Below the pieces are notes generated by a model that was not told where the DNA came from, made no database searches, and worked only from the letters and a program-made list of their open reading frames with translations. A stretch of 36,289 nucleotides of DNA from Planctomicrobium sp. (GTDB lineage: Bacteria; Planctomycetota; Planctomycetia; Planctomycetales; Planctomycetaceae). Where the stretch lies: positions 1 through 36,289 of the forward strand of contig DAOUPA010000007.1 in the NCBI GenBank assembly GCA_030626405.1, in the 5' to 3' direction. The position numbers and the translations under genes are program-made. Below, one piece after another: positions 1-36,289 of the stretch (positions are counted from its first letter, which is position 1; each line of letters starts with the position of its first letter).

Positions 1-783
1 GAGATTTTGTTGCACGGAGTCGATGTCAGTGACTGGATGCCTGGCGACCGCGGGATCGGATACGTCCCGCAAGATTTAGCACTCTTTCCCAACATGAACG
101 TTAATGAACATCTATCATTTGCATTGAAACTGCGCAAGCAACCAGCAAAGAATATTCAGACACGTGTTTCTTCGTTAGGGGAGCAGCTCGGCATTTCGCA
201 TTTATTGAATCGTTCGATCAATGACCTCAGTGGGGGTGAAAAGCAACGTGTTGCGCTCGGTCGCGCGATCTCCTTCGAACCGAACGCGTTGCTGCTGGAC
301 GAACCATTTAGTGCGCTTGATGAACAGACTCGGCAGGAAATGCACCGACTCTTAAAACAGATTACTTACGAGTCAGGCATCACAACGCTGCATGTGACTC
401 ACAGTGAAGAAGAAGCCGTGGCGCTTGCAGATCTTCGTTTTTCTCTTGAAGATGGTGTCGTCACTAGTCAGAATTCGCTCAGGAAGGAATGCCACAGCAT
501 GAACATCAAAGTCCGTTTTGAAGCGCAACTCCGGCAGGCCGCCGGAATTGATATAGCAACAATCAATCTCGATGAATCAAATTCGATTGCCCGTGTTTTT
601 TCTCTCGTCTCCGAACAGTTCGGCAAAGATGTTTCGTCGCGTCTGCTTGATCAAGAGGGGAATCCGCAGAAAAGCCTGCTGGTCTTCGTCAACGATCAGC
701 CGGTCGCTTCTGATTGTTTCGATGACGGTTCTCTGAGCGAGGGGGATGTCGTCTCTATTCTGCCACCAATCGCTGGCGGTTAA
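1..783 (+). CDS. ABC transporter ATPase fused in frame to a MoaD-like sulfur carrier (5' partial)
   Basis: The reading frame enters from the left edge, so the Walker A region is outside the window. Visible ABC elements are the Q-loop (VPQDLALFP, 64-90), the signature LSGGEKQR (226-249), Walker B with catalytic Glu (LLLDEPFSALDE, from about 289) and the switch His (HVTH, 391-402). The type matches ModC/WtpC/PotA-like importer ATPases. Instead of a stop codon or a TOBE domain, the frame runs into about 94 residues (from 499) that look like a complete MoaD/ThiS ubiquitin-fold carrier: it opens with MNIKVRFEAQLRQAAG and ends in the PPIAGG tail that E1 enzymes adenylate. An E1-like gene follows 41 bp downstream. 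Molybdate or tungstate is inferred as substrate from this context. The fusion is seen directly; whether the two parts work as one protein is not known. Confidence 0.88.
   Translation, partial: EILLHGVDVSDWMPGDRGIGYVPQDLALFPNMNVNEHLSFALKLRKQPAKNIQTRVSSLGEQLGISHLLNRSINDLSGGEKQRVALGRAISFEPNALLLDEPFSALDEQTRQEMHRLLKQITYESGITTLHVTHSEEEAVALADLRFSLEDGVVTSQNSLRKECHSMNIKVRFEAQLRQAAGIDIATINLDESNSIARVFSLVSEQFGKDVSSRLLDQEGNPQKSLLVFVNDQPVASDCFDDGSLSEGDVVSILPPIAGG
481..488 (+). promoter_or_regulatory. Internal ribosome binding site for a free MoaD
   Basis: AGGAAGGA sits 10 nt before the in-frame ATG at 499, within the coding sequence linking the ABC and MoaD parts, where it encodes Arg-Lys-Glu. Its position suggests the gene pair once had a stop codon here, or that two products are still made. 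The signal is stronger than that before the next gene at 825. Confidence 0.5.
499..783 (+). CDS. MoaD-like sulfur carrier, possible separate product from an internal start
   Basis: This ATG lies inside the ABC-MoaD reading frame, at exactly the first residue expected for a stand-alone MoaD. It is preceded by a strong Shine-Dalgarno-like stretch (AGGAAGGA, 481-488). The 94-residue product would have the usual MoaD plan: a beta-strand start, an internal 'LLVFVNDQPV' strand, and the C-terminal Gly-Gly that accepts AMP and then sulfur. In molybdopterin synthesis MoaD works with MoaE. MoaD paralogs also occur in tungsten-dependent aldehyde oxidoreductase operons. Whether free carrier, fusion protein or both are made cannot be decided from sequence. 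A free carrier would be the easier substrate for the downstream E1. Confidence 0.6.
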   Translation: MNIKVRFEAQLRQAAGIDIATINLDESNSIARVFSLVSEQFGKDVSSRLLDQEGNPQKSLLVFVNDQPVASDCFDDGSLSEGDVVSILPPIAGG

Positions 784-824
784 CTTTCTTCAAGGTATTC
801 CGGAAAATCAAAGAGCCACGTTCT

Positions 825-1577
825 ATGTCCGATGCTCCATCTCTCTCAGCTGAAGAAAAAGCCCGCTATGAGTGGCAAATCTGGACGCCAGATATCGGTG
901 AAGAAGGGCAAGAAAAGCTGAAGGCGACCAGCGTACTCGTTTCTCGAATCGGTGGTGTCGGTGGCACGGTCGCCTATTACCTGGCTGCGGCGGGAATCGG
1001 AAAGTTGGTCCTGGCTCACGGTGGCAATGTGAAACCGAGTGACCTCAATCGGCAATTACTTATGACGACCGATTGGCTGGGCAAGCCGCGAAGTGAATCT
1101 TCTCCAAGACGACTTGCAGAACTGAACCCAAATGTCGAAGTCGTTTCCGTCAGTGAGAATATCAATGAAGAAAACGTCGACGCTCTAGTCGGACAGGTTG
1201 ATATCGTCGTCGATGCCGCGCCACTTTTTCCAGAGCGATACGCCATGAACCGTGCTTGTGTTCAGCAGCGTAAGCCACTTGTGGAAAGTGCCATGTTCGA
1301 TTTTGATGCCCAGCTCACAACAATTGTCCCAGGCAAGACACCGTGTCTAGCGTGTCTGTATCCGGAAGATCCTCCGAACTGGAAGCGGGAGTTCCCCGTC
1401 TTTGGTGCGGTTTCCGGGACGATCGCTGCTCTCGCGGCTGTAGAAGTCATTAAACTCGTCACTGGTGTGGGGGAAACACTTCAGGGGAAAATGCTCTTGG
1501 CGAATATGCGAACAATGGATTTCCGTAAGCTGCCAATTGCAAGGCGAGCGGATTGTCCGATTTGCCGGAGTGTCTAA
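825..1577 (+). CDS. MoeB/ThiF/HesA-family E1-like sulfur-carrier adenylyltransferase
   Basis: This 250-residue protein has the length and plan of MoeB. An N-terminal Arg-finger segment (RYEWQIWTPDIGEEGQEKL, about residues 14-32) is followed by a nucleotide-binding loop around residues 41-47, the SDLNRQLL box (72-79), and two zinc-binding CxxC pairs (C174/C177 and C244/C247). MoeB-type enzymes adenylate the C-terminal glycine of MoaD so that sulfur can be transferred. The MoaD-like tail encoded immediately upstream is the obvious substrate. Two motifs deviate: the usual GxGGxG loop reads RIGGVGG, and the usual DxTDNxxxR box reads DAAPLFPERY. This points to a specialised HesA/AorE-like subgroup rather than classical MoeB. 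The start has only a weak ribosome site. Confidence 0.88.
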   Translation: MSDAPSLSAEEKARYEWQIWTPDIGEEGQEKLKATSVLVSRIGGVGGTVAYYLAAAGIGKLVLAHGGNVKPSDLNRQLLMTTDWLGKPRSESSPRRLAELNPNVEVVSVSENINEENVDALVGQVDIVVDAAPLFPERYAMNRACVQQRKPLVESAMFDFDAQLTTIVPGKTPCLACLYPEDPPNWKREFPVFGAVSGTIAALAAVEVIKLVTGVGETLQGKMLLANMRTMDFRKLPIARRADCPICRSV

Positions 1578-1884
1578 AAACAACGCCACGTCAGGAGGGA
1601 GCATCCAGAGTTTTTACGAGAGATGGAACTATTCGTGGTGTGAACACTGTGGTTTGGCACAGACTGGAATGTCTGTGCCACCTGGAAACACACTGCAGCT
1701 CTGGATTCTCAGCAGAGAAAAAATTGTCCTCGCTGCGCGCTGAGCATTGATGTTCTCCAAGCAGAATGAGACGATGCCCCGACAGTCACGCGACAAATAA
1801 ACCTCGTTCGCATCATGGGTGTCGATCCGAGGGCTTTCCTACAAATACATTCGAGTTTTCCGATACAGAAAGAGTCAGTGCAAG
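1578..1884. other. Intergenic region between the E1 gene and argG
   Basis: About 307 bp with no convincing gene. The reading frames that cross it are short and have no recognisable protein features. The only clear structure is the perfect palindrome at 1655-1680. No strong promoter for argG was recognised. Confidence 0.6.
1655..1680. repeat. Perfect intergenic palindrome, TGGCACAGAC type
   Basis: TGGCACAGAC and its exact complement GTCTGTGCCA form a 10-bp stem around a 6-nt loop (TGGAAT). No T-run follows, so it is not a typical intrinsic terminator. Similar 'TGGCACAGACATTCC..' palindromes are, as far as I recall, scattered through planctomycete genomes, which suggests a REP-like dispersed repeat. 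It lies 78 bp after the stop codon of the E1 gene. Confidence 0.65.
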
Positions 1885-3108
1885 ATGGCAGATTCAGTAG
1901 TTTTGGCGTACAGCGGTGGTTTGGATACTTCGGTTCTTGTCGGCTGGCTGATGGACAAAGGCTATGACGTTCATTGTCTTTATGTTGATTTGGGGCAACC
2001 CTGTGAAGACATCGAAGGGATTCTCAAAAAGGCGATTGACATCGGTGCGAAGAGTTCCATTTCAATCGACGTTCAGGAAGAACTCTGTCGGGACTTCGCC
2101 TTTCCGGTTCTTCAATGGCAGGCAAAATACGAAAACATCTACTTGCTCGGCACGTCGATCGCGCGTCCACTGATCTCGAAAATTGTGTTGCAGCGCGCCC
2201 GCGAAGTCGGTGCCATCGCCTATGTGCATGGAGCAACAGGGAAAGGGAACGACCAATGTCGCTTCCAACTCGCCGCGGAAGCACTTGAGCCGTCAGTGAA
2301 AGTCATCGCACCGTGGCGAATGAATGAGTTCCGCGACCTGTTTCCTGGTCGAACAGAGATGCTTGAATACTGTGCTGAGAAAAACATCCCAGTGAAAGCG
2401 ACAGCATCGAAGCCGTATTCATCGGATGAAAACTGCCTGCACATCAGCTACGAAGCTGGCGATTTAGAAGACCCGAACGTCGATGGCATTCCGGTCATCG
2501 ATTTCGGCATGACTGTCTCTCCACAAGAAGCTCCTGACAGTGAAGCCGTTGTCAAAATTGGTTTCGAGTCTGGTATTCCAACAAGCGTCAACGGGCAATT
2601 ACTGAATGCCTACGAAGTTGTCGCAACGCTTAACAAACTCGGTGGTGAAAACGGGGTCGGGCGGATTGATATTGTCGAGAACCGATTCGTCGGCATGAAG
2701 AGCCGGGGAGTGTACGAGGCGCCTGGAATGACATGCTTATACGCGGCACATCAATCGCTTGAACAACTCACCGTTGACCGCGATGCCGTTCACCTTCGCG
2801 ACCGCTTTAGCCCTGAAGTTGCCGAGATGGTTTACAACGGCTTCTGGTATTGTGCGAAAATGGATGCACTGATGGCGTTCATCAATCAGTTACAACAACC
2901 GGTCACAGGTGAAGTGACTCTCGGACTGTACAAAGGGAACGTTCGCGTTATCGGACGGACCTCTCCCAATTCGCTCTATGACGAAGCGATTGCTTCCATG
3001 GAAGCCGCAGACGAAGCCGACTACAGTCAAAACGACGCCGAAGGTTTCCTGCGAATTCTAGGCGTGCCGTTACGAGTGCAAGGTAAAGCTCGTCCTCGCA
3101 ACTATTAA
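1885..3108 (+). CDS. argG: Argininosuccinate synthase
   Basis: This enzyme joins citrulline and aspartate using ATP to give argininosuccinate, the penultimate step of arginine synthesis. The protein begins MADSVVLAYSGGLDTS, which holds the family's ATP-binding P-loop (SGGLDTS). The conserved GATGKGNDQCRF segment, the YSSDENCLHISYEAGDLED region and the C-terminal NVRVIGRTSPNSLYDEAIASM-like motif follow. The length of 407 residues is normal for ArgG. An upstream in-frame start at 1819 would add 22 residues unlike any ArgG N-terminus, so the ATG at 1885 is preferred. argG appears to stand alone: the gene upstream belongs to cofactor synthesis, and the downstream gene is convergent only 30 bp away. 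Confidence 0.97.
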   Translation: MADSVVLAYSGGLDTSVLVGWLMDKGYDVHCLYVDLGQPCEDIEGILKKAIDIGAKSSISIDVQEELCRDFAFPVLQWQAKYENIYLLGTSIARPLISKIVLQRAREVGAIAYVHGATGKGNDQCRFQLAAEALEPSVKVIAPWRMNEFRDLFPGRTEMLEYCAEKNIPVKATASKPYSSDENCLHISYEAGDLEDPNVDGIPVIDFGMTVSPQEAPDSEAVVKIGFESGIPTSVNGQLLNAYEVVATLNKLGGENGVGRIDIVENRFVGMKSRGVYEAPGMTCLYAAHQSLEQLTVDRDAVHLRDRFSPEVAEMVYNGFWYCAKMDALMAFINQLQQPVTGEVTLGLYKGNVRVIGRTSPNSLYDEAIASMEAADEADYSQNDAEGFLRILGVPLRVQGKARPRNY

Positions 3109-3138
3109 TGCAATCAATCTATGTGAGAAAACGGAAAC

Positions 3139-4434
3139 CTAAAAGTTGCCTCCGCCCTGGATTTGGTTTAGAAGAATATTGAATCCCAACACGCTGATTG
3201 CGGCGTTGTACAATTCTTCTGCGAGTGTGTACCGAAGGATCAGAGTATCTCCAGGTTGAACGAGGATTCGTTGCGAAGGGTTGACGAGTGCATCGTTGAG
3301 ATTGACTCGAATCGGGACGATGTCACCGCATTCAAGCTTTCTTAAAACGATCAGATCTGACGGATTGCGACCAATACTCGAACCGCCACCTCGCCCACCA
3401 CCTCCGATTCCACCGCCGCTTCCCATCCCTCCGATTCCGGTTCCGCCACTTGCAAAGGTTCCTCCAACCAGAGCGACAGCTTCGACAACGTCTAGATCGT
3501 AGTCTCGTGGCAAAATGTTTTCTCCGCCATTGAGGAGCCCTCCGGTATAATAGTGCTCTCGATCACGTGCAGGGATGTAAACAATATCGCCTTCATCAAG
3601 AATGATGTCTTCTTCATTAAAAGCAGGGCCGTTTTCGGCATAGAAACGCAGTGGGATTTTTACAATTTCCGGACCATCAAGGATTTCCTCAGGGCATTCA
3701 CAAGGACCTTTGCAACTGTTGATCGCAGAGATCATTTGGTCTCTCTCAACTCCCTCGGCAAAGGTCCCCTTGATCACGTAAATGTCATTTCGGGCGTCAA
3801 GCCCAGGAAGCCCACCGGTCTCATTCAAGGCATGGAGTACGTCGTTCTCAAATGCAGGCAATTCGATTGTTTGTCCTGTCCCTCGTTTGGTAACACCTTC
3901 TGCACCACCACCTTCTTCACGAATGACGGTCACCTGTACTTCTCGACGACGTATTAGCGTTATGATGATCCTCGTTTGATCACCCTGTAGAATTTCATTT
4001 TTTGTGTAGATGTCGCGGATGAGGTCTGTGGCCTCGACCACTGAAAGTCCTATGACAGGAATTGCTTTGACGTAAGGTAAATCGATCGAGCCATCTTCAC
4101 GGATCGGAATTGGAAAGCCTAATGACGGAGCCTGATTGCCTTGTTCTGCGAAATGAACGGGCGGTTGAGAATTTTCATCTCCCAAGACATTTTCGATAAA
4201 GACTCCTAGAACATCCCCCTTATCGAGCAGGTACACATCAGGTTGATCCTGACGGAGGCGAGAAAACGAGATGCTCTGCATCTCTTCACGTCCTCGGCCA
4301 AGAAATTGTTCCGGGACTCGATTTGCTGGAATAGCTTGGATATTGTCGCAAATTGAGCAGCCTTGCAGTATTGAGATACTCAAACAGACAAGTGTTAATA
4401 AAATGTTACGCGGAGGCGTCATCGGTGATGACAT
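3139..4434 (-). CDS. Wza-like polysaccharide export lipoprotein (Poly_export/SLBB family)
   Basis: This predicted outer-membrane protein exports exo- or capsular polysaccharide. The chosen start (ATG 4434-4432) follows AAGGAAG at good spacing and gives a lipoprotein signal with the lipobox LQGC, lipidated Cys26. The Poly_export domain follows (VYLLDKGDVLGVFIENVLG, then GFPIPIREDGSIDLPYVKAI), then two SLBB-like segments (IELPAFENDVLHALNETGGL and the VVEAVALVGG region). A glycine-rich low-complexity stretch (roughly 3380-3460) interrupts the second. The end of the protein (ILVQPGDTLILRYTLAEELYN) is typical of planctomycete relatives. An earlier in-frame start at 4536 would place about 34 extra residues before the signal peptide and is unlikely. 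It is divergent from the NusG-like gene, which often regulates such loci. Confidence 0.9.
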   Translation of the reverse strand: MSSPMTPPRNILLTLVCLSISILQGCSICDNIQAIPANRVPEQFLGRGREEMQSISFSRLRQDQPDVYLLDKGDVLGVFIENVLGDENSQPPVHFAEQGNQAPSLGFPIPIREDGSIDLPYVKAIPVIGLSVVEATDLIRDIYTKNEILQGDQTRIIITLIRRREVQVTVIREEGGGAEGVTKRGTGQTIELPAFENDVLHALNETGGLPGLDARNDIYVIKGTFAEGVERDQMISAINSCKGPCECPEEILDGPEIVKIPLRFYAENGPAFNEEDIILDEGDIVYIPARDREHYYTGGLLNGGENILPRDYDLDVVEAVALVGGTFASGGTGIGGMGSGGGIGGGGRGGGSSIGRNPSDLIVLRKLECGDIVPIRVNLNDALVNPSQRILVQPGDTLILRYTLAEELYNAAISVLGFNILLNQIQGGGNF

Positions 4435-4996
4435 GAGATTTCTTCCTTGAAATGAAGGCTTCGCTGCTTCGCCCATCCTGAGCAGACAACATTCATAAGG
4501 TGCAGACATGAAAGCATTCGAATCACACACGCACATAACTTCAGTATCGGATAATTAGTTAAGCATAGGTGACTTAAACCGTGGTATCAGTTATGCCTTT
4601 TGTCGGGAAAATACCGATGTAAATGGAGTGAAACCAAAACGACCTCTTCCCAGTCTTCCCACTCCGCAAATTAGGAATTAGGCTGGAAAGAAATTGACAA
4701 TCTCAAAAAAACTGTTGAAGTTCGTCTGAATTCATCAGGTAATCTCTGCCGTTCCCAATAATGGTTTGGTTCACCATGTTTCGACATTTCCTCATGTCCG
4801 TATATCACTTGAAGGCAACGTGTTTGTATCCAAGTCGTCTCTGAATTTATCGAGTCCAATCATGAGGGGACACTTGACCAGTTTTCACTACCTCTTCCTG
4901 GTATCAAATCTGCGAACCCTATCCTTCATTACCACAGAACAATAGAACTTTAGAGCAGATTGCTCTTTCCTGTGCCCGTGAAAAACGTTTTCAACA
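4435..4996. other. Divergent intergenic region between the export gene and the NusG-like gene
   Basis: About 560 bp separate the two divergent starts, so promoters and leader RNA for both should lie here. I did not find convincing -35/-10 pairs. A small hairpin, AGAGCA-GAT-TGCTCT, lies near 4952-4967 ahead of the NusG-like gene. No ops-like element (GGCGGTAG) of the RfaH type was found. A minus-strand frame at 4671-4859 has no protein-like features. Confidence 0.5.
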
Positions 4997-5620
4997 GTGT
5001 CAACGGTTGTCTCCACGAGGCAGAACGCGAACACCAATACGAAAAGTGCTCTAATGCCAGTTTTAAAAGAAGAAAAGTCAATTAACCCGGAGGATTTGTT
5101 TGACGAGAACTATCTTTGCACACGTCGTGAGTCTGGTGCCCGGTGGTGGGCCGTTTACACTCTTTCTCGTCGAGAAAAAGATTTCATGCGGCGGTTGCTC
5201 CCGCACCAAGTTCCATTTTTCTGCCCGATTATTGGGGTTCCGAAACGTTCGCCCAAAGGTCGAGTTCGAACAACTTTCACTCCACTTTTTGCGAATTACG
5301 TCTTCATCTACGCAACAGAAGACGAAAGAGTTCGGGCTTTTAAGACCAATTGCATATCACGCTGCCTGGAGGTCAACGACGAAGAACGCCTTGTCTTTGA
5401 CTTGGCTCAGATTTCTCAGTTGATGAAATCCAAGCAGGAATTACGATTCGAATCGAGACTTGAGCCAGGAACACCCGTCAGAATTAAGTCCGGGCCAATG
5501 GAAGGGATTGAAGGATTCGTCATCGAAACACGTAGTGAAGCAAGACTCCTCGTCACAGTGAATTACCTTCAGCAAGGCACCTCACTGGAGATCAAAGATT
5601 TCGAAGTCGAAAAATTGTGA
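4997..5620 (+). CDS. NusG/RfaH-like transcription antitermination protein
   Basis: The 207-residue protein has the NusG N-terminal (NGN) pattern: WWAVYTLSRREKDFMRRLL, then PLFANYVFIYAT, which matches the 'P.fPGYvFv' strand. After a linker comes a KOW-type C-terminal domain beginning PGTPVRIKSGPMEGIEGFV. Specialised NusG paralogs (RfaH, UpxY, LoaP) bind RNA polymerase and let it read through long polysaccharide operons. The divergent Wza-like gene supports that role, but no long operon follows here, so its target may be elsewhere. The start is uncertain: GTG at 4997 has no clear ribosome site, and ATG at 5054 is an alternative that would remove a poorly conserved N-terminus. The first codons lie in a sequence partly repeated downstream at 5739-5772. 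Confidence 0.85.
   Translation: MSTVVSTRQNANTNTKSALMPVLKEEKSINPEDLFDENYLCTRRESGARWWAVYTLSRREKDFMRRLLPHQVPFFCPIIGVPKRSPKGRVRTTFTPLFANYVFIYATEDERVRAFKTNCISRCLEVNDEERLVFDLAQISQLMKSKQELRFESRLEPGTPVRIKSGPMEGIEGFVIETRSEARLLVTVNYLQQGTSLEIKDFEVEKL
5002..5036 (+). repeat. Imperfect direct repeat, copy A (start of the NusG-like gene)
   Basis: This segment matches 5739-5772 at 29 of 34 aligned positions with one gap, including the identical 12-mer TCCACGAGGCAG. It encodes the N-terminal residues TVVSTRQNA of the NusG-like protein. Confidence 0.45.
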
Positions 5621-5738
5621 TCTATGGGTCTCTGCCCGAGTCTCCGATCGCAGGGGACAGTTTCGCTTCTGTTGAAAGGCAATTCGCTAAAGCAACTTGC
5701 TCGTTTCGATCCCCTCGTAAATCAGTATCCACCAATGA

Positions 5739-5772
5739 AACGCTTGTTTCCACGAGGCAGTTCGCAACATCA
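5739..5772 (+). repeat. Imperfect direct repeat, copy B (after the NusG-like gene)
   Basis: Second copy of the 5002-5036 sequence, located about 120 bp beyond the NusG-like stop codon. Read in the matching frame it gives TLVSTRQFA, so the similarity also holds at protein level. It may be a relic of a duplicated gene start. It sits just beyond the end of the convergent lipoprotein gene. Confidence 0.45.
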
Positions 5773-5787
5773 TGTCGCATTGCAACA

Positions 5788-6393
5788 CTAGATCTTCTTT
5801 TTCGGGTCCGGACTGTACTTCTTGTCAGGAGTCTTCAAAGGATCAATCGCTGGAGGCACAAACGGGATCTCGTCCCCTTTGCCACGAGAACCCGGTTCTG
5901 ATTCAGTCGGAACGTCTGGTATGGGAATGAGATCGAAATCATCTTCAGCAGATGAACTCGATTCGGGCCATGCAATTTCAGACTTTTTCGATCGTTGCTG
6001 CAGACGTGGTGCAATTTGAACTTCTCGATGATCAAATAACCCGTCAGATGTTGCAGCCGCAGATCCCATCCACCATCCGTGAAACCACGCATTTGTCCTT
6101 GCTTGTGCGTCAGGACCGCTATTCTGGGCACTCCAGTAGAACTTGGGCGGAACCGCAGGAGGACACTCTTCACCATCTAAGGAAGCGAAGTATCCCGCCT
6201 TAAAACCGATTCGGAAGTCAACTTGATGTGACTCCGTTTCCCAGTACCCGCGATGGAAACTCCACGCCCTATTTGTAGTATTCTTGTCCTGAATCTTGAT
6301 TGCACAATCGTCAATCCGATTCAAAATTTGGACGCAACCAGTCTGATGCAGAAGGCAGATTGCGATCAGAATTCTAAGCGTCATCCATGACAT
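5788..6393 (-). CDS. Small secreted protein or lipoprotein of an exopolysaccharide-associated planctomycete type
   Basis: The start at 6393 gives MSWMTLRILIAICLLHQTGC, a hydrophobic signal ending in a weak lipobox (QTGC, Cys20). The earlier in-frame start at 6474 would add 27 residues before it. The mature part contains FRIGFKAGYFASLDGEECPPAVPPKFYW followed by WFHGWWMGSAAA. The pattern 'GF..GY......G..CPP.PP..YW ... WF.G...G' is one I associate with uncharacterised planctomycete proteins near polysaccharide genes, though I cannot name a domain. The C-terminus is acidic and proline-rich and then lysine-rich, suggesting disorder. It is convergent with the NusG-like gene and may belong to the same surface polysaccharide region. 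Its function is unknown. Confidence 0.7.
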   Translation of the reverse strand: MSWMTLRILIAICLLHQTGCVQILNRIDDCAIKIQDKNTTNRAWSFHRGYWETESHQVDFRIGFKAGYFASLDGEECPPAVPPKFYWSAQNSGPDAQARTNAWFHGWWMGSAAATSDGLFDHREVQIAPRLQQRSKKSEIAWPESSSSAEDDFDLIPIPDVPTESEPGSRGKGDEIPFVPPAIDPLKTPDKKYSPDPKKKI

Positions 6394-6608
6394 TTGTATA
6401 TCTTGCCAGCTTGATTGATTGACTGAGAATCTCATGTAAACTGAATAAAATGCTGCCTCAGCGATCCCATTCACCGTATCGTCTCGTTTCTCATCAAAGT
6501 GTGAGAGCGTTCAGCTGATTCACAATTCCGAACATAGGAATTTTGCGAGATGTTTGGATCACGTAATTCTGAGCGTCTGGCCCGAATGTATGTGATCAGG
6601 TAGTCTGG

Positions 6609-9041
6609 GTGAAATTTAACGACTATTGGCGAGAACGCGACTCAACTGAAAACAGAATTGACAACACCAGAGAACACATCCCAGTGAAATATATCTCCCA
6701 TAGCCTGACGATTGTCAGCCTGACGATCCTCTCATTCACCACACCTGTCTTTTCTCAAGTTGAGAATTCTAAATTCGGTCAGAAGGACTCCTTTCGCCAA
6801 CTTGATGAACAGTTGCCGACGCCAACAGAGGCTCGATTAGGCTCTGGAGCACCTGGTCCGCAATACTGGCAACAGCGGGCAGATTATGTCATCGATGTGA
6901 GCATCGATGACGAAAAGCACCATCTCACCGGAAGTGAGAAAGTGACGTACTTCAACCACTCCCCGCATACGCTGAGCTACCTCTGGTTGCAACTTGATGC
7001 GAACATTTTCGCTCCCGATTCAGATTCCGCACTCACATCAAAGGCTCCTTCGATGAGTCGCGTCTCAACCGATGGTTTGAAACGTCTTCGTGCTCGACAA
7101 ACGTTTGATGGCTCGATGACTGTCACGAAACTGGTCGATGCCGATGACAAACCGCTCAAGTACACCGTTGTCAAGACAATGATGCGAATCGATCTGTCGA
7201 CACCTCTGAAGCCGAGTGAGTCGTTTCAATTCCAAATTGATTGGAACTATGCCATCAACAACAGCAAACTCGTGCCAGGGCGAACTGGTTATGAGTTCTT
7301 CGAGAAGGATGGCAATTCGATTTACGAAATCGCTCACTGGTATCCGCGTCTGGTTGCCTACACCGACTACACCGGCTGGCAGCACAAGCAGTTTTTGGGT
7401 CGAGGAGAATTCACATTAGAACTTGGCGATTTCATCCTTCGCATCAATGCTCCGAACGACCATATCGTCTCGGCGTCAGGCGTCTTGCAAAACTCAAATG
7501 AAGTTCTCACACAACCGCAGCGTAATCGTCTTGAAACGGCAAAAACCGCCAAAACGCCGGTCTTCATCGTCACGCCTGAGGAAGCAGAAAAGAACGAATC
7601 GTCAAAACCGTCCGGCAGAAAGACCTGGGTCTTCAAGGCTGACAATGTTCGCGATGTTGCATTTGCGTCCTCTAGAAAATTCATTTGGGATGCACAACAT
7701 CACACCGTTGGTGATCAATCCGTGTGGGCAATGTCATATTACCCAAAGGAAGCGGAACCGCTCTGGAGCAAGTATTCCACGCATTCAATCATTCACACTC
7801 TGGACGTCTTTTCGCGCTACACATTTGATTATCCCTATCCGGTTGCAATGTCGGTCAACGGACCTGTGTACGGGATGGAATATCCGATGATTTGCTTCAA
7901 CGGTCCCCGCCCGGAAAAGGACAAAACCTATTCGGACCGAACCAAGTATGGGCTGATTTCAGTCGTGATCCATGAAGTGGGACACAACTATTTCCCGATG
8001 ATCGTTAACAGCGACGAACGGCAGTGGACCTGGATGGATGAAGGGTTAAACACGTTTTTGCAGTATCTCGCCGAACAGGAATGGGAAGATGAATACCCTT
8101 CGAAACGCGGCGAACCGAAACTGATTGTTCCGTACATGAGAAGTTCTCAACAGGTGCCGATCATGACGAACTCGGAATCGATCTTGCAGTTTGGGAATAA
8201 CGCCTATGCGAAACCGGCGACGGCGCTCAACATTCTGCGAGAAACAATCCTCGGACGCGAACTCTTCGATTTTGCGTTTAAAGAATACGCCCGACGCTGG
8301 AAGTTTAAACGCCCAACGCCGTCGGACTTCTTTCGAACAATGGAAGACGCCTCTGGTGTTGATTTGGACTGGTTCTGGCAGGGCTGGTTTTACACGACGA
8401 ATCACGTTGACATTTCGATCAATCAAGTTCGATTGTCAACTCTCGAATCACCTGATCCAGCGGTCGAGAAACCGCTTAAGAAACAGGAACGAGACGAAAA
8501 ACCGAAGACGCAATCAGAGCAGCGCAACAAGGAGCTTCCGAAACGCGCCGATGTATTTCCGGAACTCAAAGACTTCTACAACGACTTCGACAAGTTCAAC
8601 ATCACTGAAAGTGATCGGAAAGCGTACGAGCGATTCCTGAAATCTCTTGAGAAGGACGAGAAGAAACTCCTCGAAGAGAAACGCAACTTTTACGTCTTCG
8701 ACTTCGAAAATGTCGGTGGTTTAGTCATGCCGATCATTCTTGAATTCAAGTTCGCAGATCAATCGACACAAGAGTTGCGAATCCCGGCAGAAATCTGGCG
8801 TCACAACAACCAGAAAGTTTCCAAGTTGTTCATCACCGAAAAAACGATCGAATCGGTGACAGTCGATCCGCATCTGGAAACCGCAGATACAAATACCGAG
8901 AACAATCACTGGCCGAGGAAAATTATCAAATCGCGATTTAAACTCTTCAAAGAAAAGAAAGGTAAGAACGCGATGCAGAACGCCAAGACCAAAGACGACG
9001 ATAAAGAAAAGAACAAAGACGAAAAAAAGGAGAAGGAATAA
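6609..9041 (+). CDS. Secreted M1-family zinc metallopeptidase (aminopeptidase N-like)
   Basis: The protein of 810 residues carries the gluzincin signature H455-E456-x-x-H459 with the third zinc ligand E478 (in WMDEGLNTF), exactly the HExxH-x18-E spacing of the M1 family. The YGMEYP stretch just before it corresponds to the substrate-binding GAMEN motif. A hydrophobic signal peptide ends near TTPVFSQ. The GTG at 6609 has an AGG at suitable distance; the GTG at 6684 would start right at the signal peptide and is a fair alternative. The C-terminal third is rich in charged residues and ends in a Lys/Glu/Asp tail. The stop codon overlaps the start of the next gene (TAATG), so the two are probably translationally coupled. 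Likely role: peptide breakdown in the periplasm or at the surface. Confidence 0.9.
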   Translation: MKFNDYWRERDSTENRIDNTREHIPVKYISHSLTIVSLTILSFTTPVFSQVENSKFGQKDSFRQLDEQLPTPTEARLGSGAPGPQYWQQRADYVIDVSIDDEKHHLTGSEKVTYFNHSPHTLSYLWLQLDANIFAPDSDSALTSKAPSMSRVSTDGLKRLRARQTFDGSMTVTKLVDADDKPLKYTVVKTMMRIDLSTPLKPSESFQFQIDWNYAINNSKLVPGRTGYEFFEKDGNSIYEIAHWYPRLVAYTDYTGWQHKQFLGRGEFTLELGDFILRINAPNDHIVSASGVLQNSNEVLTQPQRNRLETAKTAKTPVFIVTPEEAEKNESSKPSGRKTWVFKADNVRDVAFASSRKFIWDAQHHTVGDQSVWAMSYYPKEAEPLWSKYSTHSIIHTLDVFSRYTFDYPYPVAMSVNGPVYGMEYPMICFNGPRPEKDKTYSDRTKYGLISVVIHEVGHNYFPMIVNSDERQWTWMDEGLNTFLQYLAEQEWEDEYPSKRGEPKLIVPYMRSSQQVPIMTNSESILQFGNNAYAKPATALNILRETILGRELFDFAFKEYARRWKFKRPTPSDFFRTMEDASGVDLDWFWQGWFYTTNHVDISINQVRLSTLESPDPAVEKPLKKQERDEKPKTQSEQRNKELPKRADVFPELKDFYNDFDKFNITESDRKAYERFLKSLEKDEKKLLEEKRNFYVFDFENVGGLVMPIILEFKFADQSTQELRIPAEIWRHNNQKVSKLFITEKTIESVTVDPHLETADTNTENNHWPRKIIKSRFKLFKEKKGKNAMQNAKTKDDDKEKNKDEKKEKE

Positions 9042-9580
9042 TGTCGCGAGGCTTGATCTCGCTGACAGTCATTGCCTTCATTGCCTGCGGTCTGCTTACA
9101 ACAACCGCGCAGGCGCACCCTTTTCATTCTAGTGCGGCGGAAATGGAATGGAATGAAAAGGGCAGTTGCTATGAGGTCGCCTGGAAAATTGATCCCAACG
9201 ACCTCGAACAAGAACTTCGCCGCCGTACAAAGCGACAGATTGTTCTTGAAAAGCTGACGAGTCACGATGTCGTCTTCAATTATCTTAACTCGGTCTTTAG
9301 TGTCGAATTGCAAGGCAAGAAAACGACTTTGAAACCGGTCGGATTTGAAGTGAACAGCAAAGACGCTTGGATCTATTTCGAGATCCCGGTCGGCACAGAG
9401 TTGAGGGATATGAAAATCACGAACCAACTTCTTCTTGCTGCACCAAATCAGACGAACACACTCTCAATTCATCATGGAAAACAACGTTTGTCATTCAGCT
9501 TCACCGAACAAAAGCAGATATTCCAATTGAAATGGAATGCAGCGAAGAAGACCTTCCAATTGAAATCTTCATTAAAGTAA
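9041..9580 (+). CDS. DUF6702-like secreted protein
   Basis: The 179-residue protein starts with a clear signal peptide (LISLTVIAFIACGLLTTTAQA) followed by HPFHSSAAEMEWNEK. This 'aHPfh.s..e.e.n' opening fits the DUF6702 family, small secreted beta-rich proteins often encoded beside M1 peptidases in other phyla. The ribosome site AAGGAGAAGGA lies inside the end of the peptidase gene, and the ATG shares a base with its stop codon, so production is probably tied to the peptidase. Only 12 bp separate it from the next gene. Function is unknown; a helper or partner of the M1 enzyme is an inference from gene order. Confidence 0.72.
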   Translation: MSRGLISLTVIAFIACGLLTTTAQAHPFHSSAAEMEWNEKGSCYEVAWKIDPNDLEQELRRRTKRQIVLEKLTSHDVVFNYLNSVFSVELQGKKTTLKPVGFEVNSKDAWIYFEIPVGTELRDMKITNQLLLAAPNQTNTLSIHHGKQRLSFSFTEQKQIFQLKWNAAKKTFQLKSSLK

Positions 9581-9592
9581 TGGAACTCTAAT

Positions 9593-10525
9593 ATGACGAC
9601 CGGCGTTTCCCGACGACAGTTTGTTTCGCAAACCGGAGCAATCATTGCAAGTTCATTGCTTTCGAACTTAGTTTATGCTGCCGACGAATCCAAATCCGGA
9701 ATGACACTCGGTTTCAGCACCTACGCGCTCCCGAACAGAACCCCGCTTGAGGCAATTTCACTTCTTTCTGAGACAGGCTACGACAGCGTTGAACTCTGCG
9801 TCTTTCCACCTCGCGGGTTGCCAACTGCGAAGGAGCAATTTGAAATTGCCGATCATCTTGATTCGACAGGGCTCAAACTTACTTCGCTCATGGAAAACCT
9901 GCGTCCACTTTCCTCGGAAAAGGATTACGAAACCAGTACCGAGCGATTCAAACAGGCGTGCGAGTTTGCAAAACGCTTCACTTCGCACACACCACTTGTT
10001 CAAACAGTTCTCGGTGGTAAGGATTGGAATAAAGATAAAGACCTCTGCCTGGAAAGACTCGATGCTTGGGTGAAAGTTGCTGCAGACGCAAAAGTCGTCC
10101 TGGCGATCAAACCACACCGCGGTCACGCGATGTCCCGACCTGCCGATGCGATCTGGCTGATCCATCAACTCGGCAACAGCCCGTGGTTGCGGATGTGTTA
10201 CGACTACAGCCACTTCATTTTCCGCAACATGCCGATGGAATCAACGATCAAGGAAAGCCTCCCATACACGGCGCACATCGCCGTGAAAGACGCAGTTCAA
10301 GTCGATGGCAAAGTCGCCTTCAAATCCCCCGGGGATGCAGGCACCGTTGACTATGTTTCACTCCTGAAACAGTTCCATGCCGGTGGTTATCGCGGTGATG
10401 TCTGCGTCGAAGTCAGCAGCCAAGTCTGGAGGCAACCAGGTTACGATTCAGGGGAGACTGTCAAAAAGTGCTACGCCGCAATGTCGCATGCTTTTGAGAA
10501 TACCAAACTTCGACCGGCGGAGTAA
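9593..10525 (+). CDS. Tat-exported sugar phosphate isomerase/epimerase-like TIM barrel
   Basis: The N-terminus has a twin-arginine signal (SRRQFVSQTGAIIASSLL, Arg7-Arg8). The rest is a xylose-isomerase-like TIM barrel (AP endonuclease 2 family): GFSTYALPNRTPLEAISLL, GYDSVELCVF, a CYDYSHF strand, HIAVKD, and a final DVCVEVSS strand. In this fold the metal is held by Glu, Asp, His and Glu. Here the usual first 'lxlEnH' site reads LAIKPHRGHA, with Lys in place of Glu, while the others seem present. The substrate cannot be named; planctomycete relatives are thought to act on polyols or sugars. It follows the DUF6702-like gene by 12 bp and is followed by a second member of the same superfamily. 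Confidence 0.85.
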   Translation: MTTGVSRRQFVSQTGAIIASSLLSNLVYAADESKSGMTLGFSTYALPNRTPLEAISLLSETGYDSVELCVFPPRGLPTAKEQFEIADHLDSTGLKLTSLMENLRPLSSEKDYETSTERFKQACEFAKRFTSHTPLVQTVLGGKDWNKDKDLCLERLDAWVKVAADAKVVLAIKPHRGHAMSRPADAIWLIHQLGNSPWLRMCYDYSHFIFRNMPMESTIKESLPYTAHIAVKDAVQVDGKVAFKSPGDAGTVDYVSLLKQFHAGGYRGDVCVEVSSQVWRQPGYDSGETVKKCYAAMSHAFENTKLRPAE

Positions 10526-10607
10526 TTCGTCCCCAGGTGCAGGTCATCCTGGCGTTTGATACGATTTCATCTTTCTGAAGTTCGAAGCATGAAAGACGGA
10601 GAATGGC

Positions 10608-11633
10608 ATGAGCGGACCTTATCCTTTTCAGAATTCGACGAGTGTTTCTCGTCGACAGGCGATGCTGGCGACAATGGCGGCAGCAGCGACGACCGTGTTG
10701 CCACAGTCAGGTGAGTCCGCAGAAACGGCAACTGCCGACGATACGCGGAAATCGTCACCAAAGAAATACGACATGAAGAAGTCGATCAATCTTTGGGCGT
10801 TTCCGTATCCAGATCGAATGTCGCTCAGAGAATGTCTGCAACTTGCGAAAGACGCTGGCTTCGATGGAATTGAACTCAACTACGACCTCGAAACCGACCT
10901 TTCTCCGAAAGCAGGTCCCAAAGAATTCGCCGCGATTCGTCGCATGGCAGATGAGATTGGCATTGAAATCAGCGGACTCTGCTCGTTCTTGTTCTGGCCT
11001 TATCCACTCACGGCGAACGATCCCGCACGCAGTGCTCGCGGCATAGAACTCGCAACGAAAATGACGCACGCCGCACACGAACTCGGCACAAAGAACTTGC
11101 TTGTCGTTCCAGGCTCGGTGCATATTCCATGGCGAGATGATTACCCACCGGTTGCGAATGACATTTGCCACGAACGGGCAATCGCTGCTGTCACCAAACT
11201 TCTTCCGACCGCGGAGAAACTCGGCATCAGCATGAACATCGAAAACATTTTCTTCAATGGCTACCTGATGACGCCAATGGAAATGGCGGACTTTGTCGAC
11301 CACTTTGACAATGAATTCGTCAACGTCCATTTCGACACTGGCAACATCATGATGTTTCAATATCCAGAGCACTGGATCGCGTATCTGGGCAAGCGAATTC
11401 GAAATGTTCACTTGAAGGAATTCACGAAGAAAGGGACCGACTTCACGCTCGAAACGTTCCGCCCATTACTCGATGGCACGACCGACTGGCCCGCCGTGAT
11501 CGATGTCTTCGACCAGAACGGCTACGATGGCTATCTGACATTCGAATACTTCCACCCTTGGCTGCATTACCCGGAAGCGTTGATTTATCAAACATCCGAT
11601 TCGCTCAACCGCATGTTGGGAAGAACGACTTAA
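10608..11633 (+). CDS. Tat-exported sugar phosphate isomerase/epimerase-like TIM barrel (second)
   Basis: The 341-residue protein carries a Tat signal (SVSRRQAMLATMAAAATTVL, Arg15-Arg16) and a full xylose-isomerase-like TIM barrel. The metal-binding set appears complete: Glu in SMNIENIFF, Asp in VHFDTGNIM, His in RNVHLKEF and Glu in YLTFEYF. Such proteins are related to hydroxypyruvate isomerase, tagatose 3-epimerase and IolE/IolI. The ribosome site GGAG (10598-10601) sits 6 nt before the ATG. It is quite different in sequence from the preceding isomerase, so the pair is not a recent duplication. Location next to the cupin and the other isomerase suggests sugar or sugar-acid catabolism outside the cytoplasm. 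Confidence 0.87.
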   Translation: MSGPYPFQNSTSVSRRQAMLATMAAAATTVLPQSGESAETATADDTRKSSPKKYDMKKSINLWAFPYPDRMSLRECLQLAKDAGFDGIELNYDLETDLSPKAGPKEFAAIRRMADEIGIEISGLCSFLFWPYPLTANDPARSARGIELATKMTHAAHELGTKNLLVVPGSVHIPWRDDYPPVANDICHERAIAAVTKLLPTAEKLGISMNIENIFFNGYLMTPMEMADFVDHFDNEFVNVHFDTGNIMMFQYPEHWIAYLGKRIRNVHLKEFTKKGTDFTLETFRPLLDGTTDWPAVIDVFDQNGYDGYLTFEYFHPWLHYPEALIYQTSDSLNRMLGRTT

Positions 11634-11645
11634 GGTAAACATTTT

Positions 11646-11673
11646 CGCAGGGTGCGTCGTGACGCACCCTGCG
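11646..11673. repeat. Perfect intergenic palindrome, GCAGGGTGCGTC type
   Basis: CGCAGGGTGCGTC and its exact complement form a 13-bp stem with a 2-nt centre (GT). It begins 13 bp after the isomerase stop codon. No T-run follows. A second, weaker inverted pair, GGTGC..GCACC, lies just beyond at about 11695-11713. The 'GGTGCGTCGTGACGCACC' form resembles repeats I recall from several planctomycete genomes. It could cap the end of the isomerase mRNA. Confidence 0.65.
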
Positions 11674-11733
11674 ACAGACGCAAGTTCAGGGAAGGTGCAT
11701 TACACCGCACCCTATCTTCTAACCAAAGCTTCA

Positions 11734-12060
11734 ATGATGAACTATTCAAAACTGAGCGACCTCGAAGAACGCGAACTGATTCCCGGTTTTCACGGGCGTC
11801 TTGTTCACTCGGCAACGATGACCTTTGTCTATTGGCGAATTGAAGCAGGCGCCGTTTTGCCGGAGCATTCTCATCCTCACGAACAAGTCGCGCACACTTT
11901 TGAAGGGGAATTTGAAATCTCCATCGAGGGCGACACTCGCCTCCTCACTGCCGGAACTGTTGCTGTGATCCCAGGTAATGCCAAACACTGGGGCAAAGCG
12001 ATCACCGAATGCCGCATCATGGACGCTTTTCAGCCGGTGCGAGAAGATTACCGCGTTTGA
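11734..12060 (+). CDS. Small cupin-domain protein
   Basis: A 108-residue single-domain cupin. Motif 1 is AGAVLPEHSHPHEQVAHTFEGEFE, with His residues and a Gln/Glu for metal binding. Motif 2 is AGTVAVIPGNAKHWGKA, with the closing His. The start is set at the ATG pair 11734/11737 because the upstream frame back to 11659 would translate the palindromic repeats. No signal peptide is present, so it should be cytoplasmic, unlike the two isomerases before it. Cupins of this size bind sugars, act as isomerases or dioxygenases, or serve as sensors; nothing here decides between these. Confidence 0.82.
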   Translation: MMNYSKLSDLEERELIPGFHGRLVHSATMTFVYWRIEAGAVLPEHSHPHEQVAHTFEGEFEISIEGDTRLLTAGTVAVIPGNAKHWGKAITECRIMDAFQPVREDYRV

Positions 12061-12129
12061 GTTTAGGGTCAGTTTCGAATGGGGGGGACCGATCATTGTA
12101 CTGCAGACGATCAGAGAATATGTTTGTGA

Positions 12130-12164
12130 ATTCTCAGAACTAGGTGTAGCAGTATTGTGAGAAT
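12130..12164. promoter_or_regulatory. Inverted repeat ahead of the PSCyt1 gene promoter
   Basis: ATTCTCA (12130-12136) and TGAGAAT (12158-12164) are exact complements, placed just upstream of a candidate promoter. They could be an operator or chance. No regulator can be named. Confidence 0.25.
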
Positions 12165-12175
12165 ACGCGTTGTTC

Positions 12176-12205
12176 TTGAACCCTATACGTTGGATTCACT
12201 ACAAT
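12176..12205 (+). promoter_or_regulatory. Candidate sigma-70-type promoter for the PSCyt1/DUF1553 gene
   Basis: TTGAAC (12176-12181), an 18-nt spacer and TACAAT (12200-12205) lie 43 bp before the ATG at 12249. The match is good by eye; planctomycete promoters are not well defined. Confidence 0.4.
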
Positions 12206-12248
12206 CTCTGGTCCCACCTGATCTTTCTCATAGATTGAAAATCACGCC

Positions 12249-15179
12249 ATGTATCGAGTTCTTCTCTCATCCATTTTGTGTTTACTGATTGTCCAGGCAT
12301 CGGTGTTTGCCGAGCAACCAGACGCTGAAGGATTGAAGTTCTTTGAAACAAAAATTCGCCCGGTGCTGGTGCAGCGGTGTTACAAGTGTCATTCCGAAGA
12401 GGCCGTTCAGAAGGATGAACTCGAAGGCGAATTGCTTCTCGACACTCGTGAAGCAACTCGCAAAGGTGGCGAGAGCGGCCCTGCCGTTGTTCCGAGTGAC
12501 GTGAAGTCGAGTTTGCTGATTGCCGCGATTCGGCACGAGTCATTCCAGATGCCGCCGGACACAAAACTTGATGCAGCAGTCATCGCTGATTTTGTGAAAT
12601 GGGTGGAAATGGGATCTCCCGATCCCCGCGATGGAACGGCGACCAGGCCAGCAAAAAGTCAAATCGACATCGAAGCCGGGAAAAATTTCTGGTCTTTCCA
12701 GCCGATCAAATCAGCGTCACCTCCACAGGTAAAAAACGCTGACTGGGGTCGAACTGAGATTGATCGATTTATTCTGGCATCTCAAGAGGAACAAGGCATT
12801 GCTCCAAACGAACAAGCCAGCCGACGCACACTTATTCGTCGAGTCTATTTCGACTTGTGGGGAATTCCACCTGAACCTGCGGACGTGGAAGTTTTTGTGA
12901 ATGATCCGGCTGAGAATGCCTACGAATTTTTGGTTGATCGGCTGTTGGCAGGAGAGCACTTCGGCGAGCGTTGGGCGCGTCACTGGCTCGACTTGGCGCG
13001 TTTTGCAGAAAGCAACGGATACGCTTTCGATAAAGATCGCCCGGCGGCGTATCACTATCGCGACTTCGTCATCAAAGCGTTCAATCAAGACATGCCTTAT
13101 GACGAATTCGTTCGCTTGCAAATCGCAGGTGACCAACTCTCCCCCAATAATTATATGGCTGAAGCCGCGACTGGCTTTTTGGCAGCGGGGACTTTCACGT
13201 CGCAGCAAACACAAAAAGAACGAGAGAGGAGCCGGTACGAACAACTCGATGATATCGTTGCCACAATCGGGACGTCGATGCTCGGCTTAACGGTCGGCTG
13301 TGCCCGTTGCCACGACCATAAGTTTGATCCATTGCCATCGCACGATTATTACCAGTTCGTTTCCTGCTTTGCCGAAACTGGTTTTCAGGATTTCGATTAT
13401 GATCCTGAGCCAGCCAAAACGAAGGCGGCAAAGGACAAGTTCGACAGCGTCCATAAGCCTCTTCTCACTGCACGAACAACGTATGAGCAAAAGCATCTCA
13501 CAGAACAATTGGAAGAGTGGGTCAAGAACCGACCTGCAAGGCCAGAAAAAGCAAAACTGGGCGTCTGGCAATCAATCGGGCCTTTTGCTGCGGCTGATTT
13601 CAAAGCTGCTTACGGAGAAGTCTTTGCCCCGGAAAAAGAGATTGACCTTACGAAAACCTACGATGAATTGAAGTGGACACCTCAACCGAGTTGGGTAGAT
13701 GGCAAAGTTCATAATACGCTGAAAGGAGACAACAGCGCGAATTATCTTTATCGCACTATTGATGTCGGGACTGAACGGCCTCTGAATATCTCGCTGGGAC
13801 GAGACGACGCGATCAAAGTCTGGCTCAATGGTGAACCGGTGCTTGCTAAAGAAGTTTCAGGTGGGGCAGCGGCGGATCAGGATTTGGTGACACTTCAATT
13901 GAAGTCCGGAAGCAATGATTTGCTCGTGAAAATTGTGAACGCTTCCGGGCCATCGGGATTCTATTTCAATGTGAAACCAGCGATCTCTGAAAACATCCAG
14001 AAGATTCTGGACCTCGCTGCTGACAAACGCAACGCGAAGCAAAAACAGGAATTGTTGACATGGTACGGCCCGCGCGATCCCGTTTGGGTCAAACTCAATC
14101 AGGCCGAACAAGAACTCCTCAAGGTGCAGCCCAATCCTGACATCACCAAAGTGTACGCTGCCCGGAAAAATGGCACGACTTACAATTTTGGAGAAAACAC
14201 TCGCAAGGTCTACTTCCTGGCCCGTGGGAATTCAAATTCCAAACAAGGGCTGGCCCCACCCGGGTTCTTCAGTGTCCTGACTGACCACGAGACGTCGAAT
14301 GACCGTTGGCTCGCACCAGAGTCACCAGATGCGAAACCGGGCACACAGCCGCCGCGAGTCGGACTGGCGAATTGGATGACAGACGAAGAACAAGGTGCCG
14401 GTCATCTGCTTGCACGTGTGATTGTCAATCGGCTCTGGCAGCATCACATGGGGCGCGGTATTGTCGCAACTCCCAGTGATTTCGGAAGCCAAGGTGTCGC
14501 CCCGACCCATCCTCAACTGCTGGATTATCTTGCTGGCGAATTGATTCGCAACGATTGGAAGCTCAAGCCGATTCACAAAATGATCATGATGAGCGCAGTC
14601 TACCAGCAATCAGGCGAGGACAATTCACTCGCAGCCAAGGTGGACCCAAATAATAATCTCTGGTGGCGACGCGGCGCAACACGCCTGGAAGCCGAGATCA
14701 TCCGTGATACATTGCTGGCTGTCAGTGGGACTCTGGATAAGAAAATGTTCGGTGCCGGTTCGCTGGACCAGGCGACTCCTCGTCGCAGCATTTATCTCAC
14801 AGTCAAACGCAGCAATCTCATCCCTATTTTACAGCTATTTGATGCCCCTGACACGATTCAGAGCATCGGTCATCGTGATGTGACAACCGTTCCGCCGCAA
14901 GCGCTGGCGATGATGAATTCGCCGCTGGCTCGGCAGCTGGCTGGAAAGTTCGCCAAACGCGTGAACGATGTCCCCGAGGAATCTCCGGATCAGCTTGTCA
15001 GCAAAGCCTACGGATTGGCATTGTCTCGACCGCCGACTGATGCGGAGAGAGAGCAAATGGTCGGGTTCATCAATACACAGACTGTCTCCTACGGGAGCAC
15101 AGACAAAGCAAAGGAATTGGCAGTCGCCGATTTTTGTCAACTGATCCTTTGCCTGAACGAGTTTATCTTCGTCGACTAA
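12249..15179 (+). CDS. PSCyt1-DUF1549-DUF1553 (PSD1) planctomycete cytochrome c protein
   Basis: The 976-residue protein has a signal peptide (ending ASVFAEQ) and then the planctomycete cytochrome c domain PSCyt1 with heme motif C44-Y-K-C47-H48 and a distal MPP motif (SFQMPPDTKL). The DUF1549 (PSCyt2) domain follows (TEIDRFILA, RRVYFDLWGIPP, ERWARHWLDLARFAESNGY) and holds a second heme-type motif, C351-A-R-C354-H355. Between DUF1549 and DUF1553 there is an extra beta-rich segment around nucleotides 13560-13980. DUF1553 (PSD1) completes the protein (RVIVNRLWQHHMGRGIVATPSDFG). These proteins are nearly always paired with a DUF1501 gene, as here 35 bp downstream. They are thought to act in the planctomycete periplasm, possibly in polysaccharide breakdown; no biochemical role is established. 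Confidence 0.93.
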   Translation: MYRVLLSSILCLLIVQASVFAEQPDAEGLKFFETKIRPVLVQRCYKCHSEEAVQKDELEGELLLDTREATRKGGESGPAVVPSDVKSSLLIAAIRHESFQMPPDTKLDAAVIADFVKWVEMGSPDPRDGTATRPAKSQIDIEAGKNFWSFQPIKSASPPQVKNADWGRTEIDRFILASQEEQGIAPNEQASRRTLIRRVYFDLWGIPPEPADVEVFVNDPAENAYEFLVDRLLAGEHFGERWARHWLDLARFAESNGYAFDKDRPAAYHYRDFVIKAFNQDMPYDEFVRLQIAGDQLSPNNYMAEAATGFLAAGTFTSQQTQKERERSRYEQLDDIVATIGTSMLGLTVGCARCHDHKFDPLPSHDYYQFVSCFAETGFQDFDYDPEPAKTKAAKDKFDSVHKPLLTARTTYEQKHLTEQLEEWVKNRPARPEKAKLGVWQSIGPFAAADFKAAYGEVFAPEKEIDLTKTYDELKWTPQPSWVDGKVHNTLKGDNSANYLYRTIDVGTERPLNISLGRDDAIKVWLNGEPVLAKEVSGGAAADQDLVTLQLKSGSNDLLVKIVNASGPSGFYFNVKPAISENIQKILDLAADKRNAKQKQELLTWYGPRDPVWVKLNQAEQELLKVQPNPDITKVYAARKNGTTYNFGENTRKVYFLARGNSNSKQGLAPPGFFSVLTDHETSNDRWLAPESPDAKPGTQPPRVGLANWMTDEEQGAGHLLARVIVNRLWQHHMGRGIVATPSDFGSQGVAPTHPQLLDYLAGELIRNDWKLKPIHKMIMMSAVYQQSGEDNSLAAKVDPNNNLWWRRGATRLEAEIIRDTLLAVSGTLDKKMFGAGSLDQATPRRSIYLTVKRSNLIPILQLFDAPDTIQSIGHRDVTTVPPQALAMMNSPLARQLAGKFAKRVNDVPEESPDQLVSKAYGLALSRPPTDAEREQMVGFINTQTVSYGSTDKAKELAVADFCQLILCLNEFIFVD

Positions 15180-15214
15180 AACGACATGTGAGTCTGTAAT
15201 CAGGACCAACGACA

Positions 15215-16663
15215 ATGCCGTATCAACCTTCTGAATATCGTTCGCGCCGTGCGTTTCTTAAAAACGCTGGGTTAGGATGTGGAACACTTGCACTGACGAG
15301 CTTGCTCAACGATCAGGGACTGCTTTCAACAGCAGACGCTGCCGAGCAACCTCGCTTGATGCAGTCACGCCAGCCTCACTTCGCTCCGAAGGCGAAGGCT
15401 GTGATCTGGCTGTTCATGCCGGGAAGTCCCTCGCAAGTGGACACCTTCGATTACAAGCCGGAATTGCAGAAACGTGACGGGATGAAGCTCGAAGGTGCGG
15501 ACCCGAAAACCGGGTTCTTCACAACGAGCGGAAAAGCTTTGAAGTCGCCATTCAGCTTCAAGCAGTATGGTCAATCCGGCGCGTGGGTTTCTGAAATCTT
15601 TCCAAACATGGCTCAGCATGTCGATGACATGGCATTCCTCTATTCGTGCTATTCGCAGTCGAATAATCATACCCCGGCAATGTTGGAGATGAATTCCGGC
15701 GTCTTTCTGCAAGGACGCCCTTGTCTTGGTTCCTGGCTGACCTACGGGCTGGGAACCGACAATCAAAATTTGCCAGGGTTCGTTGTGATGCATGGTGCGA
15801 TGCCGCGTGGCGGGAAGCCGATTTGGTCACCTGGTTTTCTTCCCAAGGTGTACCAACCAACCTCTATCGATGGACGGAACGCGACTCCCATCGACAATCT
15901 GAAACGTCCCAACGGAATGACCGATCAGCAGCAGCGAGCGCAGCTCAATATCCTCAAGGAGATGAACAATAAACATCAGGAGCTTCGACCGCACGAAGCT
16001 GACCTCGCAGCCAGACTGGAATCGTTCGAGCTAGCCTACCGAATGCAAACGGCTGCTCCAGAGGCAATGGACCTCAGCCACGAGTCCGAAGAAACTCAAA
16101 AGGCATACGGAGTCGATCAGAAAGAAACACAACTCGTCGCCAAACAGTGCATCACCGCGCGTCGTTTAATTGAACGAGGTGTTCGTTTCGTGCAGTTGTA
16201 TGCCGGAACCAATGGAGGTGCCGGTGGCGTGGCAGACGTTCCCTGGGACGGGCATAGTGATATCGGGATCAATCATCGAATTGCCGCTAAAAGTGTCGAT
16301 CAACCGATCGGGGCGTTGCTTGCTGATTTGAAGGCTCGCGGGATGCTCGATGATACTCTCGTCGTTTGGGGCGGCGAGTTTGGGCGAACTTCCGATTCGC
16401 AAGGCAGCAAGGGCCGGGACCACAATCCTCACGCATTCACGATGTGGATGGCTGGTGGCGGAATCAAAGGGGGTGTGCAATACGGTGCCAGCGATGAATT
16501 CGGGTACAAGGCTGTCGAAAACCGCCTCGGCGTGAACGACCTGCACGCAACGATCCTGCACCTCATGGGTATGGACCACAAGAAACTGACTTACCGCTTC
16601 AACGGTCGGGACTACCGACTCACCGACGTTGCAGGCAATGTCGTGAAGGAGATTCTTGCTTAA
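15215..16663 (+). CDS. DUF1501 protein, Tat-exported
   Basis: This 482-residue protein has a Tat signal (SRRAFLKNAGLGCGTLALTSLL, Arg11-Arg12) and the DUF1501 pattern: KAVIWLFMPGSPSQVDTFDYKP, the PWDGHSDIGINH site and VVWGGEFGRTSDSQG. DUF1501 resembles the alkaline phosphatase/sulfatase superfamily in plan, and the Asp, His and Glu residues at these sites may bind metal. It follows the PSCyt1/DUF1549/DUF1553 gene by 35 bp and is almost certainly its operon partner. A ribosome site of modest quality (CAGGA) precedes the ATG. The substrate is unknown. Confidence 0.92.
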   Translation: MPYQPSEYRSRRAFLKNAGLGCGTLALTSLLNDQGLLSTADAAEQPRLMQSRQPHFAPKAKAVIWLFMPGSPSQVDTFDYKPELQKRDGMKLEGADPKTGFFTTSGKALKSPFSFKQYGQSGAWVSEIFPNMAQHVDDMAFLYSCYSQSNNHTPAMLEMNSGVFLQGRPCLGSWLTYGLGTDNQNLPGFVVMHGAMPRGGKPIWSPGFLPKVYQPTSIDGRNATPIDNLKRPNGMTDQQQRAQLNILKEMNNKHQELRPHEADLAARLESFELAYRMQTAAPEAMDLSHESEETQKAYGVDQKETQLVAKQCITARRLIERGVRFVQLYAGTNGGAGGVADVPWDGHSDIGINHRIAAKSVDQPIGALLADLKARGMLDDTLVVWGGEFGRTSDSQGSKGRDHNPHAFTMWMAGGGIKGGVQYGASDEFGYKAVENRLGVNDLHATILHLMGMDHKKLTYRFNGRDYRLTDVAGNVVKEILA

Positions 16664-16994
16664 TCCCACCATTTCCTTCGGTTGATTGAAAATCGAAGTT
16701 CGTCGGGATTTCTTGTAGCAGCATAAGTCTGTCAATCCTTCACTTCTTCTATCCTCCCTCTCTGTTTTTGCTCATCAGGGTACTCTCGAGGGTGGATTGA
16801 ATGAAAGTTTTAGTGAACGAATGGCACCTGCTTGAGTCGCAATGCCCTTGATTGTTCTGTTGAACACGATCGGTCGTTAAACACATTAGCAATGCAGCTC
16901 ACTGGGAAAGAGGACAAAAAGGTATTAATGCACGGTTGCGTTGTTTGTGGTTGTATTGGTATACTTCTATGCATGTCCTAAATGGGAGCATGAA
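16664..16994. other. Intergenic region ahead of the Rrf2-headed operon
   Basis: About 330 bp between the DUF1501 gene and the Rrf2 start. No gene and no terminator hairpin with a T-run were recognised. The right end holds the candidate promoter at 16936-16965. Confidence 0.55.
16936..16965 (+). promoter_or_regulatory. Candidate promoter of the Rrf2-headed operon
   Basis: TTGCGT (16936-16941), an 18-nt spacer and TATACT (16960-16965) give a short leader to the GTG at 16995. GGGAG at 16984-16988 is a good ribosome site. Rrf2 proteins commonly repress their own promoter, so an operator may overlap the -10 region, but no clear dyad was seen. Confidence 0.45.
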
Positions 16995-17489
16995 GTGAAA
17001 CTTCTTTCAGATGCATGTGAATACGGATTGCGGGCGGTTGTCTGGCTGTCTCAGTGTCCGGATGAGCCTCAGAAAGTGAAGGACATTGCGGAGCAAATCA
17101 AAGCTCCTGCCGGGTATTTGATCAAAGTTCTTCAAGACTTGACCAAGGCCGGAATTCTCTCGGCAAGGCGTGGGAGCAATGGTGGTTTCTTAATGCTCAG
17201 CGATCCGGCCAAAATTACTCCACTGGATGTGATCAATGCCATCGACCCGATTGAACGCATCAATACATGCCCACTCGGGATTGCCATTCATGGGAGCGAC
17301 CTCTGCCAAATCCATCGACGCATTGATGACGCAATGGGGGCTATTGAAGAGAGTTTTCAACGGCTTTCGATTCACGAAGTGATCGCGAAAACGGTTGAGA
17401 ACAATTCATTTTGCAACGTCCTGATGTCTTGTGGTGAGATGCGGGATTCGTGTGTTCAAAACGAGGCTACGCAGATCCGAGAGCATTAA
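16995..17489 (+). CDS. Rrf2-family transcriptional regulator
   Basis: The GTG at 16995 is preferred because GGGAG lies 6 nt upstream and the product then begins VKLLSDACEYGLRAVVWLS, the normal Rrf2 opening. The winged helix-turn-helix follows (VKDIAEQIKAPAGYLIKVLQDLTKAGILSARRGSNGGFLM). Rrf2 regulators such as IscR, NsrR and RsrR sense redox state or nitric oxide through an Fe-S cluster. Here the cluster region reads TCPLGIAIHGSDLC, leaving C92 and C104 with His99 and His107 nearby and Glu9 near the N-terminus. That is closer to a two-cysteine RsrR-like arrangement than to the three-cysteine NsrR pattern. The next gene starts 44 bp downstream, so this is probably the operon's own regulator. 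Confidence 0.9.
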   Translation: MKLLSDACEYGLRAVVWLSQCPDEPQKVKDIAEQIKAPAGYLIKVLQDLTKAGILSARRGSNGGFLMLSDPAKITPLDVINAIDPIERINTCPLGIAIHGSDLCQIHRRIDDAMGAIEESFQRLSIHEVIAKTVENNSFCNVLMSCGEMRDSCVQNEATQIREH

Positions 17490-17533
17490 CAAAACAGTTT
17501 GCCTGCGAGTCGCAGGGAGGGGAGCAGAAGACG

Positions 17534-18943
17534 GTGAGCAATGATTCAAAAAACCAAGATGGTAAATCAGAGACCGCAGGGCAACCAGTTCTCGGTACGC
17601 AATCAACTCCCGAAGAGTCAGTGATCTGCTATCAGATGCAACCGATCAAACGGATGCTCAGCGGGTCGGAATGTCGTTCCATGTGCCACCATGGTTCGGC
17701 GGAAGGTAATAAGATGCCACCTTGCTTGCTGAGTGATCAGTCGCACTCAGTCATTGAACTGGAAAAGGTCTGTCGCGTTGGTTTGATGATTACCCCGCAG
17801 GCCAGAGGGGATGTTGTGGACCAAGGTTGGGAAGCAATCTCAACGATTCGAGCTGTTCTGCGGCAACTGTCGATTCCCATGACCGTCACCTCACAAAATG
17901 TGTTTGTCAGCAGTGCTGAGGTGATTGAGCCTCTCCAACAACTCTTTCAAGCTAATTATCGTGACCGAATGCCCGCCACGAATTTCATCGTGCAACCTCC
18001 CTGTGGAGGGCAGGCACTCGCTATTGAGGCATGGGCAATTGGTGGAGAGGACGCGGACGTTCAATTCCTTTCGCCAAATGTTGTCTCCATTCAATATGAT
18101 GGACTGCACTGGGTGCATGTTTCCGGGGTGAAACCTGCGGATCCTGATGCGGACGCCTATACGCAAGCTCAGCAAGTGTTCGATCAGATGGAGTATCAAC
18201 TGGCAGAGGTGGGGGCTTCGTTCAAAGATGTTGTTCGCACATGGATCTACCAAGGTGGGATCACTGACCCTGAAGAGAGCATCGAACGATATCGGGAGAT
18301 GAATCGGGCACGGACGGATTTCTTCGACGCGCAGCAGGCCCTCTGCCAAATGAGAATAAGCAGCGAAGGGAACATGATTTATCCCGCAAGCACCGGCATC
18401 GGGATGATCGGACGCGAACTGAGCCTTTGTGCGATGACCCTGCAGACTGAACGCGATGATGTCAGATTGCTTCCCCTGGAAAATCCACAGCAAACTTCAG
18501 CATTTGATTACTCAAAAAGCTTCTCTGCCAAAAGTCCGAAGTTTTCGCGGGCGATGGCGGTTGTTATTGGAGATTATGTGACCACTTGGATTTCCGGGAC
18601 CGCCAGTATTGTCAACTCTGAGTCAGTTCATATCGGTGACATTGAAAAGCAGACAGAGCAGACGATCGACAATATTCAAAATCTCATCAGCGCCGAAAAC
18701 TTTGAACGTCATGGAGTCCAGGGAGCGGGGGCTGAATTGAGTGATTTGGCGAAAGTCAGAGTTTATATCAAGCATCCCGAAGATTACGAAAAATGTCGCG
18801 CGATCTGCGAGCGACGATTCGGTCCCTTGCCGACGATTTATGCTCAAGCAGATGTCTGTCGATCGGACCTTCTTGTTGAAATTGAAGGCGTTGCGTTTTC
18901 ACAAATTCATGAAAAGTCAGCCAGTTCTGAAGGAGATGAGTGA
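17534..18943 (+). CDS. FkbO/Hyg5-family (chorismatase-like, tandem RidA-fold) protein
   Basis: The GTG at 17534 follows a strong GGGAGGGGAG ribosome site; the product is 469 residues with no signal peptide. The first half contains NFIVQPPCGGQALAIEAWAI and RTWIYQGGI..ESIERYREMNRARTDFF, a pattern I associate with FkbO/Hyg5 chorismate hydrolases. The second half is a RidA/YjgF-like fold (GTASIVNSESVHIGDIEKQ, VRVYIKHPEDYEKC, ADVCRSDLLVEIEGVAF). The Arg used by RidA imine deaminases is not at its usual place, which favours the chorismatase side. A cysteine-rich N-terminal part (C32, C47, C51-H52-H53, C64) is additional and could bind metal. The gene overlaps the next by one base. Actual substrate unknown. 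Confidence 0.75.
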   Translation: MSNDSKNQDGKSETAGQPVLGTQSTPEESVICYQMQPIKRMLSGSECRSMCHHGSAEGNKMPPCLLSDQSHSVIELEKVCRVGLMITPQARGDVVDQGWEAISTIRAVLRQLSIPMTVTSQNVFVSSAEVIEPLQQLFQANYRDRMPATNFIVQPPCGGQALAIEAWAIGGEDADVQFLSPNVVSIQYDGLHWVHVSGVKPADPDADAYTQAQQVFDQMEYQLAEVGASFKDVVRTWIYQGGITDPEESIERYREMNRARTDFFDAQQALCQMRISSEGNMIYPASTGIGMIGRELSLCAMTLQTERDDVRLLPLENPQQTSAFDYSKSFSAKSPKFSRAMAVVIGDYVTTWISGTASIVNSESVHIGDIEKQTEQTIDNIQNLISAENFERHGVQGAGAELSDLAKVRVYIKHPEDYEKCRAICERRFGPLPTIYAQADVCRSDLLVEIEGVAFSQIHEKSASSEGDE

Positions 18944-20772
18944 TGGCTGGTCAATCCGAAAAGTATCCTGAATACCACATTGATGAGGCCACCTCGGGTA
19001 GAGCAGGCTCTCGCCGTAGTCGGAAATCTGCGTCTCAATTCACGTTCGGTGTGCTTGCCATCACCGCTCTCTGCGCACTGGGAGTCGGGTGGCTCACATG
19101 GACGGATTTCCAAAACAGCTTGCCAGATGATGCGTTCACCAAACAGCAGGCAAATCTGGATGCTGCAAAGCAAACAAAGATTCCAGAGAAGTCAGAGGTC
19201 GAGTTAACCGCCATTGCAAATGATTCTGATCCGCTTCCGGAAATTGAAGTCCTGGGCTTAACCACTCCAATCCAACGTAGTCCTTTTACCAGTGAACAAC
19301 CGGTCGTTGTACAGAATGAAATTGACGGTTTTGTCTTTGGCAACTTGGCTGAACTTAATATCGAGCCTGCCAAGCTTTGCTCAGATGAAGTCTTTCTTCG
19401 CCGTGTTTACATCGATACTCTCGGAACACTCCCGACGATGGTAGAAGCGATGCGGTTCCTCGACGATGCCGACCCGCAAAAACGTGCGCAGTTAATTGAC
19501 GAAGTGCTCGAGCGACCTGAGTTCGCGGATTACTTGGCGATGAAATGGTGCGACATCTTACGAGTGAAGGCAGAGTTCCCGATCAAGATGTGGCCGAATG
19601 CAGCGCAGGCTTTTCACCGCTGGATTCGAACATCCATCGACAACAACATGCCGTACGATGAATTCGTTCGTGAAATGTTGACCTCATCAGGTAGCAATTT
19701 CCGAAAACCACAGGCAAATTTCTTTCGATCTGCTCAAAGTCAAGACCCCAAAGTCCTCGCGCATGCGGTTGCCTTATCGTTCATGTGCCAACGTGCCGAC
19801 GCATGGCCTAGCGAAAAATTGGAGGAGATGAGCCTCTTCTTCTCACAGATCGGCTTCAAGCCAACAGTCGAGTGGAAAGAAGAAATCGTTTTCTTTGACC
19901 CTCGCAAAGGGAATGAGTCCGAGTCGGATGTTCTGCATGCAACTTTTCCTGATGGATTAAGCATCAACATTCCTGCTGATCAAGACCCGCGTGAGGTCTT
20001 CGCGGACTGGTTGTTGCATGAGAACAACCCGCTTCTCTCAAGAGCACTCGCGAATCGTGTTTGGTTCTGGCTTCTGGGTCACGGAATTGTTGAGCCTGTC
20101 GACGACTTTCGTCCCGAACATCCGCCCTCAAATCCCAGTTTGTTGAAGCACCTCGCTCAGCAGCTCATCAACACAAACTATGACGTAAAGCATCTGTACC
20201 GGGTGATTCTCAATTCGCACACATATCAACTTGCCTGTCTTCCCAACAGCACAGACCCGCGCGCGGCAGAAAACTTTGCCTTTTATCCCGTGAGACGGTT
20301 GGACGCGGAAGTCTTGATTGACGCGATCTGTCAAATCTCTGGGGTTCCGGAAAGTTACTCCAGCATTATTCCGGAGCCGTTTACTTTTCTACCAGAGGGG
20401 CAGCGAGCAGTCAGTCTGCCAGATGGCAGCATTACCAGCAGCTTTCTAGAGATGTTCGGACGGCCATCGCGCGACACAGGTTTGGAGTCGGACCGCAACA
20501 ATCGTCTCACCGCAGCTCAATCGTTGCATCTTTTGAATTCCAATCACTTACGCAACAAACTGAGGAAAGGTCCGGGCATCGAAAATATTGTTCGAGAGTC
20601 ATGGAGTTCGATGGACTCTGATCCTTCTGAAGCGATTTTTCTCGCGATCCTTTCACGACGTCCGACCGATGATGAAGTTTCTGTCGTGGGCGATCTGTGT
20701 GTCAATTCGGGTGGTGCCCAGGAAGTTGCCTGGGCGCTTATTAACAGCGATGAATTTTTGTTTCGGCATTAA
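18943..20772 (+). CDS. Membrane-anchored DUF1549/DUF1553 protein without heme motif
   Basis: The ATG at 18943 shares its A with the upstream TGA stop, and AGGAG lies 7 nt before it, so translation is coupled to the FkbO-like gene. Residues about 33-54 form one membrane segment (FGVLAITALCALGVGWLTW) after a short basic N-terminus. DUF1549 follows (LRRVYIDTLGTLPTMVEAM, YLAMKWCDILRVK, NNMPYDEFVREML) and then DUF1553 (RALANRVWFWLLGHGIVEPVDDF, PVRRLDAEVLIDAICQISG). There is no PSCyt1 domain, and where relatives have CxxCH the sequence is C282-Q-R-A-D, so no covalent heme is expected. The partner DUF1501 gene starts 55 bp downstream. The anchored form suggests a fixed location at the inner membrane. 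Confidence 0.9.
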   Translation: MAGQSEKYPEYHIDEATSGRAGSRRSRKSASQFTFGVLAITALCALGVGWLTWTDFQNSLPDDAFTKQQANLDAAKQTKIPEKSEVELTAIANDSDPLPEIEVLGLTTPIQRSPFTSEQPVVVQNEIDGFVFGNLAELNIEPAKLCSDEVFLRRVYIDTLGTLPTMVEAMRFLDDADPQKRAQLIDEVLERPEFADYLAMKWCDILRVKAEFPIKMWPNAAQAFHRWIRTSIDNNMPYDEFVREMLTSSGSNFRKPQANFFRSAQSQDPKVLAHAVALSFMCQRADAWPSEKLEEMSLFFSQIGFKPTVEWKEEIVFFDPRKGNESESDVLHATFPDGLSINIPADQDPREVFADWLLHENNPLLSRALANRVWFWLLGHGIVEPVDDFRPEHPPSNPSLLKHLAQQLINTNYDVKHLYRVILNSHTYQLACLPNSTDPRAAENFAFYPVRRLDAEVLIDAICQISGVPESYSSIIPEPFTFLPEGQRAVSLPDGSITSSFLEMFGRPSRDTGLESDRNNRLTAAQSLHLLNSNHLRNKLRKGPGIENIVRESWSSMDSDPSEAIFLAILSRRPTDDEVSVVGDLCVNSGGAQEVAWALINSDEFLFRH

Positions 20773-20827
20773 AGAATTTCAGGAACAACGATATCGAGTG
20801 AATCTCATTCCCGCAAAGAGGTGTACC

Positions 20828-22204
20828 ATGACTAAAAACCGTTCCTTTTCTGAGTTGCAGGTGCTCACGCGTCGGCAGGCAGTCCATTGTGGTGCCCTGA
20901 GCGGAGCCGGCATGATGTTGGCCTCCCGATTACTTGCCGGAGAAACATCTGGCAAACCAGACTCCTCGTCTGCGGTACCACAAGTGGCGAAAGCGAAAGC
21001 GGTGATTCAGGTTTGGCTGGCAGGCGGACCAACTCACATCGATACGTTTGATCCCAAACCTGAGGCAGGCTCCGATTACACCGGGCCTTTGAGCGGGACT
21101 TGCTCGACGAACGTACCGGGAATTCATATTGGCGAATTGTTGCCTGAGCTGAGTCAGTTGGCTGACAAGTATTCGTTAATTCGCAGCATGACGCATGGGC
21201 AAAATGGACATGAGACGGCGTCCTATCTAACGCAAACTGGACGAATGCCAGGGCGAATGGTCTTCCCGGCGGTGGGTGCGGTGGTGACCGCTCTGAACAA
21301 GCCTCCCAAGTCGAATAAAAAGGAACCGGAAGGTCTCATCCCGCCTTACGTTGTTCTGACCAGTCCGCAAGGTCGCTTCTCCGAAGCGGGTTTTATGGGC
21401 ATTCGCTACAAGCCGTTTGCCACAGGTGGAGACCCCAACGCAGCGAGGTTTGCTGTTGAAGGCATCGTGGCTCCTGGGATTTCCGATTCACAACAGGTGG
21501 AACGCCGCCAGATGCTGAAGATCCTGAACTCTCTAGGCAACGAATTGAGTGACAATACTGAATTGGCGATTGCCGCCAAATCGCGGGAAGATGCCTACGA
21601 TTTAATTCTGGGTGATGCCGGACAGGTCTTTAATCTCGCGGGTGAAGACGAAGAATTGCGTCTTCGTTATGGTCGCAATAAATTTGGACAGTCATGTCTG
21701 GCTGCCCGACGATTGATTGAGAATGGGACAAAGTTCGTCACGATCAACGATGGTGGCTGGGATACGCATAAAGCCCATTTTGAAGCGATGCGCCGAAAGC
21801 TTCCGATCCTTGATCGTGGTCTGTCAACGTTAATCGCCGACCTCGATGACCGCGGATTGCTCGACAGTACGATTGTATGGTGCATCGGAGAGTTTGGTCG
21901 CACGCCGAAAGTGGCAACAGAGTCTCCCTGGAACGGAGGTCGCCATCACTTTGGCAGCGTATTCTCCAGCCTGGTCGCCGGTGGGGGTTTCAAAGGCGGG
22001 CAGGTCGTTGGCACCTCCACTGTTCATGGGGAGAATGTCAAGGATCGTCCGGTCTATCCCGGAGACTTGATTGGAACGATGTACGAACTCGTCGGTATCG
22101 ATCCCGAAGCAAGCCTGCCACATCCGCGCGGCGATTTTGTTCGCGCCACACCCGGCGCCGACGAAGGCATGGAATCGGGCGGTCGCCTCAATGAGATCAC
22201 TTAG
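20828..22204 (+). CDS. DUF1501 protein, Tat-exported (second)
   Basis: The ATG at 20828 follows AGAGGTG and gives a Tat signal (LTRRQAVHCGALSGAGMMLA, Arg15-Arg16). An upstream in-frame start at 20588 would lie inside the preceding gene and is rejected. The 458-residue product shows the DUF1501 motifs KAVIQVWLAGGPTHIDTFDP, MTHGQNGHETASYLTQTG, INDGGWDTHKAHF and VWCIGEFGRTPKV. Compared with the DUF1501 protein at 15215-16663, the metal-type residues are all present and the sequence is clearly divergent. It is paired with the DUF1549/DUF1553 gene upstream, as is usual in this phylum. Confidence 0.92.
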   Translation: MTKNRSFSELQVLTRRQAVHCGALSGAGMMLASRLLAGETSGKPDSSSAVPQVAKAKAVIQVWLAGGPTHIDTFDPKPEAGSDYTGPLSGTCSTNVPGIHIGELLPELSQLADKYSLIRSMTHGQNGHETASYLTQTGRMPGRMVFPAVGAVVTALNKPPKSNKKEPEGLIPPYVVLTSPQGRFSEAGFMGIRYKPFATGGDPNAARFAVEGIVAPGISDSQQVERRQMLKILNSLGNELSDNTELAIAAKSREDAYDLILGDAGQVFNLAGEDEELRLRYGRNKFGQSCLAARRLIENGTKFVTINDGGWDTHKAHFEAMRRKLPILDRGLSTLIADLDDRGLLDSTIVWCIGEFGRTPKVATESPWNGGRHHFGSVFSSLVAGGGFKGGQVVGTSTVHGENVKDRPVYPGDLIGTMYELVGIDPEASLPHPRGDFVRATPGADEGMESGGRLNEIT

Positions 22205-22215
22205 AAATATGCCGT

Positions 22216-22246
22216 GTGCCACTGCTGGCTTGCCCAGCAGTGGCAC
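22216..22246. repeat. Perfect intergenic palindrome, GTGCCACTGCTGG type
   Basis: GTGCCACTGCTGG and its exact complement form a 13-bp stem with a 5-nt loop (CTTGC). It starts 12 bp after the DUF1501 stop codon and lies 74 bp before the next start, inside the operon. I recall 'CCACTGCTGG..CCAGCAGTGG' repeats from many planctomycete genomes. It could stabilise the upstream mRNA or reduce read-through. Confidence 0.7.
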
Positions 22247-22320
22247 CGAGTTGCGATCCATTCAACCCTGAAGTGAAGCCACGACGGAGTACTGGTCCCA
22301 AGACGGAAATGGAAGAAATC

Positions 22321-24588
22321 ATGTCTCGTAGCAAAAACGTCTGGCTGTACTCTGTGGCGATAGGAATCATCGGTTTCTCCTTCACGACAGCTCAGCTAGA
22401 CGCACAAGATCCACATGTCGCTTATGTGTTTCCGGCGGGGTGTCGATTGGATACGACATGCAAAGTTGTTCTCGGCGGACAACACATCAAGGATGCCAGT
22501 GAAGTGCATATCTCAGGCGTTGGCGTCAAAGCAGAAATCGTGAGCTGGTATCGCCCGATGTCACGCGGCATGTACAACCAGTTGCGGATGCGACTTGCGG
22601 ATATCCGAGAAGAACTGGTTGAGAAAGGGAATAAAAAACCGTCGAAAGCTGATGTTGCATTCGCCGCCGGAGTCTCCGATGAAGAATTGAGCGAAATGGA
22701 AATCTATTTGGCGAGGGAGCGAGATCCCAAACGCCAACCGAACGATCAATTGGCAGAAGAACTCACGCTACGGCTCACTGTCTCTGCCGATGCGAAATTG
22801 GGTAAACGCGAATTGAGGCTAGTGACAGAATCGGCGATGTCGAATCCACTATGGATTCAGATTGGGAAATGGCCGGAGGTGAGCGAAACCGAGCCGAACG
22901 ACACAATTCCGAACGCGATCATCGACCAGATGCCGATTGTGATCAACGGTCAAATTTTTCCCGGCGACACCGACAGTTTTTCTTTTAACGCCCGACAAGG
23001 TCAAAAACTGGTCATTGAAGTCGGGGCACGCGATGTGATTCCTTTTCTGGCCGATGCTGTTCCCGGTTGGTTTCAAGCGACCTTGGCACTGACTGATTCC
23101 TCTGGAAAAGAAGTCTCCTACTCCGACTCATTTTATTACCGCCAAGATCCCGTAGTCTACTTTGAAGTCCCGAGTGATGGTCGTTACACGTTTCATATTC
23201 GTGATTCGGTTTATCGTGGACGAGAAGATTTTGTCTATCGGATTACTCTCGGAGAACTCCCATTTGTGACGAGTGTTTTCCCTCTCGGTGCCCGCTATGG
23301 GACGAAGGTGAATGTGGAACTCCAGGGATGGAATCTCACCGATACAACATTCGAGACACAGTTGATGTCCCGTCGCAAATTCCGGCCGGTCGAATGGTGT
23401 TCGCTCGAGCAAGGCGATGGAGAATCTGTTCGCTTTCCATTACATGTTGACCTTTTGACTGACGTGTTTGACGAAGAACCGAACAACACGATCGATACAA
23501 GTCAGGAAGTCACCACACGTGTGAACGTTCACGGGAGAATCGACACTCCCGGCGATCAAGATGTCTATTTCATCAAAGGCCAAGGGAAGCTCGTTGCAGA
23601 GATTCTGGCACGACGGCAAGGTTCCCCCCTCGACTCTCAGTTGACCCTCACGAATATCGATGGGAAAGAAATCGCCTTCAACGATGACCACGAAGACAAA
23701 GGTCAGGGGTTGCAAACGCACCATTCGGATTCGGTTCTAGAAGCCTTTATTCCCTCATCGGGTGCCTACCTCCATGTGAGCGATACACAACACAATGGAG
23801 GCAAAGACTTTGTCTACCGACTCAGCCTGCGAGCTTCTGAACCGGACTACGAAATTCGTGTCACTCCAGGCACTATCGTTGCACGTGCAGGCGCAATTAC
23901 ACCTATTACAGTCTTCGCGCTCCGTCGCGACAACTATCAGGAAGATATTGAACTGGCACTGCTCGACGCTCCACCGGGATTTGAATTATCTGGAGGTATC
24001 ATTCCCGGTAATGCCGACCGCGTCTCGTTGACCCTCAAGGTTCCCTCAACAGCACCAGAAGAACCGGTTCTTCTCGACATGATCACGCGCGGACGACGTG
24101 GACGTGGTAACCGTGCCTGGTTGACTCATCCCGCGATTCCAGCAGAGAATATGGTGCAGGCATTCATTACGTATCACCTGGTCCCAGTTGAAGACTGGAC
24201 TGTGATCGTCAGCGGCAAGCCTCGTACACAAGTTCCGTTCGAGGTCGTCAATAAATCTACTCGTTTGAATCTGCCTCTGAAAAAAGAATTTCTCCTGAAC
24301 GTGAAACCTTTGGTGAAAAATATCGCGGCTGATGAATTGCGAGTTGACGTCAAAGAACCCAAAGGTGTTACTGCGGAAATCATCACCGGACGAATGGGAC
24401 AATTTGCGATCAAGTTGACAGTGAATCCGGAAGAAGCCACTCCTGGCTTGAGTGGCAATCTGCTCTTGCGTGCATTCCAGGAAACCACACCAGCCCCCAC
24501 AGAAGAAAATCCCAACCCCAAACCTCGCCGCACTGATTACGGATTCTTGCCAGCCATTCCGTTTAAAATCGCAGAGCACTCGCGCTAA
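22321..24588 (+). CDS. Secreted protein with pre-peptidase C-terminal (PPC)-type domains
   Basis: The ATG at 22321 has GGAAG 5 nt upstream and opens a signal peptide (WLYSVAIGIIGFSFTTAQLDAQ). The longer frame back to 22216 would read through the palindrome. The 755-residue product begins with an IPT-like section (HVAYVFPAGCRLDTTCKVVLGG). Two PPC-type beta domains follow, each opening with an 'ETEPNDT' or 'DEEPNNTIDTSQ' motif and having GDTDSFSF or GDQDVYFIKG. An 'FPLGARYGTKVNVELQGWNL' IPT-like part lies between them. The C-terminus is Ig-like. Such proteins are common near DUF1553/DUF1501 pairs and are probably carbohydrate- or cell-surface-binding. It ends 15 bp before the convergent gene. 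Confidence 0.85.
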   Translation: MSRSKNVWLYSVAIGIIGFSFTTAQLDAQDPHVAYVFPAGCRLDTTCKVVLGGQHIKDASEVHISGVGVKAEIVSWYRPMSRGMYNQLRMRLADIREELVEKGNKKPSKADVAFAAGVSDEELSEMEIYLARERDPKRQPNDQLAEELTLRLTVSADAKLGKRELRLVTESAMSNPLWIQIGKWPEVSETEPNDTIPNAIIDQMPIVINGQIFPGDTDSFSFNARQGQKLVIEVGARDVIPFLADAVPGWFQATLALTDSSGKEVSYSDSFYYRQDPVVYFEVPSDGRYTFHIRDSVYRGREDFVYRITLGELPFVTSVFPLGARYGTKVNVELQGWNLTDTTFETQLMSRRKFRPVEWCSLEQGDGESVRFPLHVDLLTDVFDEEPNNTIDTSQEVTTRVNVHGRIDTPGDQDVYFIKGQGKLVAEILARRQGSPLDSQLTLTNIDGKEIAFNDDHEDKGQGLQTHHSDSVLEAFIPSSGAYLHVSDTQHNGGKDFVYRLSLRASEPDYEIRVTPGTIVARAGAITPITVFALRRDNYQEDIELALLDAPPGFELSGGIIPGNADRVSLTLKVPSTAPEEPVLLDMITRGRRGRGNRAWLTHPAIPAENMVQAFITYHLVPVEDWTVIVSGKPRTQVPFEVVNKSTRLNLPLKKEFLLNVKPLVKNIAADELRVDVKEPKGVTAEIITGRMGQFAIKLTVNPEEATPGLSGNLLLRAFQETTPAPTEENPNPKPRRTDYGFLPAIPFKIAEHSR

Positions 24589-24603
24589 TCGAAGATGAAC
24601 TCC

Positions 24604-27600
24604 TCACTTTTTCCGTTTCACGGTCATTGTCGCGTGCAGCCCATCTTCGAGGAAGGTCAGGGCGATGGTTAAACCACCGAAGTTGGAGAGTACCTTCCGG
24701 ATTGATCCTTGCTCTTTGCCCAAGGCACTTTGCCGTGGAGTGTACGCGTTGCCATGCACCGAGCAGACGACGCCATGCTTACCATCGACATGATACTTGC
24801 CACCACAAGGGCAAGAGAAATTGACGCCGTAGAGTTGCTCCGGTCGATCTTCGACATTGTCCGTCGCCAGTTGCTGCAAACTCGAGAGACGACCGACATT
24901 GTCCAGACAAGCAAGACGGTGACTTTCCGCCCAGCCGAGTTGGAAGTTTGAGAGCGTCTGGTTCCAGTTCTCCGGTCGAATCCGAATCATCGCGTGTGCT
25001 GCGGAAGCAGGATCAGGCGAATCGTTGAGATCTTCACCTTGCATTTTTGCCAAATCTTGCAGAACCTCTGGTTTGCTGGAAATGTAAAGTTGCTTGCCAA
25101 TCCTGGCCCAGAAAAACCGCCACTTGATCGGTCCAAACCCAATACTTGCGGTTCGCGCGGTCACTTCATCGTTGATTGGAATCGTGTAGAAATCGTTCTC
25201 CAGATTGAAGAAGCCTGTGCGGTGAGTTTTGCGAGCTATCGGTGCGAGCTGTTCATCAAGGTGTTCCAGGAACCGGTCCGTCACTTCGACATCATCCAGC
25301 GGAACCGAAACATAGACCGGAGAATTTAGGGACGCGATCATCAAAAAGACGAGACCGAAATCACCGTCCAGGCGGTTTCTCGTCGAAAACGATCCGAGAC
25401 TTTGACCGAGGAAACGCGTCAACTGAAAGTCAAACGTCGGTTCTGAATCGTAAACGTGCATTGCAAGTTGATCTTTGATACCGCGTGTGATGAACTCGTA
25501 CGCAAGATGTTCATCAATGTCCCCTGCATCCAAGTTCGTCAGCCATCTTCCGAATGAATTCCGATTGCGCCGCTGTGATCGAACCGGTGCCCCAAAGTTC
25601 CTTATTGGCTGACCGTCATTTCGAGTGATCGCGTTCTGGAGAGTGGTCGCGTCGATATCCTTCTTGACGCGCCGAACCGCCCCGTCTGCCATCCCGACGA
25701 ACGAATCATCTCCATAGCGTCCAATCAGATTCTTGCGCAACTGCTGCATGTCAAACTTGATGTCGTTCGGTCTTGTCCAGATGACGGCTTGATCCGTTTT
25801 GGATTCGACTACCAGAATCGTATTTGAAGTTCCATCGGTCACATCACGCATCCGCAAGGCTTTATTGGTCCCGTTGAACAATGTATTTTCGCCGACGATG
25901 ACTTGATACGCGGTCCTTCCTTCCTCCTTCTTTTCACCAGGGATTGAATAGACACTCGGAATACTTCCAATCAGCTTGCGGTTGTGGTCGCTGCTCCATG
26001 GCTCGTCGAGATGAAATCGTTTGTACAATTCATTTTGTCCAAGATAAGGAAGCAGGTGGACTCGCCAACTCAGCAATTGCCTTCCTTCTTTGTCGTAAGA
26101 AGCAACCGCTGGAAAGGTGCTCTTTGCGTCATGGTAATTGTGCATCGCGATCGTAATTTTCCTGAGCCGCTGAGTACTTGCCTCGAATTGCAATTTAAGA
26201 GGAGCATTACCGGCAAGCTGCGGTTTGACAGGCTTCCAACCTGACTCTTCCAAGAGACGATCTTTGTCAATCTGAAACGCCATGCTGAAGATATTGCGAT
26301 CCGGAATCGGATTCTGATCGAGCGGCGTCGGGGTGCCTCCCAGAGTGGAAGCCATTCCTTGATAGATTGAATTGTTGATCAACGGCAGAATGATCGTCTC
26401 CATGCGAAACTCATCCGGCTGGACAGCCAGGCGAATCGCAATTGGATCAAAGAAAGTTTGCCAATACTGTTCGTATGAAGTGACGAAACCCTTATAGAGT
26501 TCAGCCTCTTCGGCGGTCACTGTTTCTTCAATGATTTCGCAACAGGGGACTAGCGCGCCAATCCGACCGTGATGCGAGCAGACTCCGGTTTTGCCATCGT
26601 CACTCAAGGTGTACGTTCCTCCGCACGGACAGGATAGTTTTTGATCATTGAATCGTGACGGCACGCACTCTTTGACGAACAGATCATCGATAGTTTTCGG
26701 CGACTTCCCCTGTTCCGTTTCGTACATCGCACACGCATGACTGATCATGCGAAGATGGTTGTAGCACAGCACCCGGCGGCGTTCTGTCAGTTTCAATTCT
26801 GGACCAGTCAAGCGGCGAATCAATGGATCGGAGAGATAGATGAAGCCATCTTCTTCTTTCGCTTCCGGCGGCATCAGTGTTCTGATGTAAGCGAATTCAT
26901 CAGATTCCGCGAGGCTGCGAATCTTGCCGCCGTCGTCTCCCTCGTCTTGAATGGTATCTATCACTCGCTGCAAGCCGATCAACGTATTGCTGCGCACATG
27001 AACATCGTCGCCGAGATAAGCCGTGAAGACATGTACAAGACGGTTTGGTGTGATAAGGCTCGCGTACTCAACACCGTTGTACTTCCCTTTGCCACGAAAG
27101 GCGTCCGCGTGAGCCTTCTCTGAATTTTTCAGGAACACTTCCATTTGTGCCTTGAACACGACTGGTTGCTTGAACCGAAACAGAAGAGCGATGTCGCTTC
27201 CACGGGTGAGGTATAAGTCGCTGCCTGTTGCGACAACTTCCTGAACAACAAGATCGTAAAACGGCTTCATCAGGTCGCTGGTTTCGACAGCCAGTTGCGT
27301 CATGATTCGGTCATTGACCTGCGTTGAGTAAGCTTTGCGGTTGGATTGACTGATCAGGTGTTCTCCCCAATCATCGCTCAGTTGGAGTACATCCATCAAC
27401 TTCGCGACCGATTGAAAGCGGATGTAATACTGGTCTTCCGGAACGTAACTCGCCATCGCAGACATCTGACGTTTCTTGTCGCCGAGCATTTCTTTCCAAG
27501 GATGACTTTTCGTTGTTGGTCCTCTTAAAGAATTGACTGCAACATCAGGTTTGTTCTTCAACTTGGGGAGTTGAACTCCGGTATCCCGAGGTTGCCGTGA

Positions 27601-27984
27601 GTTGACTGGCGCGCCCGCCATTGCTTCGAGCTGCAAGCTTTCCTGGATCGCTAAGGTTCCAGAGAACAGACTGAAAAGGTTCACCCCGTCCTGCCTCCGC
27701 CGCCACTCAGGGCGTCCCGCATTTGTGATCGCTGCGATCTTACGGGAAATCTCCATTTCCAGCCCTTGACGGTTCGCAAGTTGCATCGCCACATACTGCA
27801 AATACGCATCGTTCGGATACATTTGCAGATGTTCCATCGCCCCTTCCAACGCCCACGGTTTCGTTCTCGGCGAAGTTGGTTTCACTCCTTGAGCAGAGAT
27901 TTCGTTGCTCCAACTGACAATAACACCAACGGAGAAACAAAGGGCCAAACTCATCCACCTGAAGCGTTTCACTGACCACTGCAT
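24604..27984 (-). CDS. Very large secreted DUF1559-containing protein with two ribbon-like Cys/His motifs
   Basis: The start at 27984 has AGGAG 8 nt upstream and a signal peptide (MSLALCFSVGVIVSWSNEISAQ region). The 1126-residue product contains a DUF1559 core near residues 600-780 (LRKITIAMHNYHDAKSTFPAV, LLSWRVHLLPYLGQNELY, LDEPWSSDHNRKL, DVTDGTSNTILVVE, GMADGAVRRV). DUF1559 normally follows a type IV pilin-like N-terminal helix; here it is embedded in a larger protein with none. Two similar motifs, CPCGGTYTLSDDGKTGVC (C452, C454, C469, then His) and CPCGGKYHVDGKHGVVC (C1058, C1060, C1074, then His), resemble those at the ends of pilin-like proteins. The flanking parts look like repeats of one larger unit. 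Function unknown; probably a surface structural protein. Confidence 0.85.
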   Translation of the reverse strand: MQWSVKRFRWMSLALCFSVGVIVSWSNEISAQGVKPTSPRTKPWALEGAMEHLQMYPNDAYLQYVAMQLANRQGLEMEISRKIAAITNAGRPEWRRRQDGVNLFSLFSGTLAIQESLQLEAMAGAPVNSRQPRDTGVQLPKLKNKPDVAVNSLRGPTTKSHPWKEMLGDKKRQMSAMASYVPEDQYYIRFQSVAKLMDVLQLSDDWGEHLISQSNRKAYSTQVNDRIMTQLAVETSDLMKPFYDLVVQEVVATGSDLYLTRGSDIALLFRFKQPVVFKAQMEVFLKNSEKAHADAFRGKGKYNGVEYASLITPNRLVHVFTAYLGDDVHVRSNTLIGLQRVIDTIQDEGDDGGKIRSLAESDEFAYIRTLMPPEAKEEDGFIYLSDPLIRRLTGPELKLTERRRVLCYNHLRMISHACAMYETEQGKSPKTIDDLFVKECVPSRFNDQKLSCPCGGTYTLSDDGKTGVCSHHGRIGALVPCCEIIEETVTAEEAELYKGFVTSYEQYWQTFFDPIAIRLAVQPDEFRMETIILPLINNSIYQGMASTLGGTPTPLDQNPIPDRNIFSMAFQIDKDRLLEESGWKPVKPQLAGNAPLKLQFEASTQRLRKITIAMHNYHDAKSTFPAVASYDKEGRQLLSWRVHLLPYLGQNELYKRFHLDEPWSSDHNRKLIGSIPSVYSIPGEKKEEGRTAYQVIVGENTLFNGTNKALRMRDVTDGTSNTILVVESKTDQAVIWTRPNDIKFDMQQLRKNLIGRYGDDSFVGMADGAVRRVKKDIDATTLQNAITRNDGQPIRNFGAPVRSQRRNRNSFGRWLTNLDAGDIDEHLAYEFITRGIKDQLAMHVYDSEPTFDFQLTRFLGQSLGSFSTRNRLDGDFGLVFLMIASLNSPVYVSVPLDDVEVTDRFLEHLDEQLAPIARKTHRTGFFNLENDFYTIPINDEVTARTASIGFGPIKWRFFWARIGKQLYISSKPEVLQDLAKMQGEDLNDSPDPASAAHAMIRIRPENWNQTLSNFQLGWAESHRLACLDNVGRLSSLQQLATDNVEDRPEQLYGVNFSCPCGGKYHVDGKHGVVCSVHGNAYTPRQSALGKEQGSIRKVLSNFGGLTIALTFLEDGLHATMTVKRKK

Positions 27985-28360
27985 CGCTAAGCTCCTGTTT
28001 CTAGAGAACCGTTCTGGAACAAATTCTTCACTGTAGAACTCGACACTGTATCGAATGGCGAAGCAAATGACTAAAACTCACGCAGTATTTTTGACTTCTT
28101 CATAATTCACACGCGACGCCTGAGTTCGTCAAGGATTGAGGTCGTCGCTCTTTGAGAAGGTGCTCGGAAAAGTTAGGGGAATCGGCGTTCGAGCATGATA
28201 CTTTTCGCCTTCTAAGAACCGGTAGACATTTGTTTTATTCGAAACCCTGATTTATGATCGTCCTCGTCGTGTCGCATTGTGTATGACCCCTCTGGCAACA
28301 TGACTGATCTTCTCATCATGGTCAGGCTCACTCAGATTCACTGAAGACAAAGGGGTTTTG
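27985..28360. other. Divergent intergenic region
   Basis: About 376 bp between the DUF1559 gene (minus strand) and the transglutaminase-like gene (plus strand). It holds the candidate promoter at 28230-28258. No promoter for the minus-strand gene, no RNA gene and no small gene were recognised. Confidence 0.5.
28230..28258 (+). promoter_or_regulatory. Candidate sigma-70-type promoter for the transglutaminase-like gene
   Basis: TTGTTT (28230-28235), a 17-nt spacer and TATGAT (28253-28258) match the classical layout. They lie about 100 bp before the GTG start, leaving a leader of moderate length. Confidence 0.45.
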
Positions 28361-30646
28361 GTGCAAAATCAATTTCTGTTGCTGACGAGAACTTTTGTTC
28401 TGGTTGCTGTCTGTCTCACTTCGACTGCGTTTGTTCAAGGTCAGGATTCTTCCCCCCGACAGCCAGAGACTCTTCAGGCAATTAAAGTGGTGACCGACAA
28501 AGCCCCCGATTGCTCGTCATTGAAATCAATTGTCGAGTCGGTCACTCGTGGATGCAAGACGAACGATGAAAAAGCAATTGCGATTTACAACTTCCTGAGG
28601 TTGGCGAATTATCACCTGAATTATCCCAGCGAAAAGGGTGGCATTAGTAGTTTGAAGCTACTCAATGTTTATGGATGGAGTCTGTGTGGCGGATTGCACA
28701 CGGTCGAAGCATCCCTGTGGCGCGAGATGGGATGGGAATGGCGCTACGTTGGTTGGAGTCAGCCTGGACATACAACGGTGGAAGCCTACTACGATGATCA
28801 ATGGCACTACCTTGATACATTCTTGAAGTTTTACGCCTGGAAGCCAGATCCTCGAGCACCCGGTGGACGTACGATTGCTTCACAGGCCGACATCAGAGCC
28901 AATTCTGATCTGGTCACATTGGGCTTCGTGAAAGACCCCTCGCGTGGCGTGTACTACGCTCGCGACAATCGCTTCGAAACAATCAACGACAAAGCGAACT
29001 TTCACGCGCCAGCCTTTTTCGTTTGTGGTGATACGCCAGAAGGCGTGTTGCTTGGTGTTCGAAACAGTAAAATTGCTGGCAGTCAGACCGGCTGGAACGG
29101 AATTAAATTCGATACCGATGACTATTCAACAGACGTCAACCTCTCAACTGGCCAGTCCTTAACGCTGACCTGGGATGCGGTCGAAGATGGACATTGGTGG
29201 AGTGGGAAACGCTGGACTCCTCGACACTCTTGCGGTGACAAGGAGTATCGCAATTGTGCTTGCCTGGGGCCAATTCTTGAACCGTACCACGGCACATCGG
29301 CCGCTCGTGGCTACGCCAACGGGCAACTTCGAGTTGCGTACGATATCCGCAAGGGGAGTTCCACTCCTCATTTCATGGAGAGCCAGAACACCCGCCACAC
29401 AGATCACGGATTGGTGCCTGTCGACGAGGGGCGCTCCGCTTCAATCACGCTACGTTTGGCATCGCCTTACATTATGACATTGGCTCAAGGTCATGCTGCC
29501 GGAGCCGATCAAGTTGAGGTTTCAACTGACGCTGGCAAGTCGTTCAAGACTGTCTCTCTCAACGATTTTTCAGACGCAGTGCAAGGGCACTATCAGGCTC
29601 TTGTAAGGATTTCATTCAACAAGCAGTTGGCAGACGTTTCGCTGAATGCCACAGTGCAGTGCAACCGTTGTTCGTTGCCGTATCTGTCACCTGGTAAAAA
29701 TAAGGTGACAGTTTCCGTACAAAACCCACGGTCTCTGGGAGACAACACGCTTGTTGTGACTTACGCATACCATCTTGGTTCACGTCAGAAGAGTTACGAG
29801 GATCTGGCAGACGGTGGCTTCGAAATAGGGCGAGCTCACCACGCGAGTTGGTCAGACGATTTAACAGTTGTGGAAAAACGATTCACGGCAGATCAGTTAC
29901 CCGCGACTTTCGAGATTGATGTGCCAACACCGAAAGATCGCTATCCGGTTTATCCTCAAATGGCCTTTTTACGTCGTGAAGTTGTCTCTGCGAAAGAGAA
30001 CCCGCTGCCACTACCTGCCAATTCGGTTTCTTCGCAAATCAGCCCAGACGAGGAACTCAAAACACTGCCCAATCCTTTTCTGGTCGGGATCGTTGCGCCT
30101 CCCAGGCGAATTATCCGCCCCACGACCACGCGGCGCATCGAGCTTCCGACCAAACAAGTTGTTGGCAGGAACGGTGAAGTGTTCGAGAATCATTTCCTGA
30201 AATGGACGAAGGATAATCGCGAGACATGGGTGATGCTCGTTCAAGGGGAACTCCATCTTCCCAATAGAAAGCAGATCGCAGCTGCTCGTTTGATTCTCCC
30301 TGTGACCGATGCCACACCACAGTCAGCGATGAAGGTGGGTGTCGTACGGCTCAAGGCACCTTTTGAGCTTGGAAAACCCTATGACTACGCAAACTTGAGT
30401 GACGTTATTTCTACAAATGTGATCCCCAAGCAACCCGACGGTCAACCGTATAATCCGGCGAGGGAGTTTTCGATAGACGTGACGCGAGTCGTCAAGCAGA
30501 TGGCTACCGGAGGTACAGTCTACCACGGTTTTGGAATTCGTACGATTCAAGACCGTGGAGTCGATGATGGCTGGACAGTACGACTCGATATGGCGAACCG
30601 AAAACCAGTCATTCTGGAATTGGACGTGTTTAGTCAGACAGAGTAG
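28361..30646 (+). CDS. Secreted transglutaminase-like (papain-fold) protein
   Basis: The GTG at 28361 is preferred over the TTG at 28358 because AGGGG lies at proper distance. A signal peptide (LLLTRTFVLVAVCLTSTAFVQG) begins the 761-residue protein. The transglutaminase-like core has the triad C109 (LCGGLH), H137 (PGHTTVEAYY) and D152 (HYLDTF), with normal spacing. Such folds act as cysteine proteases, transglutaminases or peptide-N-glycanases, and in bacteria many are uncharacterised. The long C-terminal part is beta-rich with no motif I can name; near residues 590-630 it has an Arg/Pro-rich linker (PPRRIIRPTTTRRIELP). It stands alone, convergent with the signalling operon 28 bp away. Confidence 0.83.
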   Translation: MQNQFLLLTRTFVLVAVCLTSTAFVQGQDSSPRQPETLQAIKVVTDKAPDCSSLKSIVESVTRGCKTNDEKAIAIYNFLRLANYHLNYPSEKGGISSLKLLNVYGWSLCGGLHTVEASLWREMGWEWRYVGWSQPGHTTVEAYYDDQWHYLDTFLKFYAWKPDPRAPGGRTIASQADIRANSDLVTLGFVKDPSRGVYYARDNRFETINDKANFHAPAFFVCGDTPEGVLLGVRNSKIAGSQTGWNGIKFDTDDYSTDVNLSTGQSLTLTWDAVEDGHWWSGKRWTPRHSCGDKEYRNCACLGPILEPYHGTSAARGYANGQLRVAYDIRKGSSTPHFMESQNTRHTDHGLVPVDEGRSASITLRLASPYIMTLAQGHAAGADQVEVSTDAGKSFKTVSLNDFSDAVQGHYQALVRISFNKQLADVSLNATVQCNRCSLPYLSPGKNKVTVSVQNPRSLGDNTLVVTYAYHLGSRQKSYEDLADGGFEIGRAHHASWSDDLTVVEKRFTADQLPATFEIDVPTPKDRYPVYPQMAFLRREVVSAKENPLPLPANSVSSQISPDEELKTLPNPFLVGIVAPPRRIIRPTTTRRIELPTKQVVGRNGEVFENHFLKWTKDNRETWVMLVQGELHLPNRKQIAAARLILPVTDATPQSAMKVGVVRLKAPFELGKPYDYANLSDVISTNVIPKQPDGQPYNPAREFSIDVTRVVKQMATGGTVYHGFGIRTIQDRGVDDGWTVRLDMANRKPVILELDVFSQTE

Positions 30647-30674
30647 CCCATGATGCGCAATGAGATGTCCAATC

Positions 30675-31910
30675 TTAATGGACCTCGAGTGCCAGGATTG
30701 AGATGTCGTCACCGGGCGAACGTGGTGCGGACCAGTCTAAAACTTCAGCAAGTAATGAGTCGGTGCTCTCGTCCAGTGATCGATGAGCGTTTGCGGCAAG
30801 GCTCGCCAACATTCTTTGTTGTCCGAATGTGTTCCCCTGAGTGTCCATCGCTTCCAGTACTCCATCCGAATAGAAAATGACTCTGTCACCGGGGTTGAGC
30901 GTCAATACGACTTCCGTGTATTGCTCGTAGCGGGAATTGTTCTTGGGAATAAGACCGATCGGAAACCCGGGACTAATCTTCGCCAGTTCGATTTTTCCGC
31001 TTGAGTAGAGGATGACGGGAGGTGGATGGCCAGCCGAAGTAAATCGAAGCTGGTTTAACGATCTATCAAAAACCCCGTAAATGAGAGTGAAATATTTTCC
31101 AATCTTAGGGTCAAAAGGGAATATTTCGTTGAGAGATTCCGCCACTTGAGAAGGCGAGTTAATCATCAAACCATCATGGCTTGATGACGCATGTGACTTA
31201 TTGATTTGGCTCGTCAAGCATGTCTCATTGAGTATTGGTTTCAATGTTTGACTCACAGCAGAAGACATCAGCGCTGCTGGGGCTCCGTGACCAGAAACAT
31301 CAAACAAATAACACCCAAGATACCTCTCGTTAAAAGCGAAGATGTCGAGAAAATCACCAGCTAGCTTATCGCAGGGTCGGTATTCCCAAGCCACATTGCA
31401 ACCATGGAATTTCAATGACTTCGATGGAAGTCGCGATTGTTGTACTTCAGCGGCAATTGTGAGGTCACTCTGGATTTGGTCGTTGGAAATCTTCAGTTGC
31501 TGATTCGCTTGCTTAAGGGACTGCATCGTCCTTTCCAAAATGACATGTACATTGACTCGCGCCAACAAAACTTTCAGGTCGAGTGGTTTCGTGACATAGT
31601 CGTTGGCGCCACACTGAAGGGCCAGGACGACATCCGTTCTTGAATCTTTCGCGGTGGCCATAATGACCGGCAACTGTTCGCGTGAAAATCGTTCTCGGAT
31701 CCACTTCAACACATCCCAACCGCTGATGTCAGGCATCATGATGTCGAGGAGCACTGCATCGAAGGCGACTTGTTCTAATGACGAAATTGCATCTGCACCG
31801 CCCGCAACGACGGTCACTGTGTACCCGTGGCGCTCAAGGCTCCGCGATAGCAGATCGCGATTCATTTCATTGTCATCAACAACCAATAATGAACCGAGAG
31901 TTTTTTCCAT
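30675..31910 (-). CDS. Response regulator with SpoIIE/RsbU-type PP2C phosphatase output
   Basis: The N-terminal receiver domain has the phosphoacceptor D56 (AVLLDIMMPD), the acidic pair at residues 12-13 (VVDDNE) and K108 (VTKPLD). A short coiled linker (residues 120-150) leads to a SpoIIE/RsbU-type serine phosphatase domain: AAEVQQSRLP, KLAGDFLDIFAF, LFDVSGHGAPAALMSS, and SDGVLEAMDTQGNTFG with metal-binding Asp residues. Such proteins dephosphorylate STAS-domain anti-anti-sigma factors to switch on stress or surface programmes. No STAS or RsbW-like gene is in the window. Its ATG overlaps the stop codon of the upstream receiver gene (TAATG), so production is coupled to it. It is the last gene of the Amt-sensor operon. 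Confidence 0.94.
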   Translation of the reverse strand: MEKTLGSLLVVDDNEMNRDLLSRSLERHGYTVTVVAGGADAISSLEQVAFDAVLLDIMMPDISGWDVLKWIRERFSREQLPVIMATAKDSRTDVVLALQCGANDYVTKPLDLKVLLARVNVHVILERTMQSLKQANQQLKISNDQIQSDLTIAAEVQQSRLPSKSLKFHGCNVAWEYRPCDKLAGDFLDIFAFNERYLGCYLFDVSGHGAPAALMSSAVSQTLKPILNETCLTSQINKSHASSSHDGLMINSPSQVAESLNEIFPFDPKIGKYFTLIYGVFDRSLNQLRFTSAGHPPPVILYSSGKIELAKISPGFPIGLIPKNNSRYEQYTEVVLTLNPGDRVIFYSDGVLEAMDTQGNTFGQQRMLASLAANAHRSLDESTDSLLAEVLDWSAPRSPGDDISILALEVH

Positions 31911-32284
31911 TATTTATTGGCCCTCATCAGAAGTTTCTCCATCTTCTGGAGTAAGCGGGGCAAGTCCAATGGCTTGCTGTCGTAGTCATCACATCCTGCG
32001 CTCAGTGATCTTTCTCGATCACCATTCATAGCATGTGCGGTCAGAGCAATGATGGGAATGTTCCGGGTTTCGATATCAGCTTTCAATTGTCTTGTCGCCT
32101 CCCAACCATCCACGTTTGGCAAATTCATATCCATGAGCACCAAATCCGGGTGTTCCATTCGTGTTTTTTCGATCCCTTCACGTCCATCGATCGCTATTAC
32201 AATTTCATACCCGCGCCGCCCCAATCTCCTGCTGAGCATATCACGGTTCATTTCGTTGTCTTCTATAATGATGATCCTGGTCAT
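31910..32284 (-). CDS. CheY-like single-domain response regulator
   Basis: The 124-residue protein is a stand-alone receiver domain: [15 protein letters not shown] near the start, phosphoacceptor D52 ([14 protein letters not shown]), the ALTAHAM strand and K104 (DSKPLD). It has no output domain, so it probably passes phosphate on or acts by protein contact. Its start overlaps the stop of the kinase gene (ATGA) and its stop overlaps the start of the receiver-phosphatase gene, so all three are probably made in fixed proportion. It may be a phosphate sink or relay between the Amt kinase and the phosphatase. Confidence 0.94.
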
Positions 32285-35200
32285 TGTCTCTCTCCGGCAG
32301 ATTCTGTATCGAAAGAGTTAGAATTCAGACGGAATAATTCTGTCTGAGAATTGCAGATCTTGTTTTTTTCAACGTTTGCAGGAACTCTGATTGTAAATAG
32401 TGATCCTTTTCCCAATTCGCTTTCAGCAGAGAGATTGCCACCAAGTATTTGACAGTAATTCTTGGTGATGGTCAGACCGAGTCCTGTTCCGCCGTATTTT
32501 CGAGTCGTTGTGTCTTCAGCTTGAGTGAAGGCATCAAAAACTTTTTCGAGTTGTTCATCAGACATGCCAATGCCATAATCGCGAACGGAAAACATGATCC
32601 AATCTGTTCCATACTGTGTCTCACGGGATGCTTTGAGGTAGATGTGTCCATTTTCACAAAACTTACTGGCATTACTGAGTAAGTTGAAAAGACATTGGCG
32701 GATTTTTGTCTGGTCTGATTTCATCGTTCTTAAGTCATCGTCGGCCAGATACTCAAGCACATTCGAATTTTGTTTTAACAATGGTTGAACCATGGTGACG
32801 ATTTCGTACAACAGGGTTCTCACATCAAATTCCTCAACGAAGAGATCCATCTTTCCGGCCTCAATTTTTGAAAGATCGAGGACATCGTTGATTAATCGGA
32901 ACAGGTGATTTCCAGCTGTCTGAATTTTTCGCAGATCGGAAGTGAAATCGTCGAGTCCAAGCTTTTCTGCATCTTCTTCAAGCATTTCGCTGTAGCCAAT
33001 GATGGCATTCATCGGCGTGCGGAGTTCATGACTCATGTTGGCCAGGAAATGACTTTTAGCGCGGTTTGCAGATTCTGCCACCTCTTTTGCCCTCCTTTCG
33101 CTGTCGACTTGCTTACGTTCAAATACACGCCCGAGCTGCTCACCGACACTGGGTACCGTTCTGAGGAGCTGTTCATCCGGATCTAGTTCTTGATCGGTGA
33201 AAAATTCCAGCACAGCCACCGTTTCGCCTTTGATTTTCGTGGGAAATCCAAACCCACTTTTAACACAAAAGATGTCACATGCATCCGTACGAAGAAAATT
33301 GTCATCTTGTAGGACATTGACAATCCAGGCCGGTTCACCCGACTCAAGAATTCGCCCTGGTAGACCGACACCCCACGCAAAAGTCGTTCGTTCTGTCACT
33401 TCTCGAAACTTGGCGCAACGATCATTATCGATGTGCCAGATGTTTGTCGGCTCGAGTACCTTATGATTGTCCTCGGCAGGCAGGTAAACATGCCCAATCG
33501 GCCAGCCAGTCATTTCACAAACAATATCCACGCAATGCTGTAGCGCGTTCTCGAACACTTCTGTTTCACCAGCCATCGTGGTGACTTGATGAATGAGGCT
33601 GACCTCCAATGCTCTCTTTGCAAGTGCCTCCTGCTGTTGCTTGCGGACGCTGATGTCTCGGATAATCCCAGTGAACTGTCGATATCGACCAATCTGAATT
33701 TCGCCCACGGAAAGTTCCATCGGAAATGTCTGTCCGTCTTTGCGAACTCCGGTGACCTCACGCGTAAAACCAATAATGTGTTTTTTACTTGTTCGTAAAT
33801 AATTTGAGAGGTAATTATCGTGGTCTGTCTTGAACGGTTCAGGCATTAATGCACTGACGTTTCGACCTAAAAGTTCGTCAGCCCGATAACCGAACATTTT
33901 CATTGCGGCGAAATTCAGTTTTTGAATGAGCCCCTTCTCGTTGATCGTGACAACGGCGTCTGCCACATTTTCCAAAATGGCCTCGTACCGTTCTTTATGT
34001 TCAGACAATTCCTTATTTGCGATTGCTCTGGCATCCAGCACGCGGTTGTATTGTCGGGCGATCTCACTTGCCTCAGTAAACTCATCGACAGATGCTCTTG
34101 CCGACAAATCGCCTTGAATGTTTTTCTCCATAGTCCCCAAGAGGTTCAGAAGATCATTCGTTGCTCCGTGCTCGGTCATGTTCAGCCCGAGATGTTCTTC
34201 ATCTAGTGAGACGCGCAAGTTGATCCACTTATTCGCCAGCTTGATAAGAATCCAACACGCTCCAAAACTCCACACAAAGCAGACACTTACTCCCAAAAGT
34301 TGGATTCCAAATTGATGCCAACGTGTGATCCCATCTGTGAACGCAGTTGTTGGTGCAAACAATGCAACAGCCAACGTCCCCCACACTCCAGCGAACCCAT
34401 GCACTGGAATGGCACCAACGACGTCATCAACTTTAAGGTGATTCACCATCACGTGACTCATCACCTGCATGACAAATGAGGCCACCAGGCCAATCAAGGC
34501 AGCTGAAGGATGTGACACCACATTACAACTGGCCGTAATTCCCACTAAACCAGCTAAAACTCCGTTCAAAACGCTTTCTACAGAGATACATTTGGTAGAC
34601 ACCAACTGCCAGAAAAGTGTGCCAAGTCCACCGAAAACACCAGCCAGGATTGTGTTGAGAAAGATCGAAGGAACGTGTCCATTCAAGGCGAATGTGCTGC
34701 CGCAATTGAAACCAAACCAACCCAACCAAAGGATGAACACGCCCAATGCCGCCATTGGAAGATTGCTACCTCGGAAAGTATGAGGAGGCTTCCCCTTCTC
34801 AAAGCGTCCAATTCGAGGACCAAGAATCAATACGGCAGCGAGTGCCGACCAGGCTCCGACTGAATGCACAACGCTCGAACCAGCGAAGTCGATAAATCCC
34901 ATCCGCGACAGCCAGCCCTCTGGCTCGCCGCTCGTCAGGCCTCCCCACACCCAGTGACCGAATATGGGATAAATCAAACCGCTGATGATAAAGGCAAGTA
35001 ACAAATATGCCTGAAACCGCATCCGCTCGGCAACGACACCAGATGCAATCGTTGTTGCTGTTGCGCAGAACACCATCTGGAAGAGAAAGACTGAAGTTGA
35101 CCACTTCGATTCAGATGAATCTGAAAACACAAAACCACTGAAACCAATCCAGCCGTTCAGCGAATCACCAAACATGAGGGCGTAACCGAAAAGCCAGAAT

Positions 35201-35367
35201 AAGGCGCAACCAATGCAGAAATCAACGATATTTTTGATGGCAACATTGATGCTGTTTTTCGAACGTGACAGGCCCGATTCAAGACAGCAGAATCCCGCTT
35301 GCATCAGAAACACTAATGCAGTGCATAACAGTAGCCAGATCGTGTTAGTGGTCAGTGACTGTTCCAT
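32281..35367 (-). CDS. Ammonium transporter (Amt)-PAS-GAF-histidine kinase fusion sensor
   Basis: Residues 1 to about 385 form a complete Amt/Rh domain of about 11 membrane helices. It keeps D160 ([12 protein letters not shown]) and the pore twin histidines H168 and H323 ([15 protein letters not shown]), so ammonium recruitment or passage is possible. A HAMP-like linker (about 400-450) leads to PAS (456-575), GAF (590-750) and a HisKA domain with H780 ([19 protein letters not shown]). The HATPase domain has an N-box ([11 protein letters not shown]), DYGIGMS and YGGTGLGLT. Amt-kinase fusions are known, for example Amt5 of Kuenenia stuttgartiensis, also a planctomycete; the added GAF domain extends this layout. 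No AmtB-partner GlnK gene is next to it. It should sense external ammonium and signal to the two regulators encoded downstream. Confidence 0.95.
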
Positions 35368-36289
35368 GTCCCTTTCTCATTTCGTTCTCGATCCTTTTTG
35401 ATACTCGATGTCCAAAGGAGCCGTGATTCTGAATGACGTTGGCTTTTCCAATATAATTCATAAGAAAAAAGAGATGGTCTTTCACCTCGCCGAGATGTAT
35501 TTTTACGGGTGGGCTTGTCGGTTTCGATTGCATGGATGTGAACAACGCTGAACACGGCGATTCCGAGTAACGGCAGACATTCCCGTAGGCAGGGCAGCTT
35601 TCATTTTTAGAAAACAAACTCTCTATCAAGTGTTCAATACCTGTGGGGAACCTTGGTTGACGGTTGTCGAAGAGAGAGTGGAAGGATCCCCTCTCCTTCG
35701 CGAAAATCGGTGCGATACTCAAGGCTGGTATCGACGGATCGTGATCGGTGCTGCGATGGATGAGGTTTAAAACTTCAAGACAACACGTGGCGCAGAATGC
35801 GTTCCACTTAAGTAGAGTGAGGATGATTATTTTTACCGGAGTGCAACGGATGCTGTAGTAGAAACTCAGGTGAGGGATCGTTGACGCTGTCGGCTTTCCA
35901 AACTGCGCAGGGGGAGACCCAAAATTGAAATTAATGGGGGAGGAAGAAAGACTGCGATCCACCAGAACAGCCAATTGATATGTTCTGTTAAAAGTCGCGT
36001 TTAATTTGAAAGAGAAAACCATTGGTCAGCCCACCAATTCGGTCCTCCATGACACATACCCAATCACAAAACTCAGCGGTATGGTGGCACTCTAACACAG
36101 GGGGAAGCGTTCGAGCAACTACGAACCAACAAAATTGATATAATCCGCAAACTCCGGATAGTTTCACGCTATTAAGCATAGAAAATGAAACTTGAATCTC
36201 CCTGGAGGAACCACGGCTAGTGCCTTGTCAGGCTTCGAGTGATGGATCGCCAATACGAATTCCGCACTCCGTTGTCGTGCTCGTCAAAC
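35368..36289. other. Gene-poor region upstream of the Amt-kinase operon
   Basis: About 920 bp to the window edge. The only long frame (minus strand, about 35345-36022) overlaps the Amt start and has no protein-like features, so it is not called. A weak hairpin (GAGAGTGG..CCCCTCTC, 35674-35695, one mismatch) and an extended -10-like TGATATAAT (36136-36144, plus strand) are present. No sigma-54 site (TGGCAC-N5-TTGC) was found for the Amt gene. The region may hold a leader RNA or the start of a gene that lies beyond the window. Confidence 0.45.

Follow-up and report, generated by a model that had tools for sequence, protein, structure and literature searches.

The DUF1549/DUF1553 (PSCyt2/PSD1) and DUF1501 families are abundant in planctomycetes and unexplained; in Rhodopirellula baltica, the PSD1 and PSC2 domains were each found 41 times (PMC2754498), and the PSCyt genes of Verrucomicrobia offer a further system for comparison (PMC5615132). 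The chorismatases FkbO, Hyg5 and XanB2 (PF21168; structures 5ag3, 5a3k and 4bps) form a second group, in which two glycines and a cysteine mark the CH-II subfamily and a glutamate acts as the essential acid or proton donor (PMC7170507). Here we describe a locus in which members of both groups stand side by side. In the literature searched, we found no description of the resulting four-gene cassette, no paper joining planctomycetes with a chorismatase in the sense of this cassette, and no paper with both Rhodopirellula and Rrf2. As shown below, the cassette is real and conserved, and in that literature it is undescribed.

Layout of the locus

The window analysed is a stretch of 36,289 nucleotides from Planctomicrobium sp. 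(contig DAOUPA010000007.1). All five same-strand open reading frames listed in a preliminary description were present, with gaps of 44, -1, 55 and 116 bp from gene 1 to gene 5, the one-base overlap of genes 2 and 3 reading TGATG. Gene 1 (16995..17489, + strand, GTG start) encodes an Rrf2-family regulator of 164 aa (PF02082, E 2.6e-23), and gene 2 (17534..18943, + strand, GTG start) a chorismatase-like protein of 469 aa, referred to as Chor, with FkbO_Hyg5-like_N (E 4.4e-7) and L-PSP (E 9.7e-19) domains. Gene 3 (18943..20772, + strand, ATG start) encodes a haem-less DUF1549/DUF1553 protein, referred to as PSC, with an N-terminal transmembrane anchor. It is followed by a DUF1501 protein with an RR-type export signal (gene 4, 20828..22204, + strand), which exceeds the Pfam cut-off (PF07394, E 1.2e-88, 298.4 bits), and by a secreted protein (gene 5, 22321..24588, + strand) that we call PPC-like, since its PF04151 score of 23.8 bits (E 8.7e-5) lies below the Pfam cut-off of 25.9. 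We infer a single transcript for all five genes. The last three products had been described as surface proteins; their export features hold up (a transmembrane anchor or signal peptide, RR-type signals), and a surface location goes beyond what these features reveal. Directly upstream lies a canonical DUF1549/1553 and DUF1501 pair (12249-16663), the first protein of which carries two CXXCH motifs, and a DUF1559 gene is found on the opposite strand 3' of the five genes.

Genes 2 to 5 form a conserved cassette

An alignment of four Chors served as the query for collecting Chor relatives from 84,980 species, each represented by one genome, and the open reading frames at 80 Chor loci were scanned with profiles built from the window proteins; these loci are the best 80 of 102, and the search patterns favour the subfamily of the window Chor. 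Among these best 80 of 102 loci, PSC directly follows Chor in 35, and all four genes (Chor-PSC-DUF1501-PPC-like) occur in the same order and orientation in 29, ending each time with a gene 5 homologue, in both Planctomycetota and Verrucomicrobiota. The preliminary description had suspected a linked unit behind this unusual gene mix and had proposed a gene-order survey over Planctomycetota; genes 2 to 5 do recur as such a unit, in that phylum and beyond it, and the constancy of their order goes far beyond chance. Four of the six incomplete loci among the 35 stop at the end of the available sequence (L015, L022, L041, L051); in L042 the PSC is split across two open reading frames with DUF1501 and PPC genes still downstream, and in L081 it is a short fragment. 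In many cassette loci, the genes are separated by a few bases or overlap.

The outer neighbours of the four genes vary between lineages. A PP2C-type phosphatase gene lies directly 5' of the cassette in four Stieleria-type genomes (L024, L025, L026, L033), and a second PSC-DUF1501-PPC triad is found upstream in verrucomicrobial L031, L032, L036 and L039. A cytochrome-oxidase subunit III-like (NorE-like) gene sits between a haem-less triad and Chor in L030, L031, L036 and L039, the contig of L030 beginning inside that gene. In L018 the triad precedes Chor, and in one genome of the window's family (G077) several PSC-DUF1501 pairs or full haem-less triads occur without a cassette Chor. Since triads are thus found without Chor, or extra to or separate from it, the trio may also work alone.

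In a tree of Chor sequences, a single supported clade unites 32 of the 34 cassette rows with L018 and L040. One of its halves is mainly planctomycete and the other verrucomicrobial; the remaining two cassette rows (L045, L051) belong to a neighbouring verrucomicrobial clade. The cassette label requires 5 changes on this tree, against 25.7 in shuffles. Within the window's family, a full Chor match was obtained in 5 of 170 genomes (G000, G015, G021, G088, G112), and the cassette-type PSC in the same five and, on its own, in G077; other PSC matches across the 170 genomes drop to about half the score. This co-occurrence and the structure of the Chor clade indicate that the cassette is old, inherited as a unit and patchy in its distribution.

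Gene 2 is predicted to be a chorismatase

The preliminary description had taken gene 2 for a chorismatase-like protein without signal peptide, and both its fold and its active-site residues agree with this; no N-terminal signal peptide was seen in the sequence. Chor passes the PF21168 cut-off (30.4 against 27 bits) and does not reach that of TIGR04444, the FkbO/Hyg5 chorismatase model (166.7 against 325 bits). In its AF2 model (pTM 0.84), residues 67-469 are mostly confident and residues 1-66 disordered. Alignment of this model with VIA-align gave Z 36.5 for Hyg5 (5ag3; 320 aligned residues, rmsd 2.9 A) and Z 36.1 for FkbO (4bps), compared with Z about 11 for single RidA proteins, so that on the model Chor has the chorismatase fold across its full folded length. 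With the CH-II criteria of PMC7170507 renumbered for Hyg5 (a shift of +9, taken from the glutamate), we find that G173, G240, C327 and E334 of Hyg5 correspond in the alignment to G288, G355, C442 and E449 of Chor. Across 77 sequences, the positions of G240, C327 and E334 never vary, and that of G173 is kept in 75; 31 of 37 family-invariant residues are identical in Hyg5, and at G240 and C327 Chor matches Hyg5, not FkbO. Sequence and model together make Chor convincingly chorismatase-like.

Because the chorismatase fold, the catalytic glutamate and the Hyg5-type Gly and Cys residues are all retained, formation of 3-hydroxybenzoate from chorismate is the best prediction for its activity. The C327-type residues are invariant across the whole wider family sampled and therefore cannot single out the product here, which may instead include or be 4-hydroxybenzoate. 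Chor also differs from FkbO, Hyg5 and XanB2 in several respects: it is 23-28% identical to them in structural alignment, has a disordered Cys-rich N-terminal tail, and sits with genes for exported proteins rather than in a polyketide or pigment cluster. The tail motifs CYxMxPxRxLL and PPCLL are common to many cassette Chors and absent from non-cassette Chors, except for the first motif in L018.

An unlikely though far from negligible alternative is that gene 2 keeps the chorismatase/RidA fold and acts on another substrate, such as isochorismate, aminodeoxychorismate or a reactive imine or enamine like RidA, in which case the cassette would not be about hydroxybenzoate. The score below the TIGR04444 cut-off, the match of parts of Chor to single RidA proteins and the diversity of the family, FHA fusions included, are consistent with this, but the retained Hyg5 glutamate, cysteine and glycines and the far stronger structural match to chorismatases than to single RidA proteins argue for chorismatase chemistry.

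A haem-less branch of the DUF1549/DUF1553 proteins

PSC scores above the Pfam cut-offs for both PSD1 (PF07587, E 4.9e-42, 144.5 bits) and PSCyt2 (PF07583, E 6.1e-30, 105.2 bits). The cassette thus shares its domain families and gene order with planctomycete PSCyt2/PSD1 and DUF1501 pairs such as that at 12249-16663. Unlike these canonical pairs, it has no PSCyt1 domain in the domain search and no CXXCH haem motif, either in the window PSC or in any of the 35 cassette homologues, some of which are partial; where canonical proteins read like GCARCHDHKFDP, cassette PSCs read like FMGERAEKWP. It further differs in the added PPC-like gene and chorismatase and in altered DUF1501 motifs, as cassette DUF1501 proteins have the common motif THGxNGHETA and mostly GRHH (GRHHF/YG) in place of GRDH.

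In a quick PSC tree, 40 haem-less PSCs lie on one side of a branch with SH-aLRT support of 98, a value to be read with a long-branch warning among four canonical rows. A single loss of the haem motif therefore suffices to explain their distribution. Since no cassette PSC has a CXXCH motif and the haem-less PSCs group together, the label 'cytochrome' does not apply to them; by this motif PSC does not count as a c-type (planctomycete) cytochrome, and it should not be assigned the redox role that has been suggested for such domains in general. A Foldseek search with the AF2 model of PSC (mean pLDDT 72) returned nothing under E 0.001. In a second structural comparison, the matches (Z 3.9-6.5) were nearly all phycobilisome linker domains, including all of the top 23 rows, a consistent match that at Z up to 6.5 is too weak for assigning a linker-like fold. 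Searching solved structures by sequence yielded nothing convincing for the PSC, DUF1501 and PPC-like proteins.

The Rrf2 regulator is a local addition

In Fe-S-binding Rrf2 proteins, the usual ligand set comprises three loop cysteines (plus His, Asp or Glu). The window Rrf2 resembles IscR, NsrR and RsrR in its superfamily, its winged-helix region and its loop C, C and H residues, and it passes TIGR00738 (84.5 bits, cut-off 73.3). It differs in that it stays far below the equivalog cut-offs for NsrR, IscR, RirA and CymR (46.3 against 182 bits for NsrR, NF008240), in that its operator is predicted only, and in that the third loop cysteine is absent. The loop reads C-x11-C-x2-H with a further His, is conserved in all four orthologues, and presumably forms an incomplete ligand set compared with IscR or NsrR. 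As two of the three usual cysteines are present together with histidines, the protein may respond to an Fe-S or redox input. The orthologues also start at the same residue as the GTG-initiated window protein.

Of 33 cassette genomes, only four have an Rrf2 orthologue at the head of the cassette, namely the window, L010, L017 and L020, the latter three proteins being 54-70% identical to that of the window. Other planctomycete cassette genomes have Rrf2 paralogues near 40% identity, and most verrucomicrobial ones have no Rrf2 at E 1e-10. We therefore reject Rrf2 as a core part of the cassette; the Rrf2 head is a local, lineage-specific addition. Of the Rrf2-headed operon put forward in the preliminary description, the four-gene unit thus stands, and the Rrf2 head as a general feature does not.

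A generic strict-consensus promoter scan yielded no hit in front of Rrf2, and its total of sites did not exceed that in shuffles. Reading by eye, we presume a sigma70-type promoter at 16936..16965 (+ strand; -35 TTGCGT at 16936-16941, 18 nt, -10 TATACT at 16960-16965), whose -35 box overlaps an operator-like imperfect palindrome at 16927..16942 (+ strand; AATGCA-cggt-TGCGTT, that is TGCA-N4-TGCA with 1 mismatch). A similar layout, with the -35 inside or adjoining the palindrome, is seen 5' of Rrf2 in the other three loci, and TGCA-N4-TGCA with 0-1 mismatch is common to all four, no more than 120 bp away from where Rrf2 starts. Of 1792 half-site/gap patterns it performed best, and 1 in 3000 composition-matched random quadruples equalled it (about 3e-4), in a search that was post hoc and based on four sequences. 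Ahead of cassettes without Rrf2, the palindrome was not found at most loci, and weaker one-mismatch sites were present at a few. In L013, which has no adjacent Rrf2, a sequence similar to the palindrome of the Rrf2 loci, the inverted repeat CGTGTGC-GAAAAT-GCACACG, lies about 164 bp 5' of the Chor open reading frame.

We also considered whether the cassette belongs to denitrification or NO handling under an NsrR-like Rrf2. L028 is flanked by NosZ and NosD, with ABC-transporter genes resembling the rest of a nos cluster, L044 by NosZ, and L010 by a NapA-like protein and a NapB-like cytochrome; the subunit III-like gene in four verrucomicrobial loci and Rrf2 genes near several cassettes point the same way. 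Against this, NosZ, the only denitrification gene scored genome-wide, exceeds its cut-off in no more than 5 of the 33 cassette genomes and in none of the 170 family genomes and was rejected as a consistent partner, and the Rrf2 orthologue is rare and scores poorly on the NsrR model. We regard this alternative as improbable, a nitric-oxide or denitrification role being weakly supported; the nearby NosZ genes are possibly a local association. Because the Rrf2 orthologue heads so few cassettes and NosZ is inconsistent, the redox or NO control suggested at the outset is not supported for the cassette in general.

A candidate module for the cell envelope

Taken as a whole, the best explanation, to which we give an even chance, is that genes 2 to 5 act as one functional module of a hydroxybenzoate-making Chor and an exported trio, placed here under local Rrf2 control. 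This reading is based on the gene order kept in 29 loci of two phyla, the one main Chor clade and the co-occurrence of PSC and Chor in the family, and it retains an earlier suggestion, now as a conserved unit, that a cytoplasmic small-molecule enzyme is linked to exported DUF1549/1553, DUF1501 and PPC-like proteins. In the proposed sequence of events, gene 2, judged by fold and residues, would be a chorismatase of the cytoplasm whose active-site residues are of the Hyg5 type (CH-II), converting chorismate most likely into 3-hydroxybenzoate and pyruvate, possibly with some 4-hydroxybenzoate as in XanB2. The haem-less DUF1549/1553, DUF1501 and PPC-like secreted proteins, whose gene arrangement is observed and whose activity is putative, would be made alongside it. 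In the last and weakest step, the exported trio would bind, install or process hydroxybenzoate or its derivative in the cell envelope. The local Rrf2 repressor probably binds the predicted palindrome over the -35 box, so that a putative Fe-S, thiol or NO input might act through it on its own expression and on that of the module. No recurring 3-hydroxybenzoate-using neighbour (acyl ligase, PKS) was seen beside the cassette.

More tentatively, and as a possibility to which we give limited credence, this would be an undescribed envelope system of PVC bacteria: hydroxybenzoate from a chorismatase would feed a haem-less offshoot of the planctomycete cytochrome/DUF1501 machinery. If true, the cell envelope would be the site of a new use for an aromatic acid derived from the shikimate pathway, and the function of DUF1549/1553-DUF1501 systems would gain a first point of entry. 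The cassette ties a haem-less branch of these families by gene order to an enzyme with predictable, assayable chemistry and occurs in named strains (Rhodopirellula rubra, R. sallentina, Aporhodopirellula aestuarii and Stieleria sedimenti), so that an open question on a whole protein class becomes testable.

It is very improbable that the hydroxybenzoate is the starter of an outer-membrane pigment of the aryl-polyene type handled in the envelope by the trio. According to PMC3949708, XanB2-type enzymes make 3- and 4-hydroxybenzoate for xanthomonadin-type pigments, and beta-/gammaproteobacterial relatives (L075, L078, L080) lie within the wider Chor family, but acyl ligase, ACP and ketosynthase genes were not seen to recur beside the cassette. 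Least probable of all is that the genes are functionally unlinked neighbours kept together by chance or slow rearrangement. In favour of this, Chor and the trio each occur on their own; against it, the order is the same in two phyla while the outer neighbours differ, the gaps in many loci are minimal, and co-occurrence in the family is patchy.

Relatives of Chor outside the cassette

Neighbours of cassette-free Chor relatives (L008, L009, L046, L047, L048, L053, L055, L057, L061, L074) often cluster with an HzsA-like c-type protein (PF18582), in some cases accompanied by a beta-propeller/cytochrome gene; this also applies to most other members of the clade that holds L045 and L051. Chors of the sister clade (L045-L048, L051, L053, L055, L057, L074) carry a separate type of Cys-rich tail, approximately PTPCxxPAPCGxPCELxLGPERH, which differs from the CYxMxPxRxLL...PPCLL tail of the cassette; these may be metal or redox sites. 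Finally, Chor-like proteins with an N-terminal FHA domain (PF00498, E 1e-15 to 1e-16) are present in Kiritimatiellota/Lentisphaerota (L067:9488-11188, L070:9518-11197 and L073:2949-4733).
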